From: Shinella sp. WSJ-2
GTDB taxonomy: Bacteria > Pseudomonadota > Alphaproteobacteria > Rhizobiales > Rhizobiaceae
Direction: 5' to 3'
NCBI RefSeq assembly: GCF_003432075.1
Contig: NZ_QWBU01000002.1
Span: 496,001 to 560,000, forward strand
DNA length: 64,000 bases
This document shows, in pieces, positions 1-64,000 of the stretch. Below the pieces are notes generated by a model. The model was not told the DNA's origin. It saw only the letters and a list, made by a program, of their open reading frames with translations, and did no database searches. Position numbers and translations under genes: made by a program. Each line of letters begins with the position of its first letter. The first letter of the stretch is position 1.

Positions 1-728
1 ACGGCGAGCATCGTGAGTATCTCGAATTTTCCGTGGGCCAACACAGGGAGTTGCAGGAAGAGTGCCGTGCCATGGGCATCGACTACTCGACCTCGGTTTG
101 GGATTTGACCTCGGCGCAAGAAATCACGACTCTCCAGCCTAATCTCATCAAGTTGCCGTCAGCAACTAACCAGCACTATATTTTGCAGGATTATCTCTGC
201 AAGAATTACGACGGCGAAATCCATGTCTCGACCGGCATGACAACGCACGACGAGACGGATCGGCTGGTGAAGTTTTACGAAGATCGTGGCCGTGCAAAAG
301 ACCTCGTGCTGTACGCTTGCACCTCTGGCTACCCTGTCGCCTTTAATGATATTTGCGTCCTCGAAATCAACCGGCTTCAAGAACGCTATGGCGATCGCGT
401 GAAGTCCATCGGCTTCTCGGGACATCATCTTGGTATCGCTGCCGATATCGCCGCTATGACTGCCGGCCTCATCGGCCGTAACATCTATGGTCGCGGTGAG
501 TTCGAATATGTCGAGCGCCACTTCACGCTAGATCGTACATGGAAGGGCACGGACCATGCCGCCAGCCTTGAGCCTGATGGTATGCGCCGCCTTTGCCGCG
601 ACCTCAAGAATGTCCGTCTCGCAGTTGCTTATAAAGAATCGGAAATGCTTGATGTGGAGCTTGTTCAGCGTAATAAGTTGAAATGGCGTGAAGAAAAGCA
701 CGGCGCCCAGATTCGGCAAGTTTCCTAA
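1..728 (+). CDS. neuB: NeuB-type nonulosonic acid synthase, 5'-truncated
   Basis: C-terminal part of a sialic-acid-synthase family protein, which condenses a hexose derivative with phosphoenolpyruvate to a nine-carbon 2-keto acid. The frame is open to the window edge (in frame from base 3), so the true start lies outside; the GTG at 33 is internal. Visible family signatures are the GI-Y-ST-SVWD stretch near the edge, the K-(L)PSA segment, HVSTGM, the YACTSGYPV segment and the GFSGHHLG segment. Most of the TIM barrel is present. The C-terminal antifreeze-like (SAF) domain usual in NeuB is short or missing, since the protein stops soon after the RTWKGTDHAASLEPDGMRR region. The stop codon abuts the next start without a gap, which implies translational coupling to the CMP-sugar synthetase. 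The exact sugar (Neu5Ac, Kdn, Kdn-9-phosphate or other) cannot be told from sequence alone. Confidence 0.88.
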   Translation, partial: GEHREYLEFSVGQHRELQEECRAMGIDYSTSVWDLTSAQEITTLQPNLIKLPSATNQHYILQDYLCKNYDGEIHVSTGMTTHDETDRLVKFYEDRGRAKDLVLYACTSGYPVAFNDICVLEINRLQERYGDRVKSIGFSGHHLGIAADIAAMTAGLIGRNIYGRGEFEYVERHFTLDRTWKGTDHAASLEPDGMRRLCRDLKNVRLAVAYKESEMLDVELVQRNKLKWREEKHGAQIRQVS

Positions 729-1901
729 ATGCAGGTAGTAGCGGTTATTCCGGCACGGGGGGGCTCTGTTGGTCTCCCCGGAAAAAATATCAAACCACTG
801 AACGGAATCCCCCTGCTGGGGCGATCGGTTCTGGCTGCTGTTGGCTCTAAACTTATTTCTCAAGTTTATGTCTCGTCTGATTCCGAGGCTATCCTATCTG
901 TTGGGAAAGAGTTTGGTGCATCGGCGATTGTGCGCCCAAATGACATCTCCGGTTCTCAGGCTAGTTCCGAATCCGCTCTCGTTCATGCTTTACGGTATGT
1001 ACAAGACACTGCAGGCGCGCTTCCAGATGTCCTAGTGTTTTTGCAATGCACCTCGCCGTTTACAACAAGTGAACAAATTGACGAACTGGTGAGGCAGCTT
1101 GTCGAAAAGCGCGCTGACAGCGCGTTCAGCGCTGTTGAAGATCACGGATTCATCTGGGAGATCGCTCCAGATGGTACTGCTTCGGGCATCACGCACGATC
1201 ACACCAAACCTCGCAAGCGTCGACAGGACATGACGCCTCGATATCGAGAAAACGGCGCTATATATGCGATGCGCGTATCGTCTTTTCTTGAAAGCGAGAA
1301 TCGCTTTTGCGGAAAAACAATTTTAGTGCCAACCGAAATGCTTCCTGTCGAGATCGATACGCCCGATGACTGGTCCGTGGCGGAGGTTTTTGCGCAGTTG
1401 CACGATAGCTCTCGGATTCGTGGCCGCGTGGAAAGAATAAAGGCGCTTGTTACCGATTTTGATGGTGTTCATACCGACGACCGCGTCCTCGTTCACCAGG
1501 ATGGATCCGAATCCGTGTACTGTAGCCGAAGCGACGGCATGGGTATCGAAATGCTCAGGCGTAAAGGGCTTAAACTCCTTATCCTTTCCAAGGAGAAGAA
1601 TCCGGTAGTCCGCGCACGGGCGGAAAAACTCAACATGGCAGTTCAACACCACGTTGAGGATAAGCTCAGCGCTCTTGAGGTCTGGCGCATGGGTTCGATG
1701 CTGGCATGGTCGGAGGTCGCTTACATCGGTAATGATATTAACGACATCGAATGCATGAAAGCGTGTGGTCTCAGTTTCTGCCCTTCTGATGCTCATCCAA
1801 GTATTAAAAAGATAGCCGACGTCATACTGAACCACGCGGGTGGAAAAGGCGCACTGCGAGAACTGAGCGAATATCTGCTTGCCAATGATCATATAGCTTA
1901 G
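729..1901 (+). CDS. CMP-nonulosonate synthetase fused to a HAD phosphatase
   Basis: Two-domain protein of 390 residues. Residues 1 to about 228 form an acylneuraminate cytidylyltransferase (NeuA-like): IPARGGS with GLPGKN near the start for CTP binding, VSSDSE, and FLQCTSPFT. It would activate the sugar made by the upstream synthase to its CMP form. Residues from about 235 are a KdsC-like HAD phosphatase with DFDG at 243-246 (nucleophile and acid-base aspartates present), a SKEKN segment supplying the motif III lysine, and GNDINDIE from 334 as motif IV. The same domain order is known in animal CMAS enzymes and in some bacterial proteins; in certain bacteria a related HAD enzyme is a Kdn-9-phosphate phosphatase. 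The intact catalytic residues suggest an active phosphatase, so the synthase may use a 6-phosphorylated hexose. The start ATG follows directly on the neuB stop. Confidence 0.87.
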   Translation: MQVVAVIPARGGSVGLPGKNIKPLNGIPLLGRSVLAAVGSKLISQVYVSSDSEAILSVGKEFGASAIVRPNDISGSQASSESALVHALRYVQDTAGALPDVLVFLQCTSPFTTSEQIDELVRQLVEKRADSAFSAVEDHGFIWEIAPDGTASGITHDHTKPRKRRQDMTPRYRENGAIYAMRVSSFLESENRFCGKTILVPTEMLPVEIDTPDDWSVAEVFAQLHDSSRIRGRVERIKALVTDFDGVHTDDRVLVHQDGSESVYCSRSDGMGIEMLRRKGLKLLILSKEKNPVVRARAEKLNMAVQHHVEDKLSALEVWRMGSMLAWSEVAYIGNDINDIECMKACGLSFCPSDAHPSIKKIADVILNHAGGKGALRELSEYLLANDHIA

Positions 1902-1910
1902 GAGCACGCG

Positions 1911-3137
1911 ATGCGTGTTCTTGCGCTTGCCGGTTACGATTCCTTTTTGAATGCCGCCACCTTAATCGCTCCACATTTTCAAGCAGCGGGCTGTCAGCTT
2001 GAGTATGCGCTGGTTCGCTCGCGCGCGGGGCGGCAACTTAGCCAAGAGCAACTTGAATCGTTCAGATTGACCGGAGGAGTACGGTGGATCTCTCTGGAGG
2101 ATTTCTGCAAAAGCGGTGAGATTGGTGAGTTCGATATAGTGCTTTCGTGTCTGGAGGGACTCTCCACAAGGCGCCTTGTTCATTACCTCAGGCAGCTTGG
2201 TCCCAACCGCCCACTGCTCATTTCCGTATATCCAGGTCTCGTGCTGCGTTATGCTCTCGACGGATATTCCATGCGAACCAGCAGCGACCTCGTATGGTTG
2301 AATTGTCAGGCTGACCACGATGATTTTGTGCGTATGTGTACTGCTTTCGGCGTTGACAGCAGCGGGGCACGTGTTTTTGGGATAGCCTCCCTGTTGGAGA
2401 AGATCGATCGAAATACCAAAATTTCCAAAAGTGGGCCGGTTGTTTTCTTTGAGCAGGCAGTTATTCCGCGTTATCATGACGAAAGGCTCTTCCTCGTTAA
2501 GCAGTTGATCTCGCTGGTGAAGCGATATCCGGCCACGGAGTTTATCATTAAACCCCGTGCGATCGGTAAGGATGCAACTTTGCATAGGACATGGCATCCT
2601 ATTGATTCCTTGATAAAGACTGCGGCTCGGGAAATTGGCGGGTGGCCGGATAATTTGAGGCTTAGCTCCGAAAAAGCCGGTGCTCTTTTGAGTAGAGCTT
2701 CTCTTTGCCTCACTGTAAGTTCCACTGTCGCCGCCGAGGCGGTCAATGCAGGGGTTCCAACCGTAATTATTGGCGATTTTGGGGCTCACGATGACTATGG
2801 TTTGGGCTATTTCTTAGACTCAGGGCTCATTCAGACATTTAGTGAGATCACGCTGCCAAGCACGGTGCTGCCCAATCCAAACTGGCTGGCGCGCTATGTG
2901 GCGGATCCTGAAAAAACAATCGCCGGATTAATCGAAGAGGCGATCCGAATGTCTAAAGAGCCGCGGGTGCCCATCGATGAACGATCCCCGAGAGCTGAAA
3001 TGTCGGATACGCTACGTAATTATCTAATAGAGAAAAGAGGAGAGTCGAGTTTCCTTGGAAGGAAATACCAAGGGTGGAAAATAAAGTATTTCCCATGGCT
3101 CAATTCGATATTCTCTATCCTGTTACGTAAGGCATGA
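1911..3137 (+). CDS. Putative surface-glycan glycosyltransferase (DUF6716-like), copy 1
   Basis: 408 residues without a confident textbook family. The layout suggests a GT-B-like enzyme: an N-terminal half beginning MRVLALAGYDSF, then a central FFEQAVIPRYHDER segment and FIIKPR, and a C-terminal SSTVAAEAVNAGVPTVII segment that resembles the nucleotide-sugar binding helix of GT-B enzymes. It shares these blocks with the protein encoded at 7638-8870 on the other strand, so the two are distant paralogues. Similar proteins are, to my knowledge, grouped under DUF6716 and often sit in nonulosonate loci. TAGGAG lies a few bases before the ATG and the gene follows the CMP-sugar synthetase by 9 bases, so it is in the same operon. 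I infer a transferase that uses the CMP sugar or builds the acceptor; this is unproven. Confidence 0.6.
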   Translation: MRVLALAGYDSFLNAATLIAPHFQAAGCQLEYALVRSRAGRQLSQEQLESFRLTGGVRWISLEDFCKSGEIGEFDIVLSCLEGLSTRRLVHYLRQLGPNRPLLISVYPGLVLRYALDGYSMRTSSDLVWLNCQADHDDFVRMCTAFGVDSSGARVFGIASLLEKIDRNTKISKSGPVVFFEQAVIPRYHDERLFLVKQLISLVKRYPATEFIIKPRAIGKDATLHRTWHPIDSLIKTAAREIGGWPDNLRLSSEKAGALLSRASLCLTVSSTVAAEAVNAGVPTVIIGDFGAHDDYGLGYFLDSGLIQTFSEITLPSTVLPNPNWLARYVADPEKTIAGLIEEAIRMSKEPRVPIDERSPRAEMSDTLRNYLIEKRGESSFLGRKYQGWKIKYFPWLNSIFSILLRKA

Positions 3138-3186
3138 GAATTCGTAATATTAGAACATAAAATAGTTTAATTTGTGAGTCTTCAGA

Positions 3187-4404
3187 ATGTCCAATGAAAC
3201 CGTCGCTTACGAGATGCACTTATCAGCTTTGTGTGATCGTGTCAGTCAGCTGCGAAAGTGGTTGGATCAATATGCACTACCCATGTGGTGGATCAAGGGC
3301 GCCTCTCACCCTGAAGGGGGGTTTTACGAACGTATCACGCAAGATGCTGTACCGATGTCGGGCGATGACCGGCGCGCGCGCGTACAACCTCGGCAGGTCT
3401 ATTGTTACGCCATGGCTGGTATTTCGGGCTGGAATGGCGAGTGGGAAAAAGCGATAGACCATGGCAGTTCTTGGTTTGATAAAATATATAAGCTTGAAAC
3501 CGGCCTATACGGTTCATTGTCGGATGCAAAAGATCGACTTATAGACGATTCTTTCGACCTTTATAATCAAGCATTTGCTATATTTTCTATGGCTGCGATT
3601 GCGGAAGCACAACCAGAGCGGATGAGAATTCAGCAACAGCGCGCGCTTGATATACTTCAGGTGCTGACGGAAAGTTATAAACACCCAGACGCAGGTTTTG
3701 AGGAGGCGCGCCCTCCACGCGAGCCATTGTGCTCCAACCCTCATATGCATTTGTTCGAGGCGGCTTTAGCGTGGGAGGGCATTACCGGGAGCGCTAAGGA
3801 ATGGACGAAGCTTGCTGATGAAATAGGATTCTTGGCGCTGCATCGCTTGATTGACGCCGATATTGGAGTACTTCGAGAATTCTTTGCCCATGATTGGACT
3901 CCTATGCCTAGCCATCAAGGTCGCATCGTGGAACCCGGTCATCAGTTCGAATGGGCTTGGCTACTAGCACAATGGGGTTTCCGGCGTGAAAACGAGCGTG
4001 CTCTTGTCAGCGCGAGACGGCTTTTTAAGATCGGGGAGGCGCACGGTATCTGCCAAGATCGCCACGTTGTAATGATGACGTTGCATGACGACTTTACCGT
4101 TCATAACGACACCGCTCGATTTTGGCCGCAGATTGAATGGTTAAAAGCGTCAGTTAGGCTGGCTTTGTATGCCGATCAAGGTGAGCGCGTGGCGTATATG
4201 AATTCCGCGTTAAAGGCTCTTGATGCGATTGATTTGTTCCTGGATCATCCAATTGATGGTCTTTGGTATGACAAATGGCCACGAGGGCAAGCAATAACCG
4301 ACGAGCCGACCCCTGCCAGCACTTTTTACCACATTGTCTCAGGGATACTGGAGTGTGAAAAAGTGTTGCCGTTGCTGACGACTTCGGTATTCCAAGACAT
4401 TTAA
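3187..4404 (+). CDS. AGE-family epimerase/isomerase (N-acylglucosamine 2-epimerase superfamily)
   Basis: 405 residues, the normal length for the alpha6/alpha6-barrel AGE family. Family blocks seen are MWW near residue 35, EGGFYE, RVQPRQVYCYAMAG, LYNQAFAIF, NPHMHLFEAALAW, PGHQFEWAWLL and the late HNDTARFWPQIEW segment with the catalytic-type histidines. Members interconvert GlcNAc and ManNAc, mannose and fructose or glucose, or epimerise cellobiose. Next to a nonulosonate synthase, the expected job is to supply ManNAc (sialic acid) or mannose (Kdn). Alphaproteobacterial members are often mannose isomerases, which would favour Kdn, but the sequence alone does not settle this. It follows the glycosyltransferase by 49 AT-rich bases and ends just before a convergent operon. 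No strong Shine-Dalgarno is visible. Confidence 0.85.
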   Translation: MSNETVAYEMHLSALCDRVSQLRKWLDQYALPMWWIKGASHPEGGFYERITQDAVPMSGDDRRARVQPRQVYCYAMAGISGWNGEWEKAIDHGSSWFDKIYKLETGLYGSLSDAKDRLIDDSFDLYNQAFAIFSMAAIAEAQPERMRIQQQRALDILQVLTESYKHPDAGFEEARPPREPLCSNPHMHLFEAALAWEGITGSAKEWTKLADEIGFLALHRLIDADIGVLREFFAHDWTPMPSHQGRIVEPGHQFEWAWLLAQWGFRRENERALVSARRLFKIGEAHGICQDRHVVMMTLHDDFTVHNDTARFWPQIEWLKASVRLALYADQGERVAYMNSALKALDAIDLFLDHPIDGLWYDKWPRGQAITDEPTPASTFYHIVSGILECEKVLPLLTTSVFQDI

Positions 4405-4421
4405 GGAAAGCAAAGAGTTTC

Positions 4422-4454
4422 ATCCTCGCTCAAGCATTTACGCCGAGCGAGGAT
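4422..4454. terminator. Likely bidirectional terminator between convergent operons
   Basis: Perfect 10-base inverted repeat (ATCCTCGCTC at 4422-4431 and GAGCGAGGAT at 4445-4454) around a 13-base loop, placed exactly between the ends of the AGE gene (+) and the glycosyltransferase gene (-). There is no long T-run on either side, so termination strength is uncertain. Confidence 0.55.
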
Positions 4455-4468
4455 ATATCCGCTGCCTT

Positions 4469-6451
4469 TCAGACGGGGTTCTCCTGAAGCGCGTGCAAGC
4501 TACTTAGCGCTCTTTTGGGAAGTGGTAAGGAGCCGTCAATTGTGAAGTCGATGAAGCTCATCTGCCTTGTAAGCAGTTCCCGCTGCGTGACAACATAAGC
4601 AAAATGGCCGCGTCCGTCTTCAGTCCATGTGCTTGTCAAACTATCTTCGCGTGTAGACATGGATTGGTGTTGAGCCGAATCGTAGAAGTAGTTCGATCCT
4701 CCCGTGCGATTGTAGTTGCTATCGCATCCGACCAATGCGAAGCGGCGATATCCCAAGGCAATTGCGATAGGGAGCGCGGCCGTCAAGACCCCTGTGCGGC
4801 CGTCCATCGCGAAGGCGTTGATATCTAGATTCGGATTGCTGCACTGATCAATGAATTTTTTGAACGGCTTTTCAAGCAAGATATAGTCGACATCGAAATC
4901 GCGATTCAGGCCAATTGCTTCAACATAGGGTCTGAAGTAGTAGCTAATCCACAATTTGGGGCGCCATCGTTTTTCATATAATTGCGTGAGAAAAGATTCT
5001 GGCAAAGCCGGCTTCTGAACGCACCAACCGCCGAACAGCATGTGGGATGACAGAACCAGGTGTTCCGGCTGCATGCTGTCGAAGTTCGGGTGGTTGATGA
5101 ACCAGTTAAAGACAAATTTTTCAAATCCAGAAAACAGGTTCAGGTCGCTTTGTGCAAGCGACGGCCCGTTCCCAATGAAAACGCATGCGGGGACGTTATC
5201 TATCTGCGCTTTTTTTGCGATGGATATAAGCGGATTATTTTTTCTGTGCTGCAAATATACATGGGCTCGATGGACCTGTTTTAATTTGCGGAAATTATCT
5301 GCCCAAATAGGGTGAGTTGCGCGCACACCCTTGGAACTAAATGGAATTTCATCACGATTCAGGTATTCTGTCCTGAACCAGGGCTTGCTTCCCGTAAAGT
5401 GAAGTATTCTGACGAAGTCAGTCTCCATCTGGAGGAAGTTTTCGACGTATCTGGCATTGCAGTTGAAGTTTATCGGCAATATGCCAACATCTTTATTGGA
5501 AAGAAATTGGTTCCAGATTTTTTGATCGGCAAAGCGGTCAAGGAGTTCGCAGTAAGGCCTGTTGGACTTGCGAACGAGGTCTTCGATTTCTTGGTAATAA
5601 TTTTCCCCTAGATATCGTGTTGGGAGAGATAATACTCCGCTGTTGATTATGTGCCTCCCTGTTGCTGGGCTCTTCGGGACGTAAGGATTAACTCCCACGT
5701 CATAGCAACCCAACACCAGATTCGGCTCTACATAGTCTGTTGGAAAATCCCTTGCGGATAGGCCGCGCCATGTTGCGCTTATGTCGCCAAGAATGAGCAT
5801 GTCCGAATCAAGAAGGATCACCCGCTGGTATTGATCTTTCTTTAGGGCCATGATGTTCATGTACCCTAAGCTGCCAATACGCTTGTGGTTTCCACTAGTG
5901 CTTGGAATCTGGTCGAACCAAGACATGTCAGGGGTTTCAAATGTAATATTATGGTATATTTGGCGTAGGCAACTTTGTGCGAAATTTGAGATAGTTCCAT
6001 CGTGAAAAACGAAGAAGTCGCAAGAAAAATTGGGGTAAACCTTAATTAAGGAAAGTAATAATCCTTCAAGTCCCGGTATAAACTTCCCGTTGGCAATCGT
6101 GATAAAGGCGATTGATGTGGGAGGAGTATATTTCTCTCCTATTGTTGCATCGAATTGAGCAAATTTTACTTCCGATAATATTTCTATTTCAGGTAGGGAT
6201 AGCTCTTTCTTGGGGGATTTTATCTTTTTGAGTTTTGATCTCAGGTGAGATAAGTCCCTCTCGATAACGAAGGCATCTAAGCGGTTCAGTTTTTCTGCGG
6301 GCTGAGCGGCCGTTGTTGTTTTTTTGACTGTCTTCGTGATGGCCGGCGCATCCGGCTTTGCCTCTTTTGTCTTGGTTAAGGCATAAAATTTTTTCAGCGC
6401 ACTTTTAATGCCGCGTCGTGCCTTGCTTTTTAGAGAATGGAAGTTGTGCAT
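4469..6451 (-). CDS. Two-domain glycosyltransferase: GT8-like plus GT42/DUF115-like
   Basis: 660 residues. The first 100 residues are basic and low-complexity. Residues about 110-400 look like a GT-A enzyme of the GT8 kind, with SIAFITIANGKFIPGL at the start of the fold and LLDSDMLILGDI carrying the D-x-D metal site. The C-terminal half from about 430 opens with VFIGNGPSL and contains AALPIAIALGYRRFALVGCDSN and a late GRGHFAYV segment. That arrangement (GNGPSL, then a G-x(5-8)-A-x-AIALGY block, then a histidine) matches the outline of GT42 sialyltransferases such as CstI and of the related DUF115 fold. In a locus that makes a CMP-nonulosonate, the C-terminal half is therefore the best candidate for the nonulosonate transferase, with the GT8-like half adding a second sugar. 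Last gene of the minus-strand operon, 8 bases after its neighbour. Confidence 0.68.
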   Translation of the reverse strand: MHNFHSLKSKARRGIKSALKKFYALTKTKEAKPDAPAITKTVKKTTTAAQPAEKLNRLDAFVIERDLSHLRSKLKKIKSPKKELSLPEIEILSEVKFAQFDATIGEKYTPPTSIAFITIANGKFIPGLEGLLLSLIKVYPNFSCDFFVFHDGTISNFAQSCLRQIYHNITFETPDMSWFDQIPSTSGNHKRIGSLGYMNIMALKKDQYQRVILLDSDMLILGDISATWRGLSARDFPTDYVEPNLVLGCYDVGVNPYVPKSPATGRHIINSGVLSLPTRYLGENYYQEIEDLVRKSNRPYCELLDRFADQKIWNQFLSNKDVGILPINFNCNARYVENFLQMETDFVRILHFTGSKPWFRTEYLNRDEIPFSSKGVRATHPIWADNFRKLKQVHRAHVYLQHRKNNPLISIAKKAQIDNVPACVFIGNGPSLAQSDLNLFSGFEKFVFNWFINHPNFDSMQPEHLVLSSHMLFGGWCVQKPALPESFLTQLYEKRWRPKLWISYYFRPYVEAIGLNRDFDVDYILLEKPFKKFIDQCSNPNLDINAFAMDGRTGVLTAALPIAIALGYRRFALVGCDSNYNRTGGSNYFYDSAQHQSMSTREDSLTSTWTEDGRGHFAYVVTQRELLTRQMSFIDFTIDGSLPLPKRALSSLHALQENPV

Positions 6452-6459
6452 TGAGGGCG

Positions 6460-7632
6460 TTATCTTTCAGGGACGCTGGGGGATGTTTTCAGGCTATTCA
6501 GAATAGTCCGGGCGCGGGGCAAGCGTGGCCGGATTTCTATGGCGGTCTTAAGAAGCTTCACCGCTTCAGTTCGCTGGCCACGAGCAAGTAGTAGCTCGCT
6601 CAGTGAGCATAGGGCTGAATAGTGCTTCGGTCGAATGACTAGGCAACGCCTATATGCTTCTATGGCCTCATCACGTCTTCCTGCTGCGACAAGTGTCGAT
6701 GCGTATGTGTCCGCTATCGTTATGGATAGAGGGGCGCGGCGCGCTGCCTCTCTCGCGTAGTGTGTGGCTCCCGTAGGGTCGTTGTTCCGCAGTAAAACCT
6801 TGGAAACCAAATGCTGAGCGTCTGCCCAATTTCCCTCTAGGGTGTCCAGCTCTTTCGCCATGACCTCTATCGCGTCATCGCCACCTAAATAGCAGGTCTC
6901 GACCATTCTGTTAATGATGGCAACGGACTTGCCTTCAAGGCAATCATCGTCTCTGTTGATGAACCCGTCTATCGCAACAGAGTCGAGATGCTCGCCCTTA
7001 CTAAACGCCTTTATGATGCGATCATAGGCGCCAATTCGGGTCAGATAGGCTGCAACAAGGTGATCTTGATCTGCAACCGGAACAATCTTCGTATTAATCC
7101 AATTAATTCGCTTTACGTTGTAAATATCCACAAAGTCTGCGGCTCCGAAATATAGTACGGAGAAATGCATCGGATTTTTTTCTATATAGTCCTTCAAGTC
7201 AGCATCTTCCGGGCGAACAGAATTCGCTGGTGTGTGTGGCAACCTTGTATCTAGAATGGTTTGTGGCGAGGTGGCCACGCATAAATCACATGGCAATGAA
7301 GCGGCCAGCTTCAGGGCGGCATAGCCTCCCATTGATGAGCCAAACGTCATCGTCGCAGTAGGTTGAAGCTTTTTTTGGATCGCGGCTATTTCGGATACGA
7401 GTTGCGCCCAATTTTTCACTTTTTTGTTTATGCCCGCCGTATACCATAAATCGGCAGGATCTCTTAAATATAGAACATGAATATCTGGAAATTTTTCAAA
7501 TAATTTAAAATAGCTGAAGCCATTTGAGTTAACGGAGCTGAAGACAATTGCAAGCGGAGAGCGCTTGGGCGCTCGTGATTTTCGTAAAAGAATTCCATTT
7601 GCCGCCGAAGAAATTTTCTTGAATCGGAACAT
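6460..7632 (-). CDS. Alpha/beta-hydrolase-fold protein with C-terminal TPRs
   Basis: 390 residues. Residues about 25-200 look like an alpha/beta hydrolase: FGSSMGGYAALKLAA has the G-x-S-x-G-G nucleophile elbow, and a DQDHL segment could supply the acid and histidine. The C-terminal third (from about residue 270) is built of TPR-like helices, with GRRDEAIEAYRRCLVIRP and GQRTEAVKLLKTAIEIRP as the clearest units. A very good ribosome site (AAGGAG) overlaps the end of the upstream gene, so the two are coupled. I infer an esterase or acyl-modifying accessory for the glycan, perhaps for O-acetyl groups, with TPRs for protein contact. No family name can be given with confidence and no signal peptide is seen, so it probably acts in the cytoplasm. 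Confidence 0.6.
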   Translation of the reverse strand: MFRFKKISSAANGILLRKSRAPKRSPLAIVFSSVNSNGFSYFKLFEKFPDIHVLYLRDPADLWYTAGINKKVKNWAQLVSEIAAIQKKLQPTATMTFGSSMGGYAALKLAASLPCDLCVATSPQTILDTRLPHTPANSVRPEDADLKDYIEKNPMHFSVLYFGAADFVDIYNVKRINWINTKIVPVADQDHLVAAYLTRIGAYDRIIKAFSKGEHLDSVAIDGFINRDDDCLEGKSVAIINRMVETCYLGGDDAIEVMAKELDTLEGNWADAQHLVSKVLLRNNDPTGATHYAREAARRAPLSITIADTYASTLVAAGRRDEAIEAYRRCLVIRPKHYSALCSLSELLLARGQRTEAVKLLKTAIEIRPRLPRARTILNSLKTSPSVPER

Positions 7633-7637
7633 CTAGT

Positions 7638-8870
7638 TTATCTCCTTAAGTTGCCGCTTATAATTTTTTTTATCCGCGACTTTATCCATTTGAATGCGCG
7701 GATAGCGGCAGGTCGGCGAACCGTGATTTTCCTCTGTTTCCTTCCTTTTTTCTGAGCGGAAAATGAATAGGGTTTTGACGTGAAGTGTGAACGCGCCTCG
7801 AGATATGCCGATTGTATTCTCGGCATTTGTCCTGATATGTTCGCCTTATGCATTTCATTGATTTGGCGCAGGAGTTCGCCTGGACGCTCAATTTCGTGCT
7901 GGCGCAACCACTCTCTTGAAGCGCTGCCCAGATCGTCATCTGAAATTTGAGCAAAGGTACGCAGAAGGCCTGATCCGACAAACATTGGGCTGCCAAATGC
8001 TTCCTTCAGCCCGATGTCTGCGACGATCGCGACGCGGCACCCTTCGCAGATAGCTTCAAGTGCAGCCGTAGAGGAAATTGTGATCAGCAAATCTATTTTT
8101 GGCAGCAAATGAACGATCGGTTCATATGTGATCTTGAGATTGGTGGGAATCTTTCTCGTCTGCGCAAAAAATTCTTCCGGCGAATATGTTGCTTTTTTAT
8201 ATGATGTTTCTCCCGGGCGAAACCTTGGCTTCACCAAAACCGTGCGCTCAGGATGGCGGCGGGCATATTCCGCTAGGCTTTGATATATATAAAAGCGATC
8301 ATTTGGGCTTGGGGGGATGGCGGCCTGATCCGCGTAGATGATTGTATCTATCTTTCCTGTTCTCATCGGCTTGATGACTTCCGGCAAGATAGAGAGTCCG
8401 GTGAGAAGAATCTGTTTTTCAGGAAGCTTGAGTTCCGCCGCCGCTGCCGAAAATAGGGCAGCATCAAATGGAGAGTTCGCGCAGACGATATCCGCGCTTG
8501 CCCGCGCTAGATAGCCGGCCAAATGATTGGTGACGACCACGCCACAGTAAGCCGCGATCATGATTGGACGAGTTGTTGAGGAGGACGTGGCCTGCCTTAG
8601 TGCGAGTAGGTACTTTTCACAAAGGTCGCCATTTGTAACAAAAACTACGGCGTTTTCCGTGGACCACGCTTGTAAGGCTTCCGTCATCGTCAATATACGC
8701 AATGCTGAGAAATCAAGCCCTGAGTTTCTGACTTGTTCTGGCGTTGCTTTGAAGTCGGACATAACGGTATGAAAGCTTACATCCCAGCCGGCTTGTTCGA
8801 AGCGGCGTGAGGTGGCATGGCACCATTTAAACTCGGAGTCATGCGCAGCCACAAATGCGATAGACGGCAT
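7638..8870 (-). CDS. Putative surface-glycan glycosyltransferase (DUF6716-like), copy 2
   Basis: 410 residues, paralogous to the product of 1911-3137. Shared blocks: IIYADQAAIPPSPNDRFYIY against VVFFEQAVIPRYHDERLFLV, then VKPR, and ITISSTAALEAICEG followed by a GSGLLRTFAQI segment against the copy 1 SGLIQTFSEI. The order of blocks suggests a GT-B-like transferase. The tail (last 45 residues) is very basic (KKGRKQRKITVRR), which may tether it to the inner membrane. First gene of the minus-strand operon; GGAGA precedes the ATG. The chemistry is inferred from context only. Confidence 0.58.
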   Translation of the reverse strand: MPSIAFVAAHDSEFKWCHATSRRFEQAGWDVSFHTVMSDFKATPEQVRNSGLDFSALRILTMTEALQAWSTENAVVFVTNGDLCEKYLLALRQATSSSTTRPIMIAAYCGVVVTNHLAGYLARASADIVCANSPFDAALFSAAAAELKLPEKQILLTGLSILPEVIKPMRTGKIDTIIYADQAAIPPSPNDRFYIYQSLAEYARRHPERTVLVKPRFRPGETSYKKATYSPEEFFAQTRKIPTNLKITYEPIVHLLPKIDLLITISSTAALEAICEGCRVAIVADIGLKEAFGSPMFVGSGLLRTFAQISDDDLGSASREWLRQHEIERPGELLRQINEMHKANISGQMPRIQSAYLEARSHFTSKPYSFSAQKKGRKQRKITVRRPAAIRAFKWIKSRIKKIISGNLRR

Positions 8871-9188
8871 CGGGTCTCCATTCGAACATAAGATTTAAGG
8901 TGGAGAGCTTGAGCTGAACAGTTCACTTGAATGCGAGGCCGCACCGCCGCATGATATACGCCCTGAAGCAAATATAACATAAGCTGCTCAGAAGCGCATA
9001 AATCACGATACTAAGCTTCAGCCGTGTTCAGTTCTCTGAAGCTACGTTGACGCGAAAACTCCTAAGCTTACCAATCCCTTTGAAATTATACGGACCGGTA
9101 TGTGGTGTCAATTGCTGCAGCGCAATCCTGACGGTCGAAGCTTCAATTAGTATTGGAGAACATTGCCTGGCGATGACATGAACGAGAA
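8871..9188. other. Intergenic region upstream of the glycan operon
   Basis: AT-richer stretch between the minus-strand glycan operon and tRNA-Thr. It must hold the promoter of that operon. The only structure I see is an 8-base inverted repeat (AGCTTCAG at 9014-9021 and CTGAAGCT at 9036-9043) without a T-run. No convincing gene is present. It marks the join between the low-GC block and the GC-rich core. Confidence 0.4.
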
Positions 9189-9263
9189 TGGTGCTGCTAG
9201 AGAGATTTGAACTCTCGGCCTCTCCCTTACCAAGGGAGTGCTCTACCCCTGAGCTATAGCAGC
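9189..9263 (-). tRNA. tRNA-Thr (GGT anticodon)
   Basis: Read on the minus strand the gene folds into a full cloverleaf: acceptor GCTGCTA paired with TAGCAGC, D-arm GCTC/GAGC, anticodon stem CTCCC/GGGAG with loop TTGGTAA (anticodon GGT), T-arm GAGAG/CTCTC with TTCAAAT, discriminator A, and an encoded CCA end. It lies exactly between the low-GC glycan block and the core, a typical island boundary. Confidence 0.96.
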
Positions 9264-9411
9264 ATCTTGCGAAGCGGAAGGCGCTTTCGCGTGAGCGAGG
9301 GCCTATTGCCATAGGTGGATGGGCAGCGCAAGCGGCGATTTTGCGATTATCGCAACAAACTGATGATGGCGGTGCTTTTTTCGCGTGCCTGTTTTCATTA
9401 TGAGAAGGGAT

Positions 9412-9612
9412 ATGAGCGGCAAGGACGAGACGAAAAGCGGGAAAATCAGGACGGAGGCGGAGATCCGTGCGGAGCGGCTGGCCAAGACGCTGCGCGACAA
9501 TCTCCAGCGCCGCAAGCAGCAGGCGCGCGCGCGCCGTGCCGGCGAGGCGGATGAAACGACGGGTTTGCCCGGGAGCGCTTCTGCCGCAAAAAAAGACGAA
9601 TCGGGCGGTTAG
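9412..9612 (+). CDS. Small conserved-type basic protein, function unknown
   Basis: About 66 residues from the ATG at 9412 (in-frame alternatives at 9400 and 9385). Highly charged: MSGKDETKSGKIRTEAEIR, then a basic helix with ERLAKTLRDNLQRRKQQARARR. It has no hydrophobic segment and is predicted helical. It precedes murA on the same strand. AGAAGGGA lies only one or two bases before the 9412 ATG, which is too close, so the start is uncertain. I do not recognise a family. Confidence 0.5.
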   Translation: MSGKDETKSGKIRTEAEIRAERLAKTLRDNLQRRKQQARARRAGEADETTGLPGSASAAKKDESGG

Positions 9613-9777
9613 TCGACACTGTCTTCACCACGAAGGCTACGGGGGTGGGTGTCCAGCCGGCGTGCGCGAAAGCGGGCGGGCGGCACGGTCTTCATTTTTC
9701 TTTCGCGATGCTCTAAAGAGGCCGCAATCTCCGAAAGCCTATATCTCAAGAAAGGCGGGCCCGGCCCGTAATCGCAT

Positions 9778-11070
9778 ATGGATCGTATCAGGATTGTAGG
9801 CGGCAACGAACTCAGGGGCATCATTCCGATCTCCGGCGCCAAGAATGCCGCGCTGCCGCTGATGATCGCGTCGTTGCTCACCGACGACACGCTGACGCTG
9901 GAAAACGTGCCGCATCTCGCCGACGTCGAACAGCTCATCCGCATTCTCGGCAACCACGGCGCCGACATCACCGTCAACGGTCGCCGCGAGCGCCAGGGCG
10001 AGGGCTATTCGCGCACCGTCACCTTCACCTCGCGCAACATCGTCGATACGACGGCGCCTTACGAGCTGGTCTCGAAGATGCGCGCCTCCTTCTGGGTCAT
10101 CGGCCCGTTGCTCGCCCGCGAAGGCAAGGCCCGCGTCTCGCTGCCCGGCGGGTGCGCCATCGGCACGCGCCCCGTCGACCTTTTCATCGAAGCCCTTGCG
10201 GCGCTCGGCGCCAAGCTCGAGATCGACGGCGGCTATATCGAGGCGACGGCACCGGCCGGCGGCCTGATCGGCGCGCGCTACACCTTCCCGAAAGTCTCGG
10301 TCGGCGCGACGCATGTCCTCATGATGGCCGCGACGCTCGCACGCGGCACGACCGTCATCGGCAATGCCGCCCGCGAGCCTGAAGTGCAGGATCTCGCCAA
10401 GTGCCTGAACGCCATGGGCGCGAAGATCACGGGTGCGGGCACCTCCACCATCACCATCGAGGGCGTCACCCAGCTGTCCGGGGCGCGCCACCGCGTCCTG
10501 CCGGATCGTATCGAGACCGGCACCTATGCCATGGCTGTGGCGATGACCGGTGGCGACGTCGTGCTGGAAGGCACGGAAGCATCTCTCCTCGACACCGCGC
10601 TTGAGGCAATCCGCCGTTCCGGCGCCGAGATCACCTCCACGGAAAGCGGCATCCGCGTCGTGCGCAACGGCGGCGGCATCAAGCCGGTCGACGTCGTCAC
10701 CGATCCCTTCCCGGGCTTCCCGACGGACCTGCAGGCGCAGTTCATGGGCCTGATGACCAAGTCGAGCGGCATTTCGCACATCACCGAGACGATCTTCGAA
10801 AACCGCTTCATGCATGTGCAGGAACTCGCCCGCCTCGGCGCGAAAATCTCGCTCTCCGGCCAGACGGCCAAGATCGAGGGCGTCGAGCGCCTGCGCGGCG
10901 CGCCCGTCATGGCGACCGACCTGCGTGCCTCCGTCTCGCTTGTCATCGCCGGCCTTGCCGCCGAAGGCGAGACGATGGTCTCGCGCGTCTATCATCTCGA
11001 CCGCGGCTTCGAGCGCCTCGAAGAGAAGCTCACCCGCTGCGGCGCCATCGTCGAACGCGTCAGCGATTGA
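9778..11070 (+). CDS. murA: UDP-N-acetylglucosamine 1-carboxyvinyltransferase
   Basis: 430 residues, full length. MurA transfers enolpyruvate from PEP to UDP-GlcNAc, the first committed step of peptidoglycan synthesis, in the cytosol. Clear marks are [13 protein letters not shown] near the start, the active-site loop [13 protein letters not shown] with the catalytic cysteine at about residue 126 (the fosfomycin target), GDVVLEGTE, and [15 protein letters not shown]. The fold repeats two EPSP-synthase-like domains. The start begins MDRIRIVGG as in homologues, although no strong ribosome site is visible. Upstream of DUF2948 and hisD, the usual rhizobial order. Confidence 0.98.
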
Positions 11071-11175
11071 TCTTTCCCACGCGGCGGCGTTGCAGTCCGC
11101 CACGTGCCGTCCTATCTCGTTGAGCGAATATACAGGATGCCGCATCTGGCGGCATCCACGGGAAGGACACGGATT

Positions 11176-11613
11176 ATGGACAGCCTGAAACTGCTCGCCC
11201 TCGACGCGGAAGACCTCGCCGTCGTCTCGGCCCATCTCCAGGATGCGGTCTTCAAGACCGACGGCCTCGCCTTCGACGCCCGCCAGCATGTATTTTCGGT
11301 CGTCGTCAACCGCTTCGTCTGGGAAAATGCCGCAGGCCGCGGCAAGAGTTTCGAGCGCCGCCGCGCCGTCGTCGCGTTCAAGCGCGTCAACGCCGTGCGC
11401 TCCATCGGTATCGACCGCAAGGATACGAGCGCCGTTTTCTCCTTGCTCGCCGTAAACTTCACGCCGAAGGGCGAAGGCCCGGAAGGAACGCTTGATGTCG
11501 TGCTGTCGGGCAATGCTTCCGTAGCGCTCGATGTGGAATGCGTCGAAGTTCAGCTTGCAGATACCGGCGGAGCGTGGGAAACCAGCTTGAAACCCCGCCA
11601 TCCAGCGGTTTGA
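11176..11613 (+). CDS. DUF2948 family protein
   Basis: 145 residues from the ATG at 11176, chosen because GGAAGGA lies about 8 bases before it and because homologues begin MDxLKLLALDAEDL. Other marks are VVSAHLQDAV, FVWE and RRRAVVAFKRV. Small soluble protein of unknown function, conserved in alphaproteobacteria and often next to hisD, as here. The longer frame from 11104 has no ribosome site. Confidence 0.85.
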   Translation: MDSLKLLALDAEDLAVVSAHLQDAVFKTDGLAFDARQHVFSVVVNRFVWENAAGRGKSFERRRAVVAFKRVNAVRSIGIDRKDTSAVFSLLAVNFTPKGEGPEGTLDVVLSGNASVALDVECVEVQLADTGGAWETSLKPRHPAV

Positions 11614-11659
11614 ATGCATGAACCGGCAGATTTGCCGGGAGACGACAGGGACGACAGAC

Positions 11660-12958
11660 TTGGCGATCAGACTTGACTACCAGAGCAGCGATTTCGAAAG
11701 CCGGTTTGCTGCCTTCCTGACCACCAAGCGCGAGGTCTCCGAAGACGTCAACGCTGTCGTGCGCAGCATTATCGATGATGTGCGCGCCCGCGGCGACAAG
11801 GCGCTGGCCGATTACTCGAAGAAGTTCGATGGTCTCGATTTTTCCGTGACCTCCATGCGCGTATCGCTGGAAGAGATCGAGCAGGCCTATGACGCCGTCG
11901 ATCCCAAGATCATCGCCGCCCTTGAACTCGCCGCCCAGCGCATCGAAAAGCACCATGCCCGCGCGATGCCGAAGGACGATATCTACGAAGACGATATCGG
12001 CGTCGGCCTCGGCTCGCGCTGGACGGCGATCGATGCCGTCGGCCTCTATGTGCCCGGTGGTACGGCGAGCTACCCAAGCTCGGTGCTGATGAATGCCGTG
12101 CCGGCCAAGGTCGCTGGCGTGCCGCGCCTTGTCATGGTCGTGCCGGCCAAGGAAGGTGAGATCAATCCGGCCGTGCTTGCGGCCGCCCGCATTGCCGGCG
12201 TCGATGAAATCTACCGCATCGGCGGCGCGCAGGCCGTCGCAGCACTCGCTTATGGCACCGAGACCATCGCGCCCGTCGCCAAAATCACCGGCCCCGGCAA
12301 TGCATTCGTCGCCGCCGCCAAGCGTCAGGTCTTCGGCACCGTCGGCATCGACATGATCGCCGGCCCCTCGGAGGTGCTCGTCATCGCCGATGCCGACAAC
12401 GATCCGGACTGGCTCGCCGCCGACTTGCTCGCTCAAGCCGAACACGATGTCGGCGCCCAGTCGATCCTCGTCACCGACAGCATCGAGCTTGCCGATGCCG
12501 TCGAGGCCGCTGTCGAACGCCAGCTGAAGACGCTGGAGCGCGCGGAAACCGCCGCCGCAAGCTGGAGGGATTTCGGCGCCATCATCCTGGTGCCGGACCT
12601 GAAGAAGGCCGTGCCGCTGGCAAACCGCATCGCCGCCGAGCATCTGGAAATCGCAACTGCCGATCCCGATGCGCTGATGCCCGAGATTCGCAATGCCGGA
12701 GCCATCTTCGTGGGCCGCCACACGCCGGAGGTCATCGGCGATTATGTGGGCGGCTCCAACCACGTTCTCCCGACCGCCCGCTCGGCCCGCTTCTCCTCCG
12801 GCCTTTCGGTGCTCGATTACATGAAGCGCACGTCGATCCTGCGTCTCGGTCCCGATCAGCTGCGCGCACTCGGCCCTGCTGCCGTGACGCTGGCGGAGGC
12901 CGAAGGCCTTGGCGCCCATGCCCGTTCCGTCGCCATCCGGCTCAATCTGGAGAGCTGA
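11660..12958 (+). CDS. hisD: Histidinol dehydrogenase
   Basis: About 432 residues. HisD carries out the last two steps of histidine synthesis, oxidising L-histidinol to L-histidine with two NAD+ and a zinc ion. Marks: YVPGGTASYPSSVLMNA, GGAQAVAALAYGTETI, KITGPGNAFVAAAKR, DMIAGPSEVLVIAD, AQAEHDVGAQ and GGSNHVLPT, which include the zinc-binding glutamine and histidines. I prefer a TTG start at 11660 (reads MAIRLDYQ, like homologues; AGGGA 8 bases upstream) over the ATG at 11618, which lacks a ribosome site. Followed after 3 bases by the UPF0262 gene. Confidence 0.97.
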   Translation: MAIRLDYQSSDFESRFAAFLTTKREVSEDVNAVVRSIIDDVRARGDKALADYSKKFDGLDFSVTSMRVSLEEIEQAYDAVDPKIIAALELAAQRIEKHHARAMPKDDIYEDDIGVGLGSRWTAIDAVGLYVPGGTASYPSSVLMNAVPAKVAGVPRLVMVVPAKEGEINPAVLAAARIAGVDEIYRIGGAQAVAALAYGTETIAPVAKITGPGNAFVAAAKRQVFGTVGIDMIAGPSEVLVIADADNDPDWLAADLLAQAEHDVGAQSILVTDSIELADAVEAAVERQLKTLERAETAAASWRDFGAIILVPDLKKAVPLANRIAAEHLEIATADPDALMPEIRNAGAIFVGRHTPEVIGDYVGGSNHVLPTARSARFSSGLSVLDYMKRTSILRLGPDQLRALGPAAVTLAEAEGLGAHARSVAIRLNLES

Positions 12959-12961
12959 GGC

Positions 12962-13438
12962 ATGGGCACGAAGGGCAACTTCCGCCTGTGCGACGTGGTG
13001 CTGGACGATACGATCGGCCGCGCCACGCCTGATGTAGAGCACGAGCGTGCGGTTGCCATCTTCGATCTCATCGAGGAAAACTCCTTCGAGCCGGTCGGTC
13101 ATGCTGGCGGCCCTTACCGCCTCAATATCTCGCTTCTCGACAGCAAGCTGGTCTTCGCCATCCGCACGGAGGGGGGCGAGGACGTCGCGACCCATATCCT
13201 GTCGCTGACGCCGTTCCGCCGCATCGTGAAGGATTATTTCCTGATCTGCGAAAGCTATTACCAGGCGATCCGCTCCTCCACGCCGAGCCAGATCGAGGCG
13301 ATCGACATGGGCCGGCGCGGCATCCACAACGAAGGCTCGCAGACCCTGATGGACCGGCTGTCAGGCAAGATCAAATTCGATTTCGACACCGCCCGCCGGC
13401 TGTTCACGCTCGTCTGCGTTCTCTATTGGCGCGGGTAA
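12962..13438 (+). CDS. UPF0262 family protein
   Basis: 158 residues. Matches the rhizobial UPF0262 family that follows his[54 protein letters not shown] and [11 protein letters not shown]. Function unknown; a soluble protein of ordinary length. Separated from hisD by 3 bases and from the phosphatase gene by 4, so these genes are probably co-transcribed. Confidence 0.9.
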
Positions 13439-13442
13439 GCGG

Positions 13443-13904
13443 ATGGAGGGTGTTTTTCCGGCACTCGACAAATCCCCATCACGGACACCCCGTTCGATCC
13501 TCTTCATGTGCCGCATGAACGCCGTGCGCTCGCCGATGGCCGAGACTTTGGCCCGCAGCCTGCTGCCCGGCACCTATGTTGCCTCCGCCGGCATCCGCCC
13601 CGGCGAGCGCGACCCTTTCGTCGATGCCGTGCTCGGTGAGGTCGGCCTGTCGCTCGGCCGCCATGCGCCGCATTCGCTGGACGAGCTTGAGGACGATTAT
13701 TTCGACCTCATCGTGACGCTTGCGCCAGAGGCCCATCACGCCGCCCTGGAGCTCACCCGCTCCATGGCCGTCGATGTCATGTACTGGCCCACCCCCGACC
13801 CGTCCGTCGCCACCGGGACGCGCGACCAGATTCTGCATTCCTATCGCGACGTGCGCGAGCACCTGAAGCTCTTGATCGAGAAGCGTTTGAAGCCCCCCGG
13901 CTGA
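13443..13904 (+). CDS. Low-molecular-weight phosphotyrosine phosphatase-like protein
   Basis: 153 residues. The family loop C-x5-R is present as C23-RMNAV-R29 followed by SP, after a hydrophobic strand SILFM. The late YWPTPDPS segment supplies the general-acid aspartate (DP). These enzymes dephosphorylate tyrosine in proteins; relatives include arsenate reductases. The usual first-loop sequence is C-x-G-N-x-C-R-S, and here it reads CRMNAVRSP, which is a recognised variant of the alphaproteobacterial hisD-linked group. Cytosolic. Substrate unknown. Confidence 0.85.
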   Translation: MEGVFPALDKSPSRTPRSILFMCRMNAVRSPMAETLARSLLPGTYVASAGIRPGERDPFVDAVLGEVGLSLGRHAPHSLDELEDDYFDLIVTLAPEAHHAALELTRSMAVDVMYWPTPDPSVATGTRDQILHSYRDVREHLKLLIEKRLKPPG

Positions 13905-14049
13905 GCGCAAAACAGCCATGTTTCCGGCAAATGCAGAAAGCCTGCGCTTCGGTGTTCACAAAGCCCCGGGGATTGTGTAGTTTCCGGCAACTTTTCGGGG
14001 CCGGCATAAGGCATGCCCCAAATCCACCTCCAAGGAATACCGCTCGAAC

Positions 14050-14268
14050 ATGGCAAAAGAAGAAGTCCTCGAATTTCCCGGCATCGTGACGGAATTGCTC
14101 CCGAACGCAACGTTTCGCGTCAAGCTTGAGAACGAGCACGAGATCATCGCGCACACCGCAGGCCGCATGCGCAAGAACCGCATCCGCGTTCTCGCCGGCG
14201 ACAAGGTGCTGGTCGAGATGACCCCTTACGACCTCACCAAGGGTCGCATCACCTACCGTTTCAAGTAA
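14050..14268 (+). CDS. infA: Translation initiation factor IF-1
   Basis: 72 residues, the usual size. A single OB-fold (S1-like) that binds the A site of the 30S subunit during initiation: [44 protein letters not shown] and [13 protein letters not shown] are all diagnostic. AAGGAA lies upstream of the ATG. The 145 bases before it probably hold its own promoter. Confidence 0.99.
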
Positions 14269-14358
14269 GACGCTTTTCAAAGTCCTGGGGCAACGCCCTC
14301 GTTCGGCCCCTGGCCCGAGAGCGAAATCCGGCGCCCCCGGCGCTTTCCCGGAGATCCC

Positions 14359-14979
14359 ATGGCGCAGACCGACAAGCTCATCCTCGCCTCCGGCTCGCCG
14401 CGCCGCGTCGAACTGCTCGCGCAAGCGGGTATCGAGCCCGCGCGTCTGATGCCGATGGATATCGACGAGACGCCGAAGCGGTCCGAGCATCCCCGCTCGC
14501 TCGCACGGCGCCTGTCGACCGGCAAGGCGCAGGCGGCCCTTGCCGCCATCAAGGGTGATCCGGCCTTCGCCGGCAGCTACATCCTTTCCGCCGATACGGT
14601 CGTCTCCGTCGGCCGGCGCATCCTGCCGAAGACGGAAATGATCGACGAGGCCTCCAGCGCGCTGCATCTGCTCTCCGGCCGCAGCCACCGCGTCTTCACC
14701 GGGGTCTGCCTCATCACGCCTGACAGGACCCTGCGCCAGAAGGTCATCGACACGAAGGTCCGCTTCAAGCGGCTGTCGACTACCGATATCGAACAATACC
14801 TCGCCTCCGGCCAATGGCGCGGCAAGGCGGGTGGCTATGCCATCCAGGGCATCGCCGGCACCTTCGTCGTCAAGCTCGTCGGCTCCTACACCAATGTCGT
14901 CGGCCTTCCGCTCTACGAGACCCTGACGCTGTTGTCGGGCGAGGGTTTCGATGTGCATGCCGGCTGGGCGCACACCTGA
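14359..14979 (+). CDS. maf: Maf family nucleoside triphosphate pyrophosphatase
   Basis: 206 residues. Maf proteins hydrolyse non-canonical or modified nucleoside triphosphates to monophosphates. Signatures: [19 protein letters not shown] at the N-terminus, DIDETPK, the KAQAA helix, SADTVVSVG with the catalytic aspartate, and [13 protein letters not shown]. Located between infA and yacG, with its TGA overlapping the yacG ATG by one base. Confidence 0.96.
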
Positions 14980-15188
14980 TGACGGACGAGCCCGAAAAGC
15001 CCGCCGCGAGCGTCGCACCGCTGCGCAAGGCGGTGCCCTGCCCGATCTGCAGCCGCCCCTCGGCGCGCGAGCATTACCCCTTTTGCTCGAACCGCTGCCG
15101 CGATGTCGATCTTAACCGCTGGCTCTCCGGCTCCTATGCGATTCCGGTTGCCGACGGGGAGGAAAAAGCCGAAGACGACGATCTGTGA
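14979..15188 (+). CDS. yacG: DNA gyrase inhibitor YacG
   Basis: 69 residues. Small zinc protein with four cysteines, C21-x2-C24 and C36-x3-C40 (CPIC and CSNRC), followed by RDVDLNRWLSGSY, the family signature. YacG binds GyrB and inhibits gyrase. The ATG at 14979 overlaps the maf stop by one base, so the pair is translationally coupled. The acidic tail EEKAEDDDL is typical. Confidence 0.95.
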   Translation: MTDEPEKPAASVAPLRKAVPCPICSRPSAREHYPFCSNRCRDVDLNRWLSGSYAIPVADGEEKAEDDDL

Positions 15189-15214
15189 GCTGTATGCGCA
15201 TGGTAAAAAGCCAA

Positions 15215-15245
15215 TCTTTTCATAAACTTGAAAAGACTGTCATTT
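15215..15245 (+). terminator. Weak terminator candidate after yacG
   Basis: An 8-base AT-rich stem (TCTTTTCA at 15215-15222 and TGAAAAGA at 15229-15236) with a 6-base loop, followed shortly by five T residues. The low GC of the stem makes it weak. Confidence 0.3.
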
Positions 15246-15361
15246 TTCCCGCAAAAAACCGCCGATAGGGGTGGACACATTTTTGCAAGATGTTATAACC
15301 CCGCTCGCTTCCGGGGCGAAACCAAACGCCCCACGGATTTCCAACAGAAATCCAAGCAGAT

Positions 15362-15437
15362 GCCCGGATAGCTCAGTTGGTAGAGCAGCGGATTGAAAAT
15401 CCGCGTGTCGGTGGTTCAAATCCGCCTCCGGGCACCA
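15362..15437 (+). tRNA. tRNA-Phe (GAA anticodon)
   Basis: 76-base gene: acceptor GCCCGGA paired with TCCGGGC, D-arm GCTC/GAGC, anticodon stem GCGGA/TCCGC with loop TTGAAAA (anticodon GAA), T-arm GGTGG/CCGCC with TTCAAAT, and encoded CCA. The sequence just downstream drops in GC and carries an integrase remnant, so this gene is the likely attachment site of the island. Confidence 0.98.
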
Positions 15438-15626
15438 TTAAGCCCTTAAATTCATTGAATTTTCGAAAAGCTCTTTGAGCCCGCTTGCGCTGGAAATACG
15501 CTAGCACACGTCTAGCACACCCCGAAAAATTGCTCTTTTCCTTCAAGGCTTGGCGTGCCTACCACAGTCACGCTGTAGCACAATTTTAGCGCATGGTGGC
15601 TAGCAACGTAACAACTTGAGAGTGTC

Positions 15627-16409
15627 ATGTTGCAGCGTACGAAGCTGAACAAACAACCTTTTAGCCTTTTTTTCGGCAACCCGGAGACAGTATCTGGTCC
15701 GTGCGCTTTTCATCCGGTGGCAAGCAGATCAGGAAAAGCCTCGACACCGATGACTATGACGAGGCCCATCATCGGGCGTATCAGATGTGGAGTGAGGCGG
15801 ACTATCGCGTAAAGAACGGACTGACAGCGACTATCCATCCTTTTCATGAAGTCGCAGAGGAGTTCATCAAGCTTGTTGAAAGCGAGAGCGAGCGTGGTAA
15901 TCGCAGCGAGTACCAACCGAGGGATTGGCCTCCAGTCATTCGCCGGTATCTCATCGGCTTTTTGGGCGACAAGTCCATCGATGCAATCCGCGAACCGGAT
16001 ATTGAACGCTATATCGAATGGCGACGAACCTATTGGACGACCGGGCCGGGAAAAGACATCGGATACATCCGCTATGAACGCGGTGGCAAAATCCCGCGGC
16101 GCTCTGCCAAGCACGAGGTGCCTTCTATAAGTCGCCAGCGTGGCGAGCTTGTGATCGTTCGAGCCCTTTTCCAGCAGGCTCTGAAGTGGGGGATACACCG
16201 GCAAGATCGAAATCCCCGACATCAAGGTCCGGAAGAGGGTCGACGATCGACGCCCAAGCTTTACGCCGGAAGAATTTGCACCGCTCATCGCCACGAGCGT
16301 TGAGCGAATTCATCCCGCACCAGGTGGACGAAAAGCTCTTTCTCGGGATGGCCGTGTTCAGCGCCCACCTACAGGGACACAGCTGCTTAAAATTTCGTTC
16401 ACCGATTAG
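15627..16409 (+). pseudogene. Tyrosine recombinase (integrase) remnant
   Basis: Broken phage-type integrase 190 bases after tRNA-Phe. The best frame gives PGDSIWSVRFSSGGKQIRKS, a typical integrase N-terminal strand, then SLDTDDYDEA, the core-binding helix with FLGDKSIDAIREPDIERYI, and ALFQQALKWG. At least two frameshifts are needed: one near 15665-15680 in a T-run, and one near 16190, after which the reading KIEIPDIKVRKRVDDRRPSF and TPEEFAPLI continues in another frame. It then runs to a stop at 16407 without the R-H-R-Y catalytic half. It therefore cannot be active. It points to integration of the following block into tRNA-Phe. Confidence 0.8.
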
Positions 16410-16617
16410 CTCCGCGGGGATGAAAAATTTTACTCACGACATTTCTCTCAATCGGGCAAGAGATGCTAAGAAAATTAACTGCAATAATTTCAAAGCCTTA
16501 ACGAAATTGAAATTTCTCTGCGACGCGAAGTGGTTGCTTAATCGATAGGTTAGCGTCCTCGGCGCCATCTCTCATGAGACGCTTGTGAAAAATGAGCGGA
16601 TCATGAGGTAAGGCACA

Positions 16618-17342
16618 ATGTCTAAGGGTGATCATGCTGTTCGAAGGATCGCCGACAATATTGCCTGGCAAAGATTTTGGCTTTCCGCGATCGCGCTAAA
16701 ACGCGCTCTTGATTTTAAGGCACCTTTCGATTTCAAAGCGGTAGCGAAATCCGGGCCAACACTCCTAGTGGGAGAAGGCAACTTCAGTTTTCCGTAGCCC
16801 TCTCGGATTTACTGGGTAGCGCAACATCGAACATGACGGCGACGACCTTTCAGCCAACGAATGAGTATTCAGATATTACGAGCCAAAATGCGAGAGTTCT
16901 GCGGAGCAGAGGCGTTCGCACGATGGCAAGTGTTGATGCCACAAATCTATCCCAGTGGTTTGGCCGAAGACGGTTTGATTTAATCGTTTTTCAGTTCCCG
17001 AATGTCGGCAGTCGTAACCCTCGTTACGGGCGAAATCCCAACCATATCCTGGTGCGGTGTTTTCTTAAGAGTGCAGCGGCGCATCTTTCAGGCGAAGGGC
17101 AAGTCGCGATTACCGTCGTAAATAGCTCCCACTATGATGGAGCTTTTGATATGGATGGGGCGGTCGAGCGCAATAATTACGCATTGCCTGTTGCCTATCC
17201 GTTCCGCTTTTCGGACTATGTGGGTTACTCGCATGTGAAGACGAAGGACGACGGCGTTGGAACCGTCGACGAGAGCGACGAATTTGTGACCTACGTTTTT
17301 CGGTTAAAGGAGAGGATTGGTCATAAATGGATCACGCCTTAG
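16618..17342 (+). pseudogene. Bmt5-like (DUF2431) RNA methyltransferase gene, one frameshift
   Basis: Two abutting frames make one protein of about 240 residues. The first (16618-16797, 59 codons) ends with LLVGEGNFSFP and a TAG. The second continues in frame -1 with VALSDLLGS, then FDLIVFQFPNVGS, NHILVRCFLKSAAAHL, GQVAITVVNSSHYDGA and YPFRFSDYVGYSHVKT. GEGNFSFS, F-N-F/P-H/N-x-G and the late FR-DY-GY-H are the signatures of DUF2431, whose yeast member Bmt5 methylates N3 of a uridine in 25S rRNA. Losing one T in the run at 16788-16791 explains the break; a minus-one slip on TTT at 16789 would also restore the protein. The end overlaps the dioxygenase gene by 16 bases. Target RNA in bacteria is unknown. 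Confidence 0.7.
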
Positions 17343-17965
17343 ATGCGGCAATCCTACCTCCGGGTGCCATGTACATTACGGAATTCCTTTCCCGAGAGGA
17401 GGAAGAGGCAATCAAAGATCGACTCGACGCCGGAGAATGGAGCAATACGCTTAAGCGCCGCGTGCAGCATTTTGGGTATCTCTATGACTATAGAGCGCGT
17501 GCCGTCACTGCAGACACTTATCTGGGTAAGCTACCTGAATGGCTTGAAACGCTTGCGGAACGATTGGTCGCGCGCGGCTATTTCGTTGATTTTCCAGATC
17601 AAGTGATTGCGAATGAATATTTGCCGGGTCAAGGCATAAGCGCCCACGTTGATTGTGTGCCATGTTTCGATGACACGATCATTTCCATAAGCCTTTTATC
17701 CCAATGCGAGATGATTTTTCGGGAACGGTCCAGTTGCAGATCACTTGCTGTGTTGCTCCATCCACGCTCATGCATATTGCTGAAGGGGGCGAGCCGATAT
17801 GACTGGACACACGAAATTCCAGGCCGAAAGTCAGATGTCGTGGACGGTACGAAGGTGAATCGCGACAGAAGGATATCCCTGACGTTTCGAAAGGTTACCC
17901 AGGCTACTGGAAAATCTTCCAAGGCAGCCTGCGGCTTCTTGGGGCGAGGAATGCTGCCAGCTTAG
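17327..17965 (+). CDS. ALKBH8-like 2-oxoglutarate/Fe(II) dioxygenase (AlkB family)
   Basis: 212 residues. AlkB-type double-stranded beta-helix with the iron ligands in AHVDCVPCFDD (H-x-D) and WTHEI (distal H), and the 2-oxoglutarate arginine in RDRRISLTFRKV. Around them, DTIISISLLSQCEMIF, LLHPRSCILLKGASRYDWTH and EYLPGQGISAHVD follow human ALKBH8 closely, more so than E. coli AlkB. ALKBH8 hydroxylates a tRNA wobble-uridine side chain, while AlkB repairs alkylated bases. The gene starts inside the end of the DUF2431 frame, so the two form one unit and may act on the same uridine. The last 20 residues (after TQATGKSSK) look unrelated to the fold. Confidence 0.78.
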   Translation: MDHALDAAILPPGAMYITEFLSREEEEAIKDRLDAGEWSNTLKRRVQHFGYLYDYRARAVTADTYLGKLPEWLETLAERLVARGYFVDFPDQVIANEYLPGQGISAHVDCVPCFDDTIISISLLSQCEMIFRERSSCRSLAVLLHPRSCILLKGASRYDWTHEIPGRKSDVVDGTKVNRDRRISLTFRKVTQATGKSSKAACGFLGRGMLPA

Positions 17966-18455
17966 CCAGCCGTCGGTTAGCGATATGGGGAAAGCATTTT
18001 GGTGAGAGCCGTAAAACATTTACTGAGAATAGAGTTACTCATCCCCATGAATTCCGAGGGTTCCCCCCGAGCGCCCTTACACCTCGATTGATAGCCCTAA
18101 AATTCGGATATTTTCTGCGGTAGCCGCAGGTTTAAAAATATACTTTCGTTCCGGCTTCGCCGTCGAAGTCGCTCACGATCCAGCCTATATCATAACAACG
18201 GCTTCGACTTTGATTGACTCGACACGAGGTAGCTCAATGAATAGATAGTGTCGTCGTTGCCGTATCGCTCTCAAAAATGGGGCCAGAAGCTCCTTCATTC
18301 ACATGTCGGATAACACGCCATAAGAACGTTTCTTCTCCTGGAAACCTGCTACAGGGAGAATGTCTCGTTTCGAAACCGTAGTCTCTGAATCCCAAAACCG
18401 AGGGCTTTCGGCTTCGCTGCATTATATAAAGCCAACCTGCCACTCAGAGGTTCGA
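17966..18455. other. Intergenic stretch inside the tRNA-Phe island
   Basis: About 490 bases of mixed composition between the dioxygenase gene and ugd. No frame shows a recognisable protein. A short hairpin (CTGCGG, 18115-18120, with CCGCAG, 18124-18129) lies in an AT-rich context without a T-run. The ugd promoter should be here. I see nothing else of note. Confidence 0.4.
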
Positions 18456-19625
18456 ATGGTTAATATCACCGTAGCTGGCATCGGATATGTCGGTCTCGCC
18501 AACGCTATCCTTCTTGCTCAACACAACCATGTCATCGCTTATGACATCGATACACATCGTGTTGCAAAATTGAATGAGCGCACGTCCCCGGTCCTCGACC
18601 CTGATATAGAAACCTATCTGCGCACCAAGCCGCTCCAACTTAAGGCAACCACTGACAATGTAGAAGCCTTTTCGTACGCGGACTTTGTCATCGTAGCAAC
18701 GCCAACAAATTATGATCCGGATAATAACTCCTTCGACACGAAAAGTGTGGAAGACGTCATAAATGAAGTTCGCAAGCTCAATAGTACGGCAACGATTGTT
18801 ATTAAATCCACGATTCCCGTGGGCTATACAGATGCATTGAGGAAAGCCCGGGGCGATAGCCATATATTTTTTTCGCCTGAGTTTTTGCGCGAAGGCAAGG
18901 CGCTCTACGACAATCTCCACCCTTCACGGATTGTGATGGGCGCCGATACGTCCGAAGCGCGGCATTTTGCCCGACTGCTGCAACAAGGTGCTGTAAAACA
19001 GGACATTCCCGCACTTTTCACTGGCTCCGGTGAAGCGGAAGCGATAAAACTCTTTGCCAATACGTACCTCGCCATGCGTGTTGCATATTTTAATGAACTT
19101 GACTCCTATGCCATGTCGCACGGCATCGATACCCGCCAAATTATTGAAGGTGTAGGCCTCGACCCGAGAATCGGCAGGCACTACAATAATCCGTCTTTTG
19201 GCTATGGCGGATATTGCCTTCCGAAAGACACCAAACAGCTTTTAGCCAACTTTGATGAAGTGCCGCAAAATCTTATTCGTGCAGTTGTCGACGCCAACTC
19301 AACTCGAAAAGACTTCCTTGCAGCAAGGATCGTTGCTCACAATCCTGGTGTTGTAGGTCTCTATCGCCTAACGATGAAGGCGGATTCGGACAATTTCCGC
19401 GCTTCCTCCATCCAGGGCATCATGAAGCGCGTTAAAGCGAAGGGCATTCCGGTTATTATCTACGAACCCGATTTCATTGGAGACACGTTCTTTCGCTCCG
19501 AAATCGTACGCGATCTGGCTAAGTTCAAAGAACGCGCGGACATTATCGTCGCAAACCGCCTATCTGATGACATCACAGATGTTCGTGACAAAGTTTTTAC
19601 TCGAGACGTGTTTGGTACAGACTAG
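18456..19625 (+). CDS. ugd: UDP-glucose 6-dehydrogenase
   Basis: 389 residues from the ATG at 18456, chosen because AGAGG lies 5 bases upstream and because the Rossmann motif [15 protein letters not shown] then starts at residue 6 as in homologues. The enzyme oxidises UDP-glucose twice to UDP-glucuronate for surface polysaccharides. Catalytic cysteine in [11 protein letters not shown], and also [26 protein letters not shown] and [29 protein letters not shown]. This is the short (E. coli-like) class. It stands alone between the dioxygenase and an insertion sequence, in low-GC surroundings, and is probably part of the acquired block. Confidence 0.95.
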
Positions 19626-19718
19626 GTATCTACCGCCCTGGTCGGCTATCGATTGCATTGAACGGATGCCTCTAGGCTTTGAACCGCACCGGGTTTGCCG
19701 GAGGCCATTTGGTTTGAG

Positions 19719-20621
<903 letters not shown>

Positions 20622-20625
<4 letters not shown>

Positions 20626-20948
20626 CGTTTGAAGGGGCGGTCGAGCTCCGCCATCGCGAAATAAGCAGACGCCTTGCGCAAAATCTCGTTGGCCTGACGA
20701 AGCTCGCGGTTCTCCCGCTCAAGAGCCTTCATCTTCTCGGCCGCGTCGCTCGGCAAGCCTGCTCGTTTGCCGCTGTTGACCTCGGTCTTCTTCACCCATT
20801 CATGGAGCGTGGCTGGCGAGCAACCGACCTTGCCCGCAATAGATGAAACGGCCGCCCACCGCGACGGGTGCTCTGCCTCGTGATCAAGCACCATACGAAT
20901 GGCGCGTTGGCGGACTTCGGGTGAAAACTTGTTCGTTGTCTTGCTCAT
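20622..20948 (-). CDS. IS3-family transposase OrfA
   Basis: 108 residues: [20 protein letters not shown], then a helix-turn-helix with [20 protein letters not shown] and a leucine-zipper helix [30 protein letters not shown]. This is the DNA-binding half of the transposase. Its stop TGA overlaps the OrfB ATG (ATGA). Intact, but its partner is broken. Confidence 0.93.
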
Positions 20949-21002
20949 ATCGGCTCCACTCCCTCAGAAGTTGGAGCCTCCGGCAAACCCGGTGCGGTTC
21001 AG

Positions 21003-21191
21003 TTCTTGCCACCATACTCCCCTGACTTTTACCCGATCGAGATGGCCTTCTCGAAGCTCAAGGCTCTGCTCAGATAGGGGGCGGCTAGGAGCATCGATGA
21101 ACTCTGGTCCGTCGTCGCCAATTGTCTCCCCGCTTTCAAGCCAGAGGATTGGCGGCACTATTTCGAGGCAGCCGGACATAATCCGGATTAA
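21003..21191 (+). pseudogene. IS630-family transposase, 3' remnant
   Basis: A 62-codon tail of a transposase: LPPYSPDFYPIEMAFSKLKA, then an in-frame TAG, then RSIDELWSVVANCLPAFKPE and DWRHYFEAAGHNPD before the TAA at 21189. LPPYSPD-x-NPIE is the hallmark of IS630 elements, including the final catalytic glutamate. The rest of the element is missing to the left, where the IS3 element ends two bases away. Confidence 0.85.
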
Positions 21192-21221
21192 GTCCAATCT
21201 GCTCTAGTAAACAGGTTGTAG

Positions 21222-22505
21222 CTATTTAGAGATACAAGTCGCCATAAATTCGTCAGTCACAAAGCGGTAAATCACACCTTGACGAGGGTCATCTTTGAGG
21301 GTGCCGTCGATATTACCTTCATATATCAGAGCAAGTCCCCCATGCATCGCGGCGATATCCGAATACCCTGCGGCTCCCTCCGTTAAATCGCAGCGTTTCC
21401 AACTTTCTGCATCATCAGTACTGATTGAAAGCATCAAATTGCGCCGATCTCTAATCGACTCATTATCAGGCCCTTTTTCAGTTTGCTCAGCACTTGCGGC
21501 GGGATAGGAAGCCACGATGCGATCACCATATTTGGTGAGTCCGGCTTGCACAAGCGGAGACAAAAAGGCTTTGTTTACTTCTATTGTCTCGTAATTATCG
21601 CCGAAATCAAAACTGGATGCGGACAGGCGAAAAGGATAGGAACTTCTATTCTTTATCGCAGTCCGTTTTGTAGGCCGCAATAAAGCCCAGACATGACCAG
21701 GCCGGATTTCCACTGCAGCCGTCTCGCCTCCGCGAAGCGGAGAATTACGCGTCGTTGCCGCCTTCCTCCAAGTTATACCGCCGTCACTTGACTTAAGTAA
21801 CCAAGGATAGCCGGGGACTAGAAGGTCGCCATTGGACAATACAATTCCGTGACCAGGCCCAACCCGAACCATATCCGTTACAGGCGTAGAGATATCGACC
21901 AGTTCTGGCGAAGTCCATGTCGAGCCAAGATTGCTACTCTCAATCTTCCATATTTGGTTGGAAAAATAATAACCACAAGTTACGGGGGGCTGTTTCGTTG
22001 AGCATTTGGCTCCATTATATTCACCAGAACTTCTGGTGACGTTGAATAAAAGTATCAATTTTCCTTTCGTTTCCAGTAACGTTGGATTGCCTGCCAGAGC
22101 CATGTTAAAGGGTGATTGCAAAAAATTACTGTATCTAACTATCGATGTCTGCTCGTTCCAACTACGACCCCCGTCTACAGAGCGGCGCATCACAAGATCA
22201 ATGTACCCCCAATCCATGCATTTTTTTGAGTTAAAATTTTCTTTCTTCGCAAGAGAAGGCTGGTCTGGATTGCTTTCGCTTGTTCCATGGCGCCTCTCTG
22301 CAACCGCTATAAGATTTACCCCAATAGAGACTAGGCTTGGAATCCTATAGCATTCTGAAAAATTTGACTTAAACAACCATTTCGGCGGATATTTTTCTTT
22401 TGCACACAGCGTATGTGGTAGAGCGGTGGAACCGATAATGATAAATAATAAGGAAAGAACCTTGTGAAGCGCATTGTATAATATTATTTTATTAATGTTA
22501 GGCAT
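21222..22505 (-). CDS. Secreted exo-alpha-sialidase (GH33 type)
   Basis: 427 residues from the ATG at 22505 (GGGGATT upstream; the longer frame from 22541 lacks a ribosome site). A signal peptide is clear: basic start, hydrophobic VLSLLFIIIGSTA, and likely cleavage after TLCA. Sialidase signatures: YRIPSLV (the F/YRIP motif with an active-site arginine), Asp-boxes SVDGGRSW, SSDGGITW and STDDAESW, plus GGETAAVEI (glutamate) and GAAGYSDIAAMHGG (tyrosine and aspartate). It would cleave terminal sialic acid or a related nonulosonate outside the cytosol. There are no sialate-catabolism genes nearby. It lies between IS remnants and has low GC, which suggests transfer. Confidence 0.88.
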   Translation of the reverse strand: MPNINKIILYNALHKVLSLLFIIIGSTALPHTLCAKEKYPPKWLFKSNFSECYRIPSLVSIGVNLIAVAERRHGTSESNPDQPSLAKKENFNSKKCMDWGYIDLVMRRSVDGGRSWNEQTSIVRYSNFLQSPFNMALAGNPTLLETKGKLILLFNVTRSSGEYNGAKCSTKQPPVTCGYYFSNQIWKIESSNLGSTWTSPELVDISTPVTDMVRVGPGHGIVLSNGDLLVPGYPWLLKSSDGGITWRKAATTRNSPLRGGETAAVEIRPGHVWALLRPTKRTAIKNRSSYPFRLSASSFDFGDNYETIEVNKAFLSPLVQAGLTKYGDRIVASYPAASAEQTEKGPDNESIRDRRNLMLSISTDDAESWKRCDLTEGAAGYSDIAAMHGGLALIYEGNIDGTLKDDPRQGVIYRFVTDEFMATCISK

Positions 22506-22606
22506 AACGTTAATCCCCGTAGCAAGCACTGAAAAAATCATTGAAAATTTTGCAAGAAATATGATGAGAGGGCATCGTTCGACCTATTGGTAAGAGAGGG
22601 GGGCGT

Positions 22607-22708
22607 ATGAATCCGCTTGATCAATATTCGCAGGAATCTATAATTGGCGCAAATGACGTTAGTTATTTTTTGGGAAAATATCGTGTGTCTGGTCTCCAAA
22701 CGGCTTGA
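22607..22708 (+). pseudogene. Short ORF, possible 5' remnant of an interrupted gene
   Basis: 33 codons (MNPLDQYSQESIIGANDVSY and a short tail) after GAGAGGGGGG, which is a fair ribosome site. It is divergent from the sialidase gene and stops just before the IS5-type sequence. It may be the start of a gene cut off by that insertion. No family recognised. Confidence 0.25.
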
Positions 22709-22803
22709 GGATGCGAGTTCCCCTAGGATGGGGACCTGATCAAACTATTGCCGATATTGGCTGGTTCCTTGCTTATTCGGTTTTGACCGCAGGGAGGCTC
22801 TTG

Positions 22804-23598
22804 GTGAGCGATCTTTTCTGGCTTTCGGATGAGGCTTGGTCGGCAATCGAGTCTCATATTCCCAAGAACCAGCCGGGTGCTCCGCGCGTCGATGATCGGC
22901 GCATCATCTCGGGCATTCTCTATGTCCTGAAAGTCGGCTGCCGCTGGCGTGATGTCCCGGCTGAATACGGCCCTGCAAAGACAGTCTACAGCCGATATCA
23001 CCGGGCACGCCGCCGTATCTGGCACCGTATTTTCGAGAAGATGGCTGCCAAGGGGCCGGTCCCGCATGAGCTATCTATCGATAGCACGCACATCAAAGCG
23101 CATCGCTCTGCACAAGGCTCAGAGGGGGGCTTGGGCACAAGCTATTGGTACGTCTCGCGGTGGACGAACAAGCAAAATCCATTGCTTGGCCGATGATCGC
23201 GGCAGACCGGTCGCCTTCAGCCTGACGCCGGGAAATGTCTCAGACATCAGAATGGCAATTCCTTTGCTGGAGATCGCTCGCCCCACAAAGCGTCTTCTCG
23301 CCGACAAGGTATATAATGCTGACAGCCTTCGAGACTGGCTAGGCAAGCCCGCATAAAGGCGATCATCCCATCATCGTAGGCATGAAAGAAATCTTACCCG
23401 CTGGATCAAGGCGCATACAAGCAGAGGAACGTCATTGAGCGCTTGTTCTGCAGGCTCAAAAACTGGCGGCGCATCGCCACAAGATACCACCGCCTTGCCA
23501 CGAATTATCTCGCTGCTGTCGCTCTCGTTTCAGGCCGAATGCTGCAATGCATTTTGACGGCCGCCCAGTTCTCGGCCTTGTTCGAGGGACTGGATTGA
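22804..23598 (+). pseudogene. IS5-family transposase (IS427-like), degenerate
   Basis: Remains of a DDE transposase of the two-frame IS427 kind. Frame one from the GTG at 22804 reads VSDLFWLSDEAWSAIESHIP and ends with HELSIDSTHIKAHRSA (first D). The next frame gives AQAIGTSRGGRTSKIHCLAD and LLADKVYNADSLRDWL (second D). The third stretch, after stops near 23354 and 23385, gives AYKQRNVIERLFCRLKNWRR (E) and ends at TGA 23596. The first shift sits in a G-run and may be a natural programmed site, but the later stops make the copy defective. Terminal repeats were not found. Confidence 0.82.
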
Positions 23599-23689
23599 AG
23601 CGCATCCATGCACCGATCGAGGCGCGTGTTCCAGAAAAGGCGGGATAGTCACCCCGATCAGTCGAATCAGGCTTTGGACAGAGACTCAC

Positions 23690-24000
23690 CAAGTATATCG
23701 ACCTCTATCGTCTTGCGGCCGAGTACGCGCTCCAGAATTGCGATTACGATCTTCCAGCTTCACTTCCGAAGTGCCAACAACCGGCTCGACAGAATCCGCC
23801 GCTGCAGTACCTGCATCATTCTACAGCTTGCGCCACCGGTAAACCAGATTGGGAGCAACGCCATGGCGGCGAGCGGTCTAAGATACAGTTTCGCTTGGCT
23901 CGAAAATCTGCTCGATGATCGGCAGCTTCTGCTCAATTGTCCACCGTCCACAGCAGACGTCACCCGTGATCATCTCGACGCGTTGATACTCGTTAGACAT
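23690..24000 (-). pseudogene. IS3-family OrfA remnant (IS2-like)
   Basis: Read on the minus strand from the ATG at 24000: MSNEYQRVEMITGDVCCGRW, EQKLPIIEQIFEPSETVS, a stop, then TARRHGVAPNLVYRWRKL, a second stop, and EPVVGTSEVKLEDRNR. This is a transposase helix-turn-helix subunit typical of IS2-like elements, inactivated by two in-frame stops. No OrfB is attached. Confidence 0.72.
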
Positions 24001-24117
24001 AAGTCTGTCCCCCAAGCTTATGCTTGAGCCCTCTTTTCGACTGTCCGGTCAAAATGAGAGGCATTTCATGCTGACAAAAAGACTGCTGGGAGTCCTCACA
24101 GCACAAGTCTAAACCAT

Positions 24118-24411
24118 GCCTTATCAGGTCTGCCATCTTGACTGACAATGGTATCAATTTCTCCGATCAGTCGGGCAACCGCAACACCATATTCGACTGA
24201 TGCGCTTTGACATAATCTACGAAGCAACTGGTACAAAGCACCGACTGACCAAACCGAATCACCCACCGGACCAATAGGCAAGTCGAGAGGATGCCCGCAG
24301 CTCAAGACGCTGAGCGCCTCACGCCCACGAATACATCTGCAAAATCCGTACAGCAGAGCCGGATGATTCATTCTAAATCCAATCCACCAGATACCTCAAG
24401 TGAACAACTAA
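24118..24411 (+). pseudogene. IS481-family transposase, 3' remnant
   Basis: ILTDNGINFSDQSGNRNTIF (second catalytic D), then in the next frame MRFDIIYEATGTKHRLTKPN, a deletion, then HEYICKIR and a degenerate tail to the TAA at 24409. This outlines the C-terminal part of an IS481 integrase with several frameshifts and a missing middle. It ends next to the first core gene after the island. Confidence 0.72.
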
Positions 24412-24501
24412 TCGCTGGAACAGTTGATCGGCATCTTCACCCTGTTCCCGTCCGCCCTTTTCGCGTTACAACGTCCAACGACGATTGTGGAGGAGCGGCG
24501 C

Positions 24502-25653
24502 GTGACGGCAGGTGATTTTTCGCGGGGGACGTTTGTCGGGCGCGTCTGGCGGCCGGATGTGCAGGGGCCGGCGGTGGTGGTGCTCAGGGATGGCAGGCTC
24601 TGCGACATCACCTCGAACGACGTTCCGACCATGCGGGACTTGTTGGAAAAGGACGATCCGGTCGCGATTTCGCGCGCCGCCCCCTGCGAATCGCTCGGCA
24701 CGCTCGATGCCGTGCTGGAGGCGTCCGTCGAGGGCGCCGGGAATTTCTCGCGCCTGCATCTGCTGGCCCCCTGTGATCTGCAGGCCGTGAAAGCCTGCGG
24801 CGTGACCTTTGCCCGCTCGATGATCGAACGCGTGATCGAGGAGAAGGCGGCCGGCAATCCGGCGCTGGCGGAAAAGGCGCGCGGGCGCGTCACCGCGATC
24901 ATCGGTGACAGCCTGCGCGATCTGAAGGCGGGTTCCGAAGCGGCCGCCAAGGTCAAGGCGGCGCTGATCGAGGAGGGCGTCTGGTCGCAATATCTCGAAG
25001 TCGGCATCGGGCCGGATGCAGAAGTGTTCACCAAGGCACCGGTGCTGTCGTCGGTCGGCTGGGGCGCGTCGGTCGGGCTGCACCCGGTTTCCAGGTGGAA
25101 CAATCCGGAGCCGGAAATCGTGCTGGCCGTGGATAGCGCAGGCCGCGTCAAGGGCGCGACGCTCGGCAACGACGTCAACCTGCGCGATGTCGAGGGGCGC
25201 TCGGCGCTGCTGCTCGGCAAGGCGAAGGACAACAATGCCTCCTCCGCCATCGGCCCGTTCATCCGGCTGTTCGACGAGACCTATTCGATCGACGATGTGC
25301 GCAAGGCCGATCTCGATTTGATGATCGAGGGGGAGGACGGCTTCGTGCTGAAGGGCCGCAGCGCGATGCGTGAGATCAGCCGAGACCCGCTCGATCTCGT
25401 CGCGCAGACCATCGGTAAGCATCATCAGTATCCTGACGGGTTCATGCTGTTCATGGGCACGCTGTTTGCGCCGGTCGAGGATCGCGATGCGCCGGGGCAG
25501 GGTTTTACCCACAAGACGGGCGACCGGGTGGTGATCTCCAATGCGGAACTGGGCGCGCTTGCCAATACGGTGCGCCTCTCCACCGAATGCCCGCCCTGGA
25601 CCTTCGGCATCGCCGCGCTGATGCGCAATCTCTCCTCGCGCGGGCTGGTTTGA
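24502..25653 (+). CDS. Fumarylacetoacetate hydrolase family protein
   Basis: 383 residues from the GTG at 24502, supported by GGAGGAG 6 bases upstream. FAH-family fold with the metal site typical of the family: SVEGAGNF, the ARSMIERVI helix, EPEIVLAVDSAGRVKGATLG with the acidic ligands, and NDVNLRDVEGRSALLLGKAKD. The family includes acylpyruvate hydrolases, dehydratases and decarboxylases acting in sugar-acid or aromatic catabolism; this long version resembles the group that acts on 2-keto-3-deoxy sugar acids, but the substrate is not certain. It lies 90 bases after the last IS remnant and 1 base before the Lrp gene. Codon use is GC-rich, so it belongs to the core. Confidence 0.82.
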   Translation: MTAGDFSRGTFVGRVWRPDVQGPAVVVLRDGRLCDITSNDVPTMRDLLEKDDPVAISRAAPCESLGTLDAVLEASVEGAGNFSRLHLLAPCDLQAVKACGVTFARSMIERVIEEKAAGNPALAEKARGRVTAIIGDSLRDLKAGSEAAAKVKAALIEEGVWSQYLEVGIGPDAEVFTKAPVLSSVGWGASVGLHPVSRWNNPEPEIVLAVDSAGRVKGATLGNDVNLRDVEGRSALLLGKAKDNNASSAIGPFIRLFDETYSIDDVRKADLDLMIEGEDGFVLKGRSAMREISRDPLDLVAQTIGKHHQYPDGFMLFMGTLFAPVEDRDAPGQGFTHKTGDRVVISNAELGALANTVRLSTECPPWTFGIAALMRNLSSRGLV

Positions 25654-25654
25654 C

Positions 25655-26122
25655 ATGGCCGAGGGCGGGCTGGACGAGACGAGCCGCAAGATCCTGCGCC
25701 TCCTGCAAACGGAGCCGGAGCTGACGGTTGCCGAGATTGGCGAGCGCGTGGGCTTGAGCCATACGCCGTGCTGGCGGCGAATCAAGGAGATGGAGAAACA
25801 GGGCATCATCCGCGGCCGCATCATCGCCATCGAGCCGAAGCTCGTCGGGTACGAGGTTTCGGTCTTCTGTTTCGTGCGGCTGAAGCAGCATGACGAGGCG
25901 ACGCTCCTGGAGTTCGAGAAGGCGGTGAAGAACATGCCGGAAGTCGTGCAGTGTTATTCCATGACCGGCGACCACGACTATGTGCTGCGCGTGCTGACAA
26001 GCAGTGTGCGGCAATACGAGGAAATCCTGAAGAAGGCGCTGCTGCGTCTTCCCGGCGTCGGTTTCGTCAATTCCAGCTTCGCGCTCGACGAACTCAAGAA
26101 CACGCACCGGGTTCCGATCTGA
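25655..26122 (+). CDS. Lrp/AsnC-family transcriptional regulator
   Basis: 155 residues. N-terminal winged helix-turn-helix (LTVAEIGERVGLSHTPCWRR and IKEMEKQGII) and a C-terminal RAM/AsnC ligand domain (VVQCYSMTGDHDYVLRVLTS). Regulators of this family sense amino acids or related acids. It follows the FAH gene directly and precedes an oxidoreductase gene for aromatic keto acids and the leucine operon by 160 bases, so it may control one of these. The start at 25655 is 1 base after the FAH stop. Confidence 0.93.
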   Translation: MAEGGLDETSRKILRLLQTEPELTVAEIGERVGLSHTPCWRRIKEMEKQGIIRGRIIAIEPKLVGYEVSVFCFVRLKQHDEATLLEFEKAVKNMPEVVQCYSMTGDHDYVLRVLTSSVRQYEEILKKALLRLPGVGFVNSSFALDELKNTHRVPI

Positions 26123-26286
26123 CGCCGCAGTAGGATGGCGTTGCATTTGCCGGCCGGTTTTGCGGATGCCATCCCTAAATCGTGATGTTGCAAGGGGAAA
26201 ATAAGGACCCGCTCCTCCCAATCTCTGCGTAAGCTCCTACATAGGAAGGATGGCTTTCGTGGAGGAGGGCCATCGAGGAGGAAGTC

Positions 26287-29200
26287 ATGCTGAAGCAGAG
26301 CTTTTCTCTCGAGGACAAGTATACGGCGGAAAGTGGGAGGATCTTCCTTTCCGGCATTCAGGCGCTGGTGCGCCTGCCGATTGTTCAGATGCGGCGCGAT
26401 CGCGCCGCGGGCCTGAACACCGCCGCATTCATCTCGGGTTATCGCGGATCGCCGCTTGGCGGCTACGACCAGCAGCTGGCGAAAGCCGGAAAACACCTGG
26501 CGGCGCACGACATCGTGTTCCGGCCCGGTGTCAACGAGGATCTCGCCGCCACCGCCGTCTGGGGCACCCAGCAGCTGCACCTGTCGCCCGGCGCGCGTTA
26601 CGACGGCGTCGCCGGCTATTGGTACGGCAAGGGGCCGGGCGTGGACCGCTGCGGCGACGTGCTGAAACACGCCAACGCCGCCGGCACCTCGAAACATGGC
26701 GGCGTGCTCTGTTTTGCCGGCGACGACCATTCGGCGAAATCGTCCTCCATCCCGCACCAGTCCGACCACGCCTTCATGTCGGCGGTCATTCCGGTGCTCT
26801 ATCCCTCTTCCATCCACGAATTCGTCGAATATGGCCTGCTCGGCACGGCCATGTCGCGCTATTCGGGCTGCTGGGTCGGCATGAAGTTCATTTCCGACAC
26901 GGTCGAGACGACCGCCTCGGTGGACCTTGCCGGCGAGCGCCGCCAGTTCGTCATTCCCCAGGATTTCGAGTTGCCGCCGGGCGGCCTCGATCTGCGCTGG
27001 CCCGATCCGCCGCTGCCGCAGGATGAGCGTCTCCAGACCTACAAGGGGTATGCGGCCATCGCCTTTGCCCGCGCCAACAAGGTGGACGAGGTGACGCATG
27101 ACGTGCCGCGCGCCCGCTTCGGCATCATCGCCTCGGGCAAGGCCTATGAGGATGTGCTGCAGGCGCTGAAGGAGCTGTCGCTCGGCCCGGCGGAGATGGC
27201 CGAGATCGGCATGCGCATCTACAAGGTCCGCATGCCTTGGCCGCTGGAGCCGGAAGGCGTGCGCGAGTTCTCGCGAGGGTTGGAAGAAGTGCTCGTCGTC
27301 GAGGAACGGCGCGAGATCATCGAAAACCAGATCAAGCAGCAGCTCTTCAACTGGCACCATGGCGAGCGGCCGCGCATCATCGGCAAGTTCGACCATGACG
27401 ACCACGCGTTCCTGCCGCTATCGCAGGCGCTGACGGTCGGCATGGTGGCGCGGGCGATTGCCGCGCGGCTCCTGCATTTCGAATTCGATGCTGGGCTGAA
27501 GAAGGTCATCGCCGATGAGCTCGCTTACCTTCTTGAGCGCGAAAAAATTCGCAAGACGCATGCCGCGCCCATCGAGCGCGTGCCGTATTTCTGCTCCGGC
27601 TGTCCGCACAACACCTCCACCAAGGTGCCTGAGGGCAGTCGCGCGACGGCCGGTATCGGCTGTCACTACATGGTGCAGTGGATGGACCGCGATACCGCGA
27701 CCTTCACCCATATGGGCGCAGAGGGCGTGCCGTGGTCGGGCATCGCGCCCTTCACCGACGAGAAGCACATCTTCGTCAATCTCGGCGACGGCACCTATTA
27801 CCATTCCGGCATTCTGGCGATCCGCCAGTCGGTCGCCGCCCGCGTCAACATCACCTACAAAATCCTCTATAACGATGCGGTGGCGATGACCGGCGGCCAG
27901 GCCGTCGACGGGCCGATCAGCCCCGAGGCGGTGACGCGCCAGCTCTTCGATGAGGGCGTCGCGCCGATCTATCTCGTCTCCGACCACCCGGAAGCCTATT
28001 CGTCCTCCACGCTCGCCCCCGGCACCATCGTACGCCACCGCGACGAGCTGGACCGGGTGATGCGCGACATCAGAGAGGCGCCCGGCTGTTCGGCCATCGT
28101 CTATGTGCAGACCTGTGCCGCCGAAAAGCGCCGCCGTCGCTCGCGCGGCCTGATGGAGGACCCGCCGGTCCGCCTTATGATCAATCCCGCCGTCTGCGAG
28201 GGCTGCGGCGACTGTTCCACCCAGTCGAACTGCGTTTCCGTCGAGCCGCTCGACACGGAACTCGGCCGCAAGCGCAAGATCAACCAGTCGACCTGCAACA
28301 AGGACTATTCCTGCCTCAAGGGCTTCTGCCCGTCCTTCGTGACGGTGGAGGGCGGCCGGCTGCGCAAGGCGGCGCGCTCGAACCCGGACATATCAGGCAT
28401 CCCGGACCCGGATATCGTGAAGATCGGTGACCGGTCCTACAACATCGCCATCGCCGGCATCGGCGGCACGGGTATTCTCACCATCAGCGCCATCCTCGGC
28501 ATGGCTGCCCATCTCGATGGCAAGTCGCCGATGATTTTGGACATGGCCGGCCTCGCCCAGAAGGGCGGTGCCGTCATGAGCCACCTGCGTATCGGCCTGC
28601 ACGACCAGGACGTCTCCTCGCCGCGCATCATCACCGGCGGTGCGGACCTCTTGATCGCCGCCGACGATGTGGTCGCCTCCTCGAAGGATGCGGTGACGCT
28701 CTGCGACCACCACCGCACGACGGGCGTGATCAACACGCGGCTGACCCCGGTCGCCGATTTCGTGCGCAAGCGCGATTTCGATTTCCGCCGCCGCGATGTG
28801 GAGAGCACGGTGCGCGCGGCGCTGCGTGAGGCGTCCACTCTGCTCGACTTCACGACGGTTGCCGAAAAGGTTGCCGGCAATGCCATGGCAACCAACATCC
28901 TGATGACCGGTTACGCCTGGCAGAAGGGGCTGATCCCGCTGACCCGCCAGTCGATCGAGCAGGCGATCGCACTGAACGGCGTGGCCGTCGACGCCACGCT
29001 CTCCGCCTTCAGCTGGGGCCGCCTCATCGCCGCCGATCCCGCCCGCGCCGAGCGCCTGCTGCATCCCGGCAAGCCAGTCGCGACGCTGGAAACGATGCCG
29101 ACGACGGATCTGATCGCGCACCGCGCAAAGTACCTGACGGCCTATCAGAATGCGGCGCTGTCCCGCCGCTACAGGGCGCTGGTGGAGCGGGTGCGGGACG

Positions 29201-29751
29201 CGGAAAAGGCGCTCAGCCCGGATGATCGCCTGTTGCGCACGGTGGCGCATGTCTATGCCCAGCTCTTGGCCTACAAGGACGAATACGAGGTCGCCCGGCT
29301 CTTCACCGACCCCGCCTTCAAGGCCGGTCTCGCCGAGCAGTTTGACGGCAACTACAAGATCGCCTTCAATCTCGCCCCACCCTTCCTGAAGGGCGAGGAT
29401 GCCAATGGCCGGCCGCGCAAGCGCCGCTTCGGCCGCTGGATGCTGCCGGCCTTCGGTGTGTTGGCAAGCCTCAAGGGCCTGCGCGGCACGGCCTTCGATC
29501 CGTTCGGCCGCACCGCCGAGCGCCGCATGGAGCGCCAGCTCATCGCCGACTACGAGGCCTTGGTCGCGCATGTGCTGCAAGGTCTTCGCCGCGACAATCT
29601 CGACGCCGCCGTTACACTGCTTTCGCTTTACGGCGAGATCAGGGGCTACGGCCCCGTGAAGGAAGAGGCGGCAAAGCGCGTGAAGGCGCGCGAGGCCGAA
29701 AAGCGAGCGGCTTTCGACAGGACGGAAGAAAAGGAAAAGGCAATCGCCTGA
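26287..29751 (+). CDS. Indolepyruvate ferredoxin oxidoreductase family protein (fused)
   Basis: 1154 residues, a single chain joining the alpha and beta functions. It would oxidatively decarboxylate aryl or branched 2-keto acids to acyl-CoA with ferredoxin as acceptor. N-terminal pyrimidine-binding region ([17 protein letters not shown]), the TPP region [19 protein letters not shown] and [18 protein letters not shown] with DGPI, a cysteine-rich stretch [13 protein letters not shown] plus [14 protein letters not shown] for an Fe-S cluster, and a gamma-type domain starting [25 protein letters not shown] precedes the ATG. The 164 bases upstream should hold a promoter. It may feed acyl-CoA into the downstream acyl-CoA dehydrogenase pathway. 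Confidence 0.92.
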
Positions 29752-29773
29752 CGATTGCGAGGGGAGGACGGAC

Positions 29774-30937
29774 ATGTACGACGCAGGCATGAGCTTCGGG
29801 CTCGGAGAGGATATCGAGGCGCTCAGGGAAAGCGTGCGGCGGTTCGCGACGGACCGCATCGCGCCGCAGGCCGCCGAAATCGACCGGAGCAACAATTTCC
29901 CCATGCCGCTCTGGCGCGAAATGGGCGATCTCGGCCTGCTCGGCATCACCGCCCCCGAAGGGTTCGGCGGTTCCGGCATGGGCTATCTCGCCCATTGCGT
30001 GGCGATGGAGGAGATCAGCCGCGCCTCGGCCTCGGTGGGCCTGAGCTACGGCGCCCATTCCAATCTGTGCGTCAACCAGCTCGTGCGCAACGCATCGCCT
30101 GCCCAGCGTGAAAAATACCTGCCGAAGCTGATTTCCGGCGAACATGTCGGCGCGCTCGCCATGTCCGAGCCGGGGGCGGGCTCCGACGTCGTGTCGATGA
30201 AGCTGCGCGCCGACAAACGCGGCGATCGCTATGTGCTGAACGGCAACAAGATGTGGATCACCAACGGGCCGGATGCGGATGTGCTGGTGGTCTACGCCAA
30301 GACCGACCCGGATGCAGGCCCGCGCGGCATCACCGCCTTTCTCATCGAGAAGGGCTTCAAGGGCTTTTCGACCGCCCAGAAACTCGACAAGCTCGGCATG
30401 CGCGGTTCCAACACCGGTGAACTGGTCTTCACCGATTGCGAGGTGCCGGAGGAGAACGTGATGGGCACCGTCGGGCGCGGCGTCAACGTGCTGATGTCCG
30501 GCCTCGACTACGAGCGTGTCGTGCTCTCGGGCGGCCCGCTCGGCATCATGGCGGCCTGCCTCGATGTGGTCGTGCCCTATATCCATGAGCGCAGGCAGTT
30601 CGACCGGCCGATCGGCGAGTTCCAGCTGATGCAGGGCAAGGTCGCCGACATGTATGTCGCGCTGAACGCCTGCCGCGCTTACGTCTATGCCGTTGCCACC
30701 GCCTGCGACCGTGGCGAGACGACCCGCAAGGATGCCGCCGGCTGCATTCTCTATTCCGCCGAGATGGCGACGAAGCTGGCGCTCGAGGCCATCCAGTCGC
30801 TCGGCGGCAACGGTTATATCAACGACTACCCGACCGGCCGCCTGCTGCGCGACGCCAAACTCTACGAGATCGGCGCCGGCACCTCCGAAATCCGCCGCAT
30901 GCTCATCGGCCGCGAAATCTTCCAGGAGACGCTGTGA
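29774..30937 (+). CDS. ivd: Isovaleryl-CoA dehydrogenase
   Basis: 387 residues. FAD-dependent acyl-CoA dehydrogenase that turns isovaleryl-CoA into 3-methylcrotonyl-CoA in leucine breakdown. Marks: [14 protein letters not shown] (FAD/substrate loop), [37 protein letters not shown] with the glutamate typical of isovaleryl-CoA dehydrogenases, [14 protein letters not shown], and [25 protein letters not shown] lies 7 bases before the ATG. Stop and next ATG overlap by one base. The surrounding genes support the assignment over other acyl-CoA dehydrogenases. Confidence 0.95.
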
Positions 30938-32544
30938 TGCCGGTCCTCCCCTCGGCCGTGAACACCCGCAGCGAGACCTTCGAGACCAATCGCAAGGCGA
31001 TGCTCGATGCGCTGAAACTGGTCGAGGAGGCCGCCAGTCTCGCCATGGATGGGGGCGGGGCGAAGGCGCGGGAACGCCATGTTGCGCGGGGAAAACTGCT
31101 GCCGCGTGACCGCGTCGCGCAATTGCTCGACCCCGGCTCGCCCTTCCTCGAAATCGGCCTCACCGCCGGCCACGGCCTCTATGACGGCGCCTCGCCCTCC
31201 GGTGGCATGATCGCGGGCATTGGCCGCGTCTCGGGTCGCGAATGCATGATCGTTTGCAATGATGCGACGGTGAAGGGCGGCACCTATTATCCGATCACCG
31301 TGAAGAAGCATTTGCGCGCGCAGGAAGTCGCGGCGGAGAACCGGCTGCCCTGCATCTACCTCGTCGATTCCGGCGGCGCCAACCTGCCGAACCAGGACGA
31401 GGTCTTTCCCGATCGCGATCATTTCGGCCGCATTTTCTACAATCAGGCGCAGATGTCTGCGTCAGGCATCCCGCAGGTCGCCGTCGTCATGGGCAGCTGC
31501 ACGGCAGGTGGCGCCTATGTGCCTGCCATGAGCGACGAGACCGTCATCGTCGAAAATCAAGGCACCATCTTCCTCGCCGGCCCACCGTTGGTGAAGGCCG
31601 CGACGGGCGAGATCGTCACGGCCGAAGACCTGGGTGGCGGCGATGTGCACACCCGCCTTTCCGGCGTTGCCGATCATCTCGCCCGCGACGACCGTCATGC
31701 ATTGGGTATCGCCCGCCAGATCGCCGCCAACCTCAATACGCGTAAGCCAGAGGTTACGAAATCGGGTGCGGGCGATGCGCCGCTCTATGATCCCGAAGAA
31801 CTGCTGGGCATCGTGCCGGCCGATACGCGCACCCCCTATGACGTGCGCGAGGTGATCGCCCGCGTGGTCGACGGCTCGCGTTTCGACGAGTTCAAGGCGC
31901 GCTTCGGCACGACGCTGGTCTGCGGCTTCGCGGCCCTGCATGGCTTGCCTGTCGGTATCATCGCCAACAATGGCGTGCTGTTTTCCGAGGCGGCGCTGAA
32001 GGGCGCGCATTTCATCGAGCTCTGCGCCCAGCGCGGCATACCGCTCGTCTTCCTGCAGAACATCACCGGCTTCATGGTCGGCCGCAAATACGAGGCGGAA
32101 GGCATCGCCAAGAATGGTGCGAAGTTGGTGACCGCTGTCGCTACCGCCAATGTGCCCAAGCTGACGGTGCTGATCGGCGGCTCCTATGGTGCCGGCAACT
32201 ACGGCATGTGCGGCCGGGCCTATTCGCCGCGTTTCCTCTGGACCTGGCCGAACAGCCGCATCGCCGTGATGGGCGGCGAGCAGGCGGCCGGGGTACTCGC
32301 GACCGTCAAGCGCGAGGGCATCGAGCGCACGGGCGGCAGCTGGAGCGGCGAGGAGGAGGCCGCCTTCAAGCAGCCGACCATCGACATGTTCGCCCGCCAG
32401 AGTCATCCCCTTTACGCTTCGGCGCGGCTCTGGGACGACGGCATCGTCGATCCGCGCAAGACGCGTGATGTGCTGGCGCTATCGCTTTCGGCGGCGCTCA
32501 ATGCACCCATCGAGCCCACCCGTTTCGGCATCTTCAGGATGTAG
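30937..32544 (+). CDS. mccB: Methylcrotonyl-CoA carboxylase, carboxyltransferase (beta) subunit
   Basis: 535 residues. Transfers carboxyl from biotin to 3-methylcrotonyl-CoA, giving 3-methylglutaconyl-CoA. Crotonase-fold carboxyltransferase with [93 protein letters not shown] and [12 protein letters not shown]. The ATG overlaps the ivd TGA by one base, so the two are coupled. The ridA gene follows, placing ridA between the two carboxylase subunits. Confidence 0.96.
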
Positions 32545-32557
32545 AGGAGGCAATGTC

Positions 32558-32941
32558 ATGAACCGCGAAACCATCAATGCCAAGAACGCACCCGCCCCGC
32601 GTGGCGGCTATTCGCAGGCCGTGAAGCTTACGGATTTTAAGACGTTGCTGTTCATCAGCGGCCAAATCCCGGTGTCCGGCGATGACACGGTGCCGGAGAG
32701 TTTCGAGGACCAGGCACGGCTCGTCTGGCGCAATATCGATGCGCAGCTGAAGGCGGCCGGCATGTCGAAGGCCGATCTCGTCAAGGTCACGACTTTCCTC
32801 GCCGACCGGCATCACACCATGGCCAATCGCGAGATCCGCAGCGAGTATCTCGGCGCCGTCGCACCGGCGATGAGCGTCGTCATCGCCGCGATCTTCGACG
32901 AGAAATGGATGCTCGAAGTCGAGGCCATCGCAGCGCAATGA
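32558..32941 (+). CDS. RidA family protein
   Basis: 127 residues from the ATG at 32558, with GAGGAGG 7 bases upstream. RidA-like enamine/imine deaminase fold: SQAVKL, LLFISGQIPV, VKVTTFLADRH and the final MLEVEAIAA. The usual arginine and glutamate of the active site are at the expected late positions (R-S-EYLG and EVEAIA). These proteins remove reactive enamines made by PLP enzymes. Here it lies inside the leucine operon between mccB and mccA. Confidence 0.9.
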   Translation: MNRETINAKNAPAPRGGYSQAVKLTDFKTLLFISGQIPVSGDDTVPESFEDQARLVWRNIDAQLKAAGMSKADLVKVTTFLADRHHTMANREIRSEYLGAVAPAMSVVIAAIFDEKWMLEVEAIAAQ

Positions 32942-32955
32942 GAAGCGGAGCCGGG

Positions 32956-34937
<1,982 letters not shown>

Positions 34938-34941
<4 letters not shown>

Positions 34942-35813
34942 GCGGACGCATCGAGATTGTCGAAATGGCCGCCCGCGACGGGCTGCAGAACGAGAAGGCG
35001 ATCATCGCGTCCGCCGACAAGATCGCGCTGATCGACCGGTTGTCCGACTGCGGTTTCCAGCGCATCGAGGCGACGAGCTTTGTCAGCCCCAAATGGGTGC
35101 CGCAACTGGCCGATGGCGCGGCGGTCATGGCCGGTATCAAGCGCCGGCCCGGCATTTCCTATGCGGCTCTGGTGCCCAATATGAAGGGATACGAGGCGGC
35201 GAAGGCGGCCGGTGTCAATGAGGTCGCCGTCTTCCTCTCGGCGTCCGAAGGCTTTTCCCGCGCCAATCTCAATTGCTCGATTGCCGAAAGCATCGAGCGC
35301 GCCCGGCCGGTGGCGGAAGCGGCGAGGGCGGACGGCATCCTGCTTCGCGGTTATGTCAGCTGCGTCGTGCAATGCCCCTATGACGGGCCGGTGGAGCCCT
35401 GCGCGGTGGCGCGCGTAACGAGCCAATTGCTGCGCCTCGGCTGCCATGAGGTGAGCCTTGGCGACACGGTCGGCCGCGCCCGCCCGTCCGAAGTCGCAGC
35501 CATGCTGGATGTCGTGCTCGCCGTCGCCTTCCCGGAAAACCTTGCCGGCCATTTCCACGATACGAACGGGCTGGCGCTCGACAATATCCGCGTGGCGCTC
35601 GATCATGGGCTGACGGTCTTCGACGCCTCCGTTGGCGGCCTCGGCGGCTGCCCCTATGCGCCGGGCGCACGCGGCAATGTCGATACGCTCGCCGTCGCTG
35701 ACATGCTGGCGGCGGAGGGTTATGACACCGGGCTTGACCGCGAGAAGTTGGCCGCGGCCGCGGCCTTCGCGCGGCGCATCACCGGCAAGGCTGATATCCG
35801 CAAGAGCGCGTAA
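34938..35813 (+). CDS. mvaB: Hydroxymethylglutaryl-CoA lyase
   Basis: 291 residues. Cleaves HMG-CoA to acetyl-CoA and acetoacetate, the end of leucine degradation. TIM barrel with VEMAARDGLQNEKAII (metal aspartate and substrate contact), TSFVSPKWVPQLAD, YVSCVVQCPYDGPV, SLGDTVGRA, HFHDTNGLAL (metal histidines) and GGLGGCPYAPGARGN with the catalytic cysteine. It overlaps the carboxylase alpha subunit by four bases, so it is in the same operon. Confidence 0.97.
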
Positions 35814-35826
35814 CGGAGGGAGAACC

Positions 35827-36627
35827 ATGCATTTCGAAACCATCTCCGTATCCGTCGATCGTCGCGGCGTGGCGGCCCTGACGCTCCGCCGCCATGCGCA
35901 GCACAATGCGCTGTCGGGTCTGATGATCCGCGAACTCACGACCGTGGCCGGCCTGCTCGGCGAGGACAAGGCGGTGCGCGCCGTCGTGCTGACGGGCGAG
36001 GGAGAGAGTTTTTGCGCCGGCGGTGATCTCAACTGGATGAAGGAGCAGATCGCCGCAAGCCGCGAGGCGCGCATCGCCGAGGCACGCCGCCTCGCCTTGA
36101 TGCTGAAGGCGCTGCGCGACCTGCCCAAGCCGCTGATCGCCCGCGTCAACGGCCAGGCCTATGGCGGTGGCGTTGGCCTGATCAGTGTCTGCGATGCGGC
36201 GATCGCCGCGGAGGGCGCGCGCTTTGGCTTGACGGAAACCCGGCTCGGCCTCATCCCGGCGACGATCAGCCCCTATGTCGCCGCCCGCATCGGCCCCGCC
36301 GCCTTTCTGCGCTTTGCGACATCCGCGCGGCTGTTCGATGCACCGTTAGCCCGCGACATCGGTCTCGTCAGCGGCGTCGTCGCACCCGAGGCGCTGAACG
36401 AGGCGGTAGAGGCGGAGATCAAGCCCTATTTCGCAACGTCGCCGGAGGCCGTCGCGGCGACGAAGGCGCTGGCCCACGCGCTCGCTTCGCCGATCGACGA
36501 TGCCGTGATCGAGATGACGCTGACGCGGCTTGCCGATACCTGGGAGACGCCGGAAGCAGCAGAAGGAATCGCCGCCTTCCTGGAAAAACGCAAGGCGAAC
36601 TGGGTGCCTGCCGATACGGTGAAGTAA
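35827..36627 (+). CDS. Enoyl-CoA hydratase family, probable methylglutaconyl-CoA hydratase
   Basis: 266 residues from the ATG at 35827 with GGAGGGAGA upstream. Crotonase fold: RHAQHNALSGLMI, the oxyanion-hole segment ESFCAGGDLNWM and GQAYGGGVGLISVCDAAIA, then FGLTETRLGLIPATISPYV with the glutamate. The operon would otherwise lack the step from 3-methylglutaconyl-CoA to HMG-CoA, so this assignment fits well. Last gene of the leucine operon; 13 bases follow mvaB. Confidence 0.9.
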   Translation: MHFETISVSVDRRGVAALTLRRHAQHNALSGLMIRELTTVAGLLGEDKAVRAVVLTGEGESFCAGGDLNWMKEQIAASREARIAEARRLALMLKALRDLPKPLIARVNGQAYGGGVGLISVCDAAIAAEGARFGLTETRLGLIPATISPYVAARIGPAAFLRFATSARLFDAPLARDIGLVSGVVAPEALNEAVEAEIKPYFATSPEAVAATKALAHALASPIDDAVIEMTLTRLADTWETPEAAEGIAAFLEKRKANWVPADTVK

Positions 36628-36641
36628 GGGCGGTATTGATA

Positions 36642-36783
36642 AGCCCCTGACCCTAATCCTATCCCCGCAGGCGGGGAGAGGGGACGTGCCCCATCGCGAT
36701 GTTAAATAGTCAGGAAAACGTTACGGCGTGTTCCTTCTCTCCGCTTGCGGGGAGAAGGTGCCGGCAGGCGGATGAGGGGCAGC
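36642..36783. repeat. Rhizobial intergenic palindromic repeat (RIME-like)
   Basis: Mirror-like element after the leucine operon: the left part has GCCCCTGACCCTAATCC and TCCCCGCAGGCGGGGAGAGG, the right part has CTCTCCGCTTGCGGGGAGAA and GGCGGATGAGGGGC. The two outer ends pair imperfectly and each side contains its own small palindrome of CCCCGC/GCGGGG type. It matches the mosaic elements seen between genes in Rhizobium genomes. It could also end transcription of the flanking convergent genes. Confidence 0.75.
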
Positions 36784-36792
36784 CTACCTCCG

Positions 36793-38877
36793 CTATTCGA
36801 TAAACACCCGAACACTCGCCGCCCGCCCGGCCGCATCGATCACCGTCAGCGTCGAGAAACCGGCGCCTTCCGGCATCCATTGCGTCGTGCGCCGGCGCGA
36901 GGCCTCGGGCAGCACTTTGCCGTTGGCGAGCCAGCGGAAGGGCGCGCGGCCGCCCTGGAGTTTCAGGACGAGGGGTGAGATGTCGGTGCCCTTTGTCGCG
37001 CCGAGCTCGACGGAGGCGCCTTCCGGCGGATAGACGATCTGCGGTGCGGGCTCGCGGGAAACCACCGTCACCAGCCCGTTCGCTGTCGTCGAAAAGCGGC
37101 GGAGACTTGCCGGCAATTCGGATTGTGCGATGCGCAGTGCTCCGGCCGGGGCACGCGGAAGCGCGGTGATGGCCACGCCGGAGCGTGAAAAAGCTTCGAA
37201 AAGGATGGGGGCCGCGGCGCCGTAGCCGGTCAGGCCGGGCACCGCGCCATTGTCGGCGCGGCCGACCCAGACGCCCAGCACATGGCGGCCGTCATAGCCG
37301 ACCGACCAGGCGTCACGGTAGCCGTAGCTCGTGCCGGTCTTGTAGGCGATGCCGAGGCGGCGGCTGCCGGTCGGTGGGGTGACGCCGGAGAGGACGTCGG
37401 AAACCTGCCAGACGGCGACGGGATCGAGCAGCGGATCACCAACGATCACCTTGGCATCGCCTGTGATGCCATCACCGAGCTGCACCGGCATGCCGCGATT
37501 GGCGAGCGCCGCATAGAGCTGGGTCAGGTCGCGAAGCGTGATGCCGAGGCCGCCGAGGCCGATGGCGAGGCCCGGCGTTTCGCCCGGTGGCAGTTCGGGG
37601 CGCACTTCGGCGCGACGGAAGCGCACCATCATCCGCGTCGGGCCGACGGCTTCGAGCAGGCGCACCGCGGGCACGTTGAGCGACAATTGCAGCGCCTTGC
37701 GCACGCTGATATCGCCCTGATAGGTCATGTCGAAATTGCGCGGGCGATAGCCGGAGAAATCGGCGGGGCGGTCCTCGACAATGGTTTCCTGCGCAACAAG
37801 ACCCTCTTCGAAGGCAAGGCCGTAGATGAAGGGCTTCAGCGCCGAGCCGGGCGAGCGGCGGATGCGCGTCATGTCGATCCAGCCGGCGCGGCTGCCGTCG
37901 AAATAATCCGCCGAACCGACTTCGCCGAGGATTTCGCCGGTGCGGGCATCGGCCATCACCATGGCGATGGAAATCTTCGGGCCGAGCCGCTCGGCCGCCT
38001 CGCGGGCGACGGTTTCGAGGCCGTCCTGCACCGTGCGGTCGAGTGAGGTCTCGTGCTTGATCGCCTTCGGGTCCTTGCGCAGCGCCAGTTCCGAGAGATG
38101 CGCGGCGTAGGAGGGGAGCTGCCGGCGGCGGTCCGGCACGGCTTCCAGGCCGGCGCGTTCGGCCTCGCCCTCGCCGATGATGTCAGAGACGGCAAGGCGG
38201 GTCAGCACGCGTTCGCGGGCCTTTTCCGCGACGTCGCGATGGCGGTCCGGCCGGCGTTTTTCCGGCAGCTGCGGCAGGGCGACGAGCAGGGCGGCCTCGG
38301 CCACCGAAAGCCGCTTCGGCTCCTTGCCGAACCAGGCGAGGCTTGCGGCGCGCACGCCCTCCAGATTGCCGCCATAGGGGGCGAGCGTCAGGTAGAGATC
38401 GAGGATTTGCGCCTTGGAAAGCCGGCGCTCGAGCTGGATGGCGCGGGCCATCTGGCGCAGCTTAGCCGTCATGGAGCGGCTTTCGCGCGGCTCGATCAGG
38501 CGCGCGACCTGCATGGAGAGCGTGGACGCACCCGAGACGATGCGGCCATTGCCGATGAACTGGCCGGCGGCACGCAGCAGCGCCCAGGGGTCGATGCCGC
38601 CGTGCTCGTTGAAGCGCCGGTCCTCATAGGCCACCAGCATGCGCAGGAACTGCGGGTCGACATCGGCGGCCGTGGTCTTCAGCCGCCAGTGTCCTTCCGG
38701 GGTCGCGAAGGCGCGCAGCAGGCGGCCGTCGCGGTCGAGCACTTCCTTGGAGACGGTTTCCGCCACCGCGATCGGTGGCGGATAGGCACGGTCGGCATAA
38801 TCGAGCCCGAAGGCGAGGGCGGCAATCGCTGCCGCCCCGCCGAGGGAACCGATCAGAAGTTTGCGCCACAGCGCCAT
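36793..38877 (-). CDS. pbpC: Penicillin-binding protein 1C
   Basis: About 694 residues (ATG at 38877; a GTG at 38880 with AAGGGG 6 bases before it is also possible). One membrane helix near the start, then a GT51 glycosyltransferase (YEDRRFNEHGGIDPWALLRA, GASTLSMQVARLI) and a transpeptidase domain with SPGSALKPF (S-x-x-K), and YKTGTSYGYRDAWSVGYDG (KTG box). The C-terminal domain is the PbpC type, with beta strands. The enzyme polymerises and may cross-link peptidoglycan outside the inner membrane. It follows the alpha-2-macroglobulin gene in the usual conserved pair. Confidence 0.96.
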   Translation of the reverse strand: MALWRKLLIGSLGGAAAIAALAFGLDYADRAYPPPIAVAETVSKEVLDRDGRLLRAFATPEGHWRLKTTAADVDPQFLRMLVAYEDRRFNEHGGIDPWALLRAAGQFIGNGRIVSGASTLSMQVARLIEPRESRSMTAKLRQMARAIQLERRLSKAQILDLYLTLAPYGGNLEGVRAASLAWFGKEPKRLSVAEAALLVALPQLPEKRRPDRHRDVAEKARERVLTRLAVSDIIGEGEAERAGLEAVPDRRRQLPSYAAHLSELALRKDPKAIKHETSLDRTVQDGLETVAREAAERLGPKISIAMVMADARTGEILGEVGSADYFDGSRAGWIDMTRIRRSPGSALKPFIYGLAFEEGLVAQETIVEDRPADFSGYRPRNFDMTYQGDISVRKALQLSLNVPAVRLLEAVGPTRMMVRFRRAEVRPELPPGETPGLAIGLGGLGITLRDLTQLYAALANRGMPVQLGDGITGDAKVIVGDPLLDPVAVWQVSDVLSGVTPPTGSRRLGIAYKTGTSYGYRDAWSVGYDGRHVLGVWVGRADNGAVPGLTGYGAAAPILFEAFSRSGVAITALPRAPAGALRIAQSELPASLRRFSTTANGLVTVVSREPAPQIVYPPEGASVELGATKGTDISPLVLKLQGGRAPFRWLANGKVLPEASRRRTTQWMPEGAGFSTLTVIDAAGRAASVRVFIE

Positions 38878-38889
38878 CACCAGAACCCC

Positions 38890-41800
38890 TTATTCGGCCT
38901 TGACGACCTGCATGCGGCCGGTCGCCGTGCGGGCGGAGTATTGCGGACGATACATGTCCTCCACCTGGGCGGCCGGCAGGTCATAGGTGCCGGGGGTCAC
39001 GGCGCGCACGACATAGGCGAGCGTCACGTCGCGGTTGTCGCCTTCGCTGCGGTTGAAGGCCGCGACGAAGCGGTCGTAGCGGAACTCCGTATGCGCCGCT
39101 TCCGTCTCGCCGAGCCAGTCGAAATTGGCGAGCTTCGCGCTATCGACGAGGCTCGGATTGTCGATTTCGAAGCCGGCGGGCAGGAGGTCGGTGATGATGA
39201 TGCGCGAGGCCCAGTTGTTGTGCTCTGTCACCTTCAGCACCACGACGTAGCGCTCGTTCTGTTGGGCCTCCGTGACATTCGCCTCCTCGCCGTCGAGCGT
39301 GTAGTAGGTGCGCTCGATGGCAAAGCCGTCTCCGCCGGCCGGCAGCGGATCGATGGGCGCCGCGACCGTGGTGAGCACGGCGGACACCGGCTCGCTGGTG
39401 CGGTTGGCGATGGTCAGCGGGTTCTCCAGCAGGGACTTGCCCGTCATCTGCGCGGCATAGCCGCCGTCGCGGGCTGCGCCGTTGATCTCCAGCTTCAGGT
39501 CCTTGTCGGCATCCTTCACGGAGCGGGCGGCGAGCAGCATCCAAGTCTGTTCCTGCGTGCTGGTCCAGCGCTTGTTCTCCCATTGCTTGGCAACAAGCTT
39601 GGAAAGCTCCGGAATGATGCCCGGAACCGGCCGTGCCTCGGCGGCAAGCGCCAGGATCGCCGCACCGTCACGCAGCGACGAGCCGTAGTCGGTGCGCGCG
39701 AGGCTGGCGGTCATGACGCTGTCGCGGGAGAGGCCGAGCGCATTTTCGAAGATGGTCGTCGCACGCTGGGCATCGCCATAGAGGCCGAGGGCCGCGGCGA
39801 GGTGCGCACGGGCGAGCGGCGAGGAGAACTCCGACAGTTTCGTGTCGGCATAGTAGCGCAGGTCGCTGATCGCGGCCTTGCGGTTGCGGGCCAGCACATA
39901 GAGCGCATAGGCGATCTCGTTGCCCTGGGTGGAGACGTTGACATCATAGGAGATGGAGTTCTGCAGGTTGGAAAGCGCCTGCAGCATCGCCTGTTCCGGC
40001 ACGTCGAACTTCTGTTCGCGGGCGCGGGTCAGGAAGTCGGTGACGAAGGCATCGAGCCAGAGATCGCCGTAACCCGGCGACCACAGGCCGAAGCTGCCCG
40101 AGGACGACTGGTTGGCCAGCACGCGGTAGATGGCATCCTGCACGCGCTTCTGCGTTTCCGTGTCTTCCGGCAGGCCGGACTGCTTGGAAAGCTCGCTGAG
40201 GTAAAGCAGCGGCAGGGCGCGGCTCGAGGTCTGCTCCGTGCAGCCATAGGGGTAGCGATCGAGCGCCATCAGCAGCGCCGGAATGTCGAAGGCGGCGGCC
40301 CGCGACACGCTGAGGCTGACGGAGGCGCCGGCCAACTGGCTGTCGGCGAGCAGCTGGTCGTCGATCGTCAGGCTGCCATTGGCGGCGATTTCGAGCGGCC
40401 GGCGCGTGGTGATCGGCATGGCGGCCGGGCGCACCGGCACGTTAAGCGCCTGTTCGAGCGACATACCGTTGCCGTTGGAGAGCTTGAGCGAGATGAGACC
40501 ATCGCCGATCTCGCCGCCGATCAGCGGCAGGGTCAGCGCGGTCTTGCCGCCGGCTTCGAGCTTCACCGTCTGGCTCGCACCGGTCTGTTCGACCATCACG
40601 GAGGCATTGTGGGTGATCTCCAGCGTGTAGTCACCGGCCGGCGCATCCGTGTTGGCGATGTCGAGGCGCAGGTCCGAACGGTCCCCGGGCGCCAGGAACT
40701 TCGGCAGGCTTGCGGTCACGACGACAGGATCGCGGATGACGACGTCTTTCGAGGCGCTGCCGACACCGGTCTTGGTCCAGGCGACGGCCATGACGCGGGC
40801 GGTGCCGTTGAACTGCGGGATGTCGAAGCGCACCTTGGCATTGCCGTCGGCATCAAGCTTCACCGGACCGGCGAAGAAGGCAACGAGCTTTTCCTTCGGC
40901 GGATCGCCCTGAAGGGCGCCTTCGCCGCCGTCACCGCCGGTGCGCAGCCGTCCGGTCGTGCCGAGCGAACCATCGATCAGGCGGCCGTAGAGGTCGCGGA
41001 TTTCCATGCCGAGGCGGCGCTGACCGAAATACCAGGTGGCCGGGTCAGGCGCTTCATAGCGGGTGAGGTTGAGGATGCCGACATCGACGGCGGCAACCGT
41101 GATGTAGGCCTCTTCGCCAACACCGGCGCCGGCGACCTTCAGCGAAATGTCGAGCGGTTGGCGCGGAAGAGTCTTTTCCGGCAGGTCGAGCGAGAGGTTC
41201 AGCTTGCGATCCGCTGGATCGACCTTCAGCCAGGTGATGCCGATGGCGCGCATCGGCATGCGGCTTTCCTGGTCGGAGCCGGGGCGAAAGAGCGTCGCGG
41301 TCACATAGGAGCCGGGACCCCATTCCTTGGTGACGGGGATGTCAATCTCGCCGCCCTCGGCGCCGATGGCCGCCGTCTGGGTCGCGATCAGGCTTTCAGC
41401 GCCGATGGTGACGAGAACCTGGCCGGCATGGCGCGGCGAGACCTTCAGCTTGGCCGTGTCGCCGACTGCATAGCTTTCCTTGTCGAGCGAGATTTCCAGG
41501 GCATCCGGTGTTTCCGTCGAGCTTGCGGCGACATACCAGCCGGCGTCGAATTCAACGCTGGTGGCGGGGCCTTCCGGCTCCGGACTTTCCACTTCGAGGC
41601 GGTAGCGGCCCCAGGTCACCGGCACGGAAATCTTGCCGCCGTCGGCAGTGACATCAAGCGTGCCGTTGGCGACCTGCGAGGTGGAGAGCACCGGCTCATA
41701 GCGCCACGAGCTGCCGTCGCGATACCATTGGTAGTTCCGCTCCACGGCGAGCAGCTTCCAGGGCAGGCCCTGCATCGCCTGCTTCTTGCCATCGGCACCG

Positions 41801-44346
41801 ACGGTGATGACGTTGAAGTTGGCGACGGTGTTTTCGGAGAGGTCGCCCTTGAACTCCGGCTTCACGCCGATCATCGCGCCTTCCGACTTGACCGGCAAAG
41901 TGAGGCTGCGTTCGACGGCGCGGCCGCCAGCCTCCATCATGCGCAGCGTCACGAGCGCTTCGAGGCGCTGGGTCGTGGCCGGCAGATCGGCGACATTGAT
42001 GTCGAAAGTCGCCTTGCCGTCCTCGTCGAGCACGTCGAGGCCTTCGAGCGGAATGCGGCTCTCTTCGATCGCCTCTTCATCGGCAAGACCGAAGACATAG
42101 TCGGGATAGGCGGGATCCTGATGGGTCGGCTTCAGGGCGACGTCACCCTCGATTTCCAGCCCCGCACCCGGCGCGCCATAGAGATAGCGGCCTTCGACGG
42201 AAACCGGAGCGGCGACGCCGGCCTCGACCTCCTTGGCTTCGCTCGTCATGTCGAATTCGATGCGATCGGGCACGAAGTCGTCGACGAGGAAGGTTTTTTC
42301 GGCAATCGCCGTGCCCTTCGGGTCGGTATAGACCTGCATGGTCCAGGTGCCGCGCATGCTGTTTTCCTGCAGCGGCAGATCGATCGTATGGCCGCCGAGC
42401 GCTGCGCCATCCGACACCATGCGGCGGTCTTCCACGCCGTCGGGTCGGTTGAAGACGAAGGTCAGCGGCAGTTTTTCAACGGCATTCGCCTCGATGTCGC
42501 GGGCAAGCGCTGAGGCATGCACCGTCTCGCCGGCGCGGTAGATGCCGCGTTCGGTCCAGGCCAGCACGTCGATGGCGCCCGGTGCCGGGCGGCCGGTGAC
42601 ACCGCGGTCGGAAAGGTCGAAGCCGGCCCGCGTCATGTCGAGGAAGACGAAATCGCCTTCACCCTTTTTGGCGAGGATAACGGCGGGCGTGTTGGCGGCG
42701 GTGCCGCGCATCAGGCCGGCGGTGAAGGTCGCGCGGCCGTCCGCATCGGTCGTCGCCGTGCCAAGCACTTCGTTGTTCTTGGCGATCAGCTGCAGCTCGA
42801 CGCCGTCAAGCGGGCCGGCCGTGTCGAGCGAGCGGGCGAAGACGTTCAGACCGTCCGTGCCGGCATAGGTGGTAAGGCCGACATCCGAGACGACAAACCA
42901 TTGCGTCGCCTTGGTGTCCCACTCGTTGCTGCGGCCGTTGGAGGCGGCGGCGGTCAGCACATAGACGCCGGGCTTGCGCTGCGGCAGCGCCTCGTCGACC
43001 GGGAAGCTGGTGACGACGTCCTTGTTCAGCTCCGGCGAAATCTCGATCTTGCCTTCCCAGACCAGCTCGCCATTTTCGCTTTCGATCCGGCTGGCGGAAT
43101 AGCCGTCGAGCTGGGTGAGGAAGCGGCTTTCGTTGAGCAGGCCCGCAATGGCGCGGTCGCCGACGCGGTAGAGCTTCAGATCGGCGCTGTCGGTGTTGAC
43201 GGAAACGATCGGGATGCCGCGGCGAACGCTGCCGGGCAGCACGAAACCGTCACCGGTGAAGCGCACCATGGCAGCGCGGTCCTGCACGTAGATATCGAGG
43301 TCGGAGGCGGCGGCCAGCGGCTCGTCGACCGAGGACGGCAGGCCGGCGCGGAAGGTGATCTTGTAGCGCTGGCCGTGGGTCAGGCCCTCGACGCAGATCT
43401 GCCGGTCCTTGGCCTCGATGGCCTTCGGTGCCGCGCCGTCGAGCGTGACGAAGGAGGCGTAGTCGGCGCCGGACTTCACCAGGGGCTCGGAGAATTCCAC
43501 GCAGGCGCGCGGCGTCGCGCTGTCGGAATCGATCGTATGGTTGACGATACGGAAGCCCTGGCGCGCGCGCAGGCCGAGATAGGCCGAGCGGACGGCGACG
43601 TCGTCCTTCAGGTCGAGGCTCGCCTTGTAGGCGTTGATGCCGGCGCGGTAGTTGCTCGACTTGTCGAGCGTGTCGCCGAGCACCGCGAGCGCCCGCGCGC
43701 GCGTCTCGGTGGTGCGCGACAGCTGGTAGGCGTTGATCGCGGCCAGCGCGCCCTGGCCGGCCAGATAGCTGTTATTATAGGCGCGGCCCATCGACTCGGC
43801 CGTCTCGATCCAAAGGTAATAATCGTCAGGCGCCAGCGACAGTGCACCGCGATAGGCGGCGAGCGCCTGGTCGAAGCGGCTCGACGCCGTTTCGATGCGG
43901 CCGAGCGAGGCGAGGCTTTCCGCGCCCTGGCCGGCCTGATCGGCGGCGAGCGCGAGATTGTCGCGGAACGAGCGGGCGTCGGTCAGCATATATTCGCTGA
44001 TGAAAGGCATGGCGGGTGCCGCGCCGATATCGGCGGCCGTGTCGGCCTTCAGGATCTTGCCGGCAATCGCGCCCTGGAAATGGTTGAGCTGGTTGAAGTC
44101 GCTCTTCAGGAAGCACCATTTCACCTTGGGATTGTAGGTGAAGGCGCGGCAGGAGAGGTCGTCGATGCAGTCGCTCTTGCACTGGTCGAGCGTCACGTCC
44201 TGCACGGTGCGCAGGTCGAAGCCGAAATAGTCGCTGTTCTCGGTCGTGACGACGGAGCGGGCCTCTTCAGCTTGGGCCGGCAGGGGCGGTGAGGCGATCA
44301 CGGAAAGAAGAAGTGCCGAGAAACCCAGGAATGCGCGTTTAGACAT
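38890..44346 (-). CDS. Bacterial alpha-2-macroglobulin with N-terminal PAN/apple domain
   Basis: 1818 residues from the ATG at 44346 (AGGAGGA upstream). Signal peptide (KRAFLGFSALLLSVIA, then LPAQAEE). Residues about 35-95 form a PAN/apple domain with paired cysteines (LDQCKSDCIDDLSCRAF, and KWCFLKSD). The rest is the MG/TED array of a bacterial macroglobulin. The thioester site is YPYGCTEQTSSRALPLLYL, with the C-x-E-Q motif intact. A2M proteins trap periplasmic proteases that enter through damaged envelope, while the PbpC partner repairs the wall. The stop is 9 bases before pbpC, so the two are one unit. The apple domain is an addition that E. coli YfhM lacks. Confidence 0.95.
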   Translation of the reverse strand: MSKRAFLGFSALLLSVIASPPLPAQAEEARSVVTTENSDYFGFDLRTVQDVTLDQCKSDCIDDLSCRAFTYNPKVKWCFLKSDFNQLNHFQGAIAGKILKADTAADIGAAPAMPFISEYMLTDARSFRDNLALAADQAGQGAESLASLGRIETASSRFDQALAAYRGALSLAPDDYYLWIETAESMGRAYNNSYLAGQGALAAINAYQLSRTTETRARALAVLGDTLDKSSNYRAGINAYKASLDLKDDVAVRSAYLGLRARQGFRIVNHTIDSDSATPRACVEFSEPLVKSGADYASFVTLDGAAPKAIEAKDRQICVEGLTHGQRYKITFRAGLPSSVDEPLAAASDLDIYVQDRAAMVRFTGDGFVLPGSVRRGIPIVSVNTDSADLKLYRVGDRAIAGLLNESRFLTQLDGYSASRIESENGELVWEGKIEISPELNKDVVTSFPVDEALPQRKPGVYVLTAAASNGRSNEWDTKATQWFVVSDVGLTTYAGTDGLNVFARSLDTAGPLDGVELQLIAKNNEVLGTATTDADGRATFTAGLMRGTAANTPAVILAKKGEGDFVFLDMTRAGFDLSDRGVTGRPAPGAIDVLAWTERGIYRAGETVHASALARDIEANAVEKLPLTFVFNRPDGVEDRRMVSDGAALGGHTIDLPLQENSMRGTWTMQVYTDPKGTAIAEKTFLVDDFVPDRIEFDMTSEAKEVEAGVAAPVSVEGRYLYGAPGAGLEIEGDVALKPTHQDPAYPDYVFGLADEEAIEESRIPLEGLDVLDEDGKATFDINVADLPATTQRLEALVTLRMMEAGGRAVERSLTLPVKSEGAMIGVKPEFKGDLSENTVANFNVITVGADGKKQAMQGLPWKLLAVERNYQWYRDGSSWRYEPVLSTSQVANGTLDVTADGGKISVPVTWGRYRLEVESPEPEGPATSVEFDAGWYVAASSTETPDALEISLDKESYAVGDTAKLKVSPRHAGQVLVTIGAESLIATQTAAIGAEGGEIDIPVTKEWGPGSYVTATLFRPGSDQESRMPMRAIGITWLKVDPADRKLNLSLDLPEKTLPRQPLDISLKVAGAGVGEEAYITVAAVDVGILNLTRYEAPDPATWYFGQRRLGMEIRDLYGRLIDGSLGTTGRLRTGGDGGEGALQGDPPKEKLVAFFAGPVKLDADGNAKVRFDIPQFNGTARVMAVAWTKTGVGSASKDVVIRDPVVVTASLPKFLAPGDRSDLRLDIANTDAPAGDYTLEITHNASVMVEQTGASQTVKLEAGGKTALTLPLIGGEIGDGLISLKLSNGNGMSLEQALNVPVRPAAMPITTRRPLEIAANGSLTIDDQLLADSQLAGASVSLSVSRAAAFDIPALLMALDRYPYGCTEQTSSRALPLLYLSELSKQSGLPEDTETQKRVQDAIYRVLANQSSSGSFGLWSPGYGDLWLDAFVTDFLTRAREQKFDVPEQAMLQALSNLQNSISYDVNVSTQGNEIAYALYVLARNRKAAISDLRYYADTKLSEFSSPLARAHLAAALGLYGDAQRATTIFENALGLSRDSVMTASLARTDYGSSLRDGAAILALAAEARPVPGIIPELSKLVAKQWENKRWTSTQEQTWMLLAARSVKDADKDLKLEINGAARDGGYAAQMTGKSLLENPLTIANRTSEPVSAVLTTVAAPIDPLPAGGDGFAIERTYYTLDGEEANVTEAQQNERYVVVLKVTEHNNWASRIIITDLLPAGFEIDNPSLVDSAKLANFDWLGETEAAHTEFRYDRFVAAFNRSEGDNRDVTLAYVVRAVTPGTYDLPAAQVEDMYRPQYSARTATGRMQVVKAE

Positions 44347-44523
44347 CAAGTCCTCCTACCGCTGCCGTCTCGTTGCCGCCGCCACTGTCCGAACCCGGAG
44401 CCGGCTTGTCAATCGAAAGACAGGAAGCCGTGAGGGATGGAAAGGGCATGGCGCATGGAACCAGGGGAAAGACGTTTGACGTCGCCGGTTCAATCGCTGG
44501 ATTTGCGAATTTTTTTACCGGTC

Positions 44524-44552
44524 TTGCGCATTAACCTTTTGTTAACCATATC
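44524..44552 (+). promoter_or_regulatory. Promoter-like site ahead of a candidate structured RNA
   Basis: TTGCGC (44524-44529), a 17-base spacer and CATATC (44547-44552), which approaches the rhizobial housekeeping pattern CTTGAC-N17-CTATAT. A start near 44559 would begin the RNA described next. Confidence 0.4.
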
Positions 44553-44558
44553 GGGGCA

Positions 44559-44738
44559 GACTTCATCTCATCGACGGACGGTTTCTGTCATACCCTTGTA
44601 ACAGGGGGTCGGTAGAACCTCGTCAGACACGAAAGTCGTGTTTCGAACCGCAGTGACCACGGATGTACTGGCACAGCGCGAAACACTTCCCCGGCCAGAC
44701 CGGGATGAGGAAGCGGGGGGATAACCCTCGCTTTTTTC
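44559..44738 (+). ncRNA. Candidate structured RNA (sRNA or leader) with terminator
   Basis: About 180 bases between the macroglobulin and AEC transporter genes with no protein frame of note. Visible hairpins: ACACGA/TCGTGT around AAG (about 44628-44642), CCCGG/CCGGG around CCAGA (about 44691-44705), and a terminal stem AGCGGGGG/CCCTCGCT (44712-44719 and 44725-44732) followed by TTTTTT. A promoter-like pair lies just upstream. It could be a free small RNA or a leader controlling the transporter that starts at 44850. I do not recognise the family. Confidence 0.4.
44712..44737 (+). terminator. Rho-independent terminator
   Basis: Eight-base-pair stem (one G-T pair) with a five-base loop and a run of six T residues at 44732-44737, on the plus strand, 113 bases before the AEC transporter start. 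Nothing but the candidate RNA lies ahead of it, so it ends that RNA or attenuates the transporter gene. Confidence 0.7.
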
Positions 44739-44849
44739 ATTTGTGCGCTTTCCGGCCGTATCGCGCTGGACCCCTCCGGGCGATTGCTCTACCCATGACG
44801 TCATCTTGAGATGGTGCGCGCCGCCGTCTGCTTCCTGCCCGGAATCATC

Positions 44850-45794
44850 ATGTCCGACGTCGCCCTCAACGTTCTTCCCGTATTCGCACTTATTCTTATC
44901 GGCTGGCTGCTCGTGCGCACCGGCTACCTCCGGGAGGAACTGGGGGAAGGGCTCGGCGAATTCGTCTTCCGCGTCGCCGTGCCGCTGCTGCTCTTCCGCA
45001 CCATAGCGGAAGCCGAATTTGCCGGCGATGCGCCCTGGCGCATCTGGGTCGCCTATTTCGGCGGCGTCGCCGTCACCTGGACGGTGGCACATCTGATCGC
45101 GACGATCGGCTTCAAACGCGACCGGCGCATCGGCGTACTGGCCGGCGTCTCCGCCGGCTTCGCCAACACGGTCTTCATCGGCCTGCCGCTCGTGGCGCGC
45201 GTCGTCGGGCAGGATGGTCTTGTCGCAATCTCGGTACTGCTCTCGGTGCATCTGCCGACCATGATGATCGCCGGCACGATCCTGATGGAGCGGGCCGAGC
45301 GCAAGGAAGGCACACGCGAGCCGCAGAGTTTCGCCAGCCTGCTTCTCGGCATCGGTAAAAGCCTGGTACGCAACCCGCTGGTCATCGGTCTGGCGCTCGG
45401 TGCCGTGTTTCACATCGGCGGCATTCCGCTGGTCGGGCCGGTCAAGGTCGTGGTCGACCAGATCGCGGCGATGGCGGCTCCGGCGGCCCTCGTCTCGATC
45501 GGCATGGCGCTCAACAAATACAAGGTCGGCGGCAATGCCGGCATCGCGCTCGCCATGACCGGCCTCAAGCTGGTGATGCTGCCGGGCTGCGTCTACGTCG
45601 CCTGCCGCCTGCTCGGCCTCAGCCCGGAATGGACGGCGGCCATGGTGCTCACCTCCTCCGTGCCGACCGGCGTCAATGCCTGGCTCCTCGCCAACCATTT
45701 CGGCGTCGGCCACGGCCTGGCGTCCTCGACCATTACCATCACGACGGCGCTCGGCGTGTTCACCGTGTCCTTCTGGGCCTGGCTTTTGGGGTGA
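44850..45794 (+). CDS. AEC family transporter
   Basis: 314 residues from the ATG at 44850. Auxin-efflux-carrier family, about ten hydrophobic helices, with VLPVFALILIGWLLVRTGYL, AVPLLLFRTIAEAEF, AGVSAGFANTVFIGLPLVAR and VLTSSVPTGVNAWLLANHFG as typical blocks. Members export small organic acids or amino acids such as malate or malonate. Substrate unknown here. It stands alone. An intrinsic-terminator-bearing region precedes it and may regulate it. Confidence 0.9.
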   Translation: MSDVALNVLPVFALILIGWLLVRTGYLREELGEGLGEFVFRVAVPLLLFRTIAEAEFAGDAPWRIWVAYFGGVAVTWTVAHLIATIGFKRDRRIGVLAGVSAGFANTVFIGLPLVARVVGQDGLVAISVLLSVHLPTMMIAGTILMERAERKEGTREPQSFASLLLGIGKSLVRNPLVIGLALGAVFHIGGIPLVGPVKVVVDQIAAMAAPAALVSIGMALNKYKVGGNAGIALAMTGLKLVMLPGCVYVACRLLGLSPEWTAAMVLTSSVPTGVNAWLLANHFGVGHGLASSTITITTALGVFTVSFWAWLLG

Positions 45795-45810
45795 GGGGAG
45801 CCACACCCTT

Positions 45811-45906
45811 TCCTCCGTCGCCTCGGCCTTGAGCCGAGGATCCACACCTCCGCACCGCCTCGCTTGTGGCATGGATCCTCGGCTCAAGGCCGAGGATGAC
45901 GGAGGA
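45811..45906. repeat. Long palindromic intergenic repeat
   Basis: Near-perfect inverted repeat: left arm at 45811-45842 with CTCGGCCTTGAGCCGAGGAT, right arm at 45873-45906 with ATCCTCGGCTCAAGGCCGAG, outer ends TCCTCCGTC and GACGGAGGA. Each arm contains a smaller palindrome (CTCGGCCTTGAGCCGAG). Typical of dispersed palindromes in rhizobial genomes; it would form a strong hairpin after the transporter gene. Confidence 0.8.
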
Positions 45907-45990
45907 GGGTAGGTGAGCGAGGGAAGAAAATGGAAGTCCCAAACAAGGCTGAACCTATCGACAGCGAGAGTAACCTTTATTGGCAGGCAA

Positions 45991-46020
45991 CAAAAAACCC
46001 GGCACGAAGGCCGGGTTTTC
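45991..46020 (-). terminator. Terminator of the cytochrome c gene
   Basis: Ten-base perfect stem (AAAACCCGGC at 45994-46003 and GCCGGGTTTT at 46010-46019) around a six-base loop. On the minus strand it reads into a T-run, 22 bases after the cytochrome stop. Confidence 0.85.
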
Positions 46021-46041
46021 GGTGTTCTGGCTTGGCCTGCT

Positions 46042-46800
46042 TTACTGAGCGGCCGGCTGTTCGGTCGTGGTGCCCTGCGTCGTGCCTTCGGCCGGGGCTG
46101 CGCCCTCGGTCGTGGTCGTTGCAGCGCCGCCCTCGGCGGGCTTGGCTTCCGTCGTCGTAGCGGCTGCACCGCCCTCGGTCGTGGCAGCAGCACCGCCTTC
46201 GGCGGGAGCTGCACCATCCGTGCCGGTCGCAGCAGCGCCTTCGGCCGACGGGGTCGGCAGGGCGGCCGGGTTGTCGGAGAGCGTGCGCAGATAGGCGATC
46301 AGGTTGGCGCGCTCGTCTTCCTTCTTCAGGCCGGCAAAGCCCATGGCGGTGCCGGGAACGTGCTTCTTCGGCGCTTCCAGGAAGAAGTTCAGGTGATCAT
46401 AGTCCCAAACGACCTTGTGGCCTTCGGAGAAGGTGGTCATGCCTGCGGAATAGCTGAAGCCTTCATGCGAGGCGATCGGGCGGTTGACGACGTCGAAGAG
46501 GTTGGGGCCGACCTTGTTCGGTCCACCCTTCTCCCCGGTGTGACAGCTTGCGCATTTCTTGAAGACGGCTTCGCCGGCCGTTGCATCGGCGCTGGCGAGC
46601 AGGGTCGCGATCGGCGTGCCGGCTGCGGCCTCACCGCCACCTGCCGCACCCTCTTCGCCACCTTCGGCGGCGACGATCGCGAAACCTTCCTTTTCGGGAT
46701 GGCCCGAATGGAAAATGCCTTCAGAAGCGATCGACACGGACATCAACACGAAAACGGTGCCGAGCAGGGCACCCACGCCCATGTTCACATAAGAGTTCAT
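46042..46800 (-). CDS. Membrane-anchored c-type cytochrome (CycM-like)
   Basis: 252 residues. An uncleaved N-terminal helix ([20 protein letters not shown]) anchors a heme domain at about residues 65-170: CASCH (C-x-x-CH heme site), [18 protein letters not shown], and [20 protein letters not shown] with the axial methionine. It resembles the rhizobial CycM (cytochrome c552/550) that carries electrons from the bc1 complex to the terminal oxidase. The last 75 residues are low-complexity, made of repeats of A, E, T and G such as [14 protein letters not shown] and [16 protein letters not shown], an extension not needed for the heme fold. Confidence 0.92.
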
Positions 46801-46952
46801 CCAAACGCTCCCCTAGCGACCGGCGGACCTGATACCCGCCAGTCTTGAAATCGCGCGGAACCTATGTCTTTTGCTGCTTCGTTGCAACAGTGATTGTAGC
46901 CCCCGCACTGAGACTTTTTGACACTTTTCCCGGGGGTTTTGAAGGGCCTGCG

Positions 46953-47708
46953 ATGAATTCCGCCAAATTTGACAAGACCCTCGTGCTCATTCCGGCCCGC
47001 ATGGCCTCGACCCGGCTCCCCGGCAAGCCGCTCGCCGATATTGCCGGCCTGCCGATGATCGTACAGGTCGCGCGCCGCGCTGCCGCTGCCGATGTCGGAC
47101 GCGTCGTGGTGGCGGTCGATGATCAGGCAGTCTTCGACGCCGTCGTTGCGGCCGGTTTCGAGGCCGTCATGACGCGCGTCGACCACCAGTCCGGCTCCGA
47201 CCGCATCCATGAAGCGCTCACAAAGAGCGATCCGGACGGCCGCGCCGAGCTGATCATCAACGTGCAGGGAGACCTGCCGACCATCGATCCGGAAACGATC
47301 CGCGCAGCACTTCGTCCGCTGGAAAACGCCGCGACCGATATCGCGACGCTGACGACGGAAATCCGCGACGAGCACGAAAAGACCAATCCGAACGTCGTGA
47401 AGGTCGTCGGTTCGCCGATCGGCGAAAACCGGTTGCGCGCGCTCTATTTCACGCGCGCGACGGCGCCGCACGGCAATGGCCCGCTCTATCACCATATCGG
47501 GCTCTACGCTTACCGCCGCAAGGCGCTCGAAGCCTTCGTCGCGCTGAAGCCCTCGACGCTGGAAAAGCGGGAATCGCTGGAGCAGCTTCGGGCGCTCGAA
47601 GCCGGCATGCGCATCGATGTTGAGATCGTTGACACGGTTCCGCTTGGTGTCGATACTCCCGCCGACCTCGAAAAGGCCCGCCTGATGCTTGCGGCCAATC
47701 CCATCTGA
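46953..47708 (+). CDS. kdsB: 3-deoxy-manno-octulosonate cytidylyltransferase
   Basis: 251 residues from the ATG at 46953 (GAAGGG 6 bases upstream). Activates Kdo with CTP for lipopolysaccharide core synthesis. Signatures: [51 protein letters not shown] block, [15 protein letters not shown], and [16 protein letters not shown]. It runs divergent from the cytochrome gene and 12 bases ahead of pheA. It is a distant relative of the CMP-nonulosonate synthetase at 729-1901. Confidence 0.97.
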
Positions 47709-47720
47709 TCGGATCCTGCC

Positions 47721-48572
47721 ATGACCATGAAGACCAACCGCATCGCCTTCCAAGGCGAGTTCGGCGCCAATTCCGACATGGCGAGCCGCGACATGTTTCC
47801 GACCATGGATCCGCTGCCCTGCCAGACCTTCGAGGATGCGCTGCTGGCCGTGGAGAACGGCGATGCCGATCTCGGCATGATCCCGATCGAAAACACGATT
47901 GCCGGCCGCGTCGCCGACATCCACCATCTCCTGCCGGAATCGCGCCTGCACATCGTCGGCGAATATTTCATGCCGATCCGCTTTCAACTCATGGTGCTGC
48001 CCGGCGTGACCAAGGACGAGGTGCGCACGGTCCACAGCCATATCCATGCGCTCGGCCAATGCCGCAAGATCGTGCGCCTCAACGGCTGGAAGCCCGTCAT
48101 CGCAGGCGATACGGCAGGCGCGGCCAAGCTCGTCTCGGAAACCGGCGACCGCTCGATGGCGGCGCTGGCGCCCCGTCTCGCCGCCGATCTCTACGGCCTG
48201 TCGATCATCGCGGAAAATGTCGAGGACACCGAAAGCAACGTCACGCGCTTCGTTGTCCTGTCGCGCGAGCCCGTTGTCGCCGAACGCGTCGAGGACGAGA
48301 TCATCGTCACGACCTTTATCTTCAACGTGCGCAACATCCCGGCCGCGCTCTACAAGGCGCTCGGCGGCTTCGCCACCAACGGCATCAACATGACGAAGCT
48401 CGAAAGCTACCAGATCGGTGGCACTTTCACGGCCACGCAGTTCTACGCCGATATCGAGGGCCATCCCGACGATGCGCATGTCCGTCGCGCGCTCGACGAA
48501 CTGCGCTTCTTCTCGGAAAAGGTGCGTATCCTCGGCACCTACCGGGCGCATCCGATGCGCAGCGCGTTCTAG
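47721..48572 (+). CDS. pheA: Prephenate dehydratase
   Basis: 283 residues, the monofunctional form. Converts prephenate to phenylpyruvate for phenylalanine synthesis. Marks: IAFQGEFGANSDMASRDMFP, ENGDADLGMIPIENTIAGRV, ESNVTRFVVLSREP with the catalytic TRF, and a C-terminal ACT domain with NGINMTKLESYQIGG for feedback by phenylalanine. Downstream of kdsB with a 12-base gap. No chorismate mutase domain is present. Confidence 0.97.
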   Translation: MTMKTNRIAFQGEFGANSDMASRDMFPTMDPLPCQTFEDALLAVENGDADLGMIPIENTIAGRVADIHHLLPESRLHIVGEYFMPIRFQLMVLPGVTKDEVRTVHSHIHALGQCRKIVRLNGWKPVIAGDTAGAAKLVSETGDRSMAALAPRLAADLYGLSIIAENVEDTESNVTRFVVLSREPVVAERVEDEIIVTTFIFNVRNIPAALYKALGGFATNGINMTKLESYQIGGTFTATQFYADIEGHPDDAHVRRALDELRFFSEKVRILGTYRAHPMRSAF

Positions 48573-48668
48573 CAATTCCAGCAAAAGTGCGAAGCTGCTT
48601 TGCGTCCGGAATTGCGTAAAAACAAAGAACTGGAGCAATTCGGCGATTCGAAGAAAAGCTGAAACGCT
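48571..48668. repeat. Rhizobial intergenic repeat, copy 1
   Basis: Starts GCAATTCC and has an inner GGAATTGC at 48608-48615, with AAAGTGCGAAGC between them and CGATTCGAAGAAAAGC after. It matches the element at 53856-53957. It fills the gap between the convergent pheA and nudC genes. Confidence 0.75.
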
Positions 48669-49643
48669 CTAAATCTTCCAGTCCAGCCAGTCGCGCATCA
48701 GACGGTGCGCGATGGCGCCCTTCGGCGGCGGCGTGGTGGTGCCCGCTGCTGTGCCGGACGTGGCGCTGCGCTCGATCATCTCGGCCGTTTCGTCGCGGGT
48801 GAACCAGCGGCAGTCCTCCAGCTCCGTCTCGTCGCGGCGGATGTCGAAGGAGATCGCCTCGGCATAGCAGCCGATCATCAGGGAATGCGGCATCGGCCAC
48901 GGCTGCGAGGCATGGTAGCGCACGCGGCCGACCTTGATGCCGGATTCTTCCAGCGTTTCGCGGCGCACCGTATGTTCTATCGTCTCGCCCGGCTCCAGGA
49001 AGCCGGCGAGGCAGGAATACATGCCCGGCTGGAAGTGCGGCGAGCGGCCGAGCAGGCAGAGGTCCCGTTCTATATCGATGACCAGCATGATGGCTACCGG
49101 ATCGGTGCGCGGGAAGATCGTGTGGTTGCAGGCCTCGCAGACACGGCGATAGCCGCCGATCTCCGAGCGGGTGGGCGAACCGCACTTGCCGCAGAACCGG
49201 TTGTTGCCGTTCCAGGTCATCAGGCTGGAGGCCTGGGCGAACTGGCCGAGCAGGTCGTCGTCGAGCATCTGCTGGCGATAGAGCGTGCGCCCGTCGGTGG
49301 CCTTCAGCGGTTCCTGCAGCGTATCGGGATCGGCCCGCACGGGGATCGCCAGCCGCGGCTCACCGTTCTTGAGATAGCCGAGCAGGATGGATTCGTCCGG
49401 GATAGGATCGAGTTCGGCAAGCTCGTAGGGCGCAAAGAGTGGATCTATGATCTTCTCGTCATGCTTGACGACGAGCTTGCCGCTGGCGAGCGCGAAGGCA
49501 TGCACGTTTTCCGCCTTGAAGGCCTGTTCCAGGCAATCGGCGGCGCGGTGTTCGGATTGGCGGTCGAGCGTGTTTTCCGCAAAGGCCACCATGGTGCTGG
49601 GTTCCGCATGCGGGCGATAGAGATCGAAAAGCGATGGCTTCAT
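48669..49643 (-). CDS. nudC: NAD(+) diphosphatase (NudC)
   Basis: 324 residues. Cleaves NAD(H) and removes NAD caps from RNA. Four-cysteine zinc motif FCGKCG...VCEACN, then the Nudix box GFLEPGETIEHTVRRETLEE-SGI with the catalytic glutamates, then YHASQPWPMPHSLMIG (the SQPWPFPxS signature of NudC). The start ATG overlaps the HIT gene stop (ATGA), so the two are coupled. Confidence 0.95.
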   Translation of the reverse strand: MKPSLFDLYRPHAEPSTMVAFAENTLDRQSEHRAADCLEQAFKAENVHAFALASGKLVVKHDEKIIDPLFAPYELAELDPIPDESILLGYLKNGEPRLAIPVRADPDTLQEPLKATDGRTLYRQQMLDDDLLGQFAQASSLMTWNGNNRFCGKCGSPTRSEIGGYRRVCEACNHTIFPRTDPVAIMLVIDIERDLCLLGRSPHFQPGMYSCLAGFLEPGETIEHTVRRETLEESGIKVGRVRYHASQPWPMPHSLMIGCYAEAISFDIRRDETELEDCRWFTRDETAEMIERSATSGTAAGTTTPPPKGAIAHRLMRDWLDWKI

Positions 49644-50050
49644 GGGGTCATTGCGTCCAAAAGCTTGGCTGAAAAGGCCTTGGTTTCCTCGGCCGAGCGC
49701 GGCTCGGCGGTGCCGAAGCCCCAGACGGGGCCGGGCCAGTTGGGATCGCCCTCGCTGCGGGCGATGACATGAACATGAAGCTGGCGCACGATATTGCCGA
49801 GCGCCCCGGTATTGATCTTCGTTGCCCCCGTCACCTTCTTCAACGCCTCGGCGACGAGCGTGGTCTCGAAGGTCAGCATGGTCTGGTCGAGCGGCGTGAG
49901 GTGGAAGATCTCGCTGACATCAGGGCGCTGCGGCACCAGAACCAGCCAGGGCCAGCGGCTGTCCTTCATAAGGCGCAGCTCGCACAGGCCGATCTTCGTC
50001 AGGAGATCGCTGTCGCGCGCCAGCCGGTCGTCGGGTCGAAAATCGCTCAT
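49640..50050 (-). CDS. HIT domain protein
   Basis: 136 residues from the ATG at 50050 (GGGAGA upstream). HIT-family nucleotide hydrolase fold with RQLHVHVIAR (H-x-H-x-H, the family signature) and WLVLVPQRPDVSEI. Likely acts on dinucleotide polyphosphates or nucleoside phosphoramidates. Co-transcribed with nudC, which fits a role in nucleotide clean-up. Confidence 0.92.
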   Translation of the reverse strand: MSDFRPDDRLARDSDLLTKIGLCELRLMKDSRWPWLVLVPQRPDVSEIFHLTPLDQTMLTFETTLVAEALKKVTGATKINTGALGNIVRQLHVHVIARSEGDPNWPGPVWGFGTAEPRSAEETKAFSAKLLDAMTP

Positions 50051-50162
50051 CGGGTTCTCCCGCATGCTGTTATCAACGATTCATGCCATGGGCCCGAATT
50101 CCCTCCAACAGTTTTTTATAAGCCGCGCTTGCATTCGGATGGAATATTGCCGATATGGGGGA

Positions 50163-50262
50163 CGGGAGGTTGGTGGTGGACGAGCCACTCGCCAACCGGG
50201 TCAGGTCCGGAAGGAAGCAGCCCCAACGAGCTCCGGCACGGGTCATCGTGCCAGCCTCCCAC
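50163..50262 (+). ncRNA. ffs: Signal recognition particle RNA (4.5S)
   Basis: About 100 bases. The diagnostic core TCAGGTCCGGAAGGAAGCAG is present with CCC just after it. The ends GGGAGG and CCTCCC pair, giving the long hairpin of bacterial 4.5S RNA. It binds Ffh to target membrane proteins. Placed just upstream of dnaX, the conserved rhizobial position. Confidence 0.97.
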
Positions 50263-50321
50263 CTTACCGTCCTGCTTCTGGCCGTCCTGTCGGGACAGAC
50301 ATTTGAATAACGGCAGGGTCG

Positions 50322-52202
50322 ATGAGCGACGAAACCTCCAAACCGTCCACCGAAAAGCCCGCCGCCTATCGCGTCCTTGCGCGAAAGTACCGGCCGAAGA
50401 ATTTCTCGGACCTCATGGTCGGCCAGGAGCCGATGGTCCGCACGCTGACGAATGCGTTCGAGACCGGCCGTATCGCCCAGGCCTATATGCTGACGGGTGT
50501 CCGCGGGGTCGGCAAGACGACGACCGCCCGCATCCTGGCCCGCGCGCTGAACTACAAGACCCCTGAGATCGACAAGCCGACGATCGACCTTCGTGTGCCC
50601 GGCGAACATTGCCAGGCGATCATGGAAGGCCGCCATGTCGACGTCATCGAGATGGACGCCGCCTCGCATACGGGTATCGACGACATTAGAGAGATCATCG
50701 AGCAGGTGCGCTACCGCCCGGTTTCGGCGCGCTACAAAGTTTATATCATCGACGAAGTGCACATGCTCTCGACGCAGGCCTTCAACGGCCTTTTGAAGAC
50801 GCTCGAAGAGCCACCGGAGCACGTGAAGTTCATTTTCGCGACGACGGAAATTCGGAAAGTTCCAATCACCGTCCTGTCGCGCTGCCAGCGTTTCGACCTG
50901 CGCCGCATCGGCGCGTCGGATCTCGTCGGCCTGTTCACCACCATTCTCGGCAAGGAAGGCGTCGAGTTCGAGCCGGATGCGCTGGCCATGGTTGCCCGTG
51001 CCGCCGAAGGCTCGGCGCGTGACGGCCTGTCGCTGCTCGACCAGGCGATCGCCCACGGTGCCGGCCGCGTCGAAGTCGATGCCGTGCGCTCCATGCTCGG
51101 CCTTGCCGACCGCGCCCGCATCGTCGATCTTTTCGCGCATATCGTGAAGGGCGATGCCGCGGCAGCCCTTGCCGAATTCGCCGCGCAATACGAGGCGGGT
51201 GCCAGCCCCTCCGTCGTGCTAACGGACCTTGCCGATTTCACCCATCTCGTCACCCGCATGAAATATGTGCCGGACGCGACCGGCGACCAGTCGCTGAGCG
51301 AGGTCGAGCGCGTGCGCGGCGTCGAATTCGCCAATTCCATCGCGGTCACGGCGCTGTCGCGCATGTGGCAGATGCTGCTCAAGGGCATTCCGGAAGCCGA
51401 GGCCTCCAGCCGTCCGGCCGGGGCCGCCGAAATGGTTATCATCCGCCTCGCCCATGCGGCCAACCTGCCTTCACCGGAAGACGCCGCGCGCCGGCTCGCC
51501 GACCTCACCAGCGGTGACGGCGGCGGCAACGGTTTTCGAGCACCGCCATCGGGCGGGAATGGCGGCCAGCCATCGGCGCAGGCTTCCGTTTCCGCCGTCG
51601 CGCGCCAGCCGGATCAGCCGCTGCGGGCTCAGGCCGGTGGTGGCGCCGTCACCATGCTGCGCCCCGTCCCGCAGCCCGAGCCCGCCGCGCAGCCAGTCGG
51701 CCGGGTTGAGACCGCGCCTGCCGCCCAGCCGGCCGCCGCGCCAAAAGTCCCGGTCAACTCGATTTCCGACGTCGCCGATCTCTGCACCAAGAACCGCGAT
51801 ATCCGCCTCCGGGCGCTGGTGCGCGCCTTCGTGCGGCCCGTCAGCGTCGAGCCCGGCAAGCTGGAAATCAGTCTGACCGACGACGCGCCGAAATCGCTGG
51901 TCGCCGACCTCTCGAACCGGCTCCAGGAATGGACGGGCCAGCGCTGGCTGGTCATTCTGTCGCGCGAGGCCGGTGGCCCCACGCTTTCGGAAGCCGAAAC
52001 GATGGCGCAGGAAGCTCGTGTGGCGGACGCGCGCCAGGACCCCGACGTCGCGGCCATTCTGCAACGCTTTCCCGGCGCCAAGATCACCGACGTACGGATC
52101 AAGGTACAGGAAACCGAAGATGAGCCCGAGACGGTCGTGGTCGCGGCCGCAGCGGAATCCGCCGAGGGTGACATCCTGCCCGGCGACGATATTGAACATT
52201 AA
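50322..52202 (+). CDS. dnaX: DNA polymerase III subunit gamma/tau
   Basis: 626 residues. Clamp-loader AAA+ ATPase: Walker A GVRGVGKTTTARILARALN, VIEMDAASHTGIDDIRE, YIIDEVHMLSTQAFNGLLKT (Walker B), and KFIFATTEIRKVPITVLSRC with sensor 1 and arginine finger. The usual four-cysteine zinc module between the P-loop and DVIEMDAAS is reduced to a single cysteine (EHCQAIMEGRHVD). The middle is rich in Ala, Pro and Gln (linker); the tail is the tau-specific part. Downstream of the SRP RNA and 25 bases upstream of ybaB. Confidence 0.97.
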   Translation: MSDETSKPSTEKPAAYRVLARKYRPKNFSDLMVGQEPMVRTLTNAFETGRIAQAYMLTGVRGVGKTTTARILARALNYKTPEIDKPTIDLRVPGEHCQAIMEGRHVDVIEMDAASHTGIDDIREIIEQVRYRPVSARYKVYIIDEVHMLSTQAFNGLLKTLEEPPEHVKFIFATTEIRKVPITVLSRCQRFDLRRIGASDLVGLFTTILGKEGVEFEPDALAMVARAAEGSARDGLSLLDQAIAHGAGRVEVDAVRSMLGLADRARIVDLFAHIVKGDAAAALAEFAAQYEAGASPSVVLTDLADFTHLVTRMKYVPDATGDQSLSEVERVRGVEFANSIAVTALSRMWQMLLKGIPEAEASSRPAGAAEMVIIRLAHAANLPSPEDAARRLADLTSGDGGGNGFRAPPSGGNGGQPSAQASVSAVARQPDQPLRAQAGGGAVTMLRPVPQPEPAAQPVGRVETAPAAQPAAAPKVPVNSISDVADLCTKNRDIRLRALVRAFVRPVSVEPGKLEISLTDDAPKSLVADLSNRLQEWTGQRWLVILSREAGGPTLSEAETMAQEARVADARQDPDVAAILQRFPGAKITDVRIKVQETEDEPETVVVAAAAESAEGDILPGDDIEH

Positions 52203-52227
52203 TATCCAAAAATAAGAGGAGAGACCG

Positions 52228-52551
52228 ATGCGCGACATCATGGGCATGATGGGCAAGGTCAAGGAAATGCAGGCCAAGATGGAGAAGATGCAGGAGGAGA
52301 TCGCCGCCCTTGAGGTGAACGGCTCTTCCGGCGGCGGCATGGTCTCCGTCACGCTCGACGGCAAGGGCAACCTCAAGGCCCTCAAGATCGATCCCTCGCT
52401 CTTCAAGGAAGACGACGTCGAAATCCTCGAGGACCTGATCGTCGCGGCCCACAAGGATGCCAAGGACAAGGCCGAGGCCCAGGCGGCCGAAAAGACCAAG
52501 GCGCTGACCGCCGGCCTGCCGATCCCGCCCGGCTTCAAACTGCCGTTCTGA
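52228..52551 (+). CDS. YbaB/EbfC family nucleoid-associated protein
   Basis: 107 residues. [19 protein letters not shown] (coiled-coil helix), [20 protein letters not shown] and [20 protein letters not shown] are family signatures. Forms a small DNA-binding dimer. It follows dnaX, as in most bacteria (dnaX-ybaB-recR order), although here recR lies farther off behind two other genes. Confidence 0.95.
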
Positions 52552-52586
52552 TCCTGTAGGGTAAGGGCTCCCGAGGAGGATTTCCG

Positions 52587-53198
52587 ATGAGCCTGATGAC
52601 CCTGCTTGTCTTTGCCGGCGCGCTGATGATGGCGGCCGGTTCGCCCGGTCCGAGCATTGCCGCCCTCGTTGCCCGCGTGCTGTCGCGCGGGCCTAAGGAT
52701 GTGCTGCCCTTCCTCGCCGCCATGTGGATCGGCGAGGGTGTCTGGCTCACCTTCGCCGTGCTCGGTCTTGCCGCGATTGCCGAAACCTTCCACGCCGCCT
52801 TCGTCGCCATCAAATGGCTCGGCGTCGCCTATCTGCTCTATCTCGCCTGGAAAATGTGGTTCGCGCCGACCGACACCGGGGAGGAGGCGCTGCCCGAGGC
52901 GCGCTCCGGCGCAAAACTGTTCTTCGCCGGGCTGACGGTGACGCTCGGCAATCCCAAGATCATGATGTTCTACGTGGCGCTTCTGCCTGCGATCATCGAT
53001 CTCGGCGCCGTTACGCTGGTCGGCTGGGCCGAACTGGTCGTGACGATGTTCGTCGTGCTCGTGGCGATCGATCTCGCCTGGGTGTTCCTCGCCTCCCGCG
53101 CCCGCCTGTTCCTGAAGAGCCCGCGTGCCGTGCGCATCGCCAACCGGCTCAGCGCCGGCACCATGGCGGGTGCCGCGGCGGCGATTGCCGCGCGCTGA
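52587..53198 (+). CDS. LysE family translocator
   Basis: 203 residues, about six membrane helices: MTLLVFAGALMMAAGSPGPS at the start (LysE/RhtB family), AIKWLGVAYLLYLAWKMW, FFAGLTVTLGNPKIMMFYVA, and a final helix with AGAAAAIAA. Exports amino acids or similar small molecules. Substrate unknown. GAGGAGG precedes the ATG at 8 bases. Its stop is followed at once by the convergent MOSC gene end. Confidence 0.9.
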   Translation: MSLMTLLVFAGALMMAAGSPGPSIAALVARVLSRGPKDVLPFLAAMWIGEGVWLTFAVLGLAAIAETFHAAFVAIKWLGVAYLLYLAWKMWFAPTDTGEEALPEARSGAKLFFAGLTVTLGNPKIMMFYVALLPAIIDLGAVTLVGWAELVVTMFVVLVAIDLAWVFLASRARLFLKSPRAVRIANRLSAGTMAGAAAAIAAR

Positions 53199-53813
53199 TC
53201 AGCCGGTCAGCGCGGCGCGCAACTTGTCGGCGATAGGGGCGGCGAGATAGCGGATGCGGTCGTCTTCGGATATGTTCTTGCCGTAGGTACGCAGCAGTTC
53301 CGGCATGGTGACGGGGTCACCGTGGAACGGAGTATAGGTCACGGCATCGCCCGCCTGCACCACGCCGTCGCGCAGGACCCGGCAGTAGAAACCCGGCCGG
53401 CCGGCCTGCATGAAGCGGCGTGCGAAACCGGGATCGCCCATCTTCGCCGTCAGCGTGTTGCAGGGAATACGCGTCGAGGTCACTTCGAGAAGCACGCTCT
53501 CCGTCTCGAACCGGTCGCCGACGGAGACGGAGCGGCTGTCGATACCCTGGATGACGAGATTTTCACCCAGCGTGCCGGGCTCGATGCTGCGGCCAAGCTC
53601 CTTCGCCCACCAGTCGAGATCCACGGAGCCAAGGCCATAGACGGCCTGTTCCGGGCCGCCATGGTGCTTTCGGTTGCAAATCGCGTCGCCCAGAAGTCCC
53701 TCGCGATCGACGACGATGGCCGCATCGGTCGGCACCTTGAAAATGCCGGTCTTGTAGCCTTTGCCTGGGATGGGGCGGGCGACGCCCGTACAGACGGCGA
53801 GGATTTTGATCAA
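53199..53813 (-). CDS. MOSC domain protein
   Basis: 204 residues with a TTG start at 53813, chosen because GGAG lies 8 bases upstream and homologues begin IKILAVCTG; the longer frame up to 53972 would run through an intergenic repeat. MOSC domain with AICNRKHHGGPEQAVYGLG, GENLVIQGIDSRSVSVGD and TRIPCNTLTAKM containing the conserved cysteine. MOSC proteins act with the molybdenum cofactor and can reduce N-hydroxylated compounds. Confidence 0.88.
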   Translation of the reverse strand: MIKILAVCTGVARPIPGKGYKTGIFKVPTDAAIVVDREGLLGDAICNRKHHGGPEQAVYGLGSVDLDWWAKELGRSIEPGTLGENLVIQGIDSRSVSVGDRFETESVLLEVTSTRIPCNTLTAKMGDPGFARRFMQAGRPGFYCRVLRDGVVQAGDAVTYTPFHGDPVTMPELLRTYGKNISEDDRIRYLAAPIADKLRAALTG

Positions 53814-53855
53814 GCGTCGATCTCCAAAGATTCCGTTTCCTCTTGATATGGGGCC

Positions 53856-53957
53856 GAGCAATTCCAGTAAAAGTGCGAAGCGGTTTTGCGTCCGGAATTG
53901 CGCAAAACAAAAGGCAGAGCGTTTTCGCGATTCAAAGAAACGCGGAAATGCTCTAGA
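53856..53957. repeat. Rhizobial intergenic repeat, copy 2
   Basis: Same element as 48571-48668: GCAATTCC at 53858-53865, AAAGTGCGAAGC, GGAATTGC at 53894-53901, then CGATTCAAAGAAACGCGGAA. It lies between the divergent MOSC and recR genes and reaches within 10 bases of the recR start, so it must overlap their control region. Confidence 0.78.
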
Positions 53958-53965
53958 TAGCGGCA

Positions 53966-54571
53966 ATGGCAAAACGAGTCACCGGCCCCGAAATCGAAAA
54001 ACTCATCCAGCTCCTGGCCAAGGTGCCGGGCCTCGGGCCGCGCTCGGCGCGGCGTGCGGCGCTGCATCTCGTCAAGAAGAAGGATCAGCTGCTCGGCCCG
54101 CTCGCCGACGCGATGGGCGAAGCGCATCGCAAGGTGCGCATCTGCTCCTGCTGCGGCAACGTCGATACCAGCGATCCCTGCACCGTCTGCACGGATGTGC
54201 GCCGCGACCACGCGATGATCATCGTCGTCGAGGACGTTTCCGACCTCTGGGCGCTGGAACGCGCTGGCGCGATGAACGCGGCCTATCATGTGCTCGGCGG
54301 GACGCTCTCGCCGCTCGATGGCGTGGGGCCTGACGATCTCAACATCCGCGGCCTTGTCGACCGGGTGGCGAAGGGCGGCGTGCGCGAACTGATCATCGCC
54401 GTCAACGCCACCGTCGAGGGCCAGACGACGGCGCATTACATCACCGACCAGCTCTCGGGCCTAGACGTGAAGATCACGCGGCTTGCCCACGGCGTGCCGG
54501 TGGGCGGCGAGCTCGATTATCTCGACGAAGGAACCCTGACGGCCGCACTCCGCGCCCGCACCGCGATCTGA
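53966..54571 (+). CDS. recR: Recombination protein RecR
   Basis: 201 residues, full length. Helix-hairpin-helix near the start ([17 protein letters not shown]), a zinc finger [16 protein letters not shown], and a Toprim domain with [15 protein letters not shown] and [19 protein letters not shown]. Works with RecF and RecO to load RecA on gaps. GC-rich core gene. The intergenic repeat lies directly upstream. Confidence 0.98.
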
Positions 54572-54582
54572 GGAGACCCCTT

Positions 54583-55836
54583 TTGAGCATGCGCAAAGCC
54601 TTGAAGGCCTCCATTGGCATCGCCCTGTTTTCCCTCGCTTTGGCCCTGCCGGCGGCGGCCGCGTCCAAGGCCGAGGTCGAGAAGATGTTCCGGGCATGGA
54701 TCGACAAGGATCTCTGGCCGGCTGCGAAGAAGACCGGCGTCAGCGAGAAGACCTTTCGCGCGGCGATGGAGGGTGTGACGCTCAACTGGGATCTGCCCGA
54801 TCTCGTGCCGCCCGGCTCCAAGCCGAAGAAGGAGCAGGCGCAGAGCCAGGCGGAGTTCTCCTCGCCGGGTGCCTATTTCTCCGAAAAGCGCCTGCAGGGG
54901 CTGGCGGGTACCGGCCGCAGCCTTGCCAAAACGCATGGTTCGACGCTGCGCAAGATCGAGCAGAAATTCGGCGTTCCCGGCGAGATCGTCGTTGCCGTCT
55001 GGGGCCGTGAATCCGGTTTCGGCAGCGCGAAGATCCCCTATTCTGCCGTCGAGGTGCTCGCCACCAAGGCCTTCATGTCGACGCGCAAGGACCTTTTCCG
55101 CAAGGAGCTGATCGCCGCCCTGCACATCGTCGATGGCGGCGACCGCACGGTGGCGCAACTGAAAGGCTCCTGGGCCGGCGCGCTCGGCCAGCCGCAGTTC
55201 ATGCCGACCAGCTACCTGCAATATGCCGTCGATTTCGACGGCGACGGCGTGCGCGATATCTGGGGCTCGGTGCCGGACAGCCTGGCGTCGATTGCCAACT
55301 ATCTCGCCAAGAAGGGCTGGCAGGCCGGTCGCAGCTGGGGCTACGAGGTCTCCATTCCCGATGGCGTGTCCTGTGCGCAGGAGGGGCCTGACCTCGCCAA
55401 GCCGATCTCGGCCTGGGCGGCGACGGGTATCAAGCGCATTTCCGGCAAGGGCTTTTCGGGTGGCGAGGCCAAAGCTTCCGGCATGATGTTGGTTCCGGCA
55501 GGCACGCATGGGCCGGAATTCATCGTCACGCCGAATTTTTACGTGCTCAAGGAATACAACAACTCCGACCTCTATGCGCTCTTCCTCGGCAATCTCGCCG
55601 ATCGCATCGCCTATGGCGGCGGGGCGTTCCAGGGCCAGTGGGGCGATATCGGCAAGATGCTGCGCTCGGATGTGCTGGCCATGCAGAAGGCGCTGGTCGC
55701 CAAGGGTTACGATGTCGGAAAGGTCGATGGCCTGCCGGGCTACAAGACCCGCCGCTCGCTCGGCGACTGGCAGGCGAAGAACGGGCTTGCGCCGACCTGC
55801 TACCCGGATGCCTTGCTGAAATCTAAACTGCGGTAA
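54583..55836 (+). CDS. Lytic murein transglycosylase (MltB-like)
   Basis: 417 residues. I use the TTG at 54583 (AGGAGA 6 bases upstream); an ATG at 54589 is the alternative. Signal peptide KASIGIALFSLALALPAAAA. Catalytic domain with AVWGRESGFGSAKIPYSAVE (the glutamate in G-R-E-S), GSWAGALGQPQFMPTSYLQY and DGDGVRDIWGSVPDSLASIA. C-terminal peptidoglycan-binding helices (DVLAMQKALVAKGYDVGKVD). It cleaves glycan strands to anhydro-muropeptides in the periplasm. Directly after recR. Confidence 0.95.
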   Translation: MSMRKALKASIGIALFSLALALPAAAASKAEVEKMFRAWIDKDLWPAAKKTGVSEKTFRAAMEGVTLNWDLPDLVPPGSKPKKEQAQSQAEFSSPGAYFSEKRLQGLAGTGRSLAKTHGSTLRKIEQKFGVPGEIVVAVWGRESGFGSAKIPYSAVEVLATKAFMSTRKDLFRKELIAALHIVDGGDRTVAQLKGSWAGALGQPQFMPTSYLQYAVDFDGDGVRDIWGSVPDSLASIANYLAKKGWQAGRSWGYEVSIPDGVSCAQEGPDLAKPISAWAATGIKRISGKGFSGGEAKASGMMLVPAGTHGPEFIVTPNFYVLKEYNNSDLYALFLGNLADRIAYGGGAFQGQWGDIGKMLRSDVLAMQKALVAKGYDVGKVDGLPGYKTRRSLGDWQAKNGLAPTCYPDALLKSKLR

Positions 55837-55838
55837 AA

Positions 55839-55876
55839 CATTTCCAGCAAAAGCACCAAGCGGCTTTCCTCCGCTT
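55839..55876. repeat. Diverged partial copy of the intergenic repeat
   Basis: CATTTCCAGCAAAAGCACCA followed by AGCGGCTTTCCTCCGCT resembles the first half of the elements at 48571 and 53856. Its second half is missing because the convergent MFS gene ends here. Confidence 0.45.
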
Positions 55877-57503
55877 AGTGCATGTCCACCTGCCGCTTGA
55901 ACCGCTCGTATTCGTGCGGGACGATGGTCTGGCGCTCGATCATGCGGTGGACGCGCGGGTCCTCCGCGCCGCTGTGCAGCTGGCGCAGCTTTTCGCCATT
56001 AGCGGCGTCCGCATGGGTGCGGCGCTGGTTGTGGCGGACATATTCCACCCAGGTCGGCACGTGATAGGTCTCGGTCCAGATCGTCGGGTTCTCAAGATCG
56101 CGCATCAGCGCCCATTGACCGGCACCGTCGCGGATGCGGATGCGCCGCCGCTCGGTCATCGCCTCCAGGAATTCCGGAATGTCGCCCTCGGCGATCTGGT
56201 AGTCGATGAGAATGACGATCGGGCCGCTGCGCGGTTTGAGGTCGAGAGGCAGATCCGGCTCGCTGAAGCGGTTGAGCGGATCGACATTGAGGCTTTGTAG
56301 TTCGGGCAGCGCATAGCGCAGGCCGAGGGCCGCACCCGCGATCATCGCGACGGCGGAGGCGAGGAGTGCGGTCTGCGCGCCGTGCGTATCGGCGGTCGTG
56401 CCCCAGATCCAGCTGCCGGCGGCGATGCCGCCGAAGGTGGTGGTCTGATAGAGCGACAGCGCACGGGCGACGACCCAGCGCGGAGTGGAGAGTTGCACCG
56501 TCGTGTTGAACAGCGAGAGCGCCATGACCCAGGAGGAGCCCGCGATCAACAGCACGGCGCCGGTGATCGCCGCCGAAGTGCTGATCGCCGATACCGTGGC
56601 TGCGATGGCGAAGCCGGTGAAGGCCATGCGGGCGATGGTCTCACTGGTGAATTTTTCACGCAACCGTGCGTTCATCAGCGCGCCGCCGATGGCGCCGAGG
56701 CCGAAACAGCCGAGCAGGATGCCGTAGGTCAACGGCCCGCCGGCCACGAGATCGCGGGCGATCAGCGGCAGAAGCGAAAGGATGGAGCTGGTCGCCAGAC
56801 CAAAGGCGAAACCGCGCAGCAGAACCTTGCCGATATTCGGCGACATCGAGACGTAACGCAGGCCCGCCGAGATGGCGCGGCCGAAATCTTCGCGCGGCAA
56901 GGCACGCGGCGAGACGTTCGGCTTCCAGCGGATCAGCGCATAGAGCAGCGCGAAATAGCTGAGCGCATTGGCGGCGAAGGCGGCTGCGGCACCAGCCGCG
57001 GCAACGATCGCGCCGCCGATCGCTGGGCCGACGGAGCGGGTGAGGTTGAAGCCCATGCTGTTGAGAGATACGGCGGCGGGCAGGTCCTCTCGCGGCACCA
57101 TGTCGCCGACGGAGGCCTGCCAGGCCGGGTTATTGAGCGCCACCCCGCAGCCGAGCAGGAAGGTGAAGGTCAAAAGCAGCCAGGGCGTGATGACGCCATA
57201 CCAGGTACAGAGGGTGAGGCCGATCGCGACCGCCAGCATGAAACACTGCGCCGTCAGCATCAGCTTGCGCCGGTCGAAATTATCGGCGAGCGCGCCGGCG
57301 GCGACGGAAAACAGCATGATCGGCAGCGAGGTCGAGGCCTGCACCAGCGCCACCATGTTGGCGGAGGGTGAGATCGAGGCCATCATCCAGGCCGCACCGA
57401 CGGACTGGATGAGCCCGCCGAAATTGGAGATCAGGCTCGCCGCCCAGATCAGCCGAAAGGTTTCGTTTCGGAAGGGGGCGAGGGGGGATTTCCGGTCCGG
57501 CAC
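55875..57503 (-). CDS. MFS transporter with C-terminal soluble domain
   Basis: 542 residues from the GTG at 57503. Twelve membrane helices of the MFS_3 (enterobactin-exporter-like) type: RNETFRLIWAASLISNFGGL, PIMLFSVAAGALADNFDRRK (motif A-like), FTFLLGCGVALNNPAWQASV. The last 120 residues (from IVILIDYQIAEGDIPEFLEA through DGAGQWALMRDLENPT) are a soluble domain similar to the antibiotic-monooxygenase-like fold attached to many MFS_3 proteins. Substrate unknown; family members export siderophores or drugs. Confidence 0.88.
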   Translation of the reverse strand: MPDRKSPLAPFRNETFRLIWAASLISNFGGLIQSVGAAWMMASISPSANMVALVQASTSLPIMLFSVAAGALADNFDRRKLMLTAQCFMLAVAIGLTLCTWYGVITPWLLLTFTFLLGCGVALNNPAWQASVGDMVPREDLPAAVSLNSMGFNLTRSVGPAIGGAIVAAAGAAAAFAANALSYFALLYALIRWKPNVSPRALPREDFGRAISAGLRYVSMSPNIGKVLLRGFAFGLATSSILSLLPLIARDLVAGGPLTYGILLGCFGLGAIGGALMNARLREKFTSETIARMAFTGFAIAATVSAISTSAAITGAVLLIAGSSWVMALSLFNTTVQLSTPRWVVARALSLYQTTTFGGIAAGSWIWGTTADTHGAQTALLASAVAMIAGAALGLRYALPELQSLNVDPLNRFSEPDLPLDLKPRSGPIVILIDYQIAEGDIPEFLEAMTERRRIRIRDGAGQWALMRDLENPTIWTETYHVPTWVEYVRHNQRRTHADAANGEKLRQLHSGAEDPRVHRMIERQTIVPHEYERFKRQVDMH

Positions 57504-57615
57504 GGTGGGGCACTCATTCTCGACGCAGTGATCACTTGCAATCTAGTCCAAAGAACAAAAGCGGCAAGGCGATGACGCGCAAATCGCTCGCCCACAGGCG
57601 CATTCAGGCCTGACC

Positions 57616-57644
57616 TTGCATTTGTGACAAACCCGGTCTATATC
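57616..57644 (+). promoter_or_regulatory. Promoter of the rimP-nusA operon
   Basis: TTGCAT (57616-57621), 17-base spacer, TATATC (57639-57644): a good housekeeping-type promoter about 107 bases before the rimP start. Confidence 0.6.
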
Positions 57645-57672
57645 ACTCCCAAATTCTTGATCGTCAGATGAA

Positions 57673-57702
57673 GAGTGGGCCCGCGAGGACCCGCTCTTTT
57701 TT
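57673..57702 (+). terminator. Terminator-like hairpin in the rimP leader (possible attenuator)
   Basis: GAGTGGG (57673-57679) pairs with CCCGCTC (57690-57696), followed by TTTTTT at 57697-57702. It lies between the promoter and rimP, so RNA polymerase must read through it to express the operon. NusA, encoded downstream, is itself a termination factor, which makes autoregulation plausible. Confidence 0.6.
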
Positions 57703-57750
57703 GTTGCCGCGATCAGGTGCATGATAACGACCATCCCGGGAGGGCATGTC

Positions 57751-58368
57751 ATGTCCGACACGAGTGAAACGCAAACCGTGGCGATCGAGCCGCGCCTGAT
57801 CGTCGAGACCGGCCTCGACCGCCGCGTTGCCGACATAATCGAGCCGACCATCGAGCAGATCGGCTACCAGCTGGTGCGCGTGCGCCTGTCGGCGCAGAAC
57901 GGCGCGACGTTGCAGATCATGTGCGAGCGTCCCGACGGCACCATGACCGTCGAAGACTGCGAGACCGTCTCGATGGCCGTTTCGCCGGTGCTCGACGTTG
58001 AGGATCCGATCGACAAGGCGTATCATCTCGAAGTGTCGTCGCCCGGCATCGACCGGCCGATGGTGCGCAAGTCGGACTTTTCGCGCTGGAGCGGTCATCT
58101 GCTGAAATGCGAGACCTCGATCCTCGTCGAAAGCCGCAAGCGCTTCCGCGGCAAGATCGTTGCCGCTGACGAAAACGGTTTCACGCTGGAGCGTGACCAG
58201 CCTGCACCCGGCGAAGCGCCGACGGTCGTCATTCCCTTCACGGCGCTTGCCGAGGGCCGGCTGATCCTGACCGACGAGCTGATCCGCGACGCGCTGGCTG
58301 CCGACAAGAAGGCAAAGGCCGCGCAGGCGGCCAACCAGAACGACGAAGACGGCGACGACGAAGAATAA
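57751..58368 (+). CDS. rimP: Ribosome maturation factor RimP
   Basis: 205 residues from the ATG at 57751 (GGGAGG upstream; the earlier ATG at 57721 is less likely). Needed for 30S subunit assembly. Blocks: [52 protein letters not shown] and [16 protein letters not shown]. Acidic C-terminal tail (NEDGDDEE-like). First gene of the conserved rimP-nusA-ylxR-infB-rbfA operon. Confidence 0.97.
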
Positions 58369-58484
58369 GTAAGTGCGTGCGTTTCGCCCGAAGTGGCGGG
58401 ACGGAGAGGACGGAACCGGAGCGGCCCAGCCGCTCCCGATTGCCGGGGGCGAAAAACCCGGCTCGACCATGGAGACCTGAGACA

Positions 58485-60083
58485 ATGGCAGTCAGTGCGA
58501 ACCGGCTTGAGCTTCTGCAGATCGCGGATGCCGTGGCCCGTGAAAAGGTCATCGACCGCGAGATCGTGCTTGCCGCGATGGCCGACGCCATCCAGAAGGC
58601 AGCCCGCTCGCGTTACGGCACGGAATCAAACATCCGCGCCGACATCAATTCCAAGACCGGCGAAATCCGCCTCCAGCGCCTGCTGGAAGTCGTCGATCAC
58701 GCCGAGGACTACTCGACCCAGATCCCGCTGGAGCTGGCGCGCGACCGCAACCCGGACGCCAAGCTCGGCGACTTCATCGCCGATCCGCTGCCGCCGATGG
58801 ATTTCGGCCGCATCGCCGCCCAGTCGGCCAAGCAGGTCATCGTGCAGAAGGTGCGCGAAGCCGAGCGTGACCGCCAGTTCGACGAATACAAGGATCGCAT
58901 TGGCGAGATCGTCAACGGCACGGTCAAGCGCGTCGAATACGGCAACGTCATCGTCGATCTCGGCCGTGGCGAAGGCATCATCCGCCGCGACGAGATGATC
59001 CCGCGCGAAAACATGCGCTACGGCGACCGCGTCCGCGCCTTCGTCTACGACGTGCGCCGCGAACAGCGTGGCCCGCAGATCTTCCTGTCGCGTACCCATC
59101 CGCAGTTCATGGTGAAGCTCTTCACCATGGAAGTTCCGGAAATCTACGACGGCATCATCCAGATCAAGTCGGTCGCCCGTGACCCCGGTTCGCGTGCGAA
59201 GATCGCCGTCATCTCGAACGACTCGTCGATCGATCCGGTCGGCGCCTGCGTCGGTATGCGCGGTTCGCGCGTCCAGGCCGTCGTCGGCGAGCTTCAGGGT
59301 GAAAAGATCGACATCATTCCGTGGTCGCAGGACCCGGCATCGTTCATCGTCAACGCGCTTCAGCCGGCTGAGGTCGCCAAGGTCGTTCTCGACGAGGATG
59401 CCGAGCGCATCGAAGTCGTCGTTCCTGACGAGCAGCTGTCGCTGGCCATCGGCCGCCGCGGCCAGAACGTGCGCCTCGCTTCGCAGCTGACGGGCTGGGA
59501 CATCGATATCCTCACGGAAGCCGAAGAGTCGGAGCGCCGCCAGAAGGAATTCAACGAGCGCACCAACCTCTTCATGGAATCGCTCGACGTCGACGAAATG
59601 GTCGGCCAGGTTCTGGCGTCCGAAGGCTTTGCCGCCGTTGAAGAACTGGCTTACGTCGATCTCGACGAAATCGCCTCGATCGACGGTTTCGATGAAGACA
59701 CGGCCCAGGAAATCCAGACCCGCGCCCGCGAATATCTCGACCGTATCGAGGCCGAGATGGACGCCAAGCGCAAGGAACTCGGCGTTTCCGACGACCTGCG
59801 CCAGATCGACGGCCTGACGAGCCAGATGCTCGTCGCGCTCGGCGAAGACGGCATCAAGACTATGGAAGACTTCGCTGGCTGCGCCGCGGACGATCTCGTC
59901 GGCTGGTCGGAACGCAAGGACGGCGAGACGAAGAAGTTCGAGGGCCTGTTCTCGAAGTTCGAGGTCTCCCGCGCCGAAGCTGAAGCCATGGTCGTCCAGG
60001 CCCGCCTTGCGGCCGGCTGGATCACCGAAGAGGACTTGGCAAAGGAAGAGCCGGTCGTCGAGGGTGGCGAACAGGACGCCTGA
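58485..60083 (+). CDS. nusA: Transcription termination/antitermination factor NusA
   Basis: 532 residues from the ATG at 58485. N-terminal RNA-polymerase domain ([20 protein letters not shown]), S1 domain ([20 protein letters not shown]), KH1 and KH2 ([20 protein letters not shown] and [20 protein letters not shown]), and two C-terminal helical repeats with acidic linker ([15 protein letters not shown]). The factor modulates pausing, termination and antitermination. Downstream of rimP by 116 bases. Confidence 0.98.
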
Positions 60084-60105
60084 TCGGCGTCCTTGAACGA
60101 TAAAC

Positions 60106-60816
60106 ATGTCGCCCGCTGATTTTGCACAGCGGTTTGCGTTGGCAGAAACGGAAACCTATATGGGCAAGAAGGACGAGGACGGCGTGAACGACCGCATGTG
60201 CATCGTGACGCGCGAAAAGGGCGAGGCGGATGATCTGATCCGCTTCGTCGCAGGTCCCGACGGCAGCGTCGTGCCGGACCTGAAGCGTCAACTCCCCGGA
60301 CGCGGATGCTGGGTAAAGGCTGAAAGGGCGATCGTCGACAAGGCGGTCGCCAAGAAGCTTTTCGGGCGTGCGCTGAAGACGGAAGCCAAGGCGGCGCCCG
60401 ATCTCGGCGCCGAGGTGGACCGGCTGATCGCCGCCCAGCTCGGCGGCATGATGAACATGGCGCGCAAGGCGGGTCAATTCATCACGGGCTCCTCGAAGGT
60501 TGATCAGGCCGTACGGGCGCTTGCGGCTCTTGCCGTCTTCCATGCGACGGATGCGGCGGCCGACGGTGTGCGGAAAATAGACCAGGCGCGGAAGGCTTCG
60601 AGCTTTCTCACCGATGATGAAACGGAAATACCCTCCTTCAAGCTCTTTTCGGAGAGCGAATTGGAGGGCCTTTTGGGAAGTAATGCGTTTATCCATGCCG
60701 CAGCGCTTGCAGGGCAGGCGGGTGAGGGTGTAGTGAAGCGCGCAATCATGCTCGAGAAATACCGGGGCGACAGCCAAATGATGGCACAGGGTGGCGCTCG
60801 CCAGACAAACCAATGA
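60106..60816 (+). CDS. YlxR-like RNA-binding protein with L7Ae-type domain
   Basis: 236 residues. N-terminal DUF448 (YlxR) domain: MCIVTRE, DDLIRFVAGPDGSVVPDLKR, GRGCWVKAERAIVDKAVAKK. C-terminal half resembles ribosomal protein L7Ae: MMNMARKAGQFITGSSKVDQ, AALAVFHATDAAADGVRK, NAFIHAALAGQAGEGVVKR-type tail. Found between nusA and infB as usual. Start uncertain: the ATG at 60106 and one at 60160 both lack strong ribosome sites. Confidence 0.9.
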   Translation: MSPADFAQRFALAETETYMGKKDEDGVNDRMCIVTREKGEADDLIRFVAGPDGSVVPDLKRQLPGRGCWVKAERAIVDKAVAKKLFGRALKTEAKAAPDLGAEVDRLIAAQLGGMMNMARKAGQFITGSSKVDQAVRALAALAVFHATDAAADGVRKIDQARKASSFLTDDETEIPSFKLFSESELEGLLGSNAFIHAAALAGQAGEGVVKRAIMLEKYRGDSQMMAQGGARQTNQ

Positions 60817-60920
60817 CGCGGTTACCGGCATTCGGCCGGCCGAAATCGCATTGGACGAACACATTTGAACGACAGAGTCTGGTGGTACGCATCCGGCTCT
60901 GATCTTAGGAACGGAACGGA

Positions 60921-63605
60921 ATGACCGACAACGAAGACGACAAGACGATCAATGTGGCTGGCAAGAAGACCCTTAGCCTGAAGCCCTCGGGGGTTCAGCA
61001 GGGAACCGTGCGCCAGGACATGGGTCGTGGCCGCACAAAGGCCGTCGTGGTCGAGACCCGCACGAAACGCCACTTCAGCCGTCCGGGTGAAGATCGCCAG
61101 GCATCTGCGCCGGCAGCACCCGTGCAGCGCCAGCCGGAGCCGCAGCAGACGCATCCCGCGCCGCAGCCTTCGCGCCCCTTACAGCAGCCGTCGCGCCCGG
61201 TGCACCAGCAGCCCTCGCGCCCGGTCGAGCAGAACCGTCCGCGCGGCGTGGTGCTGAACCAGCTTTCGCCTGACGAAGTCGAGGCCCGTCGCCGCGCGCT
61301 TGCAGAAGCGCAGATCCGCGACGCCGCCGAAGCCCGTCAGCGCGCCGAGGACGAAGCCCGCCGCAAGGTCGAGGATGAGGCCCGCCGGGTTGCCGAGGAA
61401 GAAGCCCGTCTCGTCCGCGAGAAGGAAGAGGCAGAACGCGCCGCCGCTGAGGCCGCCGCTCCCGCGCCCGTCGTGGAAGAGGTTGTCGCGCAGCCGGTCG
61501 CAAGGCCTGCTCCGGCCGCTGCCGAAACCCGCCCGCAGCCCGGCCGCACGCCGGCACCCGGCCCGGTTTCCACGCCGGTCGCCGGCCGTCGTCGCGAAAA
61601 CGACGAGGACGACGACAAGCGTCCGCGTGGTGGCGCGCCTGCAAATCGCGGCCCCGTGAAGCGCCCGGAACCCGCCAAGGCTCCTGCCCGTCCGAAGGCC
61701 GACGACGGCCGCCGCCAGGGCAAGCTGACGCTGACCACAGCCTCGACCGATGAGGACGCGACACAGCGTGGCCGCTCGCTCTCGGCCATGCGCCGCCGTC
61801 AGGAGAAGTTCCGGCGCAGCCAGATGCAGGAAACCCGCGAAAAGGTTGTTCGCGAAGTCATCCTGCCGGAGACCATCACCATTCAGGAACTGTCGCAGCG
61901 CATGTCCGAACGCGCCGTCGACGTCATCAAGTACCTGATGAAGGAAGGCCAGATGATGAAGCCCGGCGATCTGATCGACGCCGACTTGGCTGAACTCATC
62001 GCCAGCGAATTCGGCCACACCGTCAAGCGCGTCTCGGAATCCGACGTCGAAGAAGGCATCTTCAACGTTGCCGACGATGCCGGCGATCTGGAAAACCGCC
62101 CGCCGATCGTGACCATCATGGGCCACGTTGACCACGGCAAGACCTCGCTGCTCGACGCCATCCGCAAGGCCAACGTTGTCGCCGGCGAAGCCGGTGGCAT
62201 CACGCAGCACATCGGCGCCTACCAGGTCGAGCACAACGGTCACAAGATCACCTTCATCGACACCCCCGGCCACGCGGCGTTCACCGCCATGCGTGCCCGC
62301 GGTGCGCAGGCGACGGATATCGCGATCCTCGTGGTCGCGGCCGACGACAGCGTGATGCCGCAGACGATCGAGTCCATCAACCACGCCAAGGCGGCGGGTG
62401 TTCCGATCATCGTGGCGATCAACAAGATCGACAAGCACGAAGCCGATCCGCAGAAGGTGCGCAACCAGCTCCTCCAGCACGAGGTCTTCGTCGAATCCAT
62501 GGGCGGTGAAACGCTCGACGTTGAAGTGTCGGCCAAGAACCGCGTCAACCTGGACAAGCTGCTCGAAGCCGTGCTGCTGCAGGCCGAAATCCTCGATCTC
62601 AAGGCAAACCCGGACCGCACGGCCGAGGGTGTCGTCGTCGAAGCCCAGCTCGACCGCGGTCGCGGCGCCGTCGCCACCGTTCTCGTCCAGACGGGCACGC
62701 TGAAGCCCGGCCAGATCATCGTGGCCGGCGACCAGTGGGGCCGTGTGCGCGCGCTCGTCAACGACAAGGGCGAACATGTCAAGGAAGCCGGCCCGTCCAT
62801 GCCGGTCGAAATTCTCGGCCTGTCGGGCACCCCGGCCGCCGGTGACAAGTTCGCCGTCGTCGAGAACGAAAGCCGCGCCCGCGAGATCTCGGAATACCGC
62901 CAGCGTCTCGCCCGCGAAAAGCAGGTGGCACGCCAGGCCGGTTCGCGCGGCTCGCTCGAGCAGATGATGAGCCAGCTGCAGAACACCGGTCTCAAGGAGT
63001 TCCCGCTGGTCATCAAGGGCGACGTGCAGGGTTCGATCGAAGCCATTGCCGGTGCTCTCGAAAAGCTCGGCACGGACGAAGTCCGCGCGCGCATCGTCCA
63101 TTCGGGTGCCGGCGGTATCACCGAGTCCGATATCTCGCTTGCCGAGGCCTCGAACGCAGCCATCATCGGCTTCAACGTTCGTGCCAACGCCCAGGCTCGT
63201 ACGGCCGCCGAGCGCGCCGGTCTCGAGATCCGCTACTACAACATCATCTACGACCTGGTGGATGACGTGAAGGCAGCGATGTCGGGCCTGCTCTCGCCGG
63301 AACGCCGCGAAACCTTCCTCGGCAATGCCGAGATCCTCGAGGTGTTCAACATCACGAAGGTCGGCAAGGTCGCAGGCTGCCGTGTCATCGAAGGCAAGGT
63401 CGAGCGTGGTGCGGGTGTCCGCCTCGTGCGCGACAACGTCGTCATCCACGAAGGCAAGCTCAAGACGCTCAAGCGCTTCAAGGACGAAGTGTCCGAAGTG
63501 CCGATGGGCCAGGAATGCGGCATGGCCTTCGAGAACTACGAAGACATCCGCGCCGGCGACACAATCGAGTGCTTCCGCGTGGAGCACATCACCCGCACGC
63601 TGTAA
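60921..63605 (+). CDS. infB: Translation initiation factor IF-2
   Basis: 894 residues. GTPase that places initiator tRNA on the 30S subunit. N-terminal third is low-complexity and highly charged, with a long region of E, A and R ([20 protein letters not shown]) as in alphaproteobacteria. G-domain: [14 protein letters not shown] (G1), DTPGHAAF (G3), [10 protein letters not shown] (G4). Then domains II-IV with the C-terminal initiator-tRNA-binding domain. AGGAACGGA precedes the ATG. Confidence 0.98.
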
Positions 63606-63627
63606 GCGTCCGGCGATCCAAACATCG

Positions 63628-63664
63628 TGCGAGCGCCGGACCGTTTCGGCGCTCGCATTTTTTT
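63628..63664 (+). terminator. Rho-independent terminator between infB and rbfA
   Basis: Ten-base stem TGCGAGCGCC (63628-63637) with GGCGCTCGCA (63648-63657), ten-base loop, then seven T residues (63658-63664). Unexpected inside an operon that usually continues; it may split infB from rbfA or reduce rbfA expression. Confidence 0.85.
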
Positions 63665-63677
63665 GAAGGTGACGACC

Positions 63678-64000
63678 ATGGTAAGAGCAACATCCTCAGC
63701 GCCGTCGCAACGCATGCTGCGCGTGGGCGAGCAGGTGCGCGCGGCGATCACCCAGGTTCTCCAGCGCGGCGAAGTGCGCGATCCGCTGATTGAAACGACT
63801 GTCATTTCCATATCGGAAGTGCGTATGTCGCCGGATCTCAAGCATGCCACGGCCTATGTGACGCCGCTCGGCGTCAAGGACCACGACACGGTCATCGAGG
63901 CGCTTAACCGCAATGCGAAATATATCCGCGGCCGTATGGGCTCGCAGCTGCGCCAGATGAAATACATGCCGGACGTCCGCTTCCGCGACGATACCAGTTT
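63678..64000 (+). CDS. rbfA: Ribosome-binding factor A, 3'-truncated by the window
   Basis: The first 107 codons are seen. [60 protein letters not shown] and [20 protein letters not shown] are RbfA blocks with the KH-like fold; it assists 16S rRNA maturation and 30S assembly. AAGGTGA lies 8 bases before the ATG, immediately after the terminator. Confidence 0.96.

Follow-up and report, generated by a model that had tools for sequence, protein, structure and literature searches.

A decayed gene pair for a DUF2431 methyltransferase and an ALKBH8-like dioxygenase in Shinella sp. WSJ-2, a candidate writer and eraser of nucleic acid methylation

In the 64,000-nucleotide stretch of the Shinella sp. 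WSJ-2 genome analysed here (hereafter, the window), a gene of the DUF2431 (BMT5-like) methyltransferase family overlaps one for a dioxygenase of the ALKBH8 type, which raises the question of whether two such genes belong together and, if so, what the second enzyme would do with a mark made by the first. Bacterial ALKBH8-like dioxygenases were reportedly also a subject of van den Born in 2009. Among the matches listed from the openly licensed literature, which for gene transfer agents together with AlkB were 10 of 316, we found no report of a DUF2431–AlkB pair.

The gene pair of the window and its island

A mobile two-gene unit is present in the window in decayed form. On the forward strand, the N-terminal piece of the methyltransferase gene (16618..16797) encodes 59 aa and then meets a stop, just past the GEGN motif, while the remaining part (16785..17342, also forward) lies in another frame and carries the DUF2431/BMT5-like domain PF10354 (E 2.1e-22, 80.7 bits against a curated cut-off of 24.7 in Pfam). 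The N-terminal piece alone had no match in Pfam, but it reached 28.6 bits with a model built from alignment A1 and matches 8/8 of the near-invariant columns within its reach; the second piece matches 36 of the 39 within reach (45 columns in all). The original prediction had therefore named the right family for this protein, but had taken it for one open frame and missed the frameshift, which falls at the SAM-binding (GEGN) segment and leaves no uninterrupted frame there. The same segment is open in all 41 rows of alignment A3, whose rows were chosen as intact, and programmed frameshifting was set aside because these relatives cross the site in a single frame. The frameshift was read from the assembly, in which a sequencing error may have produced it. 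A search of the whole 5.14 Mb genome with the DNA of the pair found no second copy.

The dioxygenase gene (17327..17965, forward strand) is a single open frame of 212 aa, encoding an ALKBH8-like Fe(II)/2-oxoglutarate dioxygenase with an HxDCxPC motif and PF13532 (E 3e-20) as its sole Pfam domain, and it overlaps the methyltransferase gene by 16 bases (17327-17342), exactly as had been predicted. The protein keeps all 35 residues that are invariant over 47 homologues (the window's included), and the HxD...H iron triad and RX5R motif (H107, D109, H162, R182 and R188) are invariant in all 47 rows. Its C-terminus is about 14 residues longer than in its two closest relatives, from L106 and L107. 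Naming the enzyme after ALKBH8 is borne out by sequence and by structure: among solved AlkB proteins, the homologue from L002 was closest to human ALKBH8 (89.2 bits, vs. 43.0 for the next protein), which was also the nearest solved fold, by Foldseek E-value, to the model of the window protein (pLDDT 90.1). An ordinary E. coli-type AlkB, the DNA-repair enzyme that would have spoken against the original prediction, was rejected by kinship and by the NCBIfam equivalog cut-offs (30.3 vs. 267 and 25.9 vs. 231 bits). The DUF2431 protein has a class I methyltransferase fold, but its model matches RNA and small-molecule methyltransferases alike, so that the fold gives no conclusion on the substrate.

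That the pair lies in an island was predicted as well, and the surroundings agree: the G+C content drops from about 0.64 to 0.45-0.60 across about 15.4-24.5 kb, and composition, Pfam matches and the list of open reading frames (ORFs) place a low-G+C island with the pair at 15438..24500, the right edge being approximate. Its upstream border is a tRNA-Phe gene (15362..15437, forward strand, found with ARAGORN), about 1.2 kb from the pair and likely the integration site of the island. Between the two lies a 200 aa ORF (15701..16303, forward strand) resembling the remnant of a tyrosine integrase, with weak Pfam matches that are both below the curated cut-off (DUF6538, E 8e-4; Phage_int_M, E 0.01). 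No second copy of the tRNA-Phe end was found toward the right side of the island in the window, and the genome as a whole has one copy. The island also holds a nucleotide-sugar dehydrogenase (18360-19625) and a BNR-repeat, sialidase-like protein (21222-22541), with ORFs between them that were recognised by eye as transposase-like.

Conservation of the pairing and damage to its parts

PF10354 above the curated cut-off is rare, being found in 3/199 genomes of the family, 4/347 of the order and 5/398 of the phylum; the window's own genome is counted in each of these samples, which makes nine different genomes overall. Matches under the cut-off (L008, L012-L016) were left uncounted, and three of them (L008, L012 and L013) resemble, by eye, other RNA methyltransferases. 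The dioxygenase gene stands directly downstream in six of the nine genomes (the window, L002, L005, L006, L009 and L007, the last of these behind a frameshifted DUF2431), and L004 has just a DUF2431 fragment, at the edge of its contig. In L070 and L004 (Hoeflea MAG; both contigs measure 28601 bases), a reverse transcriptase gene (RVT_1, E 8e-21) adjoins a badly damaged DUF2431 remnant at the contig end. At L010 and L011, which belong to another proteobacterial class and another sequence clade, no ALKBH8-like dioxygenase was found within 1.5 kb, hence DUF2431 activity need not require an antidote. By eye, the DUF2431 proteins of these two loci (L010:1474-2271 and L011:1210-2043) have a C-terminal zinc-finger look (CxxC...H...H).

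A scan of one genome per species with methyltransferase patterns provided 54 related DUF2431 loci, which by their titles come from alphaproteobacteria, except that three are titled Micavibrio and two give no more than Pseudomonadota. Of these, 52 are followed on the same strand by a dioxygenase gene or what remains of it, and the remaining two (L067 and L070) stop at contig edges. Among the intact methyltransferase genes measurable for both, the dioxygenase core starts at most 73 nt past the methyltransferase stop in 40/41; at L043, more than 700 bases lie between the two genes. One Rhodobacteraceae contig has two DUF2431–dioxygenase pairs in tandem (L030:889-4637). The protein distances of methyltransferase and dioxygenase are correlated over 36 pairs (Mantel r 0.90, with 0/5000 permutations as high), at a mean identity of 47% for the former and 55% for the latter. 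A lack of conserved co-occurrence in other genomes had been named beforehand as one finding that would refute the original prediction, and the prediction is not refuted on this point: the pairing, conserved at nearly all loci and with correlated distances, is not due to chance, and the two proteins co-evolve.

Damage could be judged at 47/54 loci, those set aside being interrupted by contig ends (L029, L035, L036, L052, L067 and L070) or by a run of N (L065). Both genes are intact in 35 of these, the methyltransferase alone is damaged in 8, the dioxygenase alone in 2 and both in 2 (L046 and L055, tallied apart); L030 was tallied once and L043 as intact. The two loci with damage to the dioxygenase alone are L032 and, doubtfully, L062, where the gene has an internal shortening and may be functional. 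In-frame stops are TGA in L046 and L060 and TAG in L047. A DUF2431 gene that lacks a dioxygenase gene was seen at none of the 47 loci, with the dioxygenase damaged in 4. The asymmetry of 8 vs. 2 is not significant in this single-search set, with lesions taken as proportional to length (one-sided p 0.07), and when lineages are compared, about 11 vs. 2, the one-sided p is 0.016 for samples that are mixed: the 11 lineages, i.e., 12 label changes on the tree minus L065, draw on the 54-locus scan and on other searches (the window, L007, L078, L081, L106 and L107), while the 2 dioxygenase-damaged loci stem from the scan only. Because its loci were found via methyltransferase patterns, the scan misses wholly lost methyltransferases.

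Searches that started from the dioxygenase complete this picture. Within the window's genus it was found in 3/21 genomes, and the methyltransferase is intact in 0 of those three; for L106 and L107, just its C-terminal part was found as a remnant, so that the loss is not confined to one assembly. Pairwise dN/dS values of the dioxygenase among the three genus copies are 0.17, 0.23 and 0.32, not lower than the 0.13-0.19 between three intact relatives, for which dS is near-saturated, and the dioxygenase of L107 has lost one invariant residue. In the class sample, 27/385 genomes have a dioxygenase match at E 1e-6, and among the 16 matches above 200 bits, 8 adjoin a DUF2431 gene (three of these damaged), 1 adjoins another methyltransferase, 1 lies at a contig end and 6 have neither methyltransferase in the fetched stretch. 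L076, among these six, is apparently the gene of L060 again, and there a broken DUF2431 was found at a distance of about 1.5 kb upstream. Upstream of this copy there are ORFs that, by eye, look like helix-turn-helix and RelE-like proteins, and the same genome has a second ALKBH8-like gene (L098:1483-2602) that shares bases with an unrelated ORF of 173 aa, which belongs to no known family.

Mobility, plasmids and viral contigs

The unit is patchily distributed among the genomes sampled and is associated with the ends of tRNA genes. Fourteen of the 54 loci have a tRNA gene no more than 1.5 kb away, and tRNA genes are denser near the pairs (15 in 145 kb) than farther out (14 in 664 kb; p 4e-5, the loci being treated as independent); the nearest one points its 3' end toward the pair in 14/14 loci, over 11 isotypes. 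Exact matches to the 3' part of tRNA-Phe occur near the pair of L020 (Neorhizobium alkalisoli, 54 bp) and near the surviving dioxygenase and the methyltransferase remnant of the genus relative L106 (46 bp), no whole tRNA having been found at either match, and these partial copies are a trace of the kind that tRNA-targeting integrases leave. A small two-gene unit on mobile DNA, its genes overlapping or close, is also the arrangement of toxin–antitoxin systems. As to whether defence islands surround the pairs, which had been asked at the outset, there are 322 ORFs within 3.5 kb of pairs, and the nearest 150, which were checked, include few toxin–antitoxin or defence genes by raw count (4 Fic, 3 ParD, 2 AbiEii and 2 ParE). 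Neighbour families present at 4 or more loci are mostly widespread ones (histidine kinases, ABC ATPases, integrases and, by look, Fic), at varied distances. A conserved third gene was rejected, as no neighbour family has a fixed place, and PADLOC gave no match up to E 1 for the three gene pieces of the window pair.

On plasmids, the dioxygenase was found in pTB4 of Roseobacter denitrificans, in three plasmids of Picosynechococcus and in one of Streptomyces, besides weaker relatives (152 records in all). The pTB4 protein (R. denitrificans OCh 114) sits inside the DUF2431-paired clade of the dioxygenase tree; on this 5.8 kb plasmid the gene adjoins a hypothetical gene near annotated BrnT and BrnA (L101:520-1570). 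In the Picosynechococcus plasmids (L102:3052-4576, L103 and L104), the dioxygenase gene follows, after 31 bases, a class I methyltransferase unrelated to DUF2431; in an alphaproteobacterial genome, a distant relative of this enzyme (24% over 102 residues, pairwise E 3e-7) has its gene overlapping that of the dioxygenase (L083:1495-2915). An Abi gene is found close to the pAQ5 copy. Among viral contigs, 24 loci carry the dioxygenase, 11 of them (L111-L118, L120, L122 and L125) directly after a portal-like gene and before head genes, and at L121 and L124 a portal-like gene is also nearby. An HK97-type portal and capsid were confirmed in two of the 11 portal-linked loci, which are possibly prophages or clusters resembling gene transfer agents. 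Two changes are required on the dioxygenase tree for the label 'portal', and another two for the second methyltransferase. No DUF2431 was seen among the ORFs called at the viral-contig loci, several of which begin close to the end of a contig, and when the viral contig collection was scanned for DUF2431, no relative was found among 67 candidate stretches. Similarly, the L002 DUF2431 protein had no tblastn match at E 1e-5 in the plasmid and phage collections, and the dioxygenase had none at E 1e-5 in phage records.

A putative writer and eraser, and the alternatives

The biochemistry of a bacterial ALKBH8-like protein is available for R. denitrificans OCh 114 (Zdzalik 2014, PMC4051686), the same strain as that of pTB4, and the two proteins are presumed to be the same. 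According to the accessible part of that article, the enzyme removes the N3-methyl from cytosine (m3C) in DNA in vitro and also repairs etheno adducts, its stronger substrates, while uncoupled activity was not detectable; in E. coli, it rescued neither methylated RNA phage MS2 nor chloroacetaldehyde-treated DNA phage. It left mcm5U in yeast tRNA unconverted, and an Agrobacterium knock-out neither showed an altered tRNA-Gly(UCC) nor was more sensitive to the two DNA-damaging agents tried. The results on mcm5U and tRNA-Gly(UCC) disfavour the hydroxylation of wobble uridine considered in the original prediction. The nucleotide-recognition lid is described there as similar to that of ALKBH8, and the authors favour an unidentified RNA substrate. 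E. coli AlkB is stated in the introduction to remove 3-methylthymine, and m3U and m3T were not found among the lesions tested in the part of the article accessible to us (PMC4051686).

We tentatively favour, as a plausible reading built on family analogy, that the pair is a writer and an eraser. The DUF2431 enzyme would methylate a pyrimidine of nucleic acid on its pairing face, probably at N3 of uridine, or of thymidine; base pairing would be blocked by this mark, with possible harm to the cell or to an invader, and the AlkB enzyme would oxidise the methyl off and protect the carrier, as antidote or repair. The base, the nucleic acid, the harm and the reversal are what we infer. A BMT5-like enzyme would be expected to write a methyl at N3 of a pyrimidine, and this mark, together with the removal of m3C and the occurrence of the dioxygenase without DUF2431 but, at the judgeable loci, never the reverse, favours writing and erasing over two steps of one pathway. 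The second class I methyltransferase family at the same position before the dioxygenase likewise suggests an exchange of partners before the same type of dioxygenase, and the one-sided occurrence and damage lend indirect support to an antidote role. In its strongest form, which is possible though somewhat unlikely, the pair would be an addiction or defence module, in which a BMT5-like toxic N3-methyl on uridine or thymidine is countered by the AlkB enzyme as a catalytic antitoxin, with prophages and plasmids retaining just the antitoxin for immunity. Several observations run against a writer and eraser: the survival of a lone dioxygenase also fits an independent job, an intact methyltransferase stands beside a damaged dioxygenase in L032 and perhaps in L062, the L107 protein has lost an invariant residue, dN/dS in the genus is not below that of intact copies, defence neighbours are few, and the published protein prefers etheno adducts and was negative in several assays (PMC4051686).

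The same kinds of enzyme in conserved order could instead carry out a sequential hypermodification, the methyltransferase making a modified uridine in tRNA or rRNA that the dioxygenase then hydroxylates, by analogy with the two halves of animal ALKBH8, which act on mcm5U. The kinship of the dioxygenase to ALKBH8 in sequence and fold, its similar lid and the RNA substrate preferred by the authors of the published study (PMC4051686) speak for such a pathway, which we nevertheless regard as unlikely, since loss of the first enzyme should let the second-step one decay, whereas the dioxygenase survives alone; moreover, neither the R. denitrificans protein on mcm5U nor the Agrobacterium knock-out on tRNA-Gly(UCC) gave a sign of it (PMC4051686), and one would hardly expect a housekeeping tRNA pathway as a patchy unit at tRNA ends whose dioxygenase occurs on plasmids too. 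It is also quite improbable that the pair serves phage defence, with the methyltransferase marking, upon infection, phage RNA or DNA or the translation machinery of the host itself while the dioxygenase limits the damage, and, as part of the same joint reading, that dioxygenase-only prophages hold the counter-measure. Mobility and patchiness, the viral-contig dioxygenases (24, with 11 after a portal gene) with no DUF2431 seen among the ORFs called there, the Fic, AbiEii, ParD and ParE neighbours and the Abi gene near the pAQ5 copy would suit phage defence, but defence genes are few among the neighbours, the window pieces had no PADLOC match, and it is a special case of writing and erasing, indistinguishable here from a plain addiction module. 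An independent repair of DNA adducts by the dioxygenase, merely travelling with a methyltransferase of unrelated RNA substrate, would account for the repair of etheno adducts in vitro (PMC4051686) and for the genes in prophage-like head clusters, where a DNA role is natural; we judge it to have a similarly low probability, given the tight co-inheritance at mean identities of 47% and 55%, the one-sided occurrence and the second methyltransferase family at the same position. Finally, a frameshift in a single assembly could be an error, but a mere artefact, in which the pairing too is chance, is very improbable in view of the pairing at 52/54 loci and the C-terminal methyltransferase remnants in the genus relatives L106 and L107.

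The 2014 study, in its accessible part, left the substrate of bacterial ALKBH8-like proteins open (PMC4051686), and a conserved methyltransferase partner offers a direct route toward it: the mark of the partner can be identified, and then it can be asked whether the dioxygenase removes or alters that mark. The pair is thus a clue to a possible role of these orphan bacterial enzymes. If the mark proved toxic and erased, this would be a reversible methylation-based addiction or defence system acting on nucleic acid, of which we found no report among the matches listed from the openly licensed literature; and if the addiction or defence module were true, the orphan bacterial ALKBH8 proteins would naturally be expected to serve as antitoxins or for immunity.

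Compared with known systems, the dioxygenase agrees well with the bacterial ALKBH8-like enzymes of Zdzalik (2014), which likewise have a single AlkB domain, are mainly alphaproteobacterial and resemble ALKBH8, but the accessible part of that article names no bacterial methyltransferase partner, unlike the pair described here, and the word 'operon' is absent from its main text (PMC4051686). Animal ALKBH8, like the pair, combines an AlkB domain of this subgroup with a methyltransferase; however, it is an RRM-AlkB-ZnF protein with a Trm9-like methyltransferase fused into the same chain, whereas here the genes are separate, the bacterial dioxygenase is a single-domain protein of 212 aa, with neither RRM, zinc finger nor Trm9-like part, and its partner is BMT5-like or of a second class I family. 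Yeast Bmt5, which makes m3U2634 of the 25S rRNA, is matched by the BMT5-like domain of the window gene, PF10354 being above its cut-off, and is not known to have an AlkB partner. The toxin–antitoxin system DarT-DarG, in which a writer on nucleic acid and the matching eraser are encoded next door to each other, would follow the same writer–eraser logic as that proposed for the present pair, using ADP-ribose instead of a methyl group, and no sequence kinship between the two systems is expected.
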